Assembly (NCBI RefSeq): GCF_000166135.1 | Contig: NC_014666.1 | Span: 3,782,001 to 3,846,000, forward strand | Length of the DNA stretch: 64,000 nt | Direction: 5' to 3' | Source of the DNA: Pseudofrankia inefficax | Lineage (GTDB): Bacteria; Actinomycetota; Actinomycetes; Frankiales; Frankiaceae | Shown here: piece by piece, positions 1 through 64,000 of the stretch | Layout of the letters: every line of letters begins with the position of its first letter | How positions within the stretch are numbered: the stretch's first letter is position 1 | Program-made: the position numbers and the translations under genes | The notes under the pieces: generated by a model | Databases searched by the model: none | Seen by the model: the letters and a program-made list of their open reading frames with translations, nothing else | What the model was told of the DNA's origin: nothing

Positions 1-956
1 CCGGCGAGAACGCCCGACTGGCGCTGACCGTCGTCCCAGCCTGGTCGTGGGGCGTCGGCATCGGGCGCCCGCTGTCGGCACTGCTGATGGCCGCCGCGGC
101 CAGCGGCGCGCCGCTGGACGACGCCGACGTGCCGGCGGTGCCCGAGGCCATGTTCCGGTCCCGGTTCGGTCCCCAGTTCCTGCGCGGCCGCGCGAGCCTG
201 CACGCGGCCCGGGGCCGCCTGCCGGCCGCGCTCGATGACCTGATGACGGCCGGGCGCCTGCTGGTCGAGTGGAACATCGACCAGCCCGGGTTCGTGCCAT
301 GGCGGGTGGACGCCGCGCACGTGCTGGTCCGGCTCGGCCGCGTCGACGAGGCGCGGGCGCTGGCCGAGCAGCATCTCGCCCGCACGCACGGGGGCCGGCT
401 GCGCGGGATCGGGCTGCGGGCGCTGGCGGCCACCCTGGAACCGCCACGGCGGCTGCCGGTGCTGCTCGCGGCGGTGGACCTGCTCGGCGCCCACAGCGAC
501 CGGCTCGAGCTGGCCGGAGCGCTGGCCGACCTGAGTGAGGCGTACCTGGTGGCCGACCGGTCGGCCCGCGCCCGCGCGGTCGCGCGGCGGGCGATGCTGC
601 TGGCCGGCGAGCTGGGGGCCGAGCCCCTGCGGTCACGGCTGGCCGGCGCGTACGACTGGGAGGACGGCTCGGTGCCGCCCCGGTCCGGCCCGGAGGCCGG
701 CCGCGGCCCCGAGACGACGCCGGATCTGACGCCGCCGCGTGACCCCGGCGCCACGCCGTCGACGCGCGCCGGGCTGGCCGCGTTGTCCCCGGCTGAGCAC
801 CGGGTGGCCACGCTGGCCGCCAGCGGGCGAACCAATCGGGAGATCGCCGCCAGCCTGTTCGTCACCGTCGGCACTGTCGAGCAGCACCTGACCCGGGTCT
901 ACCGCAAGCTCGGCGTCCGGGGCCGCGCCGACCTGCGCGCCCGCGCGTCCGCCTGA
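1..956 (+). CDS. LuxR-family transcriptional regulator, C-terminal part (5' end outside window)
   Basis: The frame is open from base 3 of the window to the TGA at 954-956, so the gene starts upstream; 317 residues are visible. Most of this is alpha-helical, Ala/Leu/Arg-rich sequence of the kind seen in the TPR-like middle of large LuxR (LAL) regulators. The last ~60 residues are a LuxR/GerE helix-turn-helix (LSPAEHRVATLAASGRTNRE, then a VGTVEQHLTRVYRKLG recognition helix). It therefore binds DNA through its C-terminus. No ATPase motif is visible because the N-terminus is missing. Its target is unknown; the next gene is a convergent TauD-family gene. Confidence 0.85.
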   Translation, partial: GENARLALTVVPAWSWGVGIGRPLSALLMAAAASGAPLDDADVPAVPEAMFRSRFGPQFLRGRASLHAARGRLPAALDDLMTAGRLLVEWNIDQPGFVPWRVDAAHVLVRLGRVDEARALAEQHLARTHGGRLRGIGLRALAATLEPPRRLPVLLAAVDLLGAHSDRLELAGALADLSEAYLVADRSARARAVARRAMLLAGELGAEPLRSRLAGAYDWEDGSVPPRSGPEAGRGPETTPDLTPPRDPGATPSTRAGLAALSPAEHRVATLAASGRTNREIAASLFVTVGTVEQHLTRVYRKLGVRGRADLRARASA

Positions 957-1012
957 GCCCGCGCGGCGCCCGCCGGCGGGATTCCGCCCGGCGGGCGCCG
1001 GAGACGAGTGGA

Positions 1013-1798
1013 TCAGCCGCCGATGACCTTGCGGTAGGCGCGCGGGCCGTCGTAGTCGTTGACGGCGTAGTGCCACGTCGCCTGGTTGTCCCAGATCACG
1101 AAGTCGCCGGGCTTCCAGCCGAAGCTGACGGTGTAGTTGGGCGACGAGGCGTGCGCGAGCAGGAAGGGCAGCAGGGCCTCGCCCTCGGCCGGGCTGACGC
1201 CCGTCAGCCTCAGCGCCGAGGCACTGAGGAAAAGGCCCTTGCGGCCGGTGTGGCGGTGCGTGCGCACGACGGGGTGCTCGACGGTCTCGGTCACCGGCGG
1301 CCGGTTGTAGGTTCCGTCGCCTGGATCGGCGTTGTAGACGGCGTTGACCGATTCCAGCAGCTGCTTGAACGGCTCGGAAAGCCCGTCATAGGCCGCCTGG
1401 AGGTCGGCCCAGAGTGTGCGCCCGCCGATTTCCGGAACCACCTGGTAGGTCAGGGACTCGATGGTGAACGGCGGGTTGCGCCAGGTACCCCCGACGTGCC
1501 AGGCCGCGGCGTTTCCCGCCTTCTCCAGGTTGAAGACGTACACAAGCCGGTTGTCCTCGTGGCGGTACAGCCACTGGGGGTGGTCGAAGGGCTCGTCGAA
1601 GATCCGGACGGCCCGCACATGCGCGTCGGGCGCGAGGTCCTGGTCACGGAAGACGAGGACCTTGTGCTTCCAGAAGGCCGCGCGCAGGGCCTCGGCGGTG
1701 GCGTCGTCGACGCCGCCGGCCAGGTCGACGCCGACGACCTCGGCGCCGAGGACGGGGCTTGCCGGGCGAATGTCGTGCGCGATGCGGGTAGCGGTCAT
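1013..1798 (-). CDS. TauD/TfdA-family Fe(II)/2-oxoglutarate enzyme with HxG metal site
   Basis: 261 residues, ATG at 1798 preceded by GAGGGG. It aligns end to end with TauD: WHVGGTW (residues 100-106) sits where TauD has WHTDVTF, and the distal His (H243, in TWHYAVNDY) and a 2-oxoglutarate Arg (R253, with R256 nearby) are kept. H101 is present, but the usual Asp two residues later is Gly103, encoded GGG, two substitutions away from GAC. A His-Gly-His site is characteristic of Fe/2OG halogenases such as WelO5, BesD and SyrB2 (Gly or Ala), where chloride takes the carboxylate position. Halogenase activity is inference; a dyad hydroxylase or a dead paralogue is possible. An SDR gene lies upstream on the same strand. 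Confidence 0.9.
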   Translation of the reverse strand: MTATRIAHDIRPASPVLGAEVVGVDLAGGVDDATAEALRAAFWKHKVLVFRDQDLAPDAHVRAVRIFDEPFDHPQWLYRHEDNRLVYVFNLEKAGNAAAWHVGGTWRNPPFTIESLTYQVVPEIGGRTLWADLQAAYDGLSEPFKQLLESVNAVYNADPGDGTYNRPPVTETVEHPVVRTHRHTGRKGLFLSASALRLTGVSPAEGEALLPFLLAHASSPNYTVSFGWKPGDFVIWDNQATWHYAVNDYDGPRAYRKVIGG

Positions 1799-2181
1799 AG
1801 TGACCCCCTCAGCGTGGGATGTGATGTCTGCCAAACGGGTCAGGCTCGTCGGCTGTCGCCAAGCGCGATACCAGCCCGGTACGGTCCCTGGAAAGAAAAA
1901 CGGGAGTATCGCGCCCGGTCGGCACGCGGACTTCCGGAATCGAAATCCGAATACGCGGAAGGCCGGCCCGGTGATCGGGTCGAGAATGCCGTTCGGCGTT
2001 GGAGAGGCAAGCGGCGGCCTCCCGCCCGCGAGTCGCGCGGGCACCTTCCGACATTAGCCCCGGCAACCGATTGCCGCAATCCCCACCGGCAATATGAACA
2101 TTGCGCCGGCACGACTCCGTAACATTCCCGTCGCACGGCTGTCTTTCGTCGTAGCGCCAACCGGCGTCGTCGCGTGCTCGT
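1799..2181. promoter_or_regulatory. Intergenic region upstream of the TauD-like gene
   Basis: About 380 bp without a credible gene, slightly less GC-rich than its surroundings. It should carry the promoter of the TauD-like gene at its left end. A perfect 9-bp inverted repeat, GCGCGATAC (1863-1871) and GTATCGCGC (1906-1914), is 34 bp apart and could be an operator or stem. Open frames on both strands show no recognisable protein. Confidence 0.4.
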
Positions 2182-2958
2182 CTACTGCATGGGTTCGCCG
2201 TCGTAGGTCGGCGGAAGCAGGAAGCCGTTGCTGGCGGTGAGGCCGCCGTCGCTGGCGAGCACCGCGCCGGTGACGTACGACGACTCGGGCGTGGCGAGGA
2301 AGTAGATGACCTTGGCCTGTTCGCGCGGGTCGCCCCAGCGGCCGAGTGGGATCCGGCGGGTGATCGCGGGGTAGAGGCTCGGGTGCTCGCGTACGGCCGC
2401 GGTGCGCGGGGTGGCGGTCATTCCCGGTGCGATCGCGTTGATCCGGATGTTCTGGTAGCCGTAGTCGAGGGCGGCGGAGCGGACGAGGTTGATCGCGGCG
2501 GCCTTGGTGGTGTTGTAGGCCCACGTGTACGGGTCGCCGCGCAGCCCGGCGCCGGAGGCCGTCACGACGATGGCGCCGCCGCCGGCTGCCCGCAGGGCGG
2601 GGGCCGCCGCTCGGATGCCGAGCGCGACGCCGCGCACGTTGACGGCGTGGATGCGGTCGAGGTGCTCGATCGCGCCGGGCGCCTCGATCGGGGGTGCGCC
2701 GCCGATGCCCGCGTTCAGCACGGACGCGGCCAGCCGGCCGAACGTGTCGAGGGCGAGCCGGACCGCGTCGAGGTTGGTCGCCTCGGTCGAGGCGTCGCCC
2801 ACCAGCGTGACCACGTTCGGAATGGCCTTCAGCTCGGCGAGCCGGTCGGCGTCGGGGTCGACGGCGACCACGCCGTAGCCGCGTTCCGCGAACAGCTCCA
2901 CGGTGGCCAGCCCGATGCCGGCGGCCGCGCCGGTCACGACCACCGCTGACGCCGTCAT
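2182..2958 (-). CDS. SDR-family NAD(P)-dependent oxidoreductase
   Basis: 258 residues, the normal length for a classical short-chain dehydrogenase. The Rossmann motif TGAAAGIG is at 9-16, an LNAG motif near 81-84, the catalytic Ser near 135, and YxxxK is Y148/K152 (AYNTTKA). D34 at the end of beta-2 suggests NAD rather than NADP. ATG at 2958 follows GAAGGAGC. It lies 5' of the TauD-like gene on the same strand but 383 bp away, so cotranscription is uncertain. The substrate cannot be read from the sequence. Confidence 0.92.
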   Translation of the reverse strand: MTASAVVVTGAAAGIGLATVELFAERGYGVVAVDPDADRLAELKAIPNVVTLVGDASTEATNLDAVRLALDTFGRLAASVLNAGIGGAPPIEAPGAIEHLDRIHAVNVRGVALGIRAAAPALRAAGGGAIVVTASGAGLRGDPYTWAYNTTKAAAINLVRSAALDYGYQNIRINAIAPGMTATPRTAAVREHPSLYPAITRRIPLGRWGDPREQAKVIYFLATPESSYVTGAVLASDGGLTASNGFLLPPTYDGEPMQ

Positions 2959-3053
2959 GTCCGCTCCTTCGTGTTGACTCCCTCATTGTTCACTTATTTG
3001 GTGGTTATACAGGAGAAGGGGGGTGACCGAAGGCCCCGTCGTCCGGGCCGGGC

Positions 3054-3362
3054 TCAGAACAGGCCGCCACCGGCGTGGACGGTCTGGCCGGTGAGCCAGC
3101 GGGCGGCGTCGGAGGCGAGGAACGCGACGATGTCGGCGATGTCGTCGGGCTCGCCGAGCCGGCGTAGTGGGTTCTGCGCGGCGATCTGCGTGAGCACGGC
3201 CGGCGGCTGGCCGGCGGTGAGCACTTCGGTCCGGGTCGCGCCGGGCAGCACGCTGTTCACGGTGATGCCGCGCGGCCCGAGCTCCCTCGCGAGGACGCGG
3301 ACGAGCGCGTCGCCCGCCGCCTTGCTCGCGGCGTAGGCGCCCGAGCCGCTCGCTCGGCTTCT
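3054..3362 (-). pseudogene. Truncated SDR, C-terminal half only
   Basis: The frame reads as the second half of a classical SDR: SGAYAASKAAGDALVRVLAR (YxxxK helix), then ITVNSVLPGATRTEV, a GEPDDIADIVAFLASD segment and a terminal GQTVHAGGG. The Rossmann N-terminus, NNAG motif and catalytic Ser, about 145 residues, are absent. Homology stops at about 3358, within a few bases of the edge of the 75-bp palindromic repeat at 3363-3437. No N-terminal SDR sequence is found beyond the repeat. The simplest reading is a gene remnant broken at the repeat; no start codon with a ribosome site is evident. Confidence 0.8.
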
Positions 3363-3437
3363 TGATCGCTGTTGCGGCCCTGGCATGGTCGTGATCTGGA
3401 CGTTTCTACGACCACCCGAGGGCCGAAACGGCGATCA
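3363..3437. repeat. 75-bp palindromic repeat, copy 1
   Basis: Begins TGATCGCTG and ends CGGCGATCA. The outer 19-bp arms pair with two mismatches (the right arm reads AGGGCCGAAACGGCGATCA), and an inner GGTCGT/ACGACC pair adds a second stem. It has the same length and ends as copies at 20442, 27030 and 51070. It sits between the truncated SDR and the 3' end of the MFS gene. Confidence 0.85.
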
Positions 3438-3507
3438 AGGCCGGGCCGACGGCGCGGACCGGCTGGCCCCCGGTAGGTCGGCGGCGCGGCGGACGGCACC
3501 GGCTGGA

Positions 3508-4728
3508 TCAGGGAAGCGGCTGGCCTGCCGGTGTCGGCCGCGGCGCCGTGGCCCGGGCGCGCCGCTCCGGCGCGGTGACGCCGATGAACGCCGCCGCCGC
3601 GGTGGCCACGAGGGCGGCGGCGGCCGGAAGGGCGGACGCGCCGATCGCGTCGAGGGTGAGGCCACCGAGCGCCGCGCCGAGGGCGGCGCCGAGATAGATC
3701 GCGGACCCGTTGAGGCCGAGCGCGACGGTCGCGACGTCCGGGGCGACGTCGAAGAGCCGGTGCTGCTGAGGGGTGATCGTCAGCCCGCCGAAGGCGCCGA
3801 TCGTGAAGGCAAGGACCAGTGTCGGCAGGTACCAGGACTGTGCCCCCGCCAGCACGGCGTAGGACACCGCGACTCCGCCGACCCCGGCCAGCAGCACCCG
3901 CAGCGCGCCGCGGCCGTCGACGAGCCGGCCCACCAGCCGGTTGCCGACCACGCTGCCCAGCCCGAACGCCAGCAGGACCACGACGAGCCGGCTTCCCGTG
4001 GCGGTGGTGCCGAGCACCGCGGGAAGGTAGGAGATCAGCAGGAACGTCGGCGCGACCACGGCGACCGTCGCCACCAGCACCGCGAGCACCGTGGGCCTGG
4101 TCAGGACGCCCAGCCGGGTCCGCATCGACGTCGCGGGGACGTACGCACCCGGCAGCCGGGGCACACAGACCGCGGTCAGCGCCGCGAGGCCCATGATCGT
4201 CCAGAGCACCACGCGCCAACCGGCCCACTGCCCGACCAGCACGCCGAACGGGACTCCGAGCACGGTCGAGAGCGAGGTTCCCGCGGTCACGGCGGCCAGC
4301 GCCCGGCCGCGTCGGTGCTCGCCGGCCAGCGTTCCGGCCAGGACGTAGGCGTTGGACTGGAAGGCGGCGGCGCCGAGGGCCGCGAAGGCCCGACCGGTCG
4401 CCATGACGGCGAAGGAGGTCGCCAGGGCCTGGCCGGCCATCCCGAGCAGGAACAGCGCCAGCCCGCCGCCGAGCAGGACACGCCGGTCCCACCGGCCGGT
4501 AAGCGTCGCGATGACGGGCGAGCCGACCGCGTAGGTGATCGAGAACAGGGTGGTGAGCTGGCCCGCGGTGGAGACGCTCACCGAGAGGTCGGTGGCGATG
4601 CTGGGGAGCAGGCCGCTGAGCACGAAGCCGTCGACGCCCAGGGTGAACGTGCCCGCCGCCAGCACGCCGAGCTGCCAGCCGCGCAGCTCGCCGGCACGAG
4701 GTTCATTCGATGCCTGTCGAATCGTCAC
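3508..4728 (-). CDS. MFS transporter, AraJ/DHA1-like efflux permease
   Basis: 406 residues with about 12 hydrophobic segments starting near residue 17 and the usual short loops; GRWDRR lies in the TM2-TM3 loop. The family exports drugs, sugars or other small molecules across the cytoplasmic membrane. The chosen start is GTG at 4728; no strong ribosome site precedes it, so the transcript may be nearly leaderless. It is divergent from an ArsR-type regulator 89 bp away, and a 10-bp inverted repeat lies in the gap, so ArsR control of the pump is likely. The substrate is unknown. Confidence 0.88.
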   Translation of the reverse strand: MTIRQASNEPRAGELRGWQLGVLAAGTFTLGVDGFVLSGLLPSIATDLSVSVSTAGQLTTLFSITYAVGSPVIATLTGRWDRRVLLGGGLALFLLGMAGQALATSFAVMATGRAFAALGAAAFQSNAYVLAGTLAGEHRRGRALAAVTAGTSLSTVLGVPFGVLVGQWAGWRVVLWTIMGLAALTAVCVPRLPGAYVPATSMRTRLGVLTRPTVLAVLVATVAVVAPTFLLISYLPAVLGTTATGSRLVVVLLAFGLGSVVGNRLVGRLVDGRGALRVLLAGVGGVAVSYAVLAGAQSWYLPTLVLAFTIGAFGGLTITPQQHRLFDVAPDVATVALGLNGSAIYLGAALGAALGGLTLDAIGASALPAAAALVATAAAAFIGVTAPERRARATAPRPTPAGQPLP

Positions 4729-4755
4729 AGGGTGAGGTTAGGGGTACGATTCGAC
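4716..4755. promoter_or_regulatory. Inverted-repeat operator in the MFS/ArsR divergent region
   Basis: GTCGAATCGT (4716-4725) and ACGATTCGAC (4746-4755) form a perfect 10-bp inverted repeat with a 20-bp spacer, spanning the MFS start. A shorter dyad, ATTCGA/TCGAAT, overlaps the left half. Position and symmetry fit a site for the adjacent ArsR protein; binding is inference. Confidence 0.55.
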
Positions 4756-4817
4756 GCGTGTCAAAGCATCGAGGTGGGCGAGCCGCTCGGCCGAGTGGCT
4801 GAGCGAGCCGGCCCCGC

Positions 4818-5153
4818 GTGCCCCGCCAGCTTCCGCAGCCCAGCCGTGACTCGATCAACATGGTCACGGTCCTCACCGCGCTGGCCGATCCCACCCGCCT
4901 CACGCTGATGCGGGCGATGTACTCGCGGCCCGGCCCGGCCGACTGCGCCGTGGTGGCCGAGGCGGTCGAGGTCGGCGCGCCGACGGTCTCCCACCACTAC
5001 CGCGTGCTGCGCGAGGCCGGTCTGACCACGACCACGGTCGAGGGGCGCCGCCGGGTGGTCACCATTCGCCGTGAAGATCTTGAGGCGCGCTTTCCCGGCC
5101 TGCTGGCCGCCATCCTGACGCCGGACCTGGACGCCCACCTCACCCACGCCTGA
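4818..5153 (+). CDS. ArsR-family winged-helix regulator
   Basis: 111 residues. The core LTALADPTRLTLMRAMYSR followed by GAPTVSHHYRVLREAGLTTT is the ArsR winged helix, with the recognition helix at VSHHYRVLREAG, then a basic beta-wing (EGRRRVVTIRREDLE). No CxC metal site is visible in the DNA-binding helix, so sensing of a non-metal ligand or use of terminal residues is likely. Start taken as GTG 4818; the in-frame ATG at 4860 is the alternative and would trim 14 residues. Divergent from the MFS pump it probably controls. Confidence 0.85.
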   Translation: MPRQLPQPSRDSINMVTVLTALADPTRLTLMRAMYSRPGPADCAVVAEAVEVGAPTVSHHYRVLREAGLTTTTVEGRRRVVTIRREDLEARFPGLLAAILTPDLDAHLTHA

Positions 5154-5302
5154 CGCAGTCGGCAAGAGGCGTGAGGCGTCGCGGGCTGACCCGTGTTGAC
5201 CCGCCGTGACGGGACCGGCCCGCGCGCTGCGTCCGTGTGTCCGAGGTGTGGCTTTTCCTGTAACAGAAGGATTTCCGGTATTTATCACCTTGTTCATCGA
5301 GA

Positions 5303-5331
5303 TTGACGACAAAACCCCGGCTAGTTAGCGT
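5303..5331 (+). promoter_or_regulatory. Promoter of the first ABC operon
   Basis: TTGACG (5303-5308), 17-bp spacer, TAGCGT (5326-5331). The promoter upstream of the second ABC operon (11420) has the same hexamer, spacing and TAnnnT box. It lies 69 bp before the leader ORF. Confidence 0.6.
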
Positions 5332-5399
5332 TGCCCGGCGGTGGTCATCCCGCCGCGGGCTCGACAGGGGCCGCGATTCCGGACGAGGAGGAGAGCAGC

Positions 5400-5552
5400 G
5401 TGCCCGCAACGCCGGCCCCCGTCGTCGTCGCCTTCCGCGACCGCTCGGTCGCGATGTTCTCCCGTCGTCACATCGACCTGCAGCGCGTCACGAGCAGCCT
5501 CTGTCCTGGCGGCCAGCTCACGCTCGTCCATACCCTCTCGCCCTCCGGGTGA
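5400..5552 (+). CDS. Putative sulfur-responsive leader peptide 1
   Basis: A 50-codon ORF with GTG at 5400 behind a strong GAGGAGG site (5384-5390). Near its middle it contains SRRHIDLQRVTSSLCPGG, which matches the actinobacterial cis-regulatory leader-peptide pattern RRH(V/I)DLxRVxSxxC found upstream of sulfur-related transporters and enzymes. In such leaders the Cys codon is thought to report cysteine supply and control transcription or translation downstream. Here the ORF continues 16 codons past the Cys. It is followed by 370 bp of stem-rich leader and then a peptide-type ABC operon. Function is inferred from motif and position. Confidence 0.7.
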   Translation: MPATPAPVVVAFRDRSVAMFSRRHIDLQRVTSSLCPGGQLTLVHTLSPSG

Positions 5553-5922
5553 CCGCGGGCCTGGCGCCGCGGCGGTCGCCGGCCCGCCGCGACCCGGCGT
5601 AACGAGCCGGCCGCGCAGGTCGGCGGGACTCGCTTCGCGGCCTGGCGCCGAGGGGCCGGGCGCCGTGCGGAACCGCTCGCCCGCCGGCCGGCGCGGCCCG
5701 CGTCGGCCGCCCGCCGAGCCCGTGCACACCGTTCGTTCCTGGCCGCGGCCCGCGGCGCGGCCACCTGTTCCCGTCGACGCCTTCCTCCTGACGGCGGCTC
5801 CGCACGGTGGTTGCGCCAACCGGCCGCCTGCCCGCGCGCCGTCGCTCCGCGGTGAGGCGGATGGACGCCCCCGACCTCGCGGCGCCGTGAAGGCTCACAA
5901 GACCAAGGAGAACCAGACCGTC
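5553..5922 (+). promoter_or_regulatory. Long leader between leader peptide 1 and the ABC operon
   Basis: About 370 bp, extremely GC-rich, with no credible gene. Several complementary GC tracts just after the leader stop (around 5560-5605) could form alternative stems. This is where an attenuator or Rho-dependent stop would act; the sequence alone does not show which. Confidence 0.4.
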
Positions 5923-7557
5923 GTGAATCGATCAAGACAGCTCGCGCCTACCCGGTGGGCCGTGGCTGTGGCCGCGCTCGCCGTCGGCTCGACGTTGCTG
6001 AGCGCCTGTGGTTCCGGCGGTTCGTCCGGTGGCTCCACGCCCGCGAGCGCCGCCGCCGCGCCGAAGGCCGGTGGCACGCTGACCTTCGCGGTCGGTTCGG
6101 ACGCGGGCTGCGTCGACCCGCAGCAGGCCGGCAGCAACGACACGATCTACTCGCTGCGCCAGATCGTCGACTCGCTGACGGACCAGGACCCGAAGACCGG
6201 CAAGATCGTCCCCTGGCTCGCCCGGAGCTGGGAGATCAGCGCGGACGCGAAGACGTTCACCTTCCACCTGAAGCCAGGCGTCACCTTCAGCGACGGCACG
6301 CCGCTGACCGCGCAGGTGGTGAAGGACAACTTCGAGGCCCTCCCGAAGCTGGGCACGCTCGCGACCCTCGGTACCGGCTACCTGGGCGGCCTCGCCGGGA
6401 TCAAGGCGATCGACGCCCAGACGATCGAGATCGACTTCCAGCAGCCGAACGCGCAGTTCCTGCAGGCGACCTCGACGTTCTCGCTCGGCATCGTCTCCGA
6501 GGCGAGCGTCCAGAAGACCCCGCAGGCACGCTGCGGCGACGGGATCATCGGTTCGGGCCCGTTCGTGCTGTCGAAGTACGTCGCCGGCCAGTCGATCTCG
6601 CTGAAGAAGCGCACCGGCTACACCTGGGGCTCGTCGCTGTTCACCAAGTCCGGCGACGCCTACCTGGACGCGCTGGAGTTCAAGGTGGTCCCGGAGGCGG
6701 GCGTGCGGACCTCCAGCCTGCAGTCCGGCCAGGTCGACGCGATCGGCGCCGTGGCGCAGTCCGACGAGGCGGCCCTCAGGGGCAGCGGCGCCCAGCTGCT
6801 CGCGCGGGCGAACCCGGGGGTGGTCTTCGGGCTGAACCTGAACAACTCCCGGCCGATCTTCGCCGATCCGAACGTACGCAAGGCGCTCCTGCTGGCGGTC
6901 AACCGGCAGCAGATCGTCGACACCGTGTTCCCGACCGGGACCAGGCCGGCGACCAGCGTCCTGGCCCACACCACGCCGGACTACGCCGACCTGAGCTCCT
7001 CCGTCACCTTCAACGCCACGAAGGCCGGCGCGCTGCTCGACGCCGCCGGCTGGAAGCTCGGCGCGGGCGGCATCCGGCAGAAGGACGGCGCCCCGCTGGC
7101 CTTCACGATCACCTGGTTCGCCAACGCCGCCACCAACCAGCCGGCGCTGGAACTGGTCCAGCAGCAGCTGAAGGCCGTCGGCGTCCAGGTCGACCTGAAG
7201 CAGCTGCAGATCGCGCAGATCAGCCAGACGCTGACGGGCGGCGACTTCGACGTGCTGTGGGGCAACGTGACCCGGGCCGACCCGGACATCCTGCGCGGCC
7301 AGTTCTCCACCAAGGGCCTCAACGCGTACAAGCTCCCGGCCACCGATCTGGACACGGTGCTCGCCCAGCAGGCAGCGGAGCCGGATCCGACCAAGCGCGC
7401 CGCGCTGGTCAGGCAGGCCCAGCAGCTGGTCGTCGACAACGCCTACGTGGTTCCGGTCGTCGAGCTGGAGACCGAGCTGGGCGTCGGCAAGAACGTCCAC
7501 GACCTGAACTTCGAGGCGTCCAGCCGCATCCAGCTGCACGACACCTGGAAGAGCTGA
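5923..7557 (+). CDS. ABC transporter substrate-binding lipoprotein, family 5 (peptide/opine type)
   Basis: 544 residues. The N-terminus is a lipoprotein signal peptide with lipobox LLSAC (Cys29) and a Gly/Ser linker, so the protein is anchored outside the membrane. The body has the SBP_bac_5 signature features: GGTLTFAVGSDAGCVDPQ start, a LARSWEISADAKTFTFHLKP segment, GSGPFVLSKY, and a C-terminal VVPVVELE stretch. Start is GTG 5923 with AAGGAG at 5905-5910; the same frame stays open far upstream, but that is non-coding leader. It heads an operon with two permeases and a fused ATPase. The leader peptide upstream suggests a sulfur-containing ligand such as a peptide or glutathione-like compound; that is inference. 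Confidence 0.92.
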   Translation: MNRSRQLAPTRWAVAVAALAVGSTLLSACGSGGSSGGSTPASAAAAPKAGGTLTFAVGSDAGCVDPQQAGSNDTIYSLRQIVDSLTDQDPKTGKIVPWLARSWEISADAKTFTFHLKPGVTFSDGTPLTAQVVKDNFEALPKLGTLATLGTGYLGGLAGIKAIDAQTIEIDFQQPNAQFLQATSTFSLGIVSEASVQKTPQARCGDGIIGSGPFVLSKYVAGQSISLKKRTGYTWGSSLFTKSGDAYLDALEFKVVPEAGVRTSSLQSGQVDAIGAVAQSDEAALRGSGAQLLARANPGVVFGLNLNNSRPIFADPNVRKALLLAVNRQQIVDTVFPTGTRPATSVLAHTTPDYADLSSSVTFNATKAGALLDAAGWKLGAGGIRQKDGAPLAFTITWFANAATNQPALELVQQQLKAVGVQVDLKQLQIAQISQTLTGGDFDVLWGNVTRADPDILRGQFSTKGLNAYKLPATDLDTVLAQQAAEPDPTKRAALVRQAQQLVVDNAYVVPVVELETELGVGKNVHDLNFEASSRIQLHDTWKS

Positions 7558-7638
7558 CCCACGCGGACTCGGTCCCGCCGGCGGCCCTCGGGCCGCCGGC
7601 AGGAGCGGGGCGACAGAGGAGGGGAGACGGCGACCGAG

Positions 7639-8679
7639 ATGTGGCGCTATGTGCTTCGCCGTCTCGCGCAGGCGGTCGGCGTGCTGTGGGCGGCCTACAC
7701 GGTGACGTTCCTGGTGCTCGACTACCTGCCGGGTGACCCGGTCACGGCCATGGCCGGGGCGCAGGTGGACTCGGGCGGGGTCGACCCGGCGCTGGTCGCG
7801 AAGCTGCGCCACCAGTACGGCTTCGACCAGCCGGTGCTGGTGCAGTACTTCCATTACCTGTTCAGGGCGCTGCGCGGCGACCTCGGCGTCTCGGTGTCGA
7901 CCGGCCGCCCGGTCACCTCGGTGATGGGCGACGCCCTGCCGCCGACGCTGGCGCTGACCGGGCTGGGGCTGGCCATCGGGATCGTCACCGGCGCCTCGCT
8001 CGCGCTGGTCGCGACCTACACCAACCGGCGGTGGCTGCGCCAGGGCCTGCTCTCGCTGCCGTCGATCGGGGTGTCGGTGCCGGGATTCTGGGTCGGGCTG
8101 ATGCTCGTCCAGCTGTTCTCCTTCCGGATCCGGCTGTTCCCCGCGTTCGGCAACGACGGGCTGCGCGGCCTCGTGCTGCCGGCCGTCACCCTGGCGGTGC
8201 TGCCCGCCGCGATGATCGCGCAGATCCTCGCCAAGAGCCTGCTCACGGCGCTCGCCGAGCCCTACGCCCAGACCGCGCAGGCCAAGGGAGCGGGGCGGGC
8301 CCGCGTGCACCTGCGGCACGCGCTGCGCAACGCGCTGCTGCCCGCGCTGACGATCACGGGCGTGCTGACCGGCCAGCTGATGGCGAACGCCGTCGTCGTC
8401 GAGACGGTCTTCTCCCGCAACGGGCTCGGCCGGGCCACCGCCGCGGCCGTCAACGCGCAGGACATCCCGGTGGTGCAGGGCGTCGTCGTCTTCGGGGCGT
8501 TCGTCTTCGTGACGGTCAACCTGCTCATCGACCTCGTCTACCCGCTGCTCGACCCGAGGATCACCGTCGGCTCCGCCCGGCGCGGCCTTTCCCGGCGCGA
8601 TGCCCCGACCGACCCACCCGCGGGCGGCGGCGAGCTGACGGCCTGCGCCGCCCGGCCGGCAGCAGGGAGCGCCGCATGA
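7639..8679 (+). CDS. ABC transporter permease, DppB/OppB type
   Basis: 346 residues with six predicted membrane segments. It begins MWRYVLRRLAQAVGVLWAAY and has the DYLPGDPV motif of DppB-type permeases. The EAA-type loop reads EPYAQTAQAKGAGRARVHLR, the contact point for the ATPase. ATG 7639 follows a GGAGGGGAGA ribosome site. The last ~35 residues form a charged tail. Its stop overlaps the next start (ATGA). It forms the membrane channel with the 8676 gene. Confidence 0.93.
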   Translation: MWRYVLRRLAQAVGVLWAAYTVTFLVLDYLPGDPVTAMAGAQVDSGGVDPALVAKLRHQYGFDQPVLVQYFHYLFRALRGDLGVSVSTGRPVTSVMGDALPPTLALTGLGLAIGIVTGASLALVATYTNRRWLRQGLLSLPSIGVSVPGFWVGLMLVQLFSFRIRLFPAFGNDGLRGLVLPAVTLAVLPAAMIAQILAKSLLTALAEPYAQTAQAKGAGRARVHLRHALRNALLPALTITGVLTGQLMANAVVVETVFSRNGLGRATAAAVNAQDIPVVQGVVVFGAFVFVTVNLLIDLVYPLLDPRITVGSARRGLSRRDAPTDPPAGGGELTACAARPAAGSAA

Positions 8680-9614
8680 CCCACCTGGACGCCGCCGGGC
8701 CGGTCCTCGCCGCGACGGCGCAGCCGGCCGACGCGGTCGTGGACGACGACTGGCGGGAGCCGCCGGTGGGACGACGCCACCGGGTGGACCTGGCTCGCGT
8801 GGGACGGTTCTTCCTGGGCCGGCCCGGCCTGGTGCTCGCGGTCCTGCTCGTCGTGCTGGTGGTGCTGGCCGCCTTCTGGCCGGGGCTGTTCACCTCCCGC
8901 GACCCGCTGCTGGGTGTGCCGACCGACCGGTTCAGCGGGCCGAGCGCCCAGCACTGGTTCGGCACGGACGAGCTCGGCCGTGACCTGTTCGCCCGCGTCG
9001 TGCACGGCGCGGCGCTGTCCCTGAAGGCGACGATCATCGCGGTCGCGGTGGCGTTCGTCGTCGGTGGGCTGCTCGGTCTCGTCGCCGGCTTCGTCGGCCG
9101 CTGGGTCGAGGACGTCATCATGCGGGTCGTCGACGTGCTGCTGTCGATCCCCGCGCTGTTCATGTCGCTCGCGCTGGTCACCGCGCTCGGCTACGGCACG
9201 GTCAAGGTCGCCCTGGCGGTCGGGATCGCGAGCGTCGCCAGCTTCGCCCGGGTCATGCGCGCGGAGGTGCTCAAGGTGCGCCAGGCGACCTACGTCGAGG
9301 CGTCCCGGTCGATCGGCGCCCGGTGGTACACCGTGCTCGGCCGCCACGTGCTGCCCAACGCGCTGGGGCCGGTCCTCGTGCTCGCGACCCTCGACTTCGG
9401 CACCTCGGTCCTCGCCGTGTCGTCACTGAGCTTCCTGGGCTACGGCGCCTCCCCGCCGGCGCCGGAATGGGGCACGTTGATCTCCAGCGGACGCAACTAC
9501 CTGGCCAACGCCTGGTGGCTGACGACCCTGCCCGGCCTGACCGTCGCCGCGACCGTGCTGGCGACCAACCGGATCGCCCGGGCCCTCGACGGCGAATGGG
9601 CGACGCAGCGATGA
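8676..9614 (+). CDS. ABC transporter permease, DppC/OppC type
   Basis: 312 residues. An N-terminal cytosolic stretch leads into TM1 (GLVLAVLLVVLVVLAAFWPG), then the OppC_N-like HWFGTDELGRDLFARVVHGA motif that is diagnostic for DppC-type permeases. The coupling loop contains EASRSIGARWYTVLGRHVLP, and the C-terminal part reads FLGYGASPPAPEWG. Start and stop overlap both neighbours by 4 bp, so translation is coupled across permease, permease and ATPase. Confidence 0.93.
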   Translation: MTHLDAAGPVLAATAQPADAVVDDDWREPPVGRRHRVDLARVGRFFLGRPGLVLAVLLVVLVVLAAFWPGLFTSRDPLLGVPTDRFSGPSAQHWFGTDELGRDLFARVVHGAALSLKATIIAVAVAFVVGGLLGLVAGFVGRWVEDVIMRVVDVLLSIPALFMSLALVTALGYGTVKVALAVGIASVASFARVMRAEVLKVRQATYVEASRSIGARWYTVLGRHVLPNALGPVLVLATLDFGTSVLAVSSLSFLGYGASPPAPEWGTLISSGRNYLANAWWLTTLPGLTVAATVLATNRIARALDGEWATQR

Positions 9615-11356
9615 CCGCCATCCCGACCCAGCCGGGCCCGGCAGAACCGGCCGCGGCCAAGGAGACCGCGAGCCCGACGCGCGACGCGGGCCTGCTCGCG
9701 ATCCGCGGGCTGTCGGTCTCCTACCGCGCGCGGACCGGGCCGATCCCGGCCGTGCGCGGGGTCGACCTCGACATCCACCCCGGGGAGATCGTCGCCCTGG
9801 TCGGCGAGTCCGGCTCCGGGAAGAGCACCACGGCGCACGCCGTCATCGGGCTGCTGCCGGCCGGCGGACGCGTCGACGCGGGCAGCGTCCAGTTCGGCGG
9901 CCAGGACCTGGTCAGGCTCGCCCCGCGCGAGCTGCGGGTCATCCGGGGCGCCGGCATCGGCCTCGTCCCGCAGGACCCGACCGTGTCGCTCAACCCGGTG
10001 GCGCGGGTCGGCGACCAGGTCGCCGAGGTGCTGCGGATTCACCACCTGGCCGGCCGCCGCGAGGCCGGCCAGGCCGCGGTGGGCCTGCTGGAACGGGCGG
10101 GACTGCCGAACCCGGCGACCGCGGCCCGCCAGTACCCGCACGAGCTGTCCGGCGGGATGCGGCAGCGGGCCCTGATCGCCATCGCGATCGCCGCGAGACC
10201 GAGCCTGATCATCGCCGACGAGCCGACCAGCGCGCTGGACGTCACCGTCCAGCGGCTCATCCTCGACCACCTCGACCGGCTGACGTCCGAGCTCGGCACC
10301 GCCGTGCTGCTGGTGACCCACGACCTCGGCGTCGCCGCCGACCGGGCGGCCCGGATCGCGGTCATGTCGCGCGGCCGGATCGTCGAGACCGGCCCGACCC
10401 GCCAGATCCTCGACGACCCCCGCGACCCCTACACACGCCGTCTGCTGCGGGCGGCCCCGAGCCTCGCGGCCGCCCGCGGCCGGTCGCCGGCCGCGAGCGC
10501 CGGCCCGGTGGTGGCGTCGCTGGAGAAGGCCGCCCCGGTGGCCCCCGAGGCGAGTGACGTCCGGCCGCTGGTGGTGGTGGACCACCTGGTCAAGAGCTTC
10601 CCGCTGCCCAGGACCGCCGGCGGCGCACGCGGGCTGCGGGCCGTGGACGACGTCAGCCTCACCATCAGCCGGGGCGAGACGCTGGCGCTGGTCGGCGAGT
10701 CGGGCTCGGGAAAGTCCACGACGGCCAGACTCGTGCTCCGCCTGGTCGACCCGACCGCGGGACGGATCACCTTCGACGGCGAGGACGTCACCCGCGCCGG
10801 CGGCGGCCGGCTGCGGGCGCTGCGCCGGCGGGCCCAGCTGATCTACCAGAACCCGTACGCCTCCCTCGACCCACGGTTCACGGTCGGCGAGGTGGTCACG
10901 GAGCCGCTGCGGGTCTTCCACGTCGGCGACCGCGCCGCGCGGCTCGCCCGCGCCCGGGAGCTGCTCGACCGGGTCGCGCTGCCGGCGTCCATGCTGGACC
11001 GCCGCCCGGCGGAGCTGTCCGGCGGGCAGCGCCAGCGGGTCGCGATCGCCCGCGCGCTGGCGCTGTCGCCCGAGCTGGTCGTCTGCGACGAGCCGATCTC
11101 CGCCCTGGACGTCTCCGTGCAGGCCCAGGTCCTTCAGCTGCTGGCCGAGCTGCAGGCCGACACCGGCGTCGCCTACCTGTTCATCTCCCACGACCTGGCC
11201 GTCGTCCGCCAGATCGCCCACCGGGTCGCGGTGATGCGCTCGGGCCGGGTCGTCGAGACGGGCCCCACCGACCGGCTGTTCGCCGACCCCGAGCACGAGT
11301 ACACCCGCGCCCTGCTCGACGCCATCCCGGGCGCCGCGGCCGGGGGTGGCGACTGA
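9611..11356 (+). CDS. Fused double ATP-binding protein of peptide-type ABC transporter (DppD-DppF)
   Basis: 581 residues with two complete nucleotide-binding domains. Domain 1 (~28-290) has Walker A GESGSGKST, signature LSGGMRQR and Walker B LIIADEP. Domain 2 (~320-575) has Walker A GESGSGKST, signature LSGGQRQR and Walker B LVVCDEP. Both have the H-switch (LLVTHD, LFISHD). Each is followed by the DPxxPYTRxLL-type tail of Opp/Dpp ATPases. This single polypeptide replaces the usual DppD and DppF pair. It overlaps the upstream permease by 4 bp and ends the operon. Confidence 0.94.
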   Translation: MTAIPTQPGPAEPAAAKETASPTRDAGLLAIRGLSVSYRARTGPIPAVRGVDLDIHPGEIVALVGESGSGKSTTAHAVIGLLPAGGRVDAGSVQFGGQDLVRLAPRELRVIRGAGIGLVPQDPTVSLNPVARVGDQVAEVLRIHHLAGRREAGQAAVGLLERAGLPNPATAARQYPHELSGGMRQRALIAIAIAARPSLIIADEPTSALDVTVQRLILDHLDRLTSELGTAVLLVTHDLGVAADRAARIAVMSRGRIVETGPTRQILDDPRDPYTRRLLRAAPSLAAARGRSPAASAGPVVASLEKAAPVAPEASDVRPLVVVDHLVKSFPLPRTAGGARGLRAVDDVSLTISRGETLALVGESGSGKSTTARLVLRLVDPTAGRITFDGEDVTRAGGGRLRALRRRAQLIYQNPYASLDPRFTVGEVVTEPLRVFHVGDRAARLARARELLDRVALPASMLDRRPAELSGGQRQRVAIARALALSPELVVCDEPISALDVSVQAQVLQLLAELQADTGVAYLFISHDLAVVRQIAHRVAVMRSGRVVETGPTDRLFADPEHEYTRALLDAIPGAAAGGGD

Positions 11357-11419
11357 TCGGTCGGCCGGCTCGATTGTTACGGCTACGTGCCGGCATAAAA
11401 TCCACTTGTCCGGTCGGGA

Positions 11420-11448
11420 TTGACGAGATTGTGACCTGTCCTTAGTAT
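11420..11448 (+). promoter_or_regulatory. Promoter of the second ABC operon
   Basis: TTGACG (11420-11425), 17-bp spacer, TAGTAT (11443-11448), followed by an AT-rich stretch. It is the same arrangement as at 5303, with a shared ATTGACGA core, and lies 83 bp before the second leader ORF. Confidence 0.65.
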
Positions 11449-11531
11449 TCGAGATATACGGTTCGCCGTGCCCCCGGGGCGGCGAACCTGCTTGCGCGTC
11501 TTGCGCTGGACTTGAGTGGGAAGAGAAAAGG

Positions 11532-11678
11532 GTGGCGTCGACAATGTCCGGTTGGGCCGGCGGGAAGAACGGCTGGGAGCGTGCCTGGCTGGCAGCCCAG
11601 CCGGCGTCCGCGCCGTTGCTGGTAGCCCGCCGGCACATCGACCAGGGCCGCGTCAGCAGTGCTCTCTGTACGGGCTGA
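11532..11678 (+). CDS. Putative sulfur-responsive leader peptide 2
   Basis: A 48-codon ORF ending in LVARRHIDQGRVSSALCTG and a stop at 11676-11678. The RRHID..RVSSALC tail matches the actinobacterial leader-peptide pattern and the first leader at 5400, though the usual DL is DQ here. Start taken as GTG 11532, with GGGAAGAG upstream; ATG 11544 is the in-frame alternative. As in typical members, the Cys lies only two codons before the stop. About 290 bp of untranslated leader separates it from the polar-amino-acid-type ABC permease. Confidence 0.72.
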   Translation: MASTMSGWAGGKNGWERAWLAAQPASAPLLVARRHIDQGRVSSALCTG

Positions 11679-11972
11679 CCAGCGGGTTCGTTCTCGCCTG
11701 CTGTGACTGATCTGCCCGGCCCCGCCTCCGTTTCTGTCTGACAGCCGTCAGTCGGCTGCCGCCGGATATCCCGGCACCTCGCGCACGGCGGCCCTCTTTC
11801 TGGCCGCGCCGCGGCGGCGAGTGGCATATTCGCGCGAGCCCGAGGTGGCTGTTCTCGCGGATCGCGCGACCGCATTGCGGGCGCTGACACCACCCATGAC
11901 CGGTTACGCGTCGCCGGCCGCCCATCGGGCCGGCTCGGCTCTTTTTCGGGGGCACATTCGTGAGCGAAGATC

Positions 11973-13025
11973 GTGACTGAGGGAGTGGTCGCGTCGTTGG
12001 CCATCTCGGCTGACGCACCGGACGGCGCCGCCCAACCGGCCGGCGGCCAGCCCGCGGTCGTTCCCACCGGCGTCGGCCCGGTGAGCGTCCAGGTTCCGGA
12101 GGCGCTGGAGCGGCCGGCGGCCCAGCGGGTGATCCCGCTCCGCCGGCCAGGGCGCTGGATCGCCACCGTCGTGGTGCTCGTGGTTCTCGCGCAGGCCATC
12201 CACGGCCTCGTGACCAACCCCTTCTACCAGTGGGACCGGTTCGAGTACTGGTTCGCCCGGCCGGTGATCCTGCGCGGGCTGCTGATCACGCTGCAGGTGA
12301 CGGCCTACAGCGCGGTGTTCGGCCTGCTCGGCGGCATCGTGCTCGCGCTCGGCCGGCTGTCGAGCAACCCGGTGCTGAAGTCGGTGAGCTGGCTCTACAT
12401 CTGGCTGTTCCGGTCGGTGCCGCTGATCGTCGTGCTGATCTTCCTCTACAACTTCGGCGCGCTGTACCGGACGGTCAGCCTGGGCGTGCCGTTCGGCCCG
12501 AGGTTCCTCAGCTTCCACGAGGCGGACCTGCTCGGCGAGATGGCGATCGCCGTGATCGGGGTCAGCCTGAACGAGGCCGCCTACGCCGCGGAGGTGGTGC
12601 GGGCCGGGCTGCTCTCGGTCGACCAGGGCCAGCACGAGGCGGCGGCCGCGCTCGGGCTGCCACGGTTCTACCAGTTCCGCCGGATCGTGCTGCCACAGGC
12701 GCTGCGCGCGATCATCCCGTCCTACGTCAACCAGCTGATCGGGCTGATCAAGGGGACGTCGCTGGTCTTCTACGTCTCGCTGCTCGACATCTTCGGGAAG
12801 GTGCAGACGATGGGCAGCACCTATCCCGGCGACGTCATCCCGCTGCTGCTGGTCGGGACGGCGTGGTACGTGATCCTCACCAGCATCGTGTCCGTGGTCC
12901 AGTACTACGTGGAGCGGTACTACTCGCGCGGCGCGCTGCGGACGCTCCCGCCGACCCCGACGCAGTGGGCGCGGGCCGGGCTCGCCCGCCTGCGGCTCTC
13001 GGTCCGGGCCCGGGTGGCGCGATGA
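11973..13025 (+). CDS. ABC transporter permease, polar amino acid (HisM/GlnP) type
   Basis: 350 residues. A ~60-residue hydrophilic N-terminal extension precedes the HisMQ-type permease domain: ILRGLLITLQVTAYSAVFGL, the FRSVPLIVVLIFLYNFG segment, and the coupling loop QGQHEAAAALGLPRFYQFRR with VLPQALRAIIPSYVNQ. Start is GTG 11973; no strong ribosome site was found, and the GTG at 11985 is an alternative. Its stop overlaps the ATPase start (ATGA). The preceding leader peptide suggests a sulfur amino acid or derivative as ligand. Confidence 0.92.
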   Translation: MTEGVVASLAISADAPDGAAQPAGGQPAVVPTGVGPVSVQVPEALERPAAQRVIPLRRPGRWIATVVVLVVLAQAIHGLVTNPFYQWDRFEYWFARPVILRGLLITLQVTAYSAVFGLLGGIVLALGRLSSNPVLKSVSWLYIWLFRSVPLIVVLIFLYNFGALYRTVSLGVPFGPRFLSFHEADLLGEMAIAVIGVSLNEAAYAAEVVRAGLLSVDQGQHEAAAALGLPRFYQFRRIVLPQALRAIIPSYVNQLIGLIKGTSLVFYVSLLDIFGKVQTMGSTYPGDVIPLLLVGTAWYVILTSIVSVVQYYVERYYSRGALRTLPPTPTQWARAGLARLRLSVRARVAR

Positions 13026-13810
13026 CCACCGCCCAGCACACCGCCGAGGCCGCGGCGGCGGTCGAGATCCACAACGCGCACAAGTCGTACGGCGTCAACC
13101 ACGTGCTCGCCGGGGTCAGCCTCGCGGTTCCCGCCGGCCAGGTCGCCGCGATCCTCGGCCCGTCCGGCTCGGGGAAGTCGACTCTGCTGCGCGCGATCAA
13201 CCACCTCGAGAAGCTCGACGTCGGCTACGTCGCGATCAACGGTGAGCCGGTCGGGGTCCGCCGCCACGGCGACCGCCTCAAGGAGCTGCCCGAGCAGGCG
13301 ATCCTGGCCCAACGGGCCCGAATCGGGTTCGTGTTCCAGAACTTCAACCTGTTCCCACACCTGACGGTGCTCGACAACGTCACCGCCGCTCCGGTGGCCA
13401 CCCGCCAGCACTCCCGGGCCGACGCGGTGGAACTGGCCCGGGCCCTGCTCGCCTCGGTGGGGCTGGCCGACAAGGCCGACGCCTATCCGCGCCAGCTGTC
13501 CGGCGGGCAGCAGCAACGGGTCGCGATCGCGCGGGCGCTCGCGCTGCGCCCTGGCGTGATCCTGTTCGACGAGCCGACCTCGGCGCTCGACCCCGAGCTG
13601 GTCGGCGACGTGCTCGCCGTCATCAAGGACCTGGCCACCAGCGGCACGACGCTGGTCATCGTCACCCACGAGGTCGGCTTCGCGCGGGAGGTGGCCGACC
13701 TGGTGGTGTTCCTCGACGCGGGCCGGATCGTCGAGCAGGGCCCACCGTCCGAGGTCATCGACAATCCCCGTCACCCGCGAACGAGGGAGTTCCTCAGCAA
13801 AGTCCTCTGA
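13022..13810 (+). CDS. ABC transporter ATP-binding protein, polar amino acid (GlnQ) type
   Basis: 262 residues. Walker A GPSGSGKST, Q-loop VFQNFNLFPHLTVLDNV, signature LSGGQQQR, Walker B VILFDEP followed by TSALDPE, and H-switch VTHE: the full set for the GlnQ subfamily. The HGDRLKELPEQAILAQRARIG insert before the Q-loop is longer than in most family members. ATG overlaps the permease stop. It powers the 11973 permease with the binding protein at 14018. Confidence 0.94.
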   Translation: MTTAQHTAEAAAAVEIHNAHKSYGVNHVLAGVSLAVPAGQVAAILGPSGSGKSTLLRAINHLEKLDVGYVAINGEPVGVRRHGDRLKELPEQAILAQRARIGFVFQNFNLFPHLTVLDNVTAAPVATRQHSRADAVELARALLASVGLADKADAYPRQLSGGQQQRVAIARALALRPGVILFDEPTSALDPELVGDVLAVIKDLATSGTTLVIVTHEVGFAREVADLVVFLDAGRIVEQGPPSEVIDNPRHPRTREFLSKVL

Positions 13811-14017
13811 GGACTCCGTGGACCGGCGTTCACCGCCGGCGCCCGTTCGCTCCCGGCCGCCGGCTGAACAGCCGCCCAAAGGAACAACGAGGCATTCTTC
13901 GCCGCGCCGTCACCCGCGTCGCGCCGATTCTGCCGCGCCCCGTGGCGGGCGCGGCGCGAGAGGCCGAATCCTCGCCCGCAGACCAGTCGTCCTGGAAAAA
14001 GAAAGCAAGGGGAAATC

Positions 14018-15049
14018 ATGCGCACTCTTCGACCCAGACGTGTCCGGGCGGCGGTCACTGGCACCGCGGCCGTCCTCGCGCTGACGATCGGCCTGACCGC
14101 CTGCGGGGGCAGCGACGGCAAGGGCTCGGGAGCGTCCGCGAGCGCGTCCACCGGCGCGACCGTCGTCACCGTCGGCGCCGTGTCCAACGGTGCCGCCAAG
14201 CAGACCGACCTCACCGTGCCGGTCGTGGACTCGATCCGGGCCGAGCTGCCGGCCTCCGTGCGCGACAGCGGCCAGCTGACCATCGGCCTCGGCCTGCTGC
14301 CGAGCGGGGCGCCGCCGCTCGGCTACACCGGCAGCGACCAGAAGACGCTCACCGGCTCGGAGCCCGACCTCGGCCGGCTCATCGCGGCCGTCTTCGGGGT
14401 GAAGCCGGTGTTCCAGAACTCGACCTTCGAGAACCTGTTCGTCGGCATCGACAGCGGCAAGAACAACGTCGGCATCTCGAACATCACCGACACCGAGGAG
14501 CGCAAGCGCAAGTACGACTTCGCGTCGTACCGGGAGGACAACCTGGCGTTCGAGGCGCCCAGGAGCAGCAGCTGGACCTTCACCGGCGACTACGAGGTGC
14601 TGGCCGGGAAGACCATCGGCGTGGGCGCCGGCACCAACCAGGAGAAGATCCTCCTGGAGTGGAAGACCAAGCTGGAGGCCGAGGGCAAGACCCTCGACGT
14701 CAAGTACTTCCAGGACCTCACCACGGTCTACGCGTCGCTGGCCTCCGGCAAGATCGACGCCTACTTCGGCCCGAACCCGTTCGAGGCCTACCACGTCACC
14801 CAGTCCGCGAGCTCGCCGAACCCGACCCGCCTGGCCGGCCAGTGGTCGGGCGCGGGGGAGACGCTCCAGGGCCTGATCGCGGCGACGACGAAGAAGGACT
14901 CCGGCCTGGTCAAGCCGCTGGCCGACGCGATCAACTACCTGATCCAGAACGGTCAGTACGGGAAGTGGCTCGCCTCCTGGAACCTCTCGGAGGAGGCCGT
15001 GAAGTCCGCCCAGGTGAACCCGCCGGGACTCCCGCTGACCAACTCCTGA
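14018..15049 (+). CDS. ABC transporter substrate-binding lipoprotein, family 3
   Basis: 343 residues. The signal peptide has lipobox GLTAC (Cys29) and a Gly/Ser/Ala linker. The SBP_bac_3 fold follows: PDLGRLIAAVFGVKPVFQNS, ENLFVGIDSGKNNVGISNIT, the TDTEERKRKYDFASY loop, and GKTIGVGAGTNQEKILLEW with a C-terminal WNLSEEAV. ATG follows AAGGGGAAATC. It lies 207 bp after the ATPase; a partial or separate promoter is possible. It delivers ligand to the 11973/13022 transporter; the ligand is unidentified. Confidence 0.92.
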   Translation: MRTLRPRRVRAAVTGTAAVLALTIGLTACGGSDGKGSGASASASTGATVVTVGAVSNGAAKQTDLTVPVVDSIRAELPASVRDSGQLTIGLGLLPSGAPPLGYTGSDQKTLTGSEPDLGRLIAAVFGVKPVFQNSTFENLFVGIDSGKNNVGISNITDTEERKRKYDFASYREDNLAFEAPRSSSWTFTGDYEVLAGKTIGVGAGTNQEKILLEWKTKLEAEGKTLDVKYFQDLTTVYASLASGKIDAYFGPNPFEAYHVTQSASSPNPTRLAGQWSGAGETLQGLIAATTKKDSGLVKPLADAINYLIQNGQYGKWLASWNLSEEAVKSAQVNPPGLPLTNS

Positions 15050-15195
15050 GCCGGCCCGGCCGGCTGGCCCGCCTCGCGCGCGGCGGCCGGCCGGGTCAGC
15101 GCCGGATGCGCCACCGCCCACGCTCCCGGGTGATGGCGCATCCGGCGCGCCGCCGTCCTTTTCCGCTGGTCCCATGGCGAGGAGCGCACCCTCCG

Positions 15196-16020
15196 ATGAG
15201 CACATCAGCCGACGTCCGCCCCCGCCCGGCGGACGACGACGACCCCCGTCGGCCGGACCAGGCCGACGGTTCCGAGCCGCCGCACATCCTGGACAACCCG
15301 GCGTACGCGTCGCTGACCGGGGCGCACGCGCACCTGGCCGAGCGGCGCGGCAACGTCCTGCGCTACCGGGTCGACGTCTCCCCGTTCATGGGCGTCCCCG
15401 AACCGCTGGAGCCGGGCGACTGGGACGACCTGCTCGCGCTGGTCGGCCCCGGCGGCCTGGTGCCGCTGACCCGGACGCCGGAGGTTATCCCGCCCGGGTG
15501 GGAGGTCGTGATGAGCGGCCCCGGCGTGCAGCTCGTCGACGACGGCCTGCGGGACGCGCCCGACGAGGAGGCCGTCCGGCTGGGCCAGGCCGACGTACCG
15601 GAGATGCTGGCGCTGGTCGCGGCGACGAAGCCGGGCCCGTTCCTGCCAGGAACCATCGAGATGGGCACCTACCTGGGCATCCGCCGGGGCGGTGAGCTGG
15701 TGGCGATGGCCGGCGAGCGGCTGCACCCGCCGGGCTGGACGGAGATCAGCGCGGTCTGCACCCAGGACGCGTTCCGCGGCCAGGGCCTGGCGACCCGGCT
15801 GGTCCGGGCGGTCGCGCACGGGATCCGCGGCCGCGGCGAGACCCCGTTCCTGCATGCCGCCGCGACCAACACGAACGCCATCAGGCTGTACCTGTCGATC
15901 GGGTTCCGGCTGCGCCGCAGGCCCTCGTTCCTCGTGCTTCGGGCGCCGGGGCCCGCGCCGGCCGGTGCACCCTCCTGGGGCGTGCCGGTGGTCGGCATCG
16001 AGCTGCCCGCGACCGAGTAG
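15196..16020 (+). CDS. GNAT-family (FR47-like) acetyltransferase
   Basis: 274 residues. The C-terminal half is a GNAT domain: EISAVCTQDAFRGQGLATRL is the acetyl-CoA motif (RGQGLA pyrophosphate loop), followed by FLHAAATNTNAIRLYLSIGF. The N-terminal ~130 residues (HAHLAERRGNVLRYRVDVSP) match the helper region seen in FR47-like proteins. ATG 15196 has GAGGAGC about 12 nt upstream. It follows the ABC operon on the same strand. N-acetylation of an imported amine or amino acid fits the context but is not shown. Confidence 0.88.
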   Translation: MSTSADVRPRPADDDDPRRPDQADGSEPPHILDNPAYASLTGAHAHLAERRGNVLRYRVDVSPFMGVPEPLEPGDWDDLLALVGPGGLVPLTRTPEVIPPGWEVVMSGPGVQLVDDGLRDAPDEEAVRLGQADVPEMLALVAATKPGPFLPGTIEMGTYLGIRRGGELVAMAGERLHPPGWTEISAVCTQDAFRGQGLATRLVRAVAHGIRGRGETPFLHAAATNTNAIRLYLSIGFRLRRRPSFLVLRAPGPAPAGAPSWGVPVVGIELPATE

Positions 16021-16239
16021 TGAAATACCTATTAACTTGGTGGACATGGTGGAATACGCTCGCGGTGGAGCTGGTTGTCGTCTGCGGATTCACCTGACCT
16101 AATCCGCCTGACCGCAATCCGCTCTCCCCGCAGGGTCGTTCTCCGCGCACGAGTCACGGAGATTCCTCCGCACGACAGGCCGCAGGGAAAAGCAATCCGA
16201 TCAGCACGGAATGGCAGACATCACAGAAGCAGGTCCCTT

Positions 16240-16414
16240 GTGACGGTGCAGCGCGCGGACGTCGTCCAGGTCGGCGGCGGGGTCGTCGGCTCGGCGGCGG
16301 CCTGGCGGCTGGCGCGGCGGGCTCGACGTCGTTCTGCTCGAACGGTTCGGGCCCGGGCACGTCTACGGCGCCTCGCACGGCGTCCCGCGGATCTTCCGGG
16401 TGTCGTACCCCGCT
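16240..16414 (+). pseudogene. Decayed FAD-dependent oxidoreductase N-terminus (MSOX-like)
   Basis: The start reads VTVQRADVVQVGGGVVGSAA, an FAD-binding Rossmann GxGxxG motif, then AWRLARR. The frame is then lost near 16319; in the next frame LDVVLLERFGPGHVYGASHG and VPRIFRVSY continue the monomeric sarcosine oxidase-type sequence (ERF...SSHG..RI). After that it runs directly into the luciferase-like gene. About 60 residues of a ~380-residue family remain, interrupted by a frameshift and a 3' truncation. It is non-functional in this form. Confidence 0.72.
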
Positions 16415-16471
16415 TCTCCCAGCGCTGAGGCCCGCCATCCCGGCCCAGACCCGAAGACCGAAGGGCTCCCC

Positions 16472-17698
16472 ATGTCCGACGTTCCGCTCTCCGTCCTCGA
16501 CCTGATCCCGGTCAGCGCCGGCGCGACGCACGCCGAGGCGCTGCGCAACGCGGTCGACCTGGCCCGTCAGACCGAGGCCTTCGGCTACCGGCGGTACTGG
16601 TTCGCCGAGCACCACCTCGCCACCGGCGTCATCGGGGCGTCGACGGCGGTCGCGATCGCCCTCGTGGGCGGCGCGACGAAGACGATCCGGCTCGGTTCCG
16701 CCGGCGTCCAGATCGGGCATCGCACGCCGCTGTCGGTCGTCGAGGAGATCGGGCTGCTGAACGCGGCCTTCCCCGGCCGGCTCGACCTGGGCATCGGCCG
16801 GTCGTTCAGCCGGCCCGCCCCGACGGGAGACGGCGGCGCGGAGCTGCCGCGGCAGGCGGGCGAGCCGGAGCCGGCGCTCGCCACGGCCGGGGTGGCGGCC
16901 AGCCAGGCGTCCGCGGCCGCCAGCTACGTGGCCTCGGCCGGCGGCGGCGCCCATCTCGCCGACGAGTACACCGCGGGCGGGCTGCTACTGCCGAAGCGGT
17001 TCGACTTCACCAAGCTGCTCGCGTCCGACCTGGTCGGCGTCCTGGTCACGCTGCTGCAGCAGCCCGGCGCGTACGCCCCCGGCTACGCCGAGCAGATCGA
17101 CGACGTGCTCGCCCTGCTCGCGGGGACCTACCACACGCCGACCGGCCTGCCGGGGCACGCCTCGCCCGGCGAGGGCGCGGACGTCGAGGTCTGGATCCTC
17201 GGCGCGTCCGGCGGGGTCAGCGCGACGGTCGCCGGCGAGCGCGGGCTGCCGTTCGCGGCCTCCTACCACCACAGCCCGAGCACCGTGCTCGACGCGGTCC
17301 AGGCCTACCGGGCCGCGTTCCGCCCTTCCGCCTCGCTGGACCGGCCGCTGGTCGCGGTGTCCGCCGACGTCGTCGTCGCCGAGGACGACGCGACCGCGAC
17401 CCGGCTGGCCGCCGGCTACGGGCAGTGGGTGCTCAGCATCCGCGCGGGCACGGGCGCGATCCCGTTCCCGGCCCCCGACGACGCGCTGGCGCGCACCTGG
17501 ACCGACGAGGAGCGGGAGCTGGTCCGGGACAGGGTGAGCACCCAGCTCGTCGGCTCCCCGCGCACCGTCGCCGACCGGCTGGAGCAGCTGCGCGACGAGA
17601 CCGGCGCCGACGAGCTCGCCATCACCACCATCACCCACCGGCACGCCGACCGGGTCCGGTCCTACCAGCTTCTCGCCGACGAGTGGCGCCGCCGCTGA
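16472..17698 (+). CDS. Luciferase-like flavin-dependent monooxygenase 1 (MsnO8-type)
   Basis: 408 residues. PLSVLDLIPVSAGATHAEAL, the YRRYWFAEHH motif and SAGVQIGHRTPLSVVEEIGL with a RLDLGIGRSF loop are hallmarks of the LLM class flavin-dependent TIM barrel, which uses FMNH2 and O2. The C-terminal QLVGSPRTVADRLEQLRDET is also family-typical. Start taken as ATG 16472 with AAGGG upstream; the frame is open further 5', but that part is the oxidoreductase remnant. First of three such genes in a row beside transporters with sulfur-type leaders, so oxidation of sulfonates or thioethers is plausible. Confidence 0.9.
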   Translation: MSDVPLSVLDLIPVSAGATHAEALRNAVDLARQTEAFGYRRYWFAEHHLATGVIGASTAVAIALVGGATKTIRLGSAGVQIGHRTPLSVVEEIGLLNAAFPGRLDLGIGRSFSRPAPTGDGGAELPRQAGEPEPALATAGVAASQASAAASYVASAGGGAHLADEYTAGGLLLPKRFDFTKLLASDLVGVLVTLLQQPGAYAPGYAEQIDDVLALLAGTYHTPTGLPGHASPGEGADVEVWILGASGGVSATVAGERGLPFAASYHHSPSTVLDAVQAYRAAFRPSASLDRPLVAVSADVVVAEDDATATRLAAGYGQWVLSIRAGTGAIPFPAPDDALARTWTDEERELVRDRVSTQLVGSPRTVADRLEQLRDETGADELAITTITHRHADRVRSYQLLADEWRRR

Positions 17699-17788
17699 GG
17701 CACGCCCGGCCCGTACCGGACCCGCCGCCCACCCAGCCGTCCGGGTCCGCGACCAGCACTCGATGTCGATCAGAAGGAGATGACCCCG

Positions 17789-19000
17789 ATGGCGGATTCG
17801 GCGCACTCGGACCTGTTGCACCTCGCCGTCGCGCTCGACGGCACGGGATGGCACCCCGCCGCCTGGCGCGAGCCTGACGCCCGGCCGGCGGAGCTGCTCA
17901 CGGCCGGCTACTGGCTGGACCAGGTTCTCGAGGCCGAACGCGGCCTGCTGGACTTCGTCACGATCGAGGACTCCCTCGGCCTGCAGTCGTCGCGCTTCGA
18001 CGGCCCGGACGAGCGGACCGACCAGGTGCGCGGCCGGCTCGACGCGGTCCTCATCGCCTCCCGGGTCGCCCCGCTGACCAGCCACATCGGCCTGGTGCCG
18101 ACGGGGACCGTCACCCACACCGAGCCGTTCCACCTCTCCAAGGCGATCGCCACCCTCGACTACGTCAGCGCGGGCCGGGCCGGCTGGCGGGCCCAGGCGT
18201 CGCGGCCGGGCGAGAACACCCACTTCGGCCGGCGCCCGACCTTCTCGTTCGGGGTCGCCGACCTCGACAAGCCCGAGGTGCGGGCGGCGGTGGCCGACTC
18301 CTTCGACGAGGCGGCCGACTTCGTGGAGGTCGTGCGCCGGCTGTGGGACAGCTGGGAGGACGACGCGGAGATCCGCGACGTCGCGACCGGCCGGTTCATC
18401 GACCGGGAGAAGCTGCACTACATCGACTTCGAGGGCCGCTGGTTCAAGGTCCGCGGCCCGTCGATCGTGCCGCGCCCGCCGCAGGGCCAGCCGGTCGTCT
18501 CGGTGCTCGCGCACGCGACGATCCCGTACCGGCTCGGGGCCCGGGCCGCCGACATCGTCTACGTGACCCCGCGGGACGAGGCCGGGGCCGCGGCGATCGT
18601 CGCCGAGGTCCGCGCCGAGCAGGAGGCGGCCGGCCGGGCGGCGCAGCCGGTCCACGTGTTCGGCGACCTGGTCGTGTTCCTCGACGACACCGCCGGGGCG
18701 GCGGCCGCGCGCAGGGACCGCCTGGACGAGGCGGCGGGGGAGCGGCTCGTCAGCGACGCGTTGGTCTTCACCGGCACGGCGGCCGAGCTGGCCGACCTGC
18801 TGCTGGCCTGGCAGCGGGCCGGGCTGTCCGGCTACCGGCTGCGGCCCGGCGCCGTCCCGCGCGACCTGGAGGCGATCACCCGCGCTCTGGTCCCCGAGCT
18901 CCAGCGTCGCGGCGCCTTCCGTACCGCCTACGAGGCGGACACCCTGCGCGGGCTGCTGGGCCTTCCCCGCCCGGCCAGCCGCTACGCGGCCGCCCACTGA
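17789..19000 (+). CDS. Luciferase-like flavin-dependent monooxygenase 2 (NtaA/SnaA/DszA-like)
   Basis: 403 residues. HLAVALDGTGWHPAAWRE, DFVTIEDSLGLQ, LIASRVAPLTSHIGLVPTGT and the SAGRAGWRAQAS motif place it in the NtaA/SnaA/DszA branch of the bacterial luciferase family. It should use reduced FMN supplied by a separate reductase; none is seen nearby. Start chosen at ATG 17789 because AGAAGGAGA lies 8 nt upstream; the ATG at 17780 overlaps that site. The family oxidises nitrilotriacetate, dibenzothiophene sulfone or similar compounds; the actual substrate is unknown. Confidence 0.9.
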   Translation: MADSAHSDLLHLAVALDGTGWHPAAWREPDARPAELLTAGYWLDQVLEAERGLLDFVTIEDSLGLQSSRFDGPDERTDQVRGRLDAVLIASRVAPLTSHIGLVPTGTVTHTEPFHLSKAIATLDYVSAGRAGWRAQASRPGENTHFGRRPTFSFGVADLDKPEVRAAVADSFDEAADFVEVVRRLWDSWEDDAEIRDVATGRFIDREKLHYIDFEGRWFKVRGPSIVPRPPQGQPVVSVLAHATIPYRLGARAADIVYVTPRDEAGAAAIVAEVRAEQEAAGRAAQPVHVFGDLVVFLDDTAGAAAARRDRLDEAAGERLVSDALVFTGTAAELADLLLAWQRAGLSGYRLRPGAVPRDLEAITRALVPELQRRGAFRTAYEADTLRGLLGLPRPASRYAAAH

Positions 19001-19046
19001 ATCACTGACCCACGGACCCGTCGACCCGCGATTAGAGGTACGCAGC

Positions 19047-20414
19047 ATGAGCGGCGCGCGCAAGCAGATCATCCTTGGCGCCTATGTCGGGGGCGTCAAC
19101 CACCAGACCGTGTGGTCGGACCCGGCCGCCGGCAGCCAGATCGACTTCTCCACCTTCCAGCACGTGGCGCGGACGGCCGAACGCGGGAAGTTCGACTTCT
19201 TCTTCCTGGCCGAGGGCCTCGTCCTGCGGGAACGGCTCGGGAAGATCTTCGACCAGGACATCATCGGCCGCCCCGACACGCTGCCGGTGCTCGCCGCGCT
19301 GGCCGCGGTCACCGAGCATCTCGGGCTCGTCGGCACCCTCAACGCGACCTTCAACGAGCCCTACGACCTGGCCCGCCAGATCGCCTCCCTCGACCACCTC
19401 TCCGGCGGCCGGGCCGGCTGGAACGTCGTCACGTCGTTCGACGCCTTCACCGGCCAGAACTTCAGGCGCGGCGGGTTCCTCGACCGCGACGACCGGTACA
19501 TCCGGGCCGAGGAGTTCGTCACCGTCGCCCGCCGGCTGTGGGACACCTGGTCGCCCGAGGCCGTGCTCGCCGACGCTGCCCAGGGCCGGTTCCTGCGGGA
19601 CGCCGACGCGGGCACCTTCCGCTTCCACGGCCGGCAGTTCGACATCTCGGGCCGGTTCAACGTGCCCCGCGGCCCGCAGGGCCGGCCGGTGATCCTGCAG
19701 GCCGGGGTGTCCCCGCAGGGCCGGGACTTCGCCGCGGCCACCGCCGACGCGATCTTCTCGCCGTTCCACCGGCTGGCCGAGGCGCAGGAGTTCTACCAGG
19801 ACATCCAGCGCCGGGTCGCCCGGGCCGGACGCCCGGAGGGGTCGGTGCGCATCCTGCCCGGCGGCTCGTTCGTCCTCGGCGACTCCGCCGCGGACGCGGC
19901 CGAGAAGGCCCGCGAGATCGCCCGCACCCAGATCACCGGCCAGACCGCGCAGATCCTCCTCGAGGCCGTGTGGAACCGTGACCTTTCCGGTTACGACCCG
20001 GATGGCGCGCTGCCCGACGTCGACCCGGACCCCGACGGGCCGCTGGTCATCCAGGGCCGGGCCCGGCTGCATCAGGACGCGCTCGCGACCGTCCGCCAGT
20101 GGCGCGAGATCGCGGCGGCGAACGGCTTCTCGCTGCGCGAACTGGCCATCCACCTGTTCAGCCGCACCTAGTTCGTCGGCACGCCGACCCAGGTCGCCGA
20201 CCAGCTGGACGGGTTCGTCCAGCAGGGCGGGTCGGACGGCTTCATCCTCGGCTCACACCTGACCCCGACGGGCCTGGACGAGTTCGTCGACAAGGTCGTC
20301 CCGCTGCTGCAGGAACGTGGCTCGCTGCGCGCCGACTACACCGGCACGACCCTGCGCGACAACCTGCGCATCCCGGCTCCGGAGGCGCCCCGGACCCCGG
20401 CCGCCGTCGCCTAG
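19047..20414 (+). pseudogene. Luciferase-like monooxygenase 3 (NtaA/DmoA-like) with in-frame TAG
   Basis: The frame opens with ATG 19047 and reads 374 residues of an NtaA/DmoA-type monooxygenase (FDFFFLAEGL, SGGRAGWNVVTSFDAF, GRPVILQAGVSPQGRDFAA). It meets TAG at 20169-20171 right after LAIHLFSRT. Reading through, the same frame continues as FVGTPTQVADQLDGFVQQGG and DGFILGSHLTPTGLDEFVD, the normal family C-terminus, to a second TAG at 20412-20414. One nonsense codon thus removes ~80 residues with no frameshift. It may be a recent pseudogene, a sequencing error or, less likely, readthrough. Confidence 0.85.
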
Positions 20415-20441
20415 CGGAGGCAGGCCGCCCGCCCGTCGCCT

Positions 20442-20516
20442 TGATCGCTGCTTTCGCCCTCGGATGGCTACGAAACAGGCCCGGTAACGACCACCAGCGG
20501 GCCGAAACGGCGATCA
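20442..20516. repeat. 75-bp palindromic repeat, copy 2
   Basis: Same 75-bp length, starting TGATCGCTG and ending AACGGCGATCA. The left arm has diverged more (CTTTCGCCCT instead of TTTCGGCCCT). It lies between the convergent monooxygenase 3 and STAS genes. Confidence 0.8.
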
Positions 20517-20539
20517 TGGGGCGCCGGCCAGCCAACCCG

Positions 20540-20848
20540 TCAGGCCCGCGGGTCGGGCGTCTCGATGGTGGTCAGCTCGGTCAGGCCGCTGATCCGCAGC
20601 GCCGGCAGCAGGGTGCGGTTGCAGATCAGGTGCAGGTGCTCGGCGTGGACGAACAGCGCGTTGATCGCGCCGCTGTCCAGGTAGTCGACGGCGGTGAGGT
20701 CGACGACGACCGGGCTCGCCTGGGTCACGGCGGTCTCCAGCGCGGCACGGAACGTCGCCAGGTTCGCCATGTCGATCTCGCCGCGGGCGGTCAGGACCGG
20801 CCGGCCGGCCGGGTCGTGCCCGGTGCTCAGGGTCAGCGGAGTGCTCAC
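20540..20848 (-). CDS. STAS-domain anti-sigma-factor antagonist (RsbV/SpoIIAA-like)
   Basis: 102 residues. GRPVLTARGEIDMANLATF leads to the core VVVDLTAVDYLDSGAINALF, where DSG marks the regulatory Ser that an RsbW-like kinase phosphorylates. GTG 20848 overlaps the stop of the giant sensor gene (GTGA), so the two are translationally coupled. It is the natural partner of that protein's C-terminal kinase and phosphatase domains. No anti-sigma factor or sigma factor gene is in the window, so the output target is elsewhere. Confidence 0.9.
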   Translation of the reverse strand: MSTPLTLSTGHDPAGRPVLTARGEIDMANLATFRAALETAVTQASPVVVDLTAVDYLDSGAINALFVHAEHLHLICNRTLLPALRISGLTELTTIETPDPRA

Positions 20849-23800
20849 GTGACGATCCTCGTGTACATCTCGACGGTGGTCCCGGCGTCGGTCGGGTCGA
20901 TCGTGACGTGGTGCATCAGGCCGCGCATGAGCGCGATCCCGCGGCCGCGGTTGCCCCGGGCCGTCGCTTCGAGATCGCGCGGCTTCCAGCGGCCGCTGTC
21001 GATGACCGACACCCACAGCCGGTCGGCCAGCGCCGCGGCGCGCAGCCGGATGAGCCCGGCCGGGTGCTCGCGGTGGCCGTGCTCGACGGCGTTGTTGCAG
21101 GCCTCGCCCACGGCGATCAGCACGTCGTTGATCTGCTGGGCCCCCAGGTCGCAGCGTGCCAGCCAGGCCCGCATGGCGTGGCGGACCGTGGCCAGCTCAC
21201 TGGCCACGGCCACGAAGTCGACCTCGAACGGCCCCGGCGGCCGGTAGAGCAGCAGCGCCACGTCGTCCTCGTACCCGCCGACCGGGGCGAGCGTCGTCAT
21301 GAGCTGGCTGGCCAGGTCCTCGACGGGCCTGTCCCGGCCGTCGTGCACCGCCGCCGCGGCGCGGCCGATGCCCTCGTCGAGCGAGCGACGGCGGCGCTCG
21401 ACCAGCCCGTCGGTGTAGAGGAGCAGGGTCGAGCGGGCCGCGATGACGTGGCTGTCCTCGCCGCGCTGCCGGTCGGCGCGCAGCCCCAGCGGGATGCCGC
21501 GCCCGCCCTCCAGGGTCGTCGTGGTGCCGTCGGCGCGCACGAGGATGGGCGGGGGGTGCCCGGCGCTGCTGTACACCAGCTCGCCGGTGGCCGGATCGAG
21601 CGTGGCGCAGAAGACCGTGGTGCACTCGGCCGCCGGCAGCAGCGCGGCGAACCGGTCCAGGCCGGCCAGGGCCCGCGCGGGGCTGGAGTGTTCCAGCAGC
21701 AGCGCGCGGCAGGCGCTGCGCAGCTGGCCCATCACCGCGGCGGCGTCCAGCCCGTGGCCGACGCAGTCGCCGACCACGATGCCGATCCGGCCCTCGTCCA
21801 TGGGCACGGTGTCGTACCAGTCGCCGCCCACCTGCAGCGGGCTCATCGCCGGCTGGTAGCGCACCGCGAACCCGGCCGGCAGGGTCGCCGGCCCGAGGAT
21901 GGCGTGCTGCAGGGCCACCGCGGCCTCGCGCTGCTGGTCGATCTCGTGCACCCGGTGCACGCCCTGCCCGAGCCGGCCGGCCAGCACGGACAGCAGCGCG
22001 CGGTCCTGGTCGCCGACCGGTCGCCGGTCGCCGACATCGATCCACACGACCAGCACACCGCCGGGATAGGCGACGGTGATGCCGGCCCGTCCGGGCTGGT
22101 GGAGCTGGGGCGCGAGCAGCGGAGCCGCGCGCAGCCGGGTCAGCGACTCCCGCAGGTCCACCGGCAGCTCGGGCCACCGGCTGTGGTCGCTGCTGTAGAC
22201 CAGCTCCGGCTCCGGGCGAGGACCCGACGGCGTGGTGGCGAACGCGGCGACGACGACCCGGCGGGCCGACCAGGTGCGCTGGAGCTGCGCCACCGCCGCG
22301 GCGAGCGCCTCGGGCACCGTGTTGGCCTGGGCCAGCTGCTCGGCCAGCGCGGCCAGCGCCGTGTCGCGCTGCCCGCTGTAGTGCTCGGCGGTGATGTCGC
22401 GGACGGTCCCCACGGCGACGTGCCGGCTGGACCCGGGCTCCTCGACCCGGTTGTAGGTGACCCGCAGCCACACCGGGTGCCCGTCCCGGTGGACCAGCGG
22501 CAGGTCGGCCTGGCCGATGGTGCCGTCGACCAGGCGGGCGGCCTCCCGGCGGACCCGCGCGTACGCGTGTGGGTCGGTCTCGGGATCGGGCCACCAGGGC
22601 AGCGGCGGGCGGTAGGGCAGCCCGTCGGGCCCGTAGCCGAGGATCTCGGTGAACGTCGCGTTCGTCTCGAGCACCGTGCCGTCGGCGTCGGAGACGAAGA
22701 ACCCCTCCTGCAGCGAGTCCACCAGGGCGTCGCGCCACCGGGCGTGCTGGCCGCGCAGCCGGGCCAGCTCCACGTTGGCCCGCACCCGCGCCAGCAGGTC
22801 GGCCGCGGCGAACGGCTTGACCAGGTAGTCGTCGGCGCCGGCCTCCAGCCCCTGGACGGACGCCTCCTCGCCCGCCCGCGCGGACAGCAGCAGCACGGGC
22901 ACGCTCGCGGTGCGCCGGTCCGCCCGCAGCGCGGCCACCAGCTCCAGCCCGTCCAGACCGGGCATCATCACGTCGCTGACGACCAGGTCGAACGGCTCGG
23001 CGCGCAGCGCGTCCAACGCGGCCCGGCCGTCGTTGACCGCCACGACGGTGTGGCCGGCCCCGCGCAGCAGGCGGGTCAGGTACCCGCGCATGTCCGCGTT
23101 GTCGTCGGCGACCAGGACCCGGACCGACCGCGCCCCGCCGCCGTCGGCCGGGAAACCCGGTTCGACGCGCAGGGCGTCAGCGCCGTCGGACGGCTCGACC
23201 CGCCCGTCCGGCGGGTCCGGCAGCCAGCGCAGGGTCTCCCGCAGGAACGGCTCGGCGCTCGCCGACGTGCGCGCCGGCGCCCGCTCGCCGGCCGCCTGGT
23301 CCGCCGTCACCGCGTCGGCCGGCAGATGGGCGCGCCCCGACGGCAGCCGGATGGTGAAGGTCGTGCCGAGGTTCTCCGCCGACAGCGCGGTGATCTCGCC
23401 GGCGTGCAGGCTGACGAGCTCCTTGACCAGGGCCAGCCCGATGCCACTGCCCTCGCTGGACCGGGACCGGGCGTTCTCGACCCGGTGGAACCGCTCGAAC
23501 AGCCTGGGCATCTCCGCCTCGGCGATGCCCACCCCGGTGTCGGCGACCGTGACCACCGCGTGCCCGCCCAGGGCCCGCGCGCGGACCGTGATGGCGCCGT
23601 CGAAGGTGAACTTCACCGCGTTGGACAGCAGGTTGAGCACGACCTTCTCCCACATGCCCCGGTCGACGTAGACCGGGAAGGGCAGCGGGGGACAGTCGAC
23701 GTCGAACCGCAGCCCTGCCTTCTCGATCGCCGACCGGAAGACGCTGGCCAGCTCCCGGGTCAGCGCCGCCAGGTCGACCGGCTCGTACCTGGCCTGCATC

Positions 23801-25068
23801 CGCCCGGCCTCGAGGCGGGAGAAGTCCAGCAGCGCGTTGACCAGCCGGCCCAGCCGCAGCCCGTTGCGGTGGATGACCTCGACTTCCTCCCGCAGCGCGG
23901 GCTCGGCCCCGGCGAGGCGCGTTCGCAGCTCCTGGACCGGGCCGGCGATGAGGGTCAACGGCGTGCGGAACTCGTGGCTGATGTTGGAGAAGAAGATGGT
24001 CTTGGCGCGGTCCAGCTCCGCGAGCTCCTCGGCCCGTCGCTGCTGGGCCCGGTAGCCGCGAGCACTGAGCACCCTGGTGGAGGCGTGGCCCGCGACCAGG
24101 TCGACGAACCCGCGGTACCGCTCGTCCAGCGGCCGGTACCGGTTCAGCGCGGCGACCAGGAAGCCCATGGGCGCGCTGCCCTGCTGGGGCAGCGGCACCA
24201 CCAGCGCCTGGTTCGGGGGCCGCGGCCACGCTCCGGTCGGCAGCGCGTCCCCGGCGAGGTCGACGAGGAGCGTCTCGCCCCGGGCCGCGGCGGCGGCCGG
24301 CCAGACCGCCGCCGGATCGGCGACCAGCACGTGCTGGGGGGCCGCCGGATGCCCGGGCGCGATCCCGGTCGACGTCACCAGCCGCGCGGCCGCCGCCCCG
24401 TCGAACAGGTAGGTCAGGGTGAACGGCAGGTCATGCTGGTTGCGGACCAGCTGGCTCGCGGTGAGCTCCAGCATCTCCTGCTCGGTGCGCAGCACGCTGG
24501 AGTCCGAGCCCAGGTCCAGCAGGGTCGCCATCCGCCGTTCGCTGAGGACCCGCTCGGTGTCCTCGCTGACCACGCACAGCATCCCGACGACCGTGCCGTG
24601 ATCATCACGCAGTGGGCTGTAGGAGAACGTGTGGTAGGTCTCCTCGGGGTACCCCGAGCGTTCCAGGAACAGCCGCAGCGCCTGGTCCCAGGTCGCCTGG
24701 CCGGTCGAGAGGACGCCGTCGATGCGCGGCCCGATGTCGTCCCAGATCTCCTCCCACACCTGGTCCGCCGGACGGCCCAGCGCCCATGGGTACTTCTGGC
24801 CCAGGGTGTCGCGGCGGTAGGCGCCGTTGCAGAAGAAGGTCAGCCGCGGGCCCCAGGCCATCCACATCGGGAACCGCGACGAGAGCAGGATGCTGACCGC
24901 GGTCCGCAGGCTCTGCGGCCAGCCGGACGGCGCCCCGATCGGCGTCGCCGACCAGTCCACGGCCGCCAGGTCCTGGCCGACCTCGACGTCGGCGGCGAAC
25001 ACGGCGGCGGACATGTCGGCGGATGCCTCCGTCGCCGGGTCCGTCCCGCCGTCGGCGTCGCTGCTCAC
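20845..25068 (-). CDS. Multidomain sensor: PAS-GAF-histidine kinase-receiver-PAS-GAF-SpoIIE phosphatase-RsbW-like kinase
   Basis: 1407 residues. Order by approximate residue: PAS-like sensor 30-175, GAF 185-350, HisKA with phospho-acceptor His near 365 (SNISHEFRTPLTLI), HATPase 460-575 (N box NLLSNAVKF, DTGVGIA, GSGIGLALVKE), receiver 648-765 (VADDN, phospho-acceptor Asp in VVSDVMMPGLDG, Lys in DDYLVKPF), PAS 780-900, GAF 905-1040, PP2C/SpoIIE phosphatase 1070-1265 (GGDWYD, GDCVGHG, YEDDVALLL), and an RsbW-like HATPase 1285-1407 (ACNNAVEHGH, GRGIALMRGL). No membrane segment is visible, so it is probably cytosolic. It couples a phosphorelay to partner switching with the adjacent STAS protein. 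GTG 25068 lacks a strong ribosome site. Confidence 0.93.
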   Translation of the reverse strand: MSSDADGGTDPATEASADMSAAVFAADVEVGQDLAAVDWSATPIGAPSGWPQSLRTAVSILLSSRFPMWMAWGPRLTFFCNGAYRRDTLGQKYPWALGRPADQVWEEIWDDIGPRIDGVLSTGQATWDQALRLFLERSGYPEETYHTFSYSPLRDDHGTVVGMLCVVSEDTERVLSERRMATLLDLGSDSSVLRTEQEMLELTASQLVRNQHDLPFTLTYLFDGAAAARLVTSTGIAPGHPAAPQHVLVADPAAVWPAAAAARGETLLVDLAGDALPTGAWPRPPNQALVVPLPQQGSAPMGFLVAALNRYRPLDERYRGFVDLVAGHASTRVLSARGYRAQQRRAEELAELDRAKTIFFSNISHEFRTPLTLIAGPVQELRTRLAGAEPALREEVEVIHRNGLRLGRLVNALLDFSRLEAGRMQARYEPVDLAALTRELASVFRSAIEKAGLRFDVDCPPLPFPVYVDRGMWEKVVLNLLSNAVKFTFDGAITVRARALGGHAVVTVADTGVGIAEAEMPRLFERFHRVENARSRSSEGSGIGLALVKELVSLHAGEITALSAENLGTTFTIRLPSGRAHLPADAVTADQAAGERAPARTSASAEPFLRETLRWLPDPPDGRVEPSDGADALRVEPGFPADGGGARSVRVLVADDNADMRGYLTRLLRGAGHTVVAVNDGRAALDALRAEPFDLVVSDVMMPGLDGLELVAALRADRRTASVPVLLLSARAGEEASVQGLEAGADDYLVKPFAAADLLARVRANVELARLRGQHARWRDALVDSLQEGFFVSDADGTVLETNATFTEILGYGPDGLPYRPPLPWWPDPETDPHAYARVRREAARLVDGTIGQADLPLVHRDGHPVWLRVTYNRVEEPGSSRHVAVGTVRDITAEHYSGQRDTALAALAEQLAQANTVPEALAAAVAQLQRTWSARRVVVAAFATTPSGPRPEPELVYSSDHSRWPELPVDLRESLTRLRAAPLLAPQLHQPGRAGITVAYPGGVLVVWIDVGDRRPVGDQDRALLSVLAGRLGQGVHRVHEIDQQREAAVALQHAILGPATLPAGFAVRYQPAMSPLQVGGDWYDTVPMDEGRIGIVVGDCVGHGLDAAAVMGQLRSACRALLLEHSSPARALAGLDRFAALLPAAECTTVFCATLDPATGELVYSSAGHPPPILVRADGTTTTLEGGRGIPLGLRADRQRGEDSHVIAARSTLLLYTDGLVERRRRSLDEGIGRAAAAVHDGRDRPVEDLASQLMTTLAPVGGYEDDVALLLYRPPGPFEVDFVAVASELATVRHAMRAWLARCDLGAQQINDVLIAVGEACNNAVEHGHREHPAGLIRLRAAALADRLWVSVIDSGRWKPRDLEATARGNRGRGIALMRGLMHHVTIDPTDAGTTVEMYTRIVT

Positions 25069-25226
25069 GGAGCCGGCCGCGCGTCAACGCCGAGACAGGA
25101 GGCGCCGGCCGTCCACCTGCTGAGCGGCGCGTCCTCAGACCACGACACCGACCGCCTCCTCGCCGGTCCCGACGAGCAGCCCGGCCCACCAGCGCCCGCC
25201 TCCGCGACGGGCAACCTACCAGATAG

Positions 25227-25463
25227 GTGACGATTACCCCGCCGTGTGATCAACATGCCTCGCGGCCAGGGAGGATCCGCCGGACCGCGGCCATGGGCCC
25301 GGCGGGTCGACCGCCCGGACCCGGCGCCGGCGACCCGCGGGATGCTCTTCACGCGTTGCGCTCCTTGGTCGAGGAACGCCGCGTCAGCGTGGCGGACGGG
25401 TCGTTCGACCGTGCCGCGCCGGCACGGCTGGACGCGCTCACCCGCCAGGTCCTCGCCCGCTAG
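25227..25463 (+). CDS. Possible small hypothetical protein
   Basis: A 78-codon frame in the 508-bp gap between the sensor gene and the SnoaL-like gene. GTG 25227 is preceded by ATAGGT only. The second half (ALHALRSLVEERRVSVADGS, then PARLDALTRQVLAR) looks like soluble helical protein, while the first half is Pro/Arg-rich and could be spurious. No family is recognised. The rest of the gap shows nothing else. Confidence 0.25.
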   Translation: MTITPPCDQHASRPGRIRRTAAMGPAGRPPGPGAGDPRDALHALRSLVEERRVSVADGSFDRAAPARLDALTRQVLAR

Positions 25464-25576
25464 GGGTGGCCAGGGGTGTGAAGTGGGGTTCCCCGCCGGC
25501 CGGGCGCTGACCATCCTGGGAGAGCCCGGGCGGTGGTCGCCACGGGCCGACGCTCGGGCCGAGGGAGACAACGAAC

Positions 25577-26041
25577 GTGGCCGTGGACCTTCCGCAGGAG
25601 GATGTGCTGGCGATCCAGGAGATCCTCGCGCTGTTCTCCTACGTCTTCGACGACAACGACGTCGACGGGCTGTGCCTGGTGTTCACCCCGGACGCGACCG
25701 TCGAGCACGGGATCGGCCCGCACCGCAGCTACCACGGTCTCGCCGAGCTCGCGGACTACGTGCTGTCCAAGAGCGCGGCGGCCCCGGACCATTTCACCGT
25801 CAACACGGCCCTGTCCGCGCGGGACGACGGCACGGTGCTGGCCCGCAGCCGCTACATCGGGATCAACCGGGACAGCCGGCTGACCAGCGGCGAGTTCCTC
25901 GACATCTTCGTACGGACCGCGCAGGGCTGGCGGATCTCCTACCGGCGGGGGATCCCGCGCACGCCGCGGGCCGAGGGCGCCGGCGTGCCGACGTCGGCCG
26001 CGCTGGACCCGTGGCGGGTCACGCTCGCGGGGCGGGCCTGA
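25577..26041 (+). CDS. SnoaL/NTF2-like protein
   Basis: 154 residues of the alpha+beta barrel SnoaL_4 type: an N-terminal helix (VLAIQEILALFSYVFDDNDV), FTPDATVEHG, YHGLAELADYVLSKSAAAPD and the strand pair VRTAQGWRISYRRGIPR. The family includes small dehydratases, isomerases and ring-hydroxylating beta-like subunits, often of unknown role. GTG 25577 has GAGGGAGA upstream. It overlaps a short downstream frame by one base. No operon partner suggests its substrate. Confidence 0.85.
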   Translation: MAVDLPQEDVLAIQEILALFSYVFDDNDVDGLCLVFTPDATVEHGIGPHRSYHGLAELADYVLSKSAAAPDHFTVNTALSARDDGTVLARSRYIGINRDSRLTSGEFLDIFVRTAQGWRISYRRGIPRTPRAEGAGVPTSAALDPWRVTLAGRA

Positions 26042-26199
26042 TGCCCCCGCTCGGCGCGGCCGACCTGCCGGACGGGTGGCGGATCGCCTATCGCATCTCG
26101 GTGCCGCGCAGGCCGACACTGGAGATCACCCCGCCGCCGCCCGAGTTCCTCGAGGCCTGGCGACCGCGCCCCGGCGACCTCGGCGTGTCCCGCCGGTAG
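26041..26199 (+). pseudogene. C-terminal fragment of a second SnoaL-like protein
   Basis: 52 codons starting at ATG 26041, whose A is the last base of the preceding TGA stop. LPDGWRIAYRISVPRRP repeats the preceding protein's AQGWRISYRRGIPRTPR. The barrel N-terminus is missing, so this is best read as the tail of a tandem duplicate that lost its 5' part by deletion. It might be translated by coupling, but it would not fold as an NTF2 domain on its own. Confidence 0.55.
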
Positions 26200-26297
26200 C
26201 GCCGCGGGCCCGGGGCGTCGGCGAGCACGGTTGCCCCCTCGGTGCTCTGCCGACGGCTCTACGATCGTGGTCGCGGAACGGTCGGACAGAGGACAAC

Positions 26298-26990
26298 ATG
26301 AACCTGAGCCTCGGCGTCTTCGACATCTTCGCCTACTCCGTGCCCGGCTCGCTCTACCTCGCGCTCCTGCTGTACGTGCTCGACCGGGAGTCGTGGGTCG
26401 ATCTCGGGCAGGTCGGCGACCTCAACTCCACGGTGCTGGTCGGCGGCGGCATCCTCGCCAGCTATCTTCTCGGCCACCTGACCTACGCCCCGCGCCGGTT
26501 CCTGGGCCGGCGGATGCCGCGATGGCTGCGCCCCGGGGGCGGCACCCGGCAGGAGTTCCTCGACCGGTTCCCGGTCGCCCGGTCGATGGCGTTCGTCCAG
26601 GTCGACCCGGCGATCATCTTCGCGGCCATCGAGGTGAAGGCGCCCGACTCGGCCGGCGAGATCAGCCGGCTGCGAGCCAGCGGAATCGCGCTGCGCAACG
26701 CCGGGTTCGCGCTGCTCCTCGCGGCCGGCGTCGCCACCGTGGAGCTCGTCGCCGACTGGAACCGGGGACTTCCGGCGTTCTGCCTGGCGGTTTTCCTGGT
26801 GGGTTTCGTCGGCGCGACGCGGGCCGGGCACGAGCTGTCCCGGTGGGCGGCCCTCAAGACCCTGGAGGTCGCGTTCTGGCTCCCGGACATCGAGGCCGAA
26901 CTGGCCGCGAGATCACCGGTCACCCCACCACCGCCACCGCGGCCGGCCCCACCACCGCCGCGGCCGGCCCCGCCCGGAGCGCCTCAGTAG
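26298..26990 (+). CDS. Hypothetical membrane protein with Pro-rich tail
   Basis: 230 residues, start ATG 26298 behind AGAGGAC. About four hydrophobic segments: two near the N-terminus (FDIFAYSVPGSLYLALLLYV, then VLVGGGILASYLLGHLTY) and two near 140-190 (AGFALLLAAGVATVELVAD, LPAFCLAVFLVGFVGA). A cytosolic loop of ~70 basic residues lies between the pairs. It ends in a PPPPPRPAPPPP-type tail, possibly a binding linker. The family is not recognised and no motif identifies a function. It is convergent with the ABC cluster, with a 75-bp repeat between. Confidence 0.75.
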   Translation: MNLSLGVFDIFAYSVPGSLYLALLLYVLDRESWVDLGQVGDLNSTVLVGGGILASYLLGHLTYAPRRFLGRRMPRWLRPGGGTRQEFLDRFPVARSMAFVQVDPAIIFAAIEVKAPDSAGEISRLRASGIALRNAGFALLLAAGVATVELVADWNRGLPAFCLAVFLVGFVGATRAGHELSRWAALKTLEVAFWLPDIEAELAARSPVTPPPPPRPAPPPPRPAPPGAPQ

Positions 26991-27029
26991 GACCATGCCC
27001 GCGGCCGCGCGCTGCCACCTTGGTGCTGG

Positions 27030-27104
27030 TGATCGCCGTTTCGGCCCTCCGGTGGTTGTGGAGACGGCCTGGTCACGACCATGGGAGGGCCGAAACGGCG
27101 ATCA
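27030..27104. repeat. 75-bp palindromic repeat, copy 3
   Basis: TGATCGCCGTTTCGGCCCTC on the left and GAGGGCCGAAACGGCGATCA on the right are perfect 20-bp inverted arms, the best-preserved copy. It lies between two convergent genes. Confidence 0.9.
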
Positions 27105-27157
27105 ATGGCCCGGCTGCCGAGCTCCGATGCCTGGCGGCCGCCCTCCGGCTCTTGGCG

Positions 27158-27865
27158 CTAGGCCGGGATGCCCAGGTAGCCGCGGTAGAGCTCGTCGGTG
27201 GAGGTCTCGTCGGCGCGGCCGGTGTGGACGATCGAGCCTCGGCGTAGGACGTAGACCCGGTCGGCGATGGCGAGGGCCTTCTGGGCGTACTGCTCGACGA
27301 CGACCAGCGAGACGCCACGGCGCGCGAGCTCGCCGAGGGCCTCGTAGATGGTGTCGACGACGATCGGGGCGAGGCCGAGCGAGGCCTCGTCCACGAGGAC
27401 CACCGACGGTTCGGTGAGGTAGGCCCTCGCCAGCGCGAGCATCTGCTGTTCGCCGCCGGACAGGCTGCCCGCGGTCTGGCGCAGCCGGGTGCCGAGGATG
27501 GGGAACAGGTCGGCGGCGGTCGTGACCGCCGCGTCGAGGCCGCGGCCCCTGGCCTGGACCATCAGGTTCTCCCGGACGGTCAGCGAGGGGAAGATCCCGC
27601 GGCCCTCGGGGAGCAGGCAGACACCGGCGCGGGTGAACACGTGCGGGGGACGGCCGGTGAGGTCGGTTCCCGCGAGCTCCACCCGGCCGGCGCGCGGGCG
27701 CAGCAGGCCGGTCGCGGCGCGCAGCAGCGTGGTCTTGCCCGCGCCGTTGGGGCCGAGGAGGGCGACGACCTCGCCCGCGCCGACCGTCAGGGTGACCTCG
27801 TGCAGGACGGTCGTGCCGCCGTAGCCGGCGGTGACCTCGTGGAGGCTGAGCATGGTGGCGTTCAC
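27158..27865 (-). CDS. Branched-chain-type ABC transporter ATP-binding protein (LivF-like)
   Basis: 235 residues from GTG 27865, which overlaps the upstream stop (GTGA); ATG 27853 is an alternative start. Walker A GPNGAGKTT, Q-loop LLPEGRGIFPSLTVRENL, signature LSGGEQQML, Walker B VVLVDEASLGLAP and a VVVEQ switch with Gln replacing the usual His define LivF. It pairs with the LivG domain fused into the upstream gene. Last gene of the SBP-HMG-F operon. Confidence 0.93.
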   Translation of the reverse strand: MNATMLSLHEVTAGYGGTTVLHEVTLTVGAGEVVALLGPNGAGKTTLLRAATGLLRPRAGRVELAGTDLTGRPPHVFTRAGVCLLPEGRGIFPSLTVRENLMVQARGRGLDAAVTTAADLFPILGTRLRQTAGSLSGGEQQMLALARAYLTEPSVVLVDEASLGLAPIVVDTIYEALGELARRGVSLVVVEQYAQKALAIADRVYVLRRGSIVHTGRADETSTDELYRGYLGIPA

Positions 27866-30621
27866 CTGTCCCGGGTGGCGGGTTCGAGGGTCGTGGCGGC
27901 GCCCGGCGCGGCCGGATCGTCCTCGGTCTCGCCGAGGTAGGCGGCCCGGACCCGCCGGGACCGGGCCATCTCCTCGGTCGTCCCGGTGAACAGCAGCGAC
28001 CCGAAGTCCAGCACGTAGACCTGGTCGCACACCGACCGCACGAGGGTCATGTCGTGCTCGACGAGCAGGATCCCGCAGCCCCGCGACCGCACGACCTCGG
28101 TCAGCACCCGGCCGAACCGGGCCGTCTCCGGGCCGTCGAGACCGGACGACGGCTCGTCCAGGAGCAGCATGTCGAAACGGCCGGCGAGCACGCGGGCGAG
28201 CTCGACGAGCCGGCGCTGGCCGACGGGCAGCAGCCCGACCTGCGTCTCGGCGAGGTGCCCGATGCCTGTCAGGGCCAGTGCCTCGTCGGTCGCGGCGGCG
28301 ATCGCGCGGGTCGCCCGGCGCGACCCGACGACCTGGGTGAACGGGTTGCGCCCGGCGAGCCCTGCCTCGTGGCCCATCGCGACGTTCTGCCGGACGGTCA
28401 GGCTGTCGAACAGCTCGGTGCGCTGGAAGGTCCGGCCCAGGCCGCGGCGGGCGCGCCGGGCCGGTCCCTCGCCGGTCACGTCGGTGCCGTGCAGCAGGAC
28501 GCGCCCGCCGCCCGGCCGGTTCAGGCCGCTGCAGGCGTTGAAGGTGGTCGTCTTGCCTGCGCCGTTCGGGCCGATGAGGCCGGTGATGACGCCCAGCGGC
28601 GCCTCGAGGCTGACGTTCCCGACGGCGGTCACCCCGCCGAAGCGCACGGTCAGGTCCTGGACCGCCAGTCCTTCGCCGAGGGGCCGGCGAGGCGCCGGCA
28701 CGGCCGTCTCCGCCAGGTCGTCGACGACGGCGGCGATGGGCTCGGGCGGCGCCGGCGCGCGGCCGCCGAGGCGGTCGAGGATCCGGCGCAGCGGGGGCGG
28801 GACCGTGCCGGCGCGGACGCCGTAGGCGGCGAGCGCGGCGCCGACGCCGAACAGGACCTGCAGGTAGGTGGCCGCGTCGGAGGAGGTGATGTAGCCGGGG
28901 AGCACCGAGTAGCCGATGGCGGCGATCACCGCGTACCACGGGTCGCCGACGGTGACGATGACGACGAGCGCGACCAGCGTCAGCGAGCTGAACGACTGGA
29001 AGTAGCTGGCGACGCTGTACTGGTAGAGCATGCCGGTCAGCGCGCCGGCGAGTGAGGCCATCGCCGCGGCGACGCAGAACACCAGCACCTTGAGCACCGT
29101 CGAGGTGGTGCCGTGGGTCTCCAGCGCGACGGGGGAGTCGGCCATGGCCTCCAGGAGGCGGCCGAGCCGGCTGCGGCTGATCGCGGTCACGACGAGCACG
29201 ACGAGGACTACGACGACCAGGATCAGGTAGTAGAAGCCCCGGTCGCTGGACAGGTCCCAGCCGCCGAGGCGGACCAGCGGCCTGGGGTCGGGGACGCCGA
29301 TGCTGGTCGTGCCGAACATGAAGCGCCGCGTGTAGAAGACCTCTTCGAGGATGAGGCCGAAGCCCAGCGTCGCGAGCGCCAGGAACACCCCGGACAGCCG
29401 CACGGCGGGAATCGAGACGAGGGCGCCGACGGGGATCGCGATCAGCGTCGCCAGCAGCAGCGCGACCAGCCACGGCAGGTGGGCGCCGACGGCCAGGTGG
29501 CTGAACGCCGCGGCCCCGACGGCGGCGAAGCCGAGGTGGCACAGCGAGATCTGGCCGGACTGGCGGACCAGCAGCCCGAGCGACAGGAACAGGATGATGT
29601 CGATCAGCGCCGCCGACCAGACGGCCAGGTGGCCGGCCTGGACCACCGGGATCACCGCGAGCACGCCGAGCGCGACCAGCCCGCTGACCCAGCGGACCGG
29701 GCCCGGCGCGTGGTACGGGCGGCGCACCGGCAGCGCGGCGCCGGTCCGGCGCCGGTCGAGCCGGCGGCGGGGCAGCACGATGAGCACGACGAACAGCACC
29801 AGGAACGGCAGGCTCGGCGGGAGGCCACCGATCCAGCTGACCGTGGCGCCGTACTTGTCGACGATGGCCCCCGCGACCCCGATGACGAGGCCACCGGCGA
29901 ACGTCAGCGGCAGGTGCGAGAAGTAGCCGATCGCCGCCGCCCCGAACGCGGCGAAGACCGCGGTTGTCAGGGTGACCCCGTCCAGGGCCAGCCCCGGCGC
30001 GAGCATGAGGCCGGCGACCGAGGCGAACACGGCGCCGATCACCCAGGCCCAGCGCCGGACCCGGACCGGGTCGTCGCCGCACATCGCGACCAGGTCCTGG
30101 TCGTCCACGACACCCCGCATGACGACCCCGAGGCGCACCGACAGGAAGAACCGGTAGAGCACGGCGGACGCGGCCAGCGCGAACAGGAAGATGATGATCT
30201 GTTCCCACGTCACGTTGACGCCGAGCAGGCGCACCGTCGAGCGCGGCAGGAAGTGCGGGAACGTCGGGGCCGTCGTCGGGTGCCACAGCTGGCCGAGACC
30301 CGCCACGATCAGGACCAGGCCGATCGTCGCCACGACCTTGATCGTGTCGCTGGCGTTCTCGAGCGAGCGGGCCAGGCGTTCCAGCCCCAGCCCGAGCAGC
30401 GGGGCGAACACGCCGACGCTTACCAGGGCGGCGAGCGGCCAGGCCAGGCCCAGCTCGGTGCGCAGGTAATAGAAGAGGAAGACGTCGAGCGCCGCGACGG
30501 CGCCGTAGCCGAAGTTGAAGACGCCAGACGTCTTGTACGTCAGGACGAGGCCGAGGCCTGCCATGCCGTAGACGGCGCCGCTGGCCAGGCCGATGACGAG
30601 GAAGGGCAGGAAATCGTGCAC
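27862..30621 (-). CDS. Triple-fusion ABC protein: LivH permease-LivM permease-LivG ATPase
   Basis: 919 residues. Residues 1-285 are a LivH-type permease (FLPFLVIGLASGAVYGMAGL, YKTSGVFNFGYGAVAAL). Residues ~310-620 are a LivM-type permease (SLGLLVRQSGQISLCHLGFA, ATLGFGLILEEVFYTRR). Residues ~665-905 are a LivG-type ATPase (Walker A GPNGAGKTT, RTFQRTELFDSLTVRQNV, LPVGQRRLVELAR as signature, LLLDEPSSGLD, LLVEHD). The usual three proteins are one chain, which fixes stoichiometry at 1:1:1. GTG 30621 has GGAG upstream. SBP lies upstream, LivF downstream. Substrate is unknown; the next gene upstream of the SBP is an amidohydrolase. Confidence 0.93.
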   Translation of the reverse strand: MHDFLPFLVIGLASGAVYGMAGLGLVLTYKTSGVFNFGYGAVAALDVFLFYYLRTELGLAWPLAALVSVGVFAPLLGLGLERLARSLENASDTIKVVATIGLVLIVAGLGQLWHPTTAPTFPHFLPRSTVRLLGVNVTWEQIIIFLFALAASAVLYRFFLSVRLGVVMRGVVDDQDLVAMCGDDPVRVRRWAWVIGAVFASVAGLMLAPGLALDGVTLTTAVFAAFGAAAIGYFSHLPLTFAGGLVIGVAGAIVDKYGATVSWIGGLPPSLPFLVLFVVLIVLPRRRLDRRRTGAALPVRRPYHAPGPVRWVSGLVALGVLAVIPVVQAGHLAVWSAALIDIILFLSLGLLVRQSGQISLCHLGFAAVGAAAFSHLAVGAHLPWLVALLLATLIAIPVGALVSIPAVRLSGVFLALATLGFGLILEEVFYTRRFMFGTTSIGVPDPRPLVRLGGWDLSSDRGFYYLILVVVVLVVLVVTAISRSRLGRLLEAMADSPVALETHGTTSTVLKVLVFCVAAAMASLAGALTGMLYQYSVASYFQSFSSLTLVALVVIVTVGDPWYAVIAAIGYSVLPGYITSSDAATYLQVLFGVGAALAAYGVRAGTVPPPLRRILDRLGGRAPAPPEPIAAVVDDLAETAVPAPRRPLGEGLAVQDLTVRFGGVTAVGNVSLEAPLGVITGLIGPNGAGKTTTFNACSGLNRPGGGRVLLHGTDVTGEGPARRARRGLGRTFQRTELFDSLTVRQNVAMGHEAGLAGRNPFTQVVGSRRATRAIAAATDEALALTGIGHLAETQVGLLPVGQRRLVELARVLAGRFDMLLLDEPSSGLDGPETARFGRVLTEVVRSRGCGILLVEHDMTLVRSVCDQVYVLDFGSLLFTGTTEEMARSRRVRAAYLGETEDDPAAPGAATTLEPATRDR

Positions 30622-30699
30622 GCCGGCGCTCCGGTTCCAGTACGGGCCGGCGCCGGGCGCGGAAAGGGGTCCGCGCCCGGCGCTGGGGCGGTCGGTCGG

Positions 30700-31920
30700 C
30701 TACTGGGTGGTGACGCAGGTCGGCGTGGTGCCGTTCGGCACGCTGAACGCGCCGGCCTTCACCTCGGTGACGAACCAGCACCCGATCGGGTGGGCCTTGC
30801 CGGCGGCGAAGGTCAGCGGCGGGGCGAACCCGTCGAGCGTCTCGCCCTTCAGCGCGGTCAGGCCGGCCACGAGCTGGGCCGAGGTCGGCTCGCCGCCGCC
30901 CGCGCCCAGGCCGCCGGCCTTCGCGGCGGCGCCGAACAGGAGGCCGGACACCCAGCCTTCGTCCGCGATCTCGGTGAAGTCGGTGGCGTTGGTGCGCAGC
31001 CCCGGCGCGTACTTGTCCAGCGCCGTGTTCATGGCGGTGACGGCGGGGGCGTCGGCGAAGTAGGGCAGGTTCGGCGACGGGGAGACGAGGCTGTCCTTGA
31101 GCCCGGGGGCGGTCAGGAACTGGTTCGCGAGGATCTCGCCGTCGACCACGTAGATCGGGTGGTAGCCCTGCTGGGCGCAGTCGCCGGCGACCTTCTCGGC
31201 GACGGCGGTGATGTCCGCGACGAACAGCGCGGTGACGCCGGCCTGCTTCGCGGCGACGCACTGCGCGGTGTAGTTGGGCGCGGTGGCCGAGACCTCGCCG
31301 GCGTAGACGACGGGCAGGCCGAGTGACTTCCCGGTGTCCTTGAGCGGCTGGATGCCCTCCTGGCACTGGACGGCCTCGGCGCAGTAGATGAGGCCGAGGT
31401 TCGTGGCGCCGGCCGTCTTCGCGGACTGCACGATCGAGGGGAACAGCGCCTGCTCGGTCTGGCCCTCGGGGTAGAAGTCCGGGTTGGTGAACATCGGGGT
31501 CGTCGAGGTGCCGCCGCCGACCACGGGAATCTTCGCGGCGGCGACGTAGGACGCCCACGTCTCGTCGTCGTTCGTCATGTCGACGATGGCCAGCACGTGC
31601 TTGCCGACCAGGGTGTGCGCCGCAGTGACGGACTTGCCGGGGTTGCCGGCGTCGTCCTCGACGAGCAGCTGGAGCTGGTGGCCGTTGATGCCGCCCGCGG
31701 CGTTCGTCTGGGCGACCCAGGCCTTGTAGGTGGAGACCATCGCGGTCTCGCTGCTGAAGCCGGAGCAGGTGCAGATCGCGCCTATCTTGATCGGCGCGGC
31801 ACCCGCGCCGGAGCTGCCGGCGGCCGAGGATCCGCCCGACGAGCACGCCGCCGCCGCGAGGACGACGAGCGCGGCCACGGCGGAGACCACCGGCAGCCGT
31901 CTGAGTAAGTGTCCGAACAT
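30700..31920 (-). CDS. ABC substrate-binding lipoprotein, branched-chain/amide type (Peripla_BP_6)
   Basis: 406 residues. Lipobox AAAAC (Cys26), Ser/Gly linker, then the type-I fold: PIKIGAICTCSGFSSETAMV, GGINGHQLQLLVEDDAGNPG, and TALFVADITAVAEKVAGDCA. The FSSET ligand-loop region is typical of the family. GGAAGGGA precedes ATG 31920. It heads the operon with the LivHMG fusion and LivF. The family binds amino acids, amides, urea or aromatic acids; no residue pattern decides here. Confidence 0.92.
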   Translation of the reverse strand: MFGHLLRRLPVVSAVAALVVLAAAACSSGGSSAAGSSGAGAAPIKIGAICTCSGFSSETAMVSTYKAWVAQTNAAGGINGHQLQLLVEDDAGNPGKSVTAAHTLVGKHVLAIVDMTNDDETWASYVAAAKIPVVGGGTSTTPMFTNPDFYPEGQTEQALFPSIVQSAKTAGATNLGLIYCAEAVQCQEGIQPLKDTGKSLGLPVVYAGEVSATAPNYTAQCVAAKQAGVTALFVADITAVAEKVAGDCAQQGYHPIYVVDGEILANQFLTAPGLKDSLVSPSPNLPYFADAPAVTAMNTALDKYAPGLRTNATDFTEIADEGWVSGLLFGAAAKAGGLGAGGGEPTSAQLVAGLTALKGETLDGFAPPLTFAAGKAHPIGCWFVTEVKAGAFSVPNGTTPTCVTTQ

Positions 31921-31969
31921 CTGTAGCTGTCCCTTCCAGGAAGAAATCCCCCGGCGTGTGACCGGGGGG

Positions 31970-33196
31970 TCAGCCGAAGGTCAGTTCGCGGGCGTTGTCG
32001 ACCATGATTCGGCGCTGGTCAGCGGCGCTGAACCCGGCGAGCCCGGCCAGGAAGTCACGCGGCTCGCCCAGGCCCTCGGCGTGCGGCCAGTCCGAGCCGA
32101 ACAGGATGCGCCGCGCCGGCAGGTGCGCGGCCAGCGCGGTCACGTCGTCCTCGACGAACGGCGCGACCCAGCAGTGCTCGACGAACTGCTCGACCGGGGA
32201 GGTCCGGAACATGCCGGGGTTCTGCGCGGCGAGCAGCTCCAGGCCGTGCAGCAGCGGGCCGACCCACGTCCCGCCGTTCTCGATGTAGGCGACCCGCAGC
32301 CGGGGGAACCGCTCGAACAGGCCGTGGCTCACCAGGGCGGCGGCGAAGTCCTGGACGAGGCGGTGCTTCATCAGCATCGTCACGAACGGCTCGGACAGCG
32401 TGATCGCGTTCGTGTCCCCGCCGCGCTGGGCGGCGCGGTAGCCCCAGGCCCGCGCGACCGCCGCCTCGACCTCGCGGTAGCCGTCGTCGAAGCCGGCGTG
32501 CGGCGCCACGACGACGCCCGCCTCCTGGACGCGGGCCCAGAACGGGTCGAACACGGGGTCGGCCGGCGAGCGGGTGCCGTCCGGGGTGAACGCCGGGCCG
32601 TTGCGGATGCTGACCACCCGGGCGCCGTGGTCTAGGCACCAGTCCAGCTCGCGGACGGCACCGTCGGCGTCCGACAGCGACAGGTAGGGAACGCCGAAGA
32701 TCCGGTCCTGGTAGGCGAAGCCCCAGTCCTCCTGCAGCCAGCGGTTGAAGGCCCGCAGGACCTCCAGCGACCCCTCGATGTCGGGCTGCATCGGCCCTTC
32801 GAGGCAGACCGCGTGCGAGGGGAACATCCAGGCCGCCTCGAGGCCCTGGACGTCCATGCGGGCCAGCCGCGCGTCCCGGTTGAACCACTCGGGATGCTCG
32901 GCCGGCGCCTCGCAGGCGAGCTCGGCGCCGATCGAGCCCTTGTCGGAGCGCCCGGCGAAGTAGTCGTAGAGCGCGCCCGGCCGCGGCCGCGGGTGGGCGT
33001 CGCCGGGGCCCGGGAGGATCGGGTGGGGGTGCTCGCCGAGGAAGTAGCGGCGGGTGCCGTCGAGCTCGACCACGCGCAGGCCCCGGTCGGCGAAGGCGGG
33101 GTCTCGGTGGCGGGTGAAGGCGTCGCTCGACTCCCAGTAGTGGTTGTCGGCGTCGAACACGGTCGTCAGGGCGGCTAAGTCGCCGGTGTCTGCCAT
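31970..33196 (-). CDS. Amidohydrolase_2 family metal-dependent hydrolase/decarboxylase
   Basis: 408 residues. VFDADNHYWESSDAFTRH carries the N-terminal DxxH-type metal motif, VVAPHAGFDD supplies a later His, and the C-terminal ILFGSDWPHAEGL is the Asp-containing motif of ACMSD-like decarboxylases. ATG 33196 follows GAGGAACG. The family cleaves or decarboxylates aromatic or lactone acids. It is transcribed toward the ABC operon (start of the SBP 49 bp downstream) and has a strong promoter-operator module at 33273-33329 that is repeated before the 37122 SBP. Joint uptake and degradation of one compound is likely. Confidence 0.9.
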   Translation of the reverse strand: MADTGDLAALTTVFDADNHYWESSDAFTRHRDPAFADRGLRVVELDGTRRYFLGEHPHPILPGPGDAHPRPRPGALYDYFAGRSDKGSIGAELACEAPAEHPEWFNRDARLARMDVQGLEAAWMFPSHAVCLEGPMQPDIEGSLEVLRAFNRWLQEDWGFAYQDRIFGVPYLSLSDADGAVRELDWCLDHGARVVSIRNGPAFTPDGTRSPADPVFDPFWARVQEAGVVVAPHAGFDDGYREVEAAVARAWGYRAAQRGGDTNAITLSEPFVTMLMKHRLVQDFAAALVSHGLFERFPRLRVAYIENGGTWVGPLLHGLELLAAQNPGMFRTSPVEQFVEHCWVAPFVEDDVTALAAHLPARRILFGSDWPHAEGLGEPRDFLAGLAGFSAADQRRIMVDNARELTFG

Positions 33197-33272
33197 GAGG
33201 GTGCGTTCCTCCACTGCGTCTGCGGCGCACTACGTCTCCGGGCGGCCTCGCGAGGTCACGCACCGCTCGAAG

Positions 33273-33329
33273 CTCGACATCGACCTCAACATCGAGCTTC
33301 ATAGTGAGCTGGCGCACATCGCTGGTCAA
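33273..33329 (-). promoter_or_regulatory. Promoter-operator module A
   Basis: On the minus strand: TTGACC (33324-33329), 17-bp spacer, CACTAT (33301-33306), then a 24-bp imperfect dyad at 33273-33296 with CTCGA..TCGAG outer arms. Module B at 36996-37052 has the same hexamers, spacing and dyad; GTTGAGGTCGATGTCGAG is identical in both. The dyad lies 77 bp before the amidohydrolase start, where a repressor could block the promoter. Confidence 0.7.
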
Positions 33330-33413
33330 GAAGGGCGACGTGACTACGCTCCGCATCGGCGGGCGGCGGGGAGGGCTCCAACGGCTGTGCCGTCCATGCC
33401 TCGTCCGCTAGGC

Positions 33414-33462
33414 TTCGGACACGTGTCCGAATGTCTTGGACGGCTGTCCGGATCAGCCGTCC
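33414..33462. promoter_or_regulatory. Palindromic operators upstream of the TetR gene
   Basis: TTCGGACACGTGTCCGAA (33414-33431) is a perfect 18-bp palindrome. A second dyad follows directly, GGACGGCT (33438-33445) and AGCCGTCC (33455-33462). Both lie within 70 bp of the TetR start at 33482, as expected for autoregulatory sites. Confidence 0.65.
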
Positions 33463-33481
33463 GGATCGGAGTGTAGGCGGC

Positions 33482-34126
33482 ATGACGGGCCCTTTGGTAG
33501 CCACGCCGGCGGGAGAGACGTCCGTCCCGGGCGCGCGGTGGTCGCCGAACCAGGAGGCGATGCGGACCCGCGTCGCGCAGGCCGCCGCCCGTCTGGTGGC
33601 GCGCGCGGGGATCGCGGGGTGCACCATCCGGGCCGTCGCCGACGAGGCGGGCCTGACCAAGAGCACGGTCCACTACTACGTCGACAACGCGGGTGAGCTC
33701 GTCGACCTCGCCGTGCTGACGTTCCTGCAGCAGTTCGCCGAGCAGGTGCGCGCGCGGATGGACGCGGCGCCGGACGGCCGGGAGGCGCTCGGAGTGCTGG
33801 TCCGGACGTTCCTGCCACCCGCGGCCGTCGCGGCGGCGCCGGACGATCGCGCGCGGCTGAACAGCCTGAACCTGTGGACGTCGTACCTGGCCCACGCCTG
33901 GCCCCGGGGCGTGGACGCCGAGGTGCTGTCCTGTTTCGAGACCATCCGGGCCCTGTTCGAGACGGCCCTGGACCGCTGCGGCGTGCCGGACGCCGAGGAG
34001 CGGGCCCGCGCGGTGCATCTCTACCTGCTGGGAGCCGTGCAGCACAACATCATGCGGCCGCTACCCGGCCCCGAGGTCGCCCGTGCCGTCGAGGCGCTCA
34101 GCGGAGTGGCCCTCGATCTGACGTGA
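33482..34126 (+). CDS. TetR-family transcriptional regulator
   Basis: 214 residues. The N-terminal HTH reads RTRVAQAAARLVARAGIAGC, then TIRAVADEAGLTKSTVHYYV with the recognition helix at KSTVHYY. The C-terminal ligand domain is TetR_C-like and holds a FLPPAAVAAAPDDRARL loop. ATG 33482 has only a weak site (GGCGG). It is followed after 39 bp by the Baeyer-Villiger-type monooxygenase and an SDR, so it probably leads this operon. A perfect palindrome lies just upstream. It may also act on the shared operators at 33273 and 37029. Confidence 0.9.
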   Translation: MTGPLVATPAGETSVPGARWSPNQEAMRTRVAQAAARLVARAGIAGCTIRAVADEAGLTKSTVHYYVDNAGELVDLAVLTFLQQFAEQVRARMDAAPDGREALGVLVRTFLPPAAVAAAPDDRARLNSLNLWTSYLAHAWPRGVDAEVLSCFETIRALFETALDRCGVPDAEERARAVHLYLLGAVQHNIMRPLPGPEVARAVEALSGVALDLT

Positions 34127-34165
34127 ATCGCCGGCAGGCCACAACGTTCGCCAGCAGGAGGAAGA

Positions 34166-36124
34166 ATGTCGCCAGAGGAGTCCAGGGAAACCGACGGGCC
34201 ATTACCCGCGGCCGTTCCCGCTGTCAGCCAGAGCGACGACCAGATCGCGGCCTACCTGGAGGACGTCAGCGTTCCGACACTCGTGGCTGCCGTCGTTCAC
34301 CTCACCGGGGACCGGTCCTTTCTGGACGGGCCGTTCCGGCCGCGGACCTTCGTTCCGAACGACTTCCAGGGCGGCCTGACCGACCAGGAGCTGGACGCGG
34401 CGCGCACGGCGGCGCTGGCGGCGATCCGGGCGTACCGGAACGCCGGCTGCCCGCCCGTCGCGGCGCCGTCCACCGCGCTCGTGCGGGAGATCATGTCGTG
34501 GCTCGTCTGCGAGCCGGTCGCGGACGACTACGCCGAGATGTTCATGGAGGAGATGAACGTCCGGGGCGACGACCCCCGGCGGCTGGATCTCACCGAGGTG
34601 GCCGACGCGGCGAGGCGGGACCTGTCCGTCGTCGTCATCGGTGCCGGCCAGTCCGGCCTGCTCGCCGGCCTGCGCCTGGCGCAGGCCGGCGTGCCCTTCA
34701 CCATCCTCGAGAAGAACGCGGACGCCGGCGGAACCTGGCTGGAGAACAGCTACCCGGGCTGCCGGGTCGACGTCGGCAACCATTTCTACTGCTACTCCTT
34801 CGAGCCCAGCCACGCCTTCAGCGAGTACTACTCCCAGGCGCCCGAACTGCTCGCGTACTTCCAGGGGGTGATGCGTCGCCATGGCCTCGCGCCCCACGTC
34901 CGGTGGAACACGGAGGTGCTGTCGGCGACCTGGGACGACGAGTCCTCGCTGTGGCGTCTGGTCACCCGGGGTCCGGGCGGTCGGGAGAGCCGGCTCGACG
35001 CGAACGTCGTCATCTCGGCGGTAGGCCAGCTCAACCGCCCGCTGATTCCCGAGATCCCGGGCCTGGCCGAGTTCCGCGGTCCGGCCTTCCACACGGCCCG
35101 CTGGGACCATACGGTCGGCCTCGCCGGAAAACGGGTCGCGATGATCGGCGCCGGCGCGAGCGGTTTCCAGGTCGCCCCCGCGATCGCCGGCGACGTCGAG
35201 AGCCTCGTCGTGTTCCAGCGCAGCGCCCAGTGGATGGCCCCGAACCGGAAGTACCGGGCGCCGGTGGGCGAAGGCGCGACCTGGGCCATGCGCCACCTGC
35301 CCGGCTATGCGGCCTGGTACCGGTTCATGCTGTTCTACCAGTCCAGCGACAAGGCGCTGGAGCTGGTCCGCGTGGACCCCCGGTGGCCGGGGATGCCGCA
35401 TTCCGCCAGCGCGACGAGCGAGGCGCGGCGTAAGGGGCTGCTGGCCTGGATCGAGAGCCAGGTCGGTGACGACGCCGAGCTGCTCGCCAAGGTCGTTCCC
35501 GACTACCCGCCGATGGGCAAACGGCTGCTGCAGGACGACGGGAGCTGGCTGCGCTGCCTGCGCCGGGACAACGTCGAACTCATCCGCGACGAGATCGTCC
35601 GGGTCGAGCCGGACGCCGTCGTCACCGGCCGCGGGCGCTTCGAGGTGGACGTCATCATCGTCGCCACCGGTTTCCGGGCGAACGAGTTCCTCGCGCCCAT
35701 GAAGGTCACCGGCCGGGGCGGCGTCGAGCTGGGGGAGCGGTGGGCCGACGGCCCGGCGGCGCACCTGGGAATCACCGTGCCCGACTTCCCCAACCTGTTC
35801 CTGATGTACGGGCCGGGCACGAACCTCGCCCACGCGGGCAGCATCATCTTTCACTCGGAATGCCAGATGCAGTTCATCGGGTCCTGTATCAGGGAACTGC
35901 TGACCGGCGGCCACCGGTCGGTGGAGGTGACCCGCGAGGCCTTCGACGACTACGTCGAACGACTGCACGCCGAGCTCGCCGGCACGGTCTGGGCGCATCC
36001 GGCGGTCAAACATTCCTGGTACAAGGGGAAAGACGGCCGCGTGCACGTGCTGAGCCCGTGGCGCCTGGTCGACTACTGGCGGATGACCCATCAGGTCGAT
36101 CCCGAGTCCTACCTCTTCACCTGA
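34166..36124 (+). CDS. FAD-dependent Baeyer-Villiger-type monooxygenase (HAPMO-like)
   Basis: 652 residues. A ~150-residue helical N-terminal extension precedes the FAD Rossmann motif GAGQSG (159-164), as in 4-hydroxyacetophenone monooxygenase. The Baeyer-Villiger fingerprint FxGxxxHxxxW is present as FRGPAFHTARWD near 304-315, followed by the NADPH Rossmann motif GAGASG (~328). The C-terminal half holds VIIVATGFRANEFLAPM. AGGAGG lies just before ATG 34166. The enzyme inserts oxygen next to a ketone using NADPH and O2. The neighbouring SDR could supply the ketone by oxidising an alcohol; the amidohydrolase could act on the product. Confidence 0.92.
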   Translation: MSPEESRETDGPLPAAVPAVSQSDDQIAAYLEDVSVPTLVAAVVHLTGDRSFLDGPFRPRTFVPNDFQGGLTDQELDAARTAALAAIRAYRNAGCPPVAAPSTALVREIMSWLVCEPVADDYAEMFMEEMNVRGDDPRRLDLTEVADAARRDLSVVVIGAGQSGLLAGLRLAQAGVPFTILEKNADAGGTWLENSYPGCRVDVGNHFYCYSFEPSHAFSEYYSQAPELLAYFQGVMRRHGLAPHVRWNTEVLSATWDDESSLWRLVTRGPGGRESRLDANVVISAVGQLNRPLIPEIPGLAEFRGPAFHTARWDHTVGLAGKRVAMIGAGASGFQVAPAIAGDVESLVVFQRSAQWMAPNRKYRAPVGEGATWAMRHLPGYAAWYRFMLFYQSSDKALELVRVDPRWPGMPHSASATSEARRKGLLAWIESQVGDDAELLAKVVPDYPPMGKRLLQDDGSWLRCLRRDNVELIRDEIVRVEPDAVVTGRGRFEVDVIIVATGFRANEFLAPMKVTGRGGVELGERWADGPAAHLGITVPDFPNLFLMYGPGTNLAHAGSIIFHSECQMQFIGSCIRELLTGGHRSVEVTREAFDDYVERLHAELAGTVWAHPAVKHSWYKGKDGRVHVLSPWRLVDYWRMTHQVDPESYLFT

Positions 36125-36188
36125 CCTCCGGGTCACCTGACCCGTCGGGTGGCCGAGCGGTGTTCCGAGCAATGAGAGGGAGAAAAGC

Positions 36189-36902
36189 ATGCCCGACCGA
36201 GTCGCGATCGTCACGGGAGCCGCACGAGGCCAGGGAGCCGCGATTGTCCGAAGGCTGCGAGCGCAGGGCTGTTCGGTGGTGGCGATGGACCTCGTCCGTC
36301 CGGAAAGCGATGACCAGTCGGTCGTCGACTGCCAGGGCGACATCCGCGAGGAGGCCGACTGGCGGGCGGTGGTCGAGACCGCGGTCGAGAGATTCGGCGC
36401 CCTGCACGTGCTGGTCAACAACGCGGGCGTCCTGCGCAGCGGGTCGATCGCGGACGAGACCGCGGCGGGCATGCGCGCGCTGTGGGAGGTCAACTTCCTG
36501 GGCGCCTTCCTGGGCGTCCAGGCGGCGCTGCCCGCCCTGCGTGCCGCGGCCCGGGAGCAGGATGCCGTGATCGTCAACACCCTGTCGACGGCCGCCTGCC
36601 GCGGCTTCGCCCACCACAGCGCCTACTCGTCGTCGAAGTTCGCGCTGCGGGGATTCACCCAGTCGGCGGCCAGCGAGCTCAGCCGCGACCGGATCCGGGT
36701 GAACGCGGTGATCCCGGGCCCGATCGCGACGCCGATGCTCGACCCCGTCGTCGTGGAACGGCTGGGCAAGGACCTGCTCGTCGGCCGCGCCGGGACGGCC
36801 GAGGACGTGGCCGAGGTCGTCGCCTTCCTGGTCTCGCCCGCGGCGAGCTTCATCACCGGCAGCGAGTACAGCGTCGACGGCGGCCAGCTCACGCGGATCT
36901 AG
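36189..36902 (+). CDS. SDR-family NAD(P)-dependent oxidoreductase
   Basis: 237 residues. VAIVTGAARGQGAAIVRRL is the Rossmann motif (TGxxxGxG), VLVNNAGVLRSGSI the NNAG strand, NTLSTAACRG the catalytic Ser region, and HSAYSSSKFALRG the YxxxK. An Asp near the end of beta-2 (MDLVRP) favours NAD. ATG 36189 follows GAGAGGGAG. It lies 64 bp after the monooxygenase and likely shares its transcript. Alcohol-to-ketone oxidation before Baeyer-Villiger cleavage is the reasonable guess. Confidence 0.92.
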   Translation: MPDRVAIVTGAARGQGAAIVRRLRAQGCSVVAMDLVRPESDDQSVVDCQGDIREEADWRAVVETAVERFGALHVLVNNAGVLRSGSIADETAAGMRALWEVNFLGAFLGVQAALPALRAAAREQDAVIVNTLSTAACRGFAHHSAYSSSKFALRGFTQSAASELSRDRIRVNAVIPGPIATPMLDPVVVERLGKDLLVGRAGTAEDVAEVVAFLVSPAASFITGSEYSVDGGQLTRI

Positions 36903-36995
36903 GCGGCCCGAGCCCGCACCGCCCGGGTCTTCGGTGGGCCTGAAGCCGACCCGGCCGACCCAGTCGGCTGATCATGAGCACCCCGCCCCGACCGC

Positions 36996-37052
36996 TTGAC
37001 CGTCGATGTGTCTCAGGTCACTATCGGCCTCGACGTTGAGGTCGATGTCGAG
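36996..37052 (+). promoter_or_regulatory. Promoter-operator module B
   Basis: TTGACC (36996-37001), 17-bp spacer, CACTAT (37019-37024), then a 24-bp dyad at 37029-37052 (CTCGAC ... GTCGAG arms). It is nearly identical to module A at 33273-33329, including CGATGTG and CAG within the spacer. The dyad ends 69 bp before the SBP start. Confidence 0.7.
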
Positions 37053-37121
37053 ACCAGGGGCGCCGGGCGAAGCCGTCGAAAGAATGCGGCCGCGCGGCCG
37101 AGACGAACGGATGGTGAGTCG

Positions 37122-38366
37122 GTGGTCCGAAAACGATGCCTGTTATGGGGAGCCGTGGTCGCGGCGGCGACCGTGTTGGCCGCCGCCTGTAGCTCGTCGA
37201 GTGGCGGCGACAAGGGCGACACCACCGCCGCCCCGAAGAAGAGCATCACGATCGGTGTGCTCACCGATGTGACCGGACCGGCGTCGTCGGGAAACAAGAC
37301 CTTCGTCGACGGTGTCAAGGCCGGCACCTACTACGCCTCCCGTAACGGCTACACGGTCAAGTACGTTCTCGCGGACACCGCGACAAACCCGGCGACCGCC
37401 CTGGCCGCGGCGCAGAAGCTGGTCACGCAGGACCACGTCAGCGCCGTGCTCGCCGAGTCGGCGATCCTGTTCACGGCCTCGAACTACCTGACGGCCCACA
37501 ACGTCCCGGTGATCGGCGTCAGCCAGGACGGGCCGGAATGGACCACCGCCAAGAACATGTTCTCGGTGGTCGGCCCGCTGCAACAGACGAAGATCGCGAC
37601 CACCAACGGAAAACTGTACAAGCTGCTGGGCATCACCAACCTCGCCTCGCTCGGCTACGGCGTCTCACCGGTCTCGTCGGAGTCGGCCAGCTCCGCGGCG
37701 CTGTCCGCGCAGGTCGCCGGCATCAAGGTCGGGTACCTCAACGCGAAGTTCCCCTTCGGCAGCACCGACGTCGGTCCCGAGGTACTCGCGATGAAGAACG
37801 CGGGGATCGACGGTCTGACCGCGTCCGTGGACCCGAACACGTCCTTCGCGCTCATCACGGGACTGCGTAACCAGAACGTGCCGATGAAGGCGTCGATCCT
37901 GCCCACCGGCTACGGCGGCGACCTGCTCCAGGCGGGCCCGGGCGCGCTGAACCAGGCCCAGGGCGTCTACTTCATCCTCCAGTACGAGCCGGTGGAGATG
38001 CACACGGCCGCGACGAAGCAACTGCAGGCCGACTTCACCAGCGCCGCCATCACCACGGCACCGACGTACGGCTCCTACAACGGCTATGTCTCCGTCGGTC
38101 TGCTCGTACGCGCGCTCAAGGCCGCGGGCGCCCAGCCGACCTCCGCGTCCCTGATCGGCGCGCTGTCGAACATCCACGACTGGGACGCCATGGGCCTCTT
38201 CGGCAGCCACACCGTCGACATCAACGACCGCGTCACGATTGTCGGCGGCGCCGACAACTGCCTCTGGGTCACCAAGCTCACCGGAAAGACCTTCACCCTC
38301 GTCTCCGGCGCGACCCCGATCTGCGGCGAACTCGTCCCCGGCAAGTCAGTCGCCCCCGCCTCCTGA
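37122..38366 (+). CDS. Orphan ABC substrate-binding lipoprotein (Peripla_BP_6)
   Basis: 414 residues from GTG 37122. Signal peptide with lipobox LAAAC (Cys23) and an SSSSGG linker. The type-I fold is clear: SITIGVLTDVTGPASSGNKT, YVLADTATNPATALAAAQKL, VPVIGVSQDGPEW, and GSYNGYVSVGLLVRALKAAG. No permease or ATPase lies beside it. It shares its promoter-operator module with the amidohydrolase next to the LivHMG/F transporter, so it may feed that transporter with a second ligand. The frame is open back to 36996, but that stretch is the promoter. Confidence 0.9.
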   Translation: MVRKRCLLWGAVVAAATVLAAACSSSSGGDKGDTTAAPKKSITIGVLTDVTGPASSGNKTFVDGVKAGTYYASRNGYTVKYVLADTATNPATALAAAQKLVTQDHVSAVLAESAILFTASNYLTAHNVPVIGVSQDGPEWTTAKNMFSVVGPLQQTKIATTNGKLYKLLGITNLASLGYGVSPVSSESASSAALSAQVAGIKVGYLNAKFPFGSTDVGPEVLAMKNAGIDGLTASVDPNTSFALITGLRNQNVPMKASILPTGYGGDLLQAGPGALNQAQGVYFILQYEPVEMHTAATKQLQADFTSAAITTAPTYGSYNGYVSVGLLVRALKAAGAQPTSASLIGALSNIHDWDAMGLFGSHTVDINDRVTIVGGADNCLWVTKLTGKTFTLVSGATPICGELVPGKSVAPAS

Positions 38367-38425
38367 TTTCACCGTCCGGTTCGAGCCACCGCCGGGCCCG
38401 CGGAATCGAACGCGCGCCGTCGGCC

Positions 38426-38470
38426 TGATCGCCGCTCTGGCCCTGGAGTCGTCGGCCAGAGCGGCGATCA
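38426..38470. repeat. Short palindrome related to the 75-bp repeats; possible bidirectional terminator
   Basis: TGATCGCCGCTCTGGCC (38426-38442) and GGCCAGAGCGGCGATCA (38454-38470) are perfect 17-bp arms around an 11-nt loop. The ends match the 75-bp repeats but the centre is much shorter. It lies between convergent genes and its right end contains the stop codon of the TIR-TPR gene. No U-tract follows. Confidence 0.8.
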
Positions 38471-39520
38471 CGCACGCCGCGTCGCGCCGGCCAGGCTGGC
38501 GATGGCGTGCGTGTCGGCGTGGTCGAGGCCGAGCACCCGACGGCACCGCTCCAGCGTGTCCCGCGCCAGCACCCGCGCCGCGGCGTGCTCCCGGATCGTG
38601 GTGAGGAAGGCCGCGAGCTCGCGGGCGACCGCGAGCGTGTTGACGTGGTCGGGGCCCAGAACGCGTCGGCACCGTTCCAGGGTGTCCTCGGCGAGGGCCC
38701 GCGCCGCCTGGTGATCCCGGTCTCCGTAGCGAGCCAGTGAAAGTTCCTGGGCAGTGCTGAGGGTGTCGACGTGGTCAGGACCGAGCAGACGACGGCGTCT
38801 TACCAGGGTGTCCTCGATCAGCGGGCGCCCCGCCTGGTAGTTCCCGTTCCTCCTGAGTGCGACGGCGAGGTCGTGCGCGGCGGCGAGGGTCTCGACGTGG
38901 TCGGGACCGAGCACACCGCGGCGGTGCGCGAGCACCTCCACGAGCTTCTGCTCGTCGCTCGGCTCAATCGACCGATCGGAACCTTCGGGCGGGTGCACGG
39001 GGAAAATCGGCTCGCTGCTCGACTGGTGGCGCCGTCTCACCGGGAAGTCGGGGGCTGTGGCCGGCTTGGCCCGGCCGGCAAGGGCGTGCCGGACGTGATC
39101 CAGAAGGTGCTTGCTCGCCGCGCTCGCGTCGAGGTCGAACAGATCGATGGAGACAATGGCGCCCAGCGGCCCGGGCTGGGGACACGGCTCGATACGGACG
39201 GGAAGCAGCTTCCGGGCGAAGCCGCTGGGGTCCGCGCGATGGGCGGCCTGCCATTCGCTCTGGCCGTAGACCGAGGACAGGTAGGCGGGGGACAGTACGG
39301 CCACCGTCCGCTGGGCCTGTTCCATTCCCTCGATCATGCGGATCTGCCAGTTCGACCCGGCGACGAAGTCCCAGACCTGGATCAGGACCCGGTAACCCGC
39401 GTCTTCCAGCTGCCAGGCGATCCACTCGGCCCACGGCTGATCGACCCCGGTGTACGAGACGAAGAAATGCCACCCGTCGGGTGTTCCTCGCGTGCCGTGC
39501 CCTTCCGCCACGTCGATCAC
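38468..39520 (-). CDS. TIR-domain protein with tetratricopeptide repeats
   Basis: 350 residues from GTG 39520. A TIR domain at ~17-150: HFFVSYTGVDQPWAEWIAWQ, SPAYLSSVYGQSEW with the conserved Glu that is catalytic in TIR NADases. The C-terminal half has about four TPR units of ~42 residues (RRRLLGPDHVDTLSTAQELS; RCRRVLGPDHVNTLAVAREL). TIR plus repeat sensors are common in bacterial conflict systems, where sensing triggers NAD+ loss; a regulatory role is also possible. Its TIR domain closely resembles that of the 52020 gene. Convergent with the orphan SBP. Confidence 0.88.
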   Translation of the reverse strand: MIDVAEGHGTRGTPDGWHFFVSYTGVDQPWAEWIAWQLEDAGYRVLIQVWDFVAGSNWQIRMIEGMEQAQRTVAVLSPAYLSSVYGQSEWQAAHRADPSGFARKLLPVRIEPCPQPGPLGAIVSIDLFDLDASAASKHLLDHVRHALAGRAKPATAPDFPVRRRHQSSSEPIFPVHPPEGSDRSIEPSDEQKLVEVLAHRRGVLGPDHVETLAAAHDLAVALRRNGNYQAGRPLIEDTLVRRRRLLGPDHVDTLSTAQELSLARYGDRDHQAARALAEDTLERCRRVLGPDHVNTLAVARELAAFLTTIREHAAARVLARDTLERCRRVLGLDHADTHAIASLAGATRRA

Positions 39521-39710
39521 TGGGTCAGTGTGTCACCGACCCGTGGAGATCCCGGGAGACTCGTGGACCCGGGCTGTGCGGGTCCGCACTGCGTCGGTCC
39601 ACGCGCCCACCGGTGTGCCATGGTCGGTACATGACGTTTCCGCAGGCAGGCGCGCTGTCTCAGCGGGTGACACCCAGGCGGCCGGCGCGCGGCGAGGGGC
39701 GGGTGGCGGC

Positions 39711-40538
39711 GTGATCACCACTCGGTACGAGGGAAGCCTGTTGGTCGTCCGCCAGCCGGACCACGGCGACCAGACCGGCCTGTTCGCGGCCGCCTGGGGG
39801 AACGAGGACGTCCCGGCGCTGGCGGAGCACCAGCGCGCCGCCACGCTCGCCGCGCGCCACCATGACGACGGCTGGGCGGTCTGGGAGCGGCGCCCGAGCC
39901 TCGACCCGGCGACGCGCCAGCCGACCCAGTTCCACAAGGTCGGCCCGATCGAGCACATCCCGGCCTACCGGGCCGGCGTCGACCGGGCCGCCCACGGCGA
40001 TCCGTGGGCTGGCCTGCTGGTCAGCATGCACGCGGCCGGGCTCTACAACGGCCGTTACGGCACGTTCCGGCTCCCCGAGCTGGCCGACCAGAGCCTGACC
40101 GCCCACGAGCAGGCCCTGGTGGCCGAGTTCCTCGCCGAGCTGGACCAGCTCCAACGCGACCTGCTCGGCGCGGTGCGCGGCCACCCGACTCCGGCGCCCG
40201 CGTTCGACGACCCGGTTGTCCGCCAGCACTACCTGCTGCTCCAGGTCTGGGACCGGCTCTCGCTCCAGTTCGCCTTCCGGCACGGTGCCGACGGCACGAT
40301 CGCGCCGCTGCCGGGGGCGGGCGGCGGGCGGGGCGTGCTCACCTGCCGTTCGGTGGGCGCGTTCGCGCTCGCCCTCGACCCGTACCCCTTCGCCACCGAG
40401 AACGCCGTCTTCCCCGTCGCCGGTCAGCTGGTGCCGGACCGGCCCTATCTCGACCCGGAGGACTTCCTCGCGACGCTGGCCTCCGCGCCGGCCCTCCAGC
40501 TCGACTGCCGCGTCCAGCGCACGGGGACGGCTGGGTAG
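39711..40538 (+). CDS. DUF3891-family protein
   Basis: 275 residues. LLVVRQPDHGDQTGLFAAAWGNED, HHDDGWAVWER, VSMHAAGLYNGRYG and the C-terminal FPVAGQLVPDRPYLDPEDFL match the uncharacterised DUF3891 family. Several conserved His/Asp pairs (DHGDQ, HHDDGW, SMH) resemble a metal-dependent phosphohydrolase core, but no function is established. GTG 39711 with GGCGAGGGGCGGG upstream. Convergent with the LuxR gene at 40552; only 13 bp separate the stops. Confidence 0.85.
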   Translation: MITTRYEGSLLVVRQPDHGDQTGLFAAAWGNEDVPALAEHQRAATLAARHHDDGWAVWERRPSLDPATRQPTQFHKVGPIEHIPAYRAGVDRAAHGDPWAGLLVSMHAAGLYNGRYGTFRLPELADQSLTAHEQALVAEFLAELDQLQRDLLGAVRGHPTPAPAFDDPVVRQHYLLLQVWDRLSLQFAFRHGADGTIAPLPGAGGGRGVLTCRSVGAFALALDPYPFATENAVFPVAGQLVPDRPYLDPEDFLATLASAPALQLDCRVQRTGTAG

Positions 40539-40551
40539 GGCGGGCTCGGTG

Positions 40552-42486
40552 CTAGCCGGTCAGGCCGGCGGCGACGGCGGCTCGGGCCGCCTGGGTGCGG
40601 TTGTGCACGCCGAGCTTGGTGTAGATGTTGCTCACATGCCGGTTGGCGGTGCGCTCGCTGATGAACAGCTCCGCGGCCAGTTGCGCGTTGGTCAACCCCT
40701 CGGCGAGCAGGGTGAGCACCTCCTGCTCCCGCGCGGTCAGGCTGAACACAGCGGGCCGGTTCGCCGCCGGAATCACGCCTGGGTCCGCGTCTCGGTCGGC
40801 GTGTTCGACGGGAGGCAGTGGCCGGCCACCGACCGGACCGGCCTGCTCGGCAAGGACGTGTCGGCCGATCCACGCGTCAACACCGCCGGGGCCGAAGTCG
40901 AGGCACGCGAGCACGTGCCGCCGCTCACCGACCCCGACCTCGGTCAGCAGGTCGAATCCCATCACCCGTAGCACTGGTGCCGCGGCCGGCCAGTCGATGA
41001 CGGCCGTGTACACGCGGCGCAGCGTCGCTCGCAGCTGCAGATACGTCCGCTTGAGGTCGGTGACCAGTGCCGCCACCTCGGGGGTGGGCTGCTCGCCGTG
41101 CCGGTTACCCAGCGCCCAGCGGAACACCACGGCACTGGCGTCGGGGGGCATCGGGTCGTCCATCAGATGGTCCGCGACCGCCTGGACCAGCGGGTCCGCG
41201 TGCACCGGTTCGGCCACGTCGTCAACGGTGGTGGTGACCGAGAACGCGGCGACGCCACCGTCGGCCGCGCGGACCACGGCGAAGGCGTCCCGCCGAGCCT
41301 GCCACCACAGTTCGGCGAGCCTGGCGGTCACCTGCCCGCCGAACCGGGCGGCGATGGCGACGATCTCGGCGCGGTCGTCGCCGCGGGCCCGCTCGGCTGG
41401 GTGCGCCAGCATCCCCGGCGGTGCGTACGCATTGCGGATCATCGGGTTCTGGACGAGATGCAGCAGATCGGCGGTGCCTTCCCAATCCGGGCCCTGGGCG
41501 AGGGAATCGAGGATGGCGCGAGCGGCGGCCGTCCTGATCGTCCGGACCCGGACCGGGTCGCGCAGCTCCAGGGCCTCCAGCAGCACAGGGGCCGCCAGCC
41601 CGGCGAGCTCGACGCCGGTAGCGGTCGTCACGGCGAACGGCAGTCCGCGTAGCGTCCGCCATGCCCGCTCGGCGTCCGGCTCGTCGACGACCGCGGCGAG
41701 CAGCGGCAACGTCGCCCGGCGCAGGACGGACGCCGCCTCGGCTACGGCTCGCTCGGGTGGCGAGAGGCCGTCGAGCATCACCGCGAACAGGTCCTCGACC
41801 ACCTCGGCCGGCGCACCGGAGCCGAGGGGTAAACCGGGCTGGCGGGCCAGTGCCTCGCACGCCATCACCACGGCCAGCGGATGTCCCCGCGCGAACCCCC
41901 GGATCCGTGCGGCGTCGTCGCCCTCGACCCCGCGGGCGGCCAGGAGCTGGTCGACGTCCTCGGAGGTCAACGGCCCGACCACCAGTTCGCCGAGAAGGGC
42001 GCGCCACCCAGGGGCCGTGCGCCAGGCCGCGTTCGGCCCGCGGCGGCCGACCAGCAGCGTGGTGACGGTGGCCGGGAGGCCCCCGATCAGTTCGTTACGA
42101 ATCCAGCCGTCGAGCAGGTTGAGCCGCTCGAAGCTGTCGATCACCAGGACATCGACCCCGGCGGCGGCCACCCGCTCCGCGGCCGCGGCGGTCGACGGGG
42201 TGGGACCTCCCAGCGCCGCGCCAAGCGCGGCCAGCGCCCCGGGTGCCGTCGGCTCCAGCTGGCGCCCGTCGAGACTCACGCAGGTCAGCGACATCGACGC
42301 CAGCGTGCCGGTGACCAGAGCGGTCTTGCCGATCCCGCCGGGTCCGTGCACGAACACCGCCGCCGGTCCGTTCGGGGCGAGCAGCGCGGCCAGGCGCGCA
42401 CGTTCCTCGGCCCGGCCGACCAAGGCCACCGCGGCGGCGGCCGCCAGGCGATCGGAGACGGACCCCCGCGGGAGCGGCTGGCTCAT
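40552..42486 (-). CDS. LAL-type LuxR regulator (AAA-like ATPase plus LuxR HTH)
   Basis: 644 residues, shorter than classical ~900-residue LAL proteins. N-terminal ATPase: VFVHGPGGIGKTALV (Walker A, ~44-58), VDVLVIDSFERLNLLDG as Walker B-like, VTTLLVGRRGP. A helical middle follows, then a C-terminal LuxR HTH (LTAREQEVLTLLAEGLTNAQ, ERTANRHVSNIYTKLGVHNR). ATG 42486 lacks an obvious ribosome site. It is divergent from the YdhR-like gene, and nested palindromes lie between them. Ligand and targets are unknown. Confidence 0.9.
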   Translation of the reverse strand: MSQPLPRGSVSDRLAAAAAVALVGRAEERARLAALLAPNGPAAVFVHGPGGIGKTALVTGTLASMSLTCVSLDGRQLEPTAPGALAALGAALGGPTPSTAAAAERVAAAGVDVLVIDSFERLNLLDGWIRNELIGGLPATVTTLLVGRRGPNAAWRTAPGWRALLGELVVGPLTSEDVDQLLAARGVEGDDAARIRGFARGHPLAVVMACEALARQPGLPLGSGAPAEVVEDLFAVMLDGLSPPERAVAEAASVLRRATLPLLAAVVDEPDAERAWRTLRGLPFAVTTATGVELAGLAAPVLLEALELRDPVRVRTIRTAAARAILDSLAQGPDWEGTADLLHLVQNPMIRNAYAPPGMLAHPAERARGDDRAEIVAIAARFGGQVTARLAELWWQARRDAFAVVRAADGGVAAFSVTTTVDDVAEPVHADPLVQAVADHLMDDPMPPDASAVVFRWALGNRHGEQPTPEVAALVTDLKRTYLQLRATLRRVYTAVIDWPAAAPVLRVMGFDLLTEVGVGERRHVLACLDFGPGGVDAWIGRHVLAEQAGPVGGRPLPPVEHADRDADPGVIPAANRPAVFSLTAREQEVLTLLAEGLTNAQLAAELFISERTANRHVSNIYTKLGVHNRTQAARAAVAAGLTG

Positions 42487-42630
42487 GCCGGCATGCTAGT
42501 GCAGCGCCTCAGTAGTTCTTTGCTGTCCGGCGGCCGTAGGCGTCCTCGCGGTCGGTAAGCCGCTCCTCGTCCGCGGCCGACTGGCTGGCGAACATGTCCG
42601 GCGACGTTAGGCGCGTGACGGCGCCACCCG

Positions 42631-42686
42631 CATCGGCAGGACGCTCCATTCGGCGCTCCATCCGCGGATGGAGCGTTCCGCCGATG
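42631..42686. promoter_or_regulatory. Nested palindromes between the LuxR and YdhR-like genes
   Basis: CGCTCCATCCG at 42654-42664 with CGGATGGAGCG at 42665-42675 is a perfect 22-bp palindrome. Outside it, 19-bp arms at 42631-42649 and 42668-42686 pair with two mismatches, giving three CGCTCCAT boxes in total. It lies 63 bp before the YdhR-like start. It could be a multi-site operator for the LuxR protein or alternative RNA stems. Confidence 0.6.
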
Positions 42687-42748
42687 CGCCGCCCCACGCC
42701 GGCTCCCTATCGTCGGCTGCGAATCCACCCAGAAGGGGAGCCGCCGCC

Positions 42749-43078
42749 ATGCGCATCCGTATTGTCACTTTCGGGCTGACGATCCCGGTCGAGTCCTACA
42801 ACGCCCACGCGGTGCAGATCGCCCCGGAGTTCACTGCGTGGCCGGGCCTGCTCGGCAAATGGTGGCTCAGCGACACAGTCTCCGCCACCTTCGGCGGCGT
42901 GTACCTGTTCGCCTCGCGGCGCGACGCCGATCGTTCCCGCGAGACCGGCCTGTTTCAGGGGCTGTTCGCCAACCCGGCGCTGAAGGACATCACCGTCCAG
43001 GAGTACGACGTCCTCGACACCGCGACCGCGATCACCGCACCGACGACACAGACGTCTGCGCTTCAGGAGACGCCGTGA
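42749..43078 (+). CDS. YdhR-like ferredoxin-fold (dimeric alpha/beta barrel) protein
   Basis: 109 residues. IVTFGLTIPVESYNAHAVQI, FTAWPGLLGKWWLSDTVSAT, FGGVYLFASRRDADRSRETG and LFANPALKDITVQEYDVLDT follow the YdhR pattern (W..WPGL..K.W......GGVYLF). The family is called a putative monooxygenase, but most members have no proven activity. AGAAGGGGAG precedes ATG 42749. It has its own promoter region with palindromes and no same-strand partner. Confidence 0.88.
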   Translation: MRIRIVTFGLTIPVESYNAHAVQIAPEFTAWPGLLGKWWLSDTVSATFGGVYLFASRRDADRSRETGLFQGLFANPALKDITVQEYDVLDTATAITAPTTQTSALQETP

Positions 43079-43140
43079 GCCCCGGAACCGTCCCCGGCCC
43101 GGCCCTTGGCACGTCGCGGCAGGTCCGCCTGTAGGGCGGC

Positions 43141-43857
43141 TCAGTGCTTGAAGTAGCGGAGCTCGCCGTGCGCCTCCAGCGCGGCGAGTGCCCGGCTCAG
43201 GTCGCCGCTCTCGATCGCGGCCAGCAGCTCCTCGTGGCGGCGCACGCCGGCCAGCCGGTCCGTGCCCGACTCCCGGGCCAGGTTGACGCTCATGACGAGC
43301 TGCATCTGGTTCATCAGGTTCTCGTAGCTGCTGGTCAGGCGGCTGTTCCCGCCCAGGGCGATCATCCCCAGGTGGAAGGCCCGGTTCGCCTCGACGTAGC
43401 GGGCCCGGTCGTCGGCCTTCACCGCGGCGCGCATCGCGGCGACGGCCGTCCGCATCGGCGTCAGCAGGTCGGCGGACATCACCGGGACGCCGAGCTCCAG
43501 GGCGAAGCGGTCCAGCACGGCCCGCAGCGAGTAGATCTCCCAGATGTCGCTGTCGGTCAGGTTGACCGCGCGGACGCCCCGGCGGGGCAGCCGCTGGAGC
43601 AGGCCCTGGTGCACCAGCACCTGCATCGCCTCCCGCAGCGGCGGCCGGCTGATGCCGAGGCGTTCGGTCAGCCATTCCTCGCGGACCCGTTCGCCGGGCG
43701 CGATCGTCCCCGTCAGGAGAAGATCGCGGATCTTGGCGATGGCGTGGTCGACGAGGCTGAGCTGCTCGATCCTGGTGTCGCTCCCGTCCTCCGACCTGAC
43801 ACTGTCCGACGGCCTGATGTTGTCTGACCCTGGGTTATGGGAGGTCGAGGCACTCAT
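43141..43857 (-). CDS. GntR-family regulator, FadR/FCD subfamily
   Basis: 238 residues. The HTH is at ~40-100: AKIRDLLLTGTIAPGERVRE, then RLGISRPPLREAMQVLVHQG and the wing LLQRLPRRGVRAVNLT. The FCD effector domain follows, with SLRAVLDRFALELG, NRAFHLGMI and RRHEELLAAIESGD supplying the usual Asp/His metal-binding pattern. ATG 43857 overlaps the amidohydrolase stop (ATGA), so it is the last gene of the operon. The TTTTGTAGACAAAA sites at 48578 and 48699 resemble FadR-type operators and are its likely targets. Confidence 0.92.
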   Translation of the reverse strand: MSASTSHNPGSDNIRPSDSVRSEDGSDTRIEQLSLVDHAIAKIRDLLLTGTIAPGERVREEWLTERLGISRPPLREAMQVLVHQGLLQRLPRRGVRAVNLTDSDIWEIYSLRAVLDRFALELGVPVMSADLLTPMRTAVAAMRAAVKADDRARYVEANRAFHLGMIALGGNSRLTSSYENLMNQMQLVMSVNLARESGTDRLAGVRRHEELLAAIESGDLSRALAALEAHGELRYFKH

Positions 43858-45026
43858 GCGGGCAGCCGCCGGACCACGGCCGCCACGGGATTACCGCCGG
43901 GTGGGCCCATGTGGGAGTTCCGCTCGCCGCCGGAGATGAAGGACATCGGCTGACCGGTGATGCTGACGACCAGCGCGCCGCCGACCGCTTTCGCGACGTG
44001 GTGTGCCTCGTGGTCGTCCAGGGCCGTGATGTGCTGGCCGCGCAGAACGTCACTGCCGGGCAGCACGAACTTGCCGAACACCTGAACGACCTGGGCCTGC
44101 TGGGCCGGCGAGAGGCAACAGTCGAAATCCACCCCCGCGGTCCGAATCGCCGTCTTGATGCCCTCGGTGTCCGCCATGTCCCTCGTGATTCCGTGCCCTA
44201 TCCGCAGCTCGCTGGCCGACTGGGCGCTGTTGGCCAGCAGCAGCACCTCACCACCGCGTTTCTCCCCACCGGACGACGTCGCGGCCACGGCGGAGAACAG
44301 GTCCCAATCACTGCGGATTCTATCGTCCGCGACCAGGTCTCGTTTCACCTCGCCGAGCGCGACGGCGACCCCCAGCGCGGAGGCGTCGTTCGACCAGCAC
44401 ATGGAGCCCATCGGGCCGATCCCGTAGTCCCCGGTGACGACGGTCTTCCCGCGCGACAGCGCGTCCGCGACCGCCCGGGAGGACAGCGCCGGTCCCTTGA
44501 CCATGACCAGATGGACGTCGTCCGGATCGGTCACGCCCGCGTCCAGCATGGCCGCCGCGACGGCGTCCGCGACCTTGTCGACCTGGGCGGTGCGCCCGAT
44601 GTCCTCGGGCAGGATCGGCTCGGTGTGGCCACGGCCCACGACCAGCCCAACCCCCGGCAGGCCGGCGGGCAGGTCGGCCACCCACTCCTGGGTGACGACG
44701 GTGACGTGCGGCGAGATGACGCCGGGGGAGCCGCCCGACACGGCGACGGTCACGGAGTCGGCCAGGTCCTCGACCGGGCAGCCGCGAGCCTCGGCCAGCG
44801 CGGTCCGCAGCGACACGTCGGCGAAGACCCGCGCGTGGTCGTTGTGCAGCCCGGAGCCCTCCGACTTGGCGATGAGCGCGACGACCGACGCGGGATCGAC
44901 GGCGCCGGAGGCGAACAGCGCCCGGAAGGCCGCGGTGTCGTTGGGGGCCAGCATCGGGACGACGTGCATCGACGCCTTCGGGTACCGGGCCGAGCGGGGG
45001 GACAGGGATGCCTCGGGGTTCGGCAC
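43854..45026 (-). CDS. Ring-opening amidohydrolase (cyanuric acid hydrolase/barbiturase family)
   Basis: 390 residues from GTG 45026 (GAGGAGC upstream). The family's three-fold repeat is visible through its Lys and Ser-Gly-Gly pairs: IAKSEG with SGGSPGVISPH; VKGPALSS with TSSGGEK; and FGKFVL with FISGGERNSHMGPPGGNPVA. These build the Lys-Ser site that opens cyclic ureides or amides such as cyanuric or barbituric acid. Which ring is cut cannot be told from these motifs. It is encoded with a NitT/TauT-type ABC transporter upstream and a GntR regulator downstream, so import, hydrolysis and control form one unit. Confidence 0.9.
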   Translation of the reverse strand: MPNPEASLSPRSARYPKASMHVVPMLAPNDTAAFRALFASGAVDPASVVALIAKSEGSGLHNDHARVFADVSLRTALAEARGCPVEDLADSVTVAVSGGSPGVISPHVTVVTQEWVADLPAGLPGVGLVVGRGHTEPILPEDIGRTAQVDKVADAVAAAMLDAGVTDPDDVHLVMVKGPALSSRAVADALSRGKTVVTGDYGIGPMGSMCWSNDASALGVAVALGEVKRDLVADDRIRSDWDLFSAVAATSSGGEKRGGEVLLLANSAQSASELRIGHGITRDMADTEGIKTAIRTAGVDFDCCLSPAQQAQVVQVFGKFVLPGSDVLRGQHITALDDHEAHHVAKAVGGALVVSITGQPMSFISGGERNSHMGPPGGNPVAAVVRRLPA

Positions 45027-45049
45027 GGTGTGCTCCTCGGGCTAGGCGG

Positions 45050-46642
45050 TCAGCGGATGCGGTCGCGGGCGGCGCTCTCCAGGGCGCCCACCACCAGGTA
45101 CAGGCCGAGGGAGACGATCAGGATCACGGTGATCGAAGCCCACAGGTTGATGTAGTTGCTGCTGATGACGTCGTAGGCCATCGCGTAGCCGAGCCCGTGC
45201 CCGGTGATGAGCCACTCGGCGAGGACCGAGCCCAGCACCGCGCCCGGCATCGAGATCTTCGCGGCCGCGAACAGGGCCGGCGCCGAGAAGGGCAGGCGGA
45301 CCTTCCCCAGCGCGTGGCGGGCCTCGCCGCCGAAGCAGTGCACGACGTCGGTGGCGGAGCTGGGGACCGCGCGCAGCCCGTCCACGATCGTGACCAGCGA
45401 CGGCACGAACGTCACGACACCGGCGATGACCGTCACGCCGACCAGCCCCCGGCCGAAGACGAGGCCGATGAGCGGGCACATCGCGATCAGCGGCACCGAC
45501 CGCAGGACGATGACGAACGGCATGACGGCCGAGCCGACCGCCGGGAACAGGGTGAGCGCCGCCGCGGCGAGCAGGGCGGCCACGGTGCCCGCGACCCAGC
45601 CGGATCCCGCGTCGACCATCGTCTGGCCCAGGCCCTTGAGCAGCACGTGACGGGCGTGCCCGGCCTCCGTGCCGGTGGCGAGGTAGTGCCACACGTCGCC
45701 GGGCGACTTGACGAAGTACGACGACAGGCCGCTGGAGGCGATGAGGATCTCCCAGACGACCAGGCCGAACAGGACGGCCCCGACGACCTTCGCGACGCCG
45801 AGCCCGAGCCGGGCCGGCCCGTGGTGGCGCCGCCGGGTGGGGGTGAACCCGCCGTCCAGCGGCGCCTCGACGTCGGCGCCGAGCCGAGCGGCCCCCAGCG
45901 CCGTGAGCCCGAACGCCAGGCCGCAGGCGAGCGTGCTGACCAGGGCGATGGCCCAGGTGCGCTCGACGGCGAGCTGCTGCTGGGCCTGGAGCATGACGAC
46001 GCCCAGCCCGCGGTCGCCGCCGAGGTAGTCCCCGATCATGACCCCGAGGATCGCGGCCGGCGCGGAGATCGACAGGCCGCTGGCGAGCAGGGGGATGCTG
46101 GAGCGCAGCCGGACCTTCACCAGCTGCTGCCAGCGGCCGCCGCCGAAGGCGCTGACCGCGTCGAGGGTCGCCGGTGACGCCGCCCGCAGGCCCGCGACGG
46201 CCGCGACGAGCGTGATGAAGAAGCACGACAGCGCGCTCATCACGATCTTGGCGCCGTCCGGGCTGTACGCCACGACGAGCAGCGGGCCGATCGCGATCGT
46301 GGGCACACAGTAGGTCGCGACGCCCACCGTCATCAGCCCGCCCTCGGCGGCCGGGACGACGAGGCAGATCGCGGCGAGCAGCAGCGCGGCGCCGTTGCCG
46401 ATCAGCCAGCCCTTCCAGGCGAGGTTCAGGGTCACGCCGAGGTCGCTGAGGTACAGGTCGTCGCGGAAGGCCTGGGCCACGACAGACGTCGGCGCGGGCA
46501 CGACGAAGTGGCCGGAGAACACGGTCACCGCGAGCAGCTGCCACAGCCCGAGCGCCGCGAGAGCGACGGCGGCCGACCACAGCCGGTGTTGGGCGCGGGC
46601 GCTGAGCGCGGGCCGGGCCGCGACCACGTCGACGCCCGCCAT
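45050..46642 (-). CDS. Fused double permease of a NitT/TauT-type ABC transporter
   Basis: 530 residues with two complete SsuC/TauC-like permease halves. Half 1 (~1-255): FVVPAPTSVVAQAFRDDLYL and coupling loop DAVSAFGGGRWQQLVKVRLR. Half 2 (~265-530): YFVKSPGDVWHYLATGTEAG and TDVVHCFGGEARHALGKVRL, ending ISSNYINLWASITVILIVSL. The usual homodimer is thus a covalent pseudo-dimer, which allows asymmetric halves. ATG 46642 overlaps the ATPase stop. The amidohydrolase follows after 23 bp. Confidence 0.9.
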   Translation of the reverse strand: MAGVDVVAARPALSARAQHRLWSAAVALAALGLWQLLAVTVFSGHFVVPAPTSVVAQAFRDDLYLSDLGVTLNLAWKGWLIGNGAALLLAAICLVVPAAEGGLMTVGVATYCVPTIAIGPLLVVAYSPDGAKIVMSALSCFFITLVAAVAGLRAASPATLDAVSAFGGGRWQQLVKVRLRSSIPLLASGLSISAPAAILGVMIGDYLGGDRGLGVVMLQAQQQLAVERTWAIALVSTLACGLAFGLTALGAARLGADVEAPLDGGFTPTRRRHHGPARLGLGVAKVVGAVLFGLVVWEILIASSGLSSYFVKSPGDVWHYLATGTEAGHARHVLLKGLGQTMVDAGSGWVAGTVAALLAAAALTLFPAVGSAVMPFVIVLRSVPLIAMCPLIGLVFGRGLVGVTVIAGVVTFVPSLVTIVDGLRAVPSSATDVVHCFGGEARHALGKVRLPFSAPALFAAAKISMPGAVLGSVLAEWLITGHGLGYAMAYDVISSNYINLWASITVILIVSLGLYLVVGALESAARDRIR

Positions 46643-47469
46643 CAGGCCCGCACCCCGCCGGAGAACAGCACAGCGCTGAGATGGTCGCAGGCGGCGTGGA
46701 ACTCCGGTGAGCTCAGCAGGGCCGGCTGGCGCGGCCGCCCGAACGGCACCGTGCACCGCTCGAGAATCCGGCCGGGCCGCGGGCTCATGACGACGACGGT
46801 GTCCGCGAGGAACACGGCCTCGGCGATCGAGTGGGTGACCAGCACGGTGGTCGTCGCGCGTTCCATCCAGATGCGCTGCAGCTCGATGTTGAGCCGCTGG
46901 CGCATCATCTCGTCGAGCGCGCCGAACGGCTCGTCCAGCAGCAGGAGCGCGGGCCGCAGCACCAGCGCCCGGGCGATCGCCACCCGCTGGCGCATGCCGC
47001 CGGACAGCTGGGACGGCCGGCTCCCCTCGAAGCCGGCCAGGCCGACGAGCTCGATCAGCCCGGAGATCGCGTCGTCGTCTGACTGGCCGGCGAGCTCCAG
47101 CGGCATCCGGATGTTCTTGCGCACGCTGCGCCACGGCAGCAGGGCCGGATCCTGGAAGGCGACGCCCATCTGGTGACGGCGCCGGATCTCGCCGGGCGCG
47201 GCGCCGCCGGCCAGGATGGTCCCGGTCGTCGGCGCCTCCAGGTCGGCGATCATCCGCAGGATCGTGGACTTGCCGCAGCCCGACGGCCCGAGCAGCGCCG
47301 TGAAGCTGCCGGCCGGGACGTCCAGGTCGATCGACTCCAGGGCGTGCACCTCACGGCCGCGGTGCCCGTAGACCTTCGAGACCCCCGACAGCCGCAGCCC
47401 GGCCGCCGGGGGACCCGGCGCCGGATCGAGCGCGGCCGGCGCCGCCTCCCGTTCGGCGACGCTGGTCAC
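46642..47469 (-). CDS. ABC transporter ATP-binding protein, NitT/TauT type
   Basis: 275 residues. Walker [11 protein letters not shown]-loop [18 protein letters not shown], signature LSGGMRQR, Walker [13 protein letters not shown] and H-switch [11 protein letters not shown] are the SsuB/TauB pattern. GTG 47469 overlaps the SBP stop (GTGA), and its own stop overlaps the permease start. It energises the fused permease. Confidence 0.93.
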
Positions 47470-48551
47470 GCCGGGACGCTCCCGCCCTGGTAGACCTCCT
47501 GGAGCACCTCGTTGGTGAACATGTCCTTCGACGCCTTGACCCCGCCGAGGCCCAGCGACGCGATGGTACCGGCGATCTTCTCGTCGGTCATCCAGAACAG
47601 CCCGTGCGCCTTGGTGTCCGCGTCGGCGACGAAGGCGTTCTGCAGGCCGGCGTCGACCTTCTGCTGGGCCGGGTCGAGCTTGAGGTCCTTGCCGAAGTTC
47701 GTGACGGCCAGGTTGGCCGCGCCGTCGGGGTCGGCCACGACGTCGGCCCAGCCGAGGGACTCGCCCTTCATGAGGCCGACGAGCGCCTTCTTCTTCGTGG
47801 CGTCGGCGAGGTCCGAGGTCCGCGCGATGTAGAGGTCCTCCATCAGCGGGTAGTGGAAGTCGCTCAGCAGCAGGACGTAGGTGTCGACGCCCTTGGTCTT
47901 GAGGATCGCCGGCTCGTTCGCGGCGAACGCCATGAGCCCGTCGATCTCGCCCGAGGCGAGCGAGGTGACGTCGAAGCCGACCGTGACCACGGTGATCTTC
48001 GAGACGTCGAGGTTGTTGGCCTTCACGAACGAGTTCCAGATCGGCGCGTTCGTGTCGCTGATACCGATCTTCTTGCCGTACATGTCGGTCGGCGTCTTGA
48101 TCGGCTTCGACGCGAGCGACGCGATGCACGTGGGGTTCTTCTGGAAGCCGGCACCGATGACCTTGATGTCGGCGCCGTTGTTGATCGCGCCGATCACCTC
48201 GGCGGTGTGGCTGATGCCGACCAGCGCCTTGCCCGAGACGACGATCGGCTCGGGCGCGAGGCTCGGCCCGCCCGCGAGCAGGGTGACGTTGAGGCCGGCG
48301 GCCTTGTAGTAGCCCTTCGTGGTGGCGAAGAAGCTGCCCGCGAACTGGACGTTCTTCAGGTAGCAGAACTGCAGCGCCACCGACGTCAGCCCGCCGGAGG
48401 TGCCGCCGGACGAGCCCGAGCTGGACGAGGACCCACAGGCCGCCAGGAAGGAGGCCAGTGCTCCGCCCACGCCGAGGGCCGTGCCGGTGCGCAGGACCTG
48501 GCGGCGCGAGAAGCCGCGCTGCGCGAGGACGTCGTCCGTGGAGTCGATCAT
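47466..48551 (-). CDS. ABC substrate-binding protein, NMT1/SsuA type, probable Tat lipoprotein
   Basis: 361 residues. The N-terminus has a twin-arginine motif ([10 protein letters not shown]) before a hydrophobic stretch ending in lipobox FLAAC (Cys39), so export is probably by Tat. The mature part is NMT1-like: [56 protein letters not shown] and [20 protein letters not shown]. Relatives bind thiamine-pyrimidine precursors, taurine, sulfonates or nitrate. GAGGTGGG precedes ATG 48551, and a 16-bp operator lies 27 bp upstream. It heads the ring-opening amidohydrolase operon, suggesting a cyclic ureide-like ligand. Confidence 0.92.
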
Positions 48552-48577
48552 TTGGGTACCCACCTCGGCTTGAATGG

Positions 48578-48593
48578 CTTTTGTAGACAAAAG
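48578..48593. promoter_or_regulatory. FadR-type operator, minus-operon side
   Basis: CTTTTGTAGACAAAAG, a palindrome except for the central AG. It lies 27 bp upstream of the SBP start. Its 14-bp core recurs exactly at 48699, with centres 120 bp apart. It resembles the TnGTnnACnA-type half-sites bound by FadR-subfamily GntR proteins; the GntR at 43141 is the candidate binder. Confidence 0.7.
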
Positions 48594-48698
48594 TCTGAGG
48601 CGAGGATGTTGCGGGCCGATGTCCCGAGCGTCGCGGTCGCGTGTCCCCATGTATCGGCGCTTGTCGGGGCCATGATCGCCCATCGGGGCCAGTCGGTT

Positions 48699-48712
48699 TT
48701 TTGTAGACAAAA
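48699..48712. promoter_or_regulatory. FadR-type operator, plus-operon side
   Basis: TTTTGTAGACAAAA, identical to the core of the 48578 site, 16 bp upstream of the BASS transporter start. A TAGAGT box (48716-48721) lies just after it and could be a -10 element that a bound repressor would block. Confidence 0.7.
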
Positions 48713-48728
48713 GGCTAGAGTGGGGCGT

Positions 48729-49814
48729 GTGACGACGACAGGCGCGCCGCGGCCCGTCACGGGCTGGCGCTGGCGGGCCGCGCTGGGCCGGGTCGACCGC
48801 TTCCTGCTCGCGATCCTCGGGACCGTGGCGTTGGCGAGCGTGCTGCCCGCCCGCGGCGAGGCGTCCCACGTCGTCGGCGACCTGGCGGACGCCGTGGTCG
48901 CGCTGCTGTTCTTCCTCTACGGGGCCCGGCTGGCGCCACGGGCGGCGTGGGAGGGGCTGCGGTCCTGGCGCCTGCACCTGACCGTCTTCCTGGCGACCTT
49001 CGCCCTGTTCCCCGTGATCGGGCTGGCCGCGCGGGTACTGGAGCCGACCGTGCTGCCCCCGGGCCTGTACTTCGGCGTGCTGTTCCTGTGCCTGCTGCCC
49101 TCGACGGTCCAGAGCTCGATCGCCTTCACGGCCATCGGGCGCGGCAACGTCCCCGCCGCGATCTGCGCGGCAACCGTGTCCAACCTCGCCGGGGTCGTCG
49201 TCACCCCGCTGCTGGCCGCGTTGCTGCTCGGCTCGCGGGTGGACGTCTCCGCCGGCTCCGTCCTGCGGATCGCCGCCCAGCTGCTGGCGCCCTTCGCGCT
49301 CGGCCAGCTCGCCCGGCCCTGGATCGGCGCGACGCTCGAACGCCACCGCGCCGCGACCGGCCTGGTCGACCGCGGCTCCGTGCTGATCGTCGTCTACTCG
49401 GCGTTCAGCGCGGGCGTCGTCGCCGGCGTCTGGGGGCAGGTCACCGTCGGGCGGGTGCTGTGCGTGATCGGCGTCGACGCGGTGATCCTCGCCGTCGTGC
49501 TCACGGCGACGACGTACGGGTCCCGCCGGCTGGGCTTCCCGATCGAGGACCGCATCGTGGTGACCTTCTGCGGGTCGAAGAAGTCGATCGCCACCGGGAT
49601 TCCGATGGCCACCGTGTTGTTCGCGCACCGTGACGTCAGCCTGATCGTCCTGCCCGCGATGCTCTACCACCAGCTGCAGCTGATGGTCTGCGCCGCCCTC
49701 GCCCGCCGCTACGACCGCCGAGCCCCCGAGCCGGAGCCGGCGTCGGCGACGGCGCTGGAGGTGGAACCGCGGGTGGAGTCGGCGTCGCGGGCGGAGCCGG
49801 CGTGGCCCGCGTGA
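48729..49814 (+). CDS. Bile acid:sodium symporter (BASS) family transporter
   Basis: 361 residues from GTG 48729. About nine to ten hydrophobic segments with BASS features: LLFFLYGARLAPRAAWEGLR, FLCLLPSTVQSSIAFTAIGR (the PSTVQSS crossover motif), CAATVSNLAGVVVTPLLAAL, and FCGSKKSIATGIPMATVLF. The family imports organic anions with Na+. The C-terminal 35 residues are a Glu/Pro/Ala tail. Its last 13 bp overlap the next gene, and it shares an operator with the divergent ring-opening operon, so it is a probable second importer for the same or a related anion. Confidence 0.92.
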   Translation: MTTTGAPRPVTGWRWRAALGRVDRFLLAILGTVALASVLPARGEASHVVGDLADAVVALLFFLYGARLAPRAAWEGLRSWRLHLTVFLATFALFPVIGLAARVLEPTVLPPGLYFGVLFLCLLPSTVQSSIAFTAIGRGNVPAAICAATVSNLAGVVVTPLLAALLLGSRVDVSAGSVLRIAAQLLAPFALGQLARPWIGATLERHRAATGLVDRGSVLIVVYSAFSAGVVAGVWGQVTVGRVLCVIGVDAVILAVVLTATTYGSRRLGFPIEDRIVVTFCGSKKSIATGIPMATVLFAHRDVSLIVLPAMLYHQLQLMVCAALARRYDRRAPEPEPASATALEVEPRVESASRAEPAWPA

Positions 49815-50458
49815 GGCGGGTCGGGCTCGTCGTGCCGTCCTCCAACCCGACGATCGAGCGGTTCCTCGCCGACGCCGACGTCCGCGCGGTCCTTGGGCTG
49901 GAGGTCGTGTGCACCCGCCTGGCCGTCGAGCGGATCGACCGCGAGGCCGACGGGCAGTTCGCGCCGGCCCGGATCACGGCGGCGACCGACCTGCTCGCCG
50001 ACGCCGAGGTCGACCTGACCGTGTGGGCCGGGACGTCCCGGTTCTGGCTGGACGACGGCCTGCCCGTCCTGAGCTCGCGTGAGGCGATGTTCGCCGCGCT
50101 GGACGACGTCGGTGCTCCGCGGGTCAGCGTGCTGACGCCCTACACCGACGACGTCCACGAGGCCATCCTCGCCACCGTCCGGTCCTCGGGCCGCACGGTC
50201 GCCGCGTCCCGCGCCCTCGGGATCTCGCGCAACCTCGACTTCGCCGCCGTCGACCCGACGCCGCACGTACGCGCCCTGAGCGAGCACCCGGTCATGGTCG
50301 TCTGCACGAACGTGCTGGCCACGACCGGGGCCGGGCTCATCGTCGACAGCATCGTCGCGACCCTCTGGCACGCGGCCCGGCTGACTGAAGCCAGCTCCCT
50401 TGGCTACGCCGACGCGTTCACGTCCCTGATGGCCTCCAGGAGGCACCATGACCTATGA
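49802..50458 (+). CDS. Asp/Glu racemase-superfamily protein (maleate isomerase/arylmalonate decarboxylase-like)
   Basis: 218 residues. The start VGLVVPSSNPTIERFLADAD is typical of maleate cis-trans isomerases. Of the two catalytic Cys usual in racemases and isomerases, the second is present (VVCTNV, ~176) but the first is replaced: the loop reads WAGTSRFW. Having GTS there resembles arylmalonate decarboxylase, which also keeps only the second Cys. So decarboxylation of a malonate-like acid is as likely as isomerisation. GTG 49802 is inside the BASS gene and its end overlaps the GAF gene, so all three are coupled. Confidence 0.87.
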   Translation: MARVRRVGLVVPSSNPTIERFLADADVRAVLGLEVVCTRLAVERIDREADGQFAPARITAATDLLADAEVDLTVWAGTSRFWLDDGLPVLSSREAMFAALDDVGAPRVSVLTPYTDDVHEAILATVRSSGRTVAASRALGISRNLDFAAVDPTPHVRALSEHPVMVVCTNVLATTGAGLIVDSIVATLWHAARLTEASSLGYADAFTSLMASRRHHDL

Positions 50459-50921
50459 CCCCGGTGACGTCGCCGCCGAGATCGTTCTTGCGCTCCGGCT
50501 GCGGCTGGACGCCGACCGCGTCACCCTGCGGCTCGACACGCCAGGGATGAACTTTCCCTGCGCCGCGGAGAGCACCGCGCCCGGGGTCCGCGCGATGACC
50601 ACAGACAACTCCCTCGACCAGCGCGGAGCCGCGACCGCGCAGTGGATCATGGCCACCCGTCAGGTCCTGGTCCAGCCCGACCTCACCGCCGTAGACCCGG
50701 CGCCGCCCCAGCCCCTGATGGACGTCTACGGCGTGCGGGCCCAGATGCTCGCGCCAGTCGTCGTCGCCGACGTGGTGACCGGCTGGCTCTCCGCGCACTC
50801 GCTGCGACCCCGGCCCTGGACCGAGGACGACGCGGCCACCATCAAGGCGGCGGCCACCGTCACGGCGCAGCGGATCGACGAGGTGCGCGCGGGCCCTGGC
50901 TACACCCGCTGGCTGGCGTAG
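50448..50921 (+). CDS. GAF-domain protein
   Basis: 157 residues, nearly all one GAF domain: DVAAEIVLALRLRLDADRVT, TDNSLDQRGAATAQWIMATR, GVRAQMLAPVVVADVVTGWL and the C-terminal DAATIKAAATVTAQRIDEV. AGGAGG precedes ATG 50448, which lies inside the previous gene. No output domain is attached, so it may be a small-molecule binding partner or an enzyme accessory rather than a classical sensor. Third gene of the BASS operon. Confidence 0.85.
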   Translation: MTYDPGDVAAEIVLALRLRLDADRVTLRLDTPGMNFPCAAESTAPGVRAMTTDNSLDQRGAATAQWIMATRQVLVQPDLTAVDPAPPQPLMDVYGVRAQMLAPVVVADVVTGWLSAHSLRPRPWTEDDAATIKAAATVTAQRIDEVRAGPGYTRWLA

Positions 50922-51069
50922 GCATCGTTTCGCGCTGGCTGTCTGCGGTGGATCTCGATATCCCCACGTCCGGGCTGTGCCTCGGCGCCCTGATCGCCAA
51001 TTCGATTCTTTGGCGACCCTGCCGGCCCGGTCCCCTTCCGGCAGGGCTCACCCGGCCCCGACGTCCCCA

Positions 51070-51144
51070 TGATCGCCGTTTCGGCCCTCCGGTGGTCGTT
51101 GTCGAACCCGAATCGCAACCACCAGCGGGCCGAAACAGCGATCA
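51070..51144. repeat. 75-bp palindromic repeat, copy 4
   Basis: TGATCGCCGTTTCGGCCCTC on the left and GGGCCGAAACAGCGATCA on the right. The inner GGTGGTCGTTG/CAACCACC segment adds a second pairing. It directly precedes a PhzF-family pseudogene. Confidence 0.88.
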
Positions 51145-51806
51145 AGACGACGGGCAGAAGTTGGCGGTCGCGCTTCCCGCAGTCGCGGTGTACATCCTGC
51201 TCGCCACCGAGCCCTGCCGCGGGATCTCGCTCGACCTGCGCGAGGAGATCGCCGCTCCTGACCAGCGAGACCATCTTCCTCGACGACGTCGAGAAGGCCG
51301 AGATCTCGATCCACAACCTGTCCCGCCAGATTCCGTTCGCCGGACACGCCGCGGTCGGCGCCGCCTGGACCATCGCTCGACTCACCGGGCACCACCCGTC
51401 CGTCCTGCGCACGACCGGCCGCGAGGCCGAGAGCTGGGCCGATTCCGCTGGAGTCTGGGTTCGCGCGCCTCTGTCGATGACGCCGCCGTGGTGGGCCGAG
51501 CGTCTCGACGACCCGTGCCAGGTCGACGACCTCGGCGGCCCGCTCAGCCCTACCCAGGACTTCACCCAACTGTGGGCCTGGATCGACGGACCCGCGGGTA
51601 TCGCCCGCATGCGCACCTACGCCGCCCGCGTCGGCATCCCCGAGGATGAAGCCTGCGGCACTGGAGCCATGCGCCTGGCCGCCGGACACGGCCGCCGCAT
51701 GACCATCCACCACGGCGAAGGCTCCATCATCCACGCCGCACCAGGACCGGCTGGCTACGCCGGCATCGCCGGACACATCACCGAAGTCCCGGCCCGCGAG
51801 ATCTGA
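51145..51806 (+). pseudogene. PhzF-family protein, truncated and frameshifted
   Basis: The later frame reads LTSETIFLDDVEKAEISIHN, QIPFAGHAAVGAAW, EDEACGTGAMRLA and GSIIHAAPGPAGYAGIAGHI, a PhzF-type isomerase/epimerase with the SETxF Glu retained. Upstream, residues resembling the preceding part (DLREEIAA) are in a different frame, with the shift near 51255. The normal N-terminus with its GNP motif is missing; instead the sequence abuts the 75-bp repeat. A partial protein could start inside the repeat, but it would lack ~40 residues. Most likely inactive. Confidence 0.72.
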
Positions 51807-52019
51807 CAAGCCACCTGCTGACCGACCCGGCCGGCTACGGGGCGACGACGAACGTGGCGTGCTTCCGAATTCCCCGTTTAAGATCAAGAATACGCGGTCG
51901 GCTGGGCCGCGGGACGGCTGCGCGCGTCCTCGGCGGGCCGCGCTCACCGGCGCGGCGCAGAGCGGCTAGAGTGTGTGATACTTTGGCTCTTTATCCGTAT
52001 CTGAACTACGTGAGGATAC

Positions 52020-53579
52020 ATGGCCGACGAAAAGCCTGTCGGTGGCGGCGAGGTTATCAGATGGGATTTCTTTATTTCTTATAGCCCGGCGGACCAGCTC
52101 TGGGCAGAATGGATCGCCTGGCAGCTCGAAGATGTCGGCCATAGGGTAGCGCTACAGGCGTGGGATGCTGTTCCAGGAACACATCTCACAACTAAGATGC
52201 GGGAGGGAGTGGAATTCTCGCTCCGCACTCTGGCGCTAGTCTCGGCCGAGTATCTCGCAGATTCCTACGGTAAGACCGAGTGGCAGATCACCTATAATTC
52301 CGATCCACAAGGTCTCTTGCGAAAGCTGGTTCCCATCAGGGTGTCGGACTGCGTAATTCCAGATATTCTGGGCCAGATCGCTTCGTTCGACCTTTTCGGT
52401 CTCGATAGAACCCAGGCGCGCGACCGTTTGGTTGCGAACGTCGAGGCTGCGGCGACGGGGCGCGCGAAACCATTGACGGAACCTGATTTTCCGCCCAACG
52501 CCCTCGAACGCCTGAAGCCAGAGTCGCCGCCAATCAGACCGGATTCGCAATTACTTGATGTCGAACGGAAAATCTCAATAAAGAAGCCCCGTTCCACTAT
52601 TTCTGCAGATCCCGTAGCGATATTTGTGCCGCTCCAAATTGAGACGGCTGGGTTTAGTTCTGACGGACTCATTCTCGCGTGCGGGACGGAGGAGGGAAGT
52701 CTGTTCTTCTCCAGAAAAGACGCGCCGTCTAGAGACTGGCTAGCCGCACCGACGGGCGCGATTCGGCTCCCCGAACGCGCATACGTAGAGTCCATCTCGT
52801 TCAAATCGAGCAGCGCGATCGTCGCCGTCGGATGCTTAGGCGAAGCCCCAACTCTGTGGGACGTGAGCGACATTCGATCGCCCAGAATGATCTGCGCTCT
52901 GGTGTCTGGGGATGGCGACCCTACCGACTACTGGTCGGCCGTATTTAGCTCTGACGGACAATTCATTCTGGTTTCCAATGATCCGGCAGAGATCTGGGAT
53001 GTGTCCGATCCACGCGAGCCGTCGCTGGTGCGTAATCTGGGAGTTCGAGGCGGGTCTACAATCGCAGGCAGTCCCCGATGGACCACCTTTTTTGTTGGCG
53101 GGCGCGACTCCTCCGAGCCTGCGATCGTGCGAATCAATGGTTTCGACACCGAACGCTCGCCGGAAGTATTTCGGCTGCTACGCACGCGCGGACAAAAAGG
53201 CCTGGAGGTCCATAGTGCAGACTTCGGTTATCGTGGAGACTATGCGATAGTGGCGTTCGAAAAACACGTTGAACTTTGGGGTATAGGGTATGGTGGACCG
53301 CCAAACTTTCTGCAGGAATTCGACTTCCCCGACGGCACGGGTTTTGTGAGATGCTCGCCCGTCGAGGACATCATCTCGGTTACATCTTCGAACTCCTTTT
53401 GGATAATTCGACGGAATCGTGAAGGCAGGTTTGAGCTAGTCGAAATTCCGTGTACATGGAAGCCGTACCGAACGGAATTTACGCCTGACGGTAGGCGTCT
53501 TGCGGCATTTGGGCGAGATCCCTACATCCGCTGGTGGGATGTCGTATCTTTCAGAAGATATTTCCGACGCGATGGTTGA
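52020..53579 (+). CDS. TIR-domain protein with C-terminal WD40-like propeller
   Basis: 519 residues. The TIR domain (~14-150) reads DFFISYSPADQLWAEWIAWQ and SAEYLADSYGKTEW, with the putative NADase Glu kept; it is closely similar to the TIR of the 38468 gene. Residues ~200-515 form repeated beta units (TAGFSSDGLILACGTEEGSL, LWDVSDIRSP, AVFSSDGQFILVSNDPAEIW, EFTPDGRRLAAFGRDPYIRW), a WD40-like propeller. ATG 52020 follows GTGAGG. The gene is much richer in AT than its neighbours (around 50% GC by eye) and uses codons rare elsewhere here, suggesting recent transfer. A conflict or defence role is likely but unproven. Confidence 0.88.
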   Translation: MADEKPVGGGEVIRWDFFISYSPADQLWAEWIAWQLEDVGHRVALQAWDAVPGTHLTTKMREGVEFSLRTLALVSAEYLADSYGKTEWQITYNSDPQGLLRKLVPIRVSDCVIPDILGQIASFDLFGLDRTQARDRLVANVEAAATGRAKPLTEPDFPPNALERLKPESPPIRPDSQLLDVERKISIKKPRSTISADPVAIFVPLQIETAGFSSDGLILACGTEEGSLFFSRKDAPSRDWLAAPTGAIRLPERAYVESISFKSSSAIVAVGCLGEAPTLWDVSDIRSPRMICALVSGDGDPTDYWSAVFSSDGQFILVSNDPAEIWDVSDPREPSLVRNLGVRGGSTIAGSPRWTTFFVGGRDSSEPAIVRINGFDTERSPEVFRLLRTRGQKGLEVHSADFGYRGDYAIVAFEKHVELWGIGYGGPPNFLQEFDFPDGTGFVRCSPVEDIISVTSSNSFWIIRRNREGRFELVEIPCTWKPYRTEFTPDGRRLAAFGRDPYIRWWDVVSFRRYFRRDG

Positions 53580-54026
53580 GCCAGACGTGATCATGGCCAC
53601 TCGCCAGCCGGGAACTGCGCGTCGCCACCTTGGCCACGCCCCAAGCTCGTGGCGCGGGACCAGACGTAACCGCATCAGGCTTTCCGGTGGGTCTGGAGGC
53701 GGCCGGCTTGGCAGCCAGGTCGGAAGCCAGGCCAACGGACAGCCTTAGACCTGCGTGGATGGCCGTGGAACTCGAACCGCCTTTGAACTGCGTCAACGGA
53801 TCCCGTGCACGTCACTGGACAACCGGACGAAGATCTCATTATTCTCCCTCGGTTGCCAGCGCCGTCCGCCACGGACAGGCGACGTTTGCGATGCAGCAGG
53901 CGCGATCGCTGTGAGTGGCACTTCTGGGCCCTGCTCGGGGTCCCATCGGGTGTTGTGCGGATCCAGCTATGACAAGCCCGACCTGGGAGGCTAACGTCGG
54001 CACTCGGCGGCTGCCGGGGGGATGGC
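53580..54026. other. 447-bp gap with no recognisable gene
   Basis: Follows the AT-rich TIR gene and has intermediate GC. Several short frames exist on both strands, but none has a convincing start, ribosome site or family resemblance. It may be the edge of the transferred segment. Confidence 0.4.
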
Positions 54027-54731
54027 GTGGGTTTCTTAGCGGTCTTGGCTTCTTCGATTGTCATTTTCGGGGTTGTCGCGTTGGCCATTGGCCACGTGCA
54101 CTGGGCGCGCGTTCATAACAGGCGGGCCGCTGGACTCGTCACGGCCGGTGGCGTCGTGGCCTTCGTTGTCGTCGGACTCCTCCTACCGAAGAACCCGGCC
54201 ACAGGCACCGCGGCAAGCGTCACGTCTAATGTGTTGTCGAGTAGCCCCCGCGCAGTCGCGAGCATCACCACACCTCCGGCCCTCAGTGAGACGGGCCGGG
54301 ACGCGGCGACCACCCGCCAGACGCAACCAGCACAGACACCTTCCGACCCGTCACATACGGCAGGCACGTCAACGCTGCGCACGACTCCGGCTGGGCCTGT
54401 CGAGTTGCGCACCTCGGTGCCAAGGCCCGTGGACGCACGAGCAACGCAGCCAGCTACCCAGCCTCGGCCACCGGCTCCCACGAACCCGCCCGCCACCGCG
54501 GCGCCGAGATCCGTTGCAGCCGCGCCACCGACTCAGGCGCCGCCGCCTGCTCCCGTCAACCCGCCTGCCGCCGCCCCCGCTGCGGCTTGCCAACCGCTGA
54601 CCAACGGCGGCAACTGCTACGAGCCGGGCGAGTACTGCCGCAATGCCGACCACGGCGTGCACGGCGTCGCGGGAAATGGCGAGGCGATCGTGTGTACCGA
54701 CAACAACGGCTGGCGGTGGGAGCCCGCCTAA
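54027..54731 (+). CDS. Membrane-anchored protein with Pro/Thr-rich stalk and Cys-containing C-terminal domain
   Basis: 234 residues from GTG 54027. Two hydrophobic segments at the N-terminus (VLASSIVIFGVVALAIGHV; AGGVVAFVVVGLLLP) anchor it. Residues ~55-185 are a Thr/Pro/Ala-rich low-complexity stalk. The last ~45 residues form a compact domain with four Cys: ACQPLTNGGNCYEPGEYCRN, DHGVHGVAGNGEAIVC and DNNGWRWE. Similar GxYC...GxxG...IxC...WRW endings occur on actinobacterial surface proteins, but I know no function. The domain probably sits outside the cell. Confidence 0.75.
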   Translation: MGFLAVLASSIVIFGVVALAIGHVHWARVHNRRAAGLVTAGGVVAFVVVGLLLPKNPATGTAASVTSNVLSSSPRAVASITTPPALSETGRDAATTRQTQPAQTPSDPSHTAGTSTLRTTPAGPVELRTSVPRPVDARATQPATQPRPPAPTNPPATAAPRSVAAAPPTQAPPPAPVNPPAAAPAAACQPLTNGGNCYEPGEYCRNADHGVHGVAGNGEAIVCTDNNGWRWEPA

Positions 54732-54801
54732 GGCCGCCCGACACGACCGTCCGCGACGCGGCGAGCATGCCGGACGGTGCCCACAGTGGAGCCTCGATTC
54801 A

Positions 54802-55452
54802 TCAGCGCGTGAATCGGAACAGGTGGCGGCCTGTCGGGTCGGAGCGCGGAACGTCGGCGAGGCGATGGACACCAACTCGGAAGCCCGCGTCGTCGGGGCG
54901 AATGAACCGCTCCTCGACGAACCCGTGGCGGGTGAACACCTTCCGGACGAGTTCGGCCGCATCGCCGGGGTGGCTGGTCGGGTCGTCGTCGCCGGTTGAC
55001 GCGCCACGGGTCCACAGGACCGCGGCGCCCGGAGTTAGCAGCCGGGGAAACGCGCCGACGGTCGTCTCCAGGTCGGTGTCAGAGATGTTCCCGAAGACGC
55101 CGCAGGCGAGCAGGACATCTGCTGGCGGGAGATCCGCGTAGGTGTCCATGACCCCCGCGTCGGCTGTGCGGACCTCGACGTCCGGCAGGTTCAGCTGGCT
55201 GGCCTGTGCTCGCGCCGCCGCGCCAAGGCCGGCGTCGATCTCGACAAGGACCGCGCGGACGTTGTCGTGTCCGGCGGCGAGGACCGGCAAGGTGTCTCGA
55301 CCGTCTCCGGCGCACAGGCTCAACAGCCGCGTCGGCCTACCTTCCGTGGCGGCCAGGAGGCGGGCCAGCTCCGCGCGGACGGTTGCCAGTCGTCGCGCCA
55401 GTCCGGACGCCGGATCGTCGTAGTTTCGATGCCAGGCGTTCCAGTCGGCCAT
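54802..55452 (-). CDS. Class I SAM-dependent methyltransferase
   Basis: 216 residues with start at ATG 55452 (MADWNAWHRNYDDP). RLLSLCAGDGRDTLPVLAAG is motif I for SAM binding, VRAVLVEIDAGLGAAARAQA supplies the acidic residue after beta-2, VEVRTADAG is motif II, and DVLLACGVFGNISDTDLE resembles motif III. The frame extends 25 codons upstream, but that part is not family-like. No ribosome site is clear. It stands alone; the acceptor is unknown. Confidence 0.85.
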   Translation of the reverse strand: MADWNAWHRNYDDPASGLARRLATVRAELARLLAATEGRPTRLLSLCAGDGRDTLPVLAAGHDNVRAVLVEIDAGLGAAARAQASQLNLPDVEVRTADAGVMDTYADLPPADVLLACGVFGNISDTDLETTVGAFPRLLTPGAAVLWTRGASTGDDDPTSHPGDAAELVRKVFTRHGFVEERFIRPDDAGFRVGVHRLADVPRSDPTGRHLFRFTR

Positions 55453-55643
55453 AGGTCCAGTCGAGCACGTTGTAGCCCCGGACGCCGGAATACGCCAGAA
55501 CAGCTGAGGCGGCTCCTGCGGCGGCACGGTGAGAACGTGACCGTGCGACGCGTTGGTGGACCGCTCGCTGTGTGACGCCGGTTCGGACGGGTGGACACCT
55601 ACCGAGTAGCTCGGCGCGGAAGCCGGCAGAAAGGGAGCGGGTT

Positions 55644-55967
55644 GTGCGGTACAGCACGTACGCGCACGTCGTAAGCCCTGACGACTTCCGCGGCGGCGTC
55701 GGTGGCCTGCTGCTCCGGGATGTCCTGGACGAGAATGACGGGCGCTACGAACATCTGCTCCGGCTGTCGGAGCGAGCGAGGAAGGACCTCCGGGAGCTCG
55801 CCAGGCTCACGGGGAACGGCGAGCTGGCGCGGATCGCCGATGCCGACGCGACGGTCGTCTCGCTGGAGCACCTTCGCCATCTCGACCCGGACACGACGCG
55901 GATCAGGATCGGTTCCGAGGTCACGCGAGAGCCCGGAGACGGCCCGCTGCCCGGCTTCGACCGCTGA
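55644..55967 (+). CDS. Hypothetical protein, source of a nearby partial duplicate
   Basis: 107 residues from GTG 55644 with GAAAGGGAG upstream. RYSTYAHVVSPDDFRGGVGG, LLLRDVLDENDGRYEHLLRL and ERARKDLRELARLTG suggest a small soluble alpha/beta protein. No family is recognised. The 3' part (55815-55938) recurs in decayed form at 56612-56725 beyond the GlsB-like gene. Confidence 0.65.
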   Translation: MRYSTYAHVVSPDDFRGGVGGLLLRDVLDENDGRYEHLLRLSERARKDLRELARLTGNGELARIADADATVVSLEHLRHLDPDTTRIRIGSEVTREPGDGPLPGFDR

Positions 55968-56194
55968 ACGAGGACCTCGAACGAACGCGACCGGACGGGC
56001 GTGGCGATCGTCGCTGTGACAGTCCTGACCAGCGCGGATGGCGTGGTCGGGCGCGCCGCGGGTGCTTGCCTCCGTAGCGGCATCGGACTCGATGCCCACA
56101 TTGCGCGCCAGTCGTCTGGTTTGGGCGGGCGAGGCAGGGTAAGGCTTCCGACAGAACAGATGATCTCGATACAGTTGCCTGCCTGGAGGGCTCC

Positions 56195-56512
56195 GTGCTT
56201 ACGATCATTATCTCGTGGATCGTTCTTGGGCTGATCGCCGGTGCGGTCGCGCGTCTCCTTGTGCCGGGCCGCGACCCGATGAGTGTTCCGATGACGATTC
56301 TCCTGGGGGTCGTCGGCTCGTTCATCGGCGGTTTTCTGGGCTATGTCCTCTTCGGCAAGGACCTGAACGAGGGCGCCCTGCAGCCGTCCGGCGTGATCGG
56401 CTCCATCATCGGCGCGATCATCCTGCTGCTGGTCTTTCGTTCCACCGAGCGGCGCCGTGGCCACACGAGCCGTCGCCGCCGCACGACCAGCCGGCGTCGC
56501 GCCTACCGCTGA
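56195..56512 (+). CDS. GlsB/YeaQ/YmgE-family (transglycosylase-associated) membrane protein
   Basis: 105 residues from GTG 56195 (TGGAGGG upstream). Three hydrophobic segments: LTIIISWIVLGLIAGAVARL, MTILLGVVGSFIGGFLGYVL and VIGSIIGAIILLLVFRS, with the conserved GLIAGxxARLLxPG and GSxIGGFLG Gly patterns. The tail is very basic (RRRGHTSRRRRTTSRRRAYR). The family is linked to envelope stress but lacks a defined activity. A strong hairpin 38 bp downstream may end the transcript. Confidence 0.9.
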   Translation: MLTIIISWIVLGLIAGAVARLLVPGRDPMSVPMTILLGVVGSFIGGFLGYVLFGKDLNEGALQPSGVIGSIIGAIILLLVFRSTERRRGHTSRRRRTTSRRRAYR

Positions 56513-56550
56513 GGTCAGGCCGTCAGACCGGCCTTGGTCACTCGGTCCGC

Positions 56551-56598
56551 ACGTGAGCGGGGTCCGCGAGATTTCCATCTCGTGGACCCCGCTCACGT
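56551..56598 (+). terminator. 22-bp hairpin downstream of the GlsB-like gene
   Basis: Arms ACGTGAGCGGGGTCCGCGAGAT (given here in full as two parts: ACGTGAGCGGG at 56551-56561 and GTCCGCGAGAT at 56562-56572) and 56577-56598 pair with a single G-U-type mismatch around a TTCC loop. There is no U-tract, so it is either a GC-type actinobacterial terminator or a palindromic element. It is next to a decayed duplicate. Confidence 0.6.
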
Positions 56599-56611
56599 AT
56601 GCCGTCGCCGA

Positions 56612-56725
56612 AACAGCGAGCTGGCACGGATCGCGGAAGCCGACGCGACTCCGACCTCGTCGCCATCTCGACCCGGACACGACACGGATCAGGATCGGCT
56701 CAGAGGTCACCCGGGAGCCGACGAG
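56612..56725 (+). pseudogene. Decayed partial duplicate of the 55644 gene's 3' end
   Basis: The stretch closely matches 55815-55938: AGCGAGCTGGCACGGATCGC against GGCGAGCTGGCGCGGATCGC, and CATCTCGACCCGGACACGAC shared exactly. A deletion of about ten bases in the middle breaks the frame. It lacks the first ~55 codons and any start. The GlsB-like gene lies between source and copy. Confidence 0.75.
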
Positions 56726-56784
56726 GGCATTACTGGCTAATTGCCCAGAGGAACGGTCGGGGTGGGCCGCTCAGTCCCATGCCG

Positions 56785-56965
56785 GTTTCCATACCAAACC
56801 GGCGATCATCGTCCGTCCATGGCGCGCTCACCTGTGATGATCGTCAGTCTGGTATCGAAACGGTCGTCCTACGTCCGAGATGTGCCTTTTATCCATACCA
56901 GACCCGCGATCTTGTCGATTGCGCCGGCCGGAGGCCACCGAAGATCCGCGACCGGGTATGGAAAT
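56785..56965. repeat. Cluster of 26-bp repeats in alternating orientation
   Basis: Units at 56785-56810 (+), 56836-56861 (inverted, 4 mismatches in 26) and 56889-56914 (+), plus a partial inverted match at 56955-56964. The shared core is CCATACCARACC followed by GCGATC. Together they could fold into alternative stems. This family differs from the 75-bp repeats. The rest of 56599-57246 holds no gene. Confidence 0.65.
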
Positions 56966-57246
56966 CGGCGCAAAAGGCGACCTGAAGATCGACTGGAGGC
57001 GCGGCGCGCCCCCCAGCCGCCCGGCCCCCGTTCGGCAGAAGGCCGGATCAGGCTCCATTCCTACCTCTCGCTCGACCACGGACGAGATTCGCCGCCACCA
57101 CGTGGGACCGGCGCGGCGCCCAGACCCCCAGCTGGCCGGCAGGGCGCACCAGAGGCCCAAACCGCAATCACTGGCGCTAGGTTGGCGTTGCGGCGGCGGG
57201 CCGAACATGTACAGGCGTCTGTGGGACCGGCACGTCAGGCCCGTGC

Positions 57247-58625
<1,379 letters not shown>

Positions 58626-58629
<4 letters not shown>

Positions 58630-60083
58630 CGGCGCGCAGCCCGCGCGGCCGCCGCGAGCGCGGCCGCCCCGAGATCGCGGTCGACCTCCAGCTCGGCCGC
58701 GACGTCCAGTGCGAGGTGTTCCTTCCAGGGCGCGGCGATCACCTGGACCGACAGCGGTAGCCCTTCCGCCGACACGCCCACCGGCACAGACACGACAGGC
58801 ACGCCGAGCAGGCTCACCGCGCGGCAGTGGGCCATCAGGTTGGGCCCCTCGACGCGGACGCCGTCGACGTCGAGCCCGTCCTCCGGGTCGCAGGCCGGGC
58901 CTGGTGCGACCGGCAGGAGGACGACGTCGACGAGGTCGAACACGGCGAGGGCGGCGGACCGTGCCTCGTCCGCCGCCCGTTCCGCGCGGGCGAGGCGGTC
59001 GGGATCCGGCCCGGGCGGTGGGATGAGCTTCGCGAGGACGTCGGCCGGGACCCGGTCGAGGTGCGAGAGGGCGGCGAAGTGGTCCGGGTTCGGCGTGAGT
59101 GCCCGGACCTCGCGGTAGCGGTCGAAGCACTCGGCGAACACGTCCGGCAGCGCCACGACCGCCGCGCACAGCGAGGCGAGCCCACCGGCGACCTCGGCCA
59201 TCAGGTCGGCGACCTCGCGGCGCACCGGGGCGATCGAGGCGCCCGTGCTCCAGCCGATGATGAGCCGCTCGATGCCGGCCGGCGCGGGCACGGGCAGGTC
59301 CCGGACGCGGGGATCGATCCCGTCCGGGCGGGCGATCACCGACAGGAGCAGCCGCAGGTCCTCGACCCGCCGCGCCATCGGGCCGATGACCTGCAGGCGG
59401 CCCTGCAGGCCGGTCAGGTCCGGCAGCGGGCGCCGGCCGTCGCCGAGCTCGCCGCCGGCGCCGGGCACCTGGCCGGTGCCGGGGACCCGGCCGACGGTGG
59501 CCCGCAGGCCGACGATGCCCGTGCACTGCGCCGGCCACCGGATGGATCCCCCGAAGTCGCCGCCCAGGCCGGCCGCGCTCAGGCCCGCGGCGATGGCCGC
59601 CGCCTCGCCGCCGCTCGACCCGCCGGGGGAGTGGGCGGTGGACAGCGGGTTGGCCGTCGCGCCGAACCGGGCGTTGTCGGTCACCGTGCCGAACGCGAGC
59701 TCGGGCAGGTTGGTCTTGCCGACGATCAGTGCTCCGGCGGCTCGCAGGCTCGCCACCGCCGAGGCGTCGGCGGCCGCGGCCCGGTCGTCCCAGCCGAAGC
59801 CGCCGGCGGTCGTCGGCGCGCCGGCCACGCAGATGATGTCCTTGACCGTCACCGGCACGCCGGCGAGCGGGAGGCGCTCACGTTCGCCGGGGTCCAGCGC
59901 GTCGAGGCGCTTGGCCGCCGCGCGGGCCGGCTCCCACAGCGGCGTGACGATGGCGTTCAGGTCGCTGGCCGCCGTGCGCGCGGCATGGGTCTCCAGCACC
60001 TCGACCGCGCTGCGCCGGCCGGACCGGACGTCCGCGGCGATCTGCGCGGCGGACTCGGGCGGGCCGTCTGCTGGAGCTGACAC
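58626..60083 (-). CDS. Amidase-signature (GatA-like) amidase
   Basis: 485 residues. The Ser-cisSer-Lys triad is visible: Lys in GVPVTVKDIICVAG (~84), cis-Ser in HSPGGSSGGEAAAIAAG (~160) and the nucleophile in GGDFGGSIRWPA (~184). The segment GALIVGKTNLPELAFG is typical. GTG 60083 has GAGGAGG upstream. It is first in the operon, with the hydantoinase downstream. A general amide or carbamoyl substrate is likely; a GatA role is unlikely because no GatB/GatC is present. Confidence 0.92.
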
Positions 60084-60155
60084 GGAGCGCCTCCTCGAAG
60101 CTCTGGTATCCCCAAAGTAGAGAAACGCGCATGTCTACCGCGTAAAATCTCCATC

Positions 60156-60860
60156 GTGAGGACATCGGGTATACCGGATGACGAGATCGGCAACGGGTGC
60201 GGAGAATCGCCGCCGCCCGCGACCGAGTCCCTGCGGCTGCTGGACGGTCTGCGGGAAGGGATCATCCGCGGCGACTACCCGCCGGGCACGCGGCTGCGCG
60301 AGCGCGACCTCGCCGTCGAGTTCCAGACCTCCCGGATGCCCGTGCGCGAGGCCCTGCCCCAGCTGGAGAGCGAGGGCTTCGTCATCACGCATCCCCGCCG
60401 GGGCACGGTCGTGACGCGGCTGACCCTGCGGGACGCCGTCGAGCTGTTCGAGGTCCGGCTGGGCATCGAGGTCCTCGCCACCCGCCAGGCGGCGAACCGG
60501 GTCGCCGCCGGAGCGTCGACCGACGGACTGCGGGCGGCGATGGCGCGTTCCGAGGAGGCGACCGTCGGGGGCGACCCTCGCGAGGTGGCGCTGCGCAGCG
60601 TCGCCCTGCACGCCGAGATCATCGCGCTCGCCGGCAACTCGCTGCTCAGCTCGATGATGCGGACCGTCGCGATGCGCGACCGCTGGATCTCCCAGATCGC
60701 GAAGGACGCGAAGCCGAGCATCGCCTGCGAGGAGCACCACCGCCTGTGCGACGCCATCTACGCCGGGGATGGTGACCTCGCGTCGTCGCTGGCCTACGCC
60801 CACATCGCGCGGGCCCGGGGCGAGCAGCTGGCCGTGCTGCGGACCGTCCTGCCGTCCTGA
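60156..60860 (+). CDS. GntR-family regulator, FadR/FCD subfamily
   Basis: 234 residues from GTG 60156. HTH: LDGLREGIIRGDYPPGTRLR, then EFQTSRMPVREALPQLESEG and the wing HPRRGTVVTRL. The FCD domain follows (ELFEVRLGIEVLATRQA; SVALHAEIIALAGN; EEHHRLCDAIYAGD with the His pair). Divergent from the amidase/hydantoinase operon across 72 bp, so it very likely controls that operon. GGTATACC at 60169-60176, inside its own 5' end, is a small palindrome that could be part of an operator. Confidence 0.92.
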   Translation: MRTSGIPDDEIGNGCGESPPPATESLRLLDGLREGIIRGDYPPGTRLRERDLAVEFQTSRMPVREALPQLESEGFVITHPRRGTVVTRLTLRDAVELFEVRLGIEVLATRQAANRVAAGASTDGLRAAMARSEEATVGGDPREVALRSVALHAEIIALAGNSLLSSMMRTVAMRDRWISQIAKDAKPSIACEEHHRLCDAIYAGDGDLASSLAYAHIARARGEQLAVLRTVLPS

Positions 60861-60945
60861 CGCCACCCCCGACGCGGGCGGGCCCGCGGGAGTGACGCGC
60901 CTACCTTCCGATCTGGAGCTGATCCTCCCGTTACCCTGCTAGGGT

Positions 60946-60970
60946 CAAATGGAGGATCTTCCTCCATTTG
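60946..60970. promoter_or_regulatory. Operator upstream of the DHA2 MFS gene
   Basis: CAAATGGAGGA (60946-60956), TCT, TCCTCCATTTG (60960-60970): a perfect 11-bp inverted repeat. It directly follows TAGGGT (60940-60945), a possible -10 box, and lies 45 bp before the MFS start. The TetR at 62644 is a plausible binder. Confidence 0.65.
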
Positions 60971-61015
60971 TGGCGCCGCTCACGACGGTCGCGCGCTTGA
61001 CGAAGGGATGGCCGC

Positions 61016-62614
61016 ATGTCACAGGACGTCGTCGCCGGCGACCAGCGGATACGGTCCGCCTCGGCGAGCGCCGCCACTGGCCGGCGGGGAAATCCCTGGT
61101 GGGCGCTGGTGAGCGTCGCCCTGGGCGTCATCATGGTCGGCCTGGACGGGACGGTCGTGTCGATCGCGAACCCGCGGATCGCCCAGGACCTCGGCGCCTC
61201 GCTGACCGACCTGCAGTGGATCACCAACTCGTACCTGCTGGCCCTGGCCGCGCTGCTGATCTTCGGCGGCAACCTCGGCGACCGGTACGGCCGCAAGAAG
61301 ATCTTCCTCATCGGCGTGGTCGGGTTCGGCCTCACCTCGCTGGCGATCGGACTGGTCGGCAACATCATCGGGATCATCGTGCTGCGGGCGCTCCAGGGCG
61401 CGTTCGGCGCGATGCTGATGCCGAACACCCTCGCGATCCTGCGCGGCGCGTTCCCGCCCAAGGAGCTGAACCAGGCGATCGGCATCTGGAGCGGCGCGTC
61501 GTCGGTCTCGATCGCCGCGGGCCCTATCCTCGGCGGCCTGCTGGTCGAGCACGTCAGCTGGGAGTCGGTCTTCTACATCAACGTGCCGATGGGCGCGATC
61601 GCGCTGCTCGTGGGCCTGGCGGTGCTCAACGAGTCCCGCAGCGAGAGCATCCGCCAGCGCCACGACGTTCCCGGCATCCTCACCCTGTCCGGCGGCCTGT
61701 TCGTTCTCATCTTCGGCCTGATCAAAGCCTCCGGCTGGGGCTGGACGGACGCCAAGACCATCGGTTTCATCGTCGTCGGCCTGGCCGTACTGGCGCTTTT
61801 CACGGTGATCGAGACCAGGGTGGCCGCTCCCCTGCTGCCGATGCGCCTGTTCGCGAACCGGTCGATCTCGGTGAGCAGCGCGGTTCTCGTCATCAACTTC
61901 TTCGCGCTGTTCGGGGTGCTGTTCTTCGTCACGCTGTACCTGCAGAACGTCCAGCGCGCCTCGCCGATCGCGACCGGCGTCCACATCCTGCCGCTGACGC
62001 TGGCCATGATGGTGATGGGCCCGATCTCCGGCCGGGTCGTCGAGCAGTTCGGGCCTCGCCCGCCGATGGCCGTCGGCCTCGCCCTGTCCGGCGTGGCCCT
62101 GCTTCTGCTGACCAGGCTCCAGGTCAGCTCCGGCTTCAACACGCTCTGGCCGTCCCTGCTCATGCTCGGCATCGGGATGGGCCTGGTCATCACGGCGAGC
62201 GCGGAGGCCATCATCGGCAACGCGCCGGTCGACGACGCCGGGGTCGCCGGCGGCCTGCAGACCACGGCGCTGCAGCTGGGCGGGGTCGTCGGCACGGCGG
62301 TCCTGGGCTCGATCCTCACCAGCCGGGTGGCCTCCGTCCTGGTCGACCGGCTGACCGGCGCAGGCACGCCAGCCGACGTCGCGAACCACCTGGCCGGCTC
62401 GACCGAGCTCATCAGCCAGGGCGTCGCGCCCACGGTCACGGACAGCTCGGCCTCGGTGCAGGCCGCCGTGAACGCCGGCAGCCATTCCGCCTTCATGACC
62501 GGCCTGCACACCTCACTCGTCGTCGCCGGCGTCGCGACCCTCGTCGCCGCGGCACTGAGCCTCCTGGTCCGCCGGGGCGCCAACACCGAAGGCGCCCCTG
62601 TCGTCGTGCACTGA
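61016..62614 (+). CDS. MFS transporter, DHA2 (EmrB/QacA-like) drug efflux family
   Basis: 532 residues with about 14 hydrophobic segments. The family motifs are present: VGLDGTVVSIANPRIAQDLG (motif D1 region), WITNSYLLALAALLIFGGNL, GDRYGRKKIFLIGVVGFGLT (motif A), LRALQGAFGAMLMPNTLAIL and WSGASSVSIAAGPILGGLL (motif C). It should export lipophilic or cationic compounds by proton exchange. GAAGGG precedes ATG 61016. An operator-like palindrome lies upstream and a convergent TetR gene follows 29 bp after its stop. Confidence 0.93.
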   Translation: MSQDVVAGDQRIRSASASAATGRRGNPWWALVSVALGVIMVGLDGTVVSIANPRIAQDLGASLTDLQWITNSYLLALAALLIFGGNLGDRYGRKKIFLIGVVGFGLTSLAIGLVGNIIGIIVLRALQGAFGAMLMPNTLAILRGAFPPKELNQAIGIWSGASSVSIAAGPILGGLLVEHVSWESVFYINVPMGAIALLVGLAVLNESRSESIRQRHDVPGILTLSGGLFVLIFGLIKASGWGWTDAKTIGFIVVGLAVLALFTVIETRVAAPLLPMRLFANRSISVSSAVLVINFFALFGVLFFVTLYLQNVQRASPIATGVHILPLTLAMMVMGPISGRVVEQFGPRPPMAVGLALSGVALLLLTRLQVSSGFNTLWPSLLMLGIGMGLVITASAEAIIGNAPVDDAGVAGGLQTTALQLGGVVGTAVLGSILTSRVASVLVDRLTGAGTPADVANHLAGSTELISQGVAPTVTDSSASVQAAVNAGSHSAFMTGLHTSLVVAGVATLVAAALSLLVRRGANTEGAPVVVH

Positions 62615-62643
62615 CGAAGCGGGAGGCCGAGAGAGCCCGAGCC

Positions 62644-63300
62644 TCAGGAACGCGGCTCCTCGGGGCGTTCGAGGGCCGACGTGATCCAGCGCTGGCAGGT
62701 GTCGCGGACGCGGCCCATCTCGGTCAGGTCGGCGTCGGTCAGCAGGGTGGCGGCGACACCGCGGACCAGGCCCTGTAGCAGCACCGCCACGGTCTGGGCG
62801 TCCAGGTCGGGCCGGATCGAGCCGTCGCGCTGGCCTGTCTCGATCAGCCCGGCCCAGCCTTCGAGGCTGCGCCGGTCCGCGTCGATCATCCCCTCGACGG
62901 AGGCCTCGGCGGGGAAGGTGGCGCCCCACATGACGATCAGCGCGCGGTCGTCGGAGTGCGGGTGCTCGAAGCGCTCCAGGAACCCGTCGACCGTCGCGCG
63001 CACGAGGTCCAGGCCGCGGGCGTCCTCGACGTTGGGCACGCGCTCGCGCAGGGCGGCCCAGGCCGAGTCGTCGATCTGGTTCTGCGCGCGCCGGGCCAGC
63101 CGGGCGACGAGCGCGTCCTTCGAGCCGAAGTGATGGGTCGGCAGCCCGCGGCTGGTCCCGGCGCGCTCGCCGATGCTGGCCAGCGAGGCGCGTTCGACGC
63201 CGCGCTCGGCCACGAGGTCGGCGGCGGCGTCGAGGAGGGCCTCCTCGGACTCGTTGCGCCGTTCGACCTGGGTCCGGCGTCGGGGAGTGGCTGCGTTCAC
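62644..63300 (-). CDS. TetR-family transcriptional regulator
   Basis: 218 residues from GTG 63300; TTG/GTG starts further up to 63336 are possible but would run through the likely promoter. HTH: SEEALLDAAADLVAERGVER, ASLASIGERAGTSRGLPTHH, FGSKDALVARL. The C-terminal domain (WAALRERVPNVEDARGLDL; VLLQGLVRGVAATLLTDADL) is a ligand-binding core. It is convergent with the DHA2 pump and divergent from the deacylase at 63357, so it may control either. The 56-bp divergent gap contains an imperfect TTACTTG/CAAGTTA dyad (63316-63340). Confidence 0.9.
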   Translation of the reverse strand: MNAATPRRRTQVERRNESEEALLDAAADLVAERGVERASLASIGERAGTSRGLPTHHFGSKDALVARLARRAQNQIDDSAWAALRERVPNVEDARGLDLVRATVDGFLERFEHPHSDDRALIVMWGATFPAEASVEGMIDADRRSLEGWAGLIETGQRDGSIRPDLDAQTVAVLLQGLVRGVAATLLTDADLTEMGRVRDTCQRWITSALERPEEPRS

Positions 63301-63356
63301 GGGGTTTAGCCTACTTACTTGATAGTCAGCCAACAAGTTAGGTACCGTCCGGGGCC

Positions 63357-64000
63357 ATGGCCACGTACGACATCATCATCAAGGGCGGGACCGTCATCGA
63401 CGGCCTCCGCACCCCTCGCTACAGGGCCGACGTCGGGATCAAGGACGGCGTGATCGCCCAGATCGGCGTGATCGACGCGAGCGAGGGCGCCGAGGTGGTC
63501 GACGCGACGGGCAAGATCGTCGCCCCGGGCATCGTCGACATCCACACCCACTACGACAGCCAGCTGTTCTGGGACCCCTGGTGCACGATGTCGGCCTGGC
63601 ACGGCGTCACCACGGTCGTCCTGGGCAACTGCGGCTTCGGCTTCGCCCCGTGCCGGCCGGAGGACCAGGACCGCACGATGCTCAGCCTGTCCCGCAACGA
63701 GGCCGTGCCGATCAAGACGATGCGGGCCGGGATGCCGTGGGACTGGGTGAGCTATCCCGAGTTCCTCGACAGCGTCGAGCGGACGCCCAAGGGCGTGAAC
63801 GTCATGTCGCTCGTCCCGCTCGCCCCGCTCTACACCTACGTCGTCGGCATCGACAAGGCCAAGAAGGACCGGGCCTCCGACGAGGAGCTCGCCCGGATGT
63901 GCGAGCTGCTCGTGGAGGGCATGGAGGCCGGCGGCTGCGGCTGGAGCTCGCAGATCTCGGGCGACCTGAACAACGTCCAGCTCGACTACGACGGCTCGCC
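63357..64000 (+). CDS. N-acyl-D-amino-acid deacylase-like amidohydrolase (3' end outside window)
   Basis: 214 residues are visible, beginning MATYDIIIKGGTVIDGLRTP at ATG 63357, and the frame is open to the window end. IVAPGIVDIHTHYDSQLFWD carries the HxH metal motif, and GVTTVVLGNCGFGFAPCRPE is the signature loop of the D-aminoacylase/amidohydrolase_3 group, whose Cys can bridge metals. Family members are ~500-580 residues, so about 60% is missing. It removes acyl groups from D-amino acids or acts on related amides. Ribosome site weak (CCGGGGCC). Divergent from TetR at 62644. Confidence 0.9.
   Translation, partial: MATYDIIIKGGTVIDGLRTPRYRADVGIKDGVIAQIGVIDASEGAEVVDATGKIVAPGIVDIHTHYDSQLFWDPWCTMSAWHGVTTVVLGNCGFGFAPCRPEDQDRTMLSLSRNEAVPIKTMRAGMPWDWVSYPEFLDSVERTPKGVNVMSLVPLAPLYTYVVGIDKAKKDRASDEELARMCELLVEGMEAGGCGWSSQISGDLNNVQLDYDGS

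Follow-up and report, generated by a model that had tools for sequence, protein, structure and literature searches.

Gly replaces the iron-binding Asp of the metal motif in a real and conserved variant of the TauD family, here called the HxG clade, which we did not find in print in a search of the open-access literature: the matches listed contain no report of a TauD-family clade with HxG or with unusual ligands. The member studied here lies in Pseudofrankia inefficax, on the minus strand at 1013..1798 of the window, the whole 64,000-nt stretch of DNA that was analysed; the gene runs from 1798 to 1013, with the stop codon at 1013-1015. It encodes a TauD-family Fe/2OG oxygenase of 261 aa without Cys or internal Met. 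The protein scores 171.5 bits against the Pfam TauD family PF02668 (cut-off 27), and none of the NCBIfam equivalogs matches it above its own cut-off, the best being taurine dioxygenase with 169.3 bits against 313. The host genome (8.8 Mb) contains 16 TauD-family matches. We give about even weight to the reading that the protein is a working Fe(II)/2OG oxygenase of the TauD/AtsK branch, which scavenges organosulphur compounds with a rebuilt metal site.

The metal motif of the window protein reads W100-H101-V102-G103-G104-T105-W106 (WHVGGTW). The proximal metal His101 (codon CAC, 1496..1498, minus strand) and the distal metal His243 (1070..1072, minus strand) are invariant in an alignment of 68 rows (A2). 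Gly103 (codon GGG, 1490..1492, minus strand) occupies the position of TauD Asp101, and this column holds Gly in 26/26 clade rows and Asp in 42/42 others, the 2-His-1-Asp triad (HxD...H) of the TauD/TfdA family being replaced by HxG in all clade members fetched. The Thr and Arg that bind 2OG in the same family are both invariant in a second alignment of 14 rows (A1). Thr128 (1415..1417, minus strand), also invariant in A2, aligns with TauD Thr126, a 2OG-binding residue, and Arg253 (1040..1042, minus strand) aligns with a conserved Arg of AtsK equivalent to R266 of TauD, which likewise has a role in 2OG binding. The initial annotation had described an HxG site with G103 in place of the iron-binding Asp and with H101, H243 and the 2OG Arg kept, and the open reading frame, the codon and the alignment bear this out. 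All 68 rows of A2 share one spacing from W-H to GG, which makes the placement of G103 under Asp secure. An alternative alignment, pairing VGGTW-RNP with the FGGNW-HTD seen in some HxD relatives, would take away the His as well as the Asp; it was rejected because of this constant spacing, and the relatives in question realign as WHTD. A read error, which the initial annotation had already argued against, or a pseudogene is ruled out, since WH[VI]GG is present in all orthologues whose loci were fetched and the gene is under purifying selection.

A scan of genome contigs placed orthologues at 12 or more named loci (L017-L028), with 63-92% identity. Their hosts, among the matches listed, are Frankia, Pseudofrankia, Protofrankia, Mycobacterium gordonae, Actinomadura, Streptomyces and Pseudonocardia, the nearest named orthologue in that set being the one from Frankia sp. 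QA3 (92%). In profile searches, orthologues score at least 455 bits and are clearly set apart from the next class, which reaches at most 221 bits; within the order, 16 of the 35 genomes have one, as do 9 of 392 genomes of one further genus (that of genome G114, inferred to be Streptomyces), and 4 of the 8 genomes of the genus to which the window belongs carry the gene. Of 396 genomes sampled evenly across the phylum, only the own genome and G114 pass E 1e-70. A more distant member from S. abikoensis (L029, 41% identity) also reads WH[VI]GG. A tree built by a quick method without bootstrap, after masking of columns 103, 104 and 114, places all 26 HxG rows on one side of a branch (SH-aLRT 96), with L029 on a long branch. 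The HxG gene is conserved under purifying selection in one clade, the Nei-Gojobori dN/dS being 0.10-0.25 for nine of the ten pairs compared and 0.40 for the tenth, and the conservation of HxG among orthologues, which the initial annotation had regarded as a sign of function, extends to every orthologue found. A catalytically dead or regulatory TauD homologue appears very improbable: the loss of Asp inactivates TauD in passages of PMC2767507, gene fragments occur in two genomes and a degenerate paralogue (L015) is present in the same genome, but both His, the Thr and the Arg are invariant in the clade and the gene experiences purifying selection.

The substitution at position 103 is coupled with a second one at position 114. 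Glu114 (codon GAG, 1457..1459, minus strand), the candidate replacement carboxylate, is found in 26/26 HxG rows of A2, against Ser (29), Ala (7) or Thr (6) in 42/42 HxD rows. The same division is seen among 157 distinct TauD-like strings with at least 170 aligned columns, taken from fetched loci and in part perhaps derived from near-identical strains: the HxG strings, including the window protein, all have Glu (31/31), and the HxD strings have Ser (65), Ala (38) or Thr (22) in 125/125 cases. The one string with neither Asp nor the combination of Gly and Glu is the degenerate own-genome paralogue L015 (C1:4287783-4288559), in which WHSV replaces the metal motif and no distal His is aligned; judging by these residues, it is probably a non-metal or decayed TauD homologue. 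The G103/E114 pair belongs to a set of 32 clade-specific columns in A2, and both changes fall on one branch of the tree. As the clade has one origin, the coupling amounts to one evolutionary event, and at the level of sequence it is suggestive rather than a statistical proof.

In an AlphaFold2 model (mean pLDDT 92.4, with an average of 96 for residues 111-120), residue 114 lies at the beginning of the strand that follows the metal motif (residues 113-120). E114 aligns with TauD Ala112, and L116, invariant in A2, aligns with TauD Leu114, which has a role in 2OG binding. Since L116 is two residues past E114, the two lie on the same face of the strand, and a side chain facing the crowded metal/2OG site would account for the small residue that all HxD proteins have at 114. 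Asn205 of FIH and Asn198 of KDM4 offer an analogy. These features suggest that Glu114 is a relocated carboxylate, bound to Fe directly or through a water in the manner of AspH Asp721, and it may be the alternative acidic ligand that was named in the initial annotation as speaking against its reading. That a TauD clade moved its iron carboxylate to a Glu of the next strand, arriving at a first-sphere set (His101, Glu114, His243) new among 2OG oxygenases by way of a form tolerant of both, is a possibility that we advance tentatively. If Glu114 does bind iron, the large 2OG oxygenase superfamily would have a more plastic 2-His-1-carboxylate site than thought, and the HxG clade would be a natural experiment in metal-site change; the clade may thereby show a new way to hold iron in a very large enzyme family.

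The arrangement of AspH provides a precedent for a site without the Asp. Passages of PMC13168262 describe an iron held by two His, with a water (W1) in the carboxylate site that is hydrogen-bonded by Asp721, a D721A variant that is much less active, and an enzyme that does not halogenate its substrates. This precedent, together with the room that Gly-Gly would leave for a water, speaks for a pure His-dyad oxygenase, in which water fills the vacant site, Glu114 is structural or substrate-binding only, and the sulphur-scavenging role is the same as under the rebuilt site. We consider it unlikely, though deserving of some weight: it leaves unexplained why an acid occurs on that strand only in HxG proteins, AspH itself relies on its second-sphere Asp (PMC13168262), and TauD D101A is reported as inactive in PMC2767507. 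AspH resembles the HxG protein in its two-His site without a first-sphere Asp and in the nearby acid that holds the iron-bound water, but its acid lies four residues before the distal His, whereas the candidate acid E114 is on the strand after the motif. The 3-His-1-Glu cupins, such as quercetin dioxygenase, draw a metal-binding Glu from the cupin motif, on a strand whose position might, by analogy, match that of Glu114; unlike them, the HxG protein has Gly two residues after the first His and keeps the 2OG site. Cupin-fold iron sites can carry a Glu ligand of the cupin motif, and TauD is included in the same motif alignment, in the passages concerned of PMC4019311.

Proteins of the HxG clade are almost devoid of sulphur-containing residues. 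The low Cys and Met content looked for in organosulphur-scavenging oxygenases takes an extreme form here, as 24 of the 26 HxG proteins lack Cys altogether and contain no Met apart from a first residue, the exceptions being L146 with one Met and L029 with two. Overall, Cys and Met account for 0.04% of the HxG rows against 2.7% in the 42 HxD rows and 1.2% in 12 hand-picked actinobacterial HxD rows, in counts for which some rows are alignment spans missing the protein ends; 2 of the 42 HxD rows also have neither residue. In Rhodococcus, Cys and Met counts have been read as sulphur sparing, and the TauD, SfnG, AtsA and Dsz proteins are among the low ones described in passages of PMC8557817. The absence of these residues from HxG proteins suggests a sulphur-starvation signature. 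Both residues are likewise missing from the own-genome HxD paralogues L001, L008 and L009; the trait thus points to probable sulphur scavengers in general and not to HxG specifically.

The surroundings of the gene in the window display the same bias. A short-chain dehydrogenase is encoded at 2182..2958 (minus strand; PF13561, 175 bits), and the region from 5.9 to 20.2 kb holds, on the plus strand, a dipeptide/nickel-type importer, a second importer and three flavin monooxygenases (one MsnO8 and two NtaA-type). The first importer comprises a family 5 solute-binding protein (5905..7557, approximate start; PF00496), a dipeptide/nickel-type ABC permease (7639..8679; best score 271 bits, under the cut-off of 350), a second ABC permease (8688..9614; PF00528) and a double ABC ATPase (9611..11356; PF00005); the second importer is represented by an ABC permease (11973..13025; PF00528) and a family 3 solute-binding protein (14018..15049; PF00497). 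These are joined by an MsnO8-family flavin monooxygenase (16400..17698; TIGR03558, 290.7 bits, above the cut-off) and by two monooxygenases of the NtaA/DmoA type, the first at 17780..19000 (TIGR03860, 265.8 bits, under the cut-off of 279.7) and the second at 19047..20171 (TIGR03860, 329.9 bits). In the family search, the second was read with one TAG stop inside it (about 19128-20231, plus strand), and it may be shortened in this strain. A distance of 15 kb separates the HxG gene of the window from the nearest of these flavin monooxygenases. Three flavin monooxygenases within 20 kb compare with 0.36 at random places of the own genome (P ~0.03); one of the 15 other own-genome TauD genes also has three, so the own-genome case is weak by itself.

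Most of the proteins predicted in the first 20 kb contain little Cys and Met, and several contain none. The MsnO8 protein and the second NtaA-type monooxygenase have no Cys or Met, the first NtaA-type monooxygenase has one Met and the family 3 binding protein one Cys. Higher values in this part come from an ArsR-like gene (3.6% Cys and Met), one permease (1.7%) and an MFS gene (1.2%). Beyond 20.5 kb, the pooled value is 2.4% for 26 genes of 150 aa or more, which were predicted by a simple ORF caller and some of which may be spurious. Compared with the remainder at 20.5-64 kb, the part of the window from 1 to 20.2 kb seems to be marked by composition alone as a sulphur-starvation island. In the remainder, the minus strand at 38468-39520 encodes a protein whose start, judged by eye, may resemble that of a TIR domain.

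Other loci of the clade have comparable neighbours. The link to ssu/dsz-type flavin monooxygenase genes sought as a mark of organosulphur scavengers is present, 15 of the 27 HxG loci having a flavin monooxygenase no more than about 8 kb away vs 1 of 35 HxD controls, in a comparison that favours the HxG side, as the neighbour queries were taken from HxG loci. SsuC-like permeases (5 loci vs 1), GST-like proteins (8 vs 0) and DppB-like permeases (5 vs 0) follow the same direction, and 12 actinobacterial controls have none of the four classes. The 27 loci leave out the duplicates L018, L168 and L180, the short L020 and L025, the distant L029 and the window itself; the controls are those 35 of the 67 relatives L030-L096 that have full flanks. 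The remaining 12 of the 27 HxG loci have no flavin monooxygenase within about 8 kb, and several of the 27, some of these 12 among them, have short flanks. In L161 and L162, from the G114 genus, the HxG gene is accompanied by an SsuD-like monooxygenase (243 bits against a cut-off of 518), an ABC permease and a binding protein of the NMT1 type, the one in L161 being the BLAST cluster partner of the protein profile-tested in L162, and on the strength of these three genes we term the setting ssu-like. Inspection by eye of 11 loci, including L029, revealed no assembly line. Cys and Met are scarce in the NtaA-type (0.34%) and MsnO8 (0.25%) neighbours across loci, not strikingly so in CE1758-like (1.1%) and SsuD-like (1.2%) proteins, mildly reduced in SsuC/SsuA-like proteins (1.1-1.5% range), and abundant in the MFS neighbour (3.2%). 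A GST-like protein poor in Cys and Met (0.48% over 8) is encoded near the HxG gene in several Frankiaceae (L017 at 9012-9962 and seven further loci), and is a possible partner of the HxG enzyme. In L164, a locus without flavin monooxygenase neighbours, about 7 kb separate the HxG gene from one for a sulphatase (PF00884, 16943-19147). Passages of PMC11852219 and PMC7661421 describe a response to organosulphur sources in Gordonia by the genes for TauD and for flavin monooxygenases, the NtaA type included.

From the HxG motif, the kept His, Thr and Arg, the coupled Glu, the purifying selection, the depletion of Cys and Met and the neighbourhood, all features at the sequence level, we infer the contact between Glu and Fe, expression under starvation, the class of the substrate, and cleavage of a C-S or S-ester bond. 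An organosulphur-scavenging oxygenase with a rebuilt site would release sulphur from a sulphonate, a sulphate ester or a similar anion during sulphur starvation. His101 and His243 would bind Fe(II), and Thr128 and Arg253 the 2OG, with Glu114 of the next strand replacing the carboxylate lost at 103, either as a direct ligand or as the holder of an iron-bound water. The 2OG-driven formation of the ferryl would be kept; the ferryl would remove a hydrogen next to the sulphur group, and after hydroxyl rebound sulphite or sulphate would leave. Among proteins of solved structure, those nearest in sequence are taurine dioxygenases of the TauD family, PlaO1 and alkylsulphatases. With TauD, AtsK and Rv3406 (taurine dioxygenase and type II alkylsulphatases, PF02668) the HxG protein shares the fold, the two His, the 2OG Thr and Arg and the anion-pocket His (H73); it differs from them in having Gly for the HxD Asp, Glu for the small residue at 114, Lys257 for Arg, and Trp242 in place of the Gln that precedes the distal His in most relatives. 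His73 aligns with TauD His70, which binds taurine together with Arg270 according to passages of PMC9304159. Lys257 sits at the position of an AtsK Arg that would correspond to TauD Arg270, so taurine itself is probably not the substrate.

The same open Gly-Gly site and organosulphur context could accommodate a substrate on the metal, with an anionic sulphur or oxygen group bound to Fe, Glu114 acting as a base, and chemistry of a thiol-dioxygenase-like or oxidase kind. We know of no precedent in the TauD family for a substrate coordinating Fe in the place of the Asp, and the residues that bind 2OG are kept, which makes this distinctly unlikely even though the loss of a cupin Glu in gentisate dioxygenase is described, in a passage of PMC4019311, as making room for a bidentate substrate.

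The initial annotation had left the choice between a TauD-clade halogenase and a dyad oxygenase. The site and its conservation stand, and the dyad option has its precedent in AspH; the halogenase option is disfavoured by features that the annotation had not mentioned, namely the neighbourhood of the gene, the coupling with E114 and a sequence free of Cys and internal Met. The likeness to the Fe/2OG halogenases SyrB2, CytC3, WelO5 and BesD consists in the Gly or Ala that stands for the iron-binding Asp, a place in which chloride would be held before its transfer to the substrate radical. The HxG/A motif serves as a sequence marker by which the halogenase class is called (passages of PMC12871659), the His and 2OG residues are kept, and the neighbourhoods of the distant L029 and of the loci free of flavin monooxygenases leave room for such an enzyme. 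On the other hand, halogenation has to contend with an invariant Glu on the strand after the motif that is confined to HxG proteins, with a Cys/Met composition of sulphur starvation, and with the catabolic-type neighbours and sulphur-scavenging setting of many loci. No halogenase is named among the 38 PDB sequences matching the A1 profile up to E 10, nor among 50 of the 1703 fold matches (TauD, AtsK, PlaO1, aryloxyalkanoate dioxygenases and putative relatives). Removal of the Asp in TauD D101A and in P4H D414A and D414G abolished hydroxylation, with no gain of halogenation in the passages of PMC2767507 that describe these variants. A halogenase is accordingly a slim prospect. A conserved HxG clade that is probably made up of sulphur-scavenging oxygenases would make the HxG/A marker unsafe on its own.

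Searches for a mobile origin gave no plasmid match at E 1e-30, and in the viral search 63 stretches match a pattern, none of which encodes a relative. In the G114 genus, the DNA pattern WH[FLIMV]GGxW has matches in 30 of 382 genomes, at 34 places of which 30 became loci; with resemblance to the query judged in the motif region, these yielded no other HxG lineage in the genus besides the nine known orthologues and two fragments. The fragments, L183 (86 aligned residues) and L193 (43), come from two genomes and resemble the HxG gene, and they indicate that some strains are probably losing the gene. A separate TauD of the HxD type is present at L183 as well.
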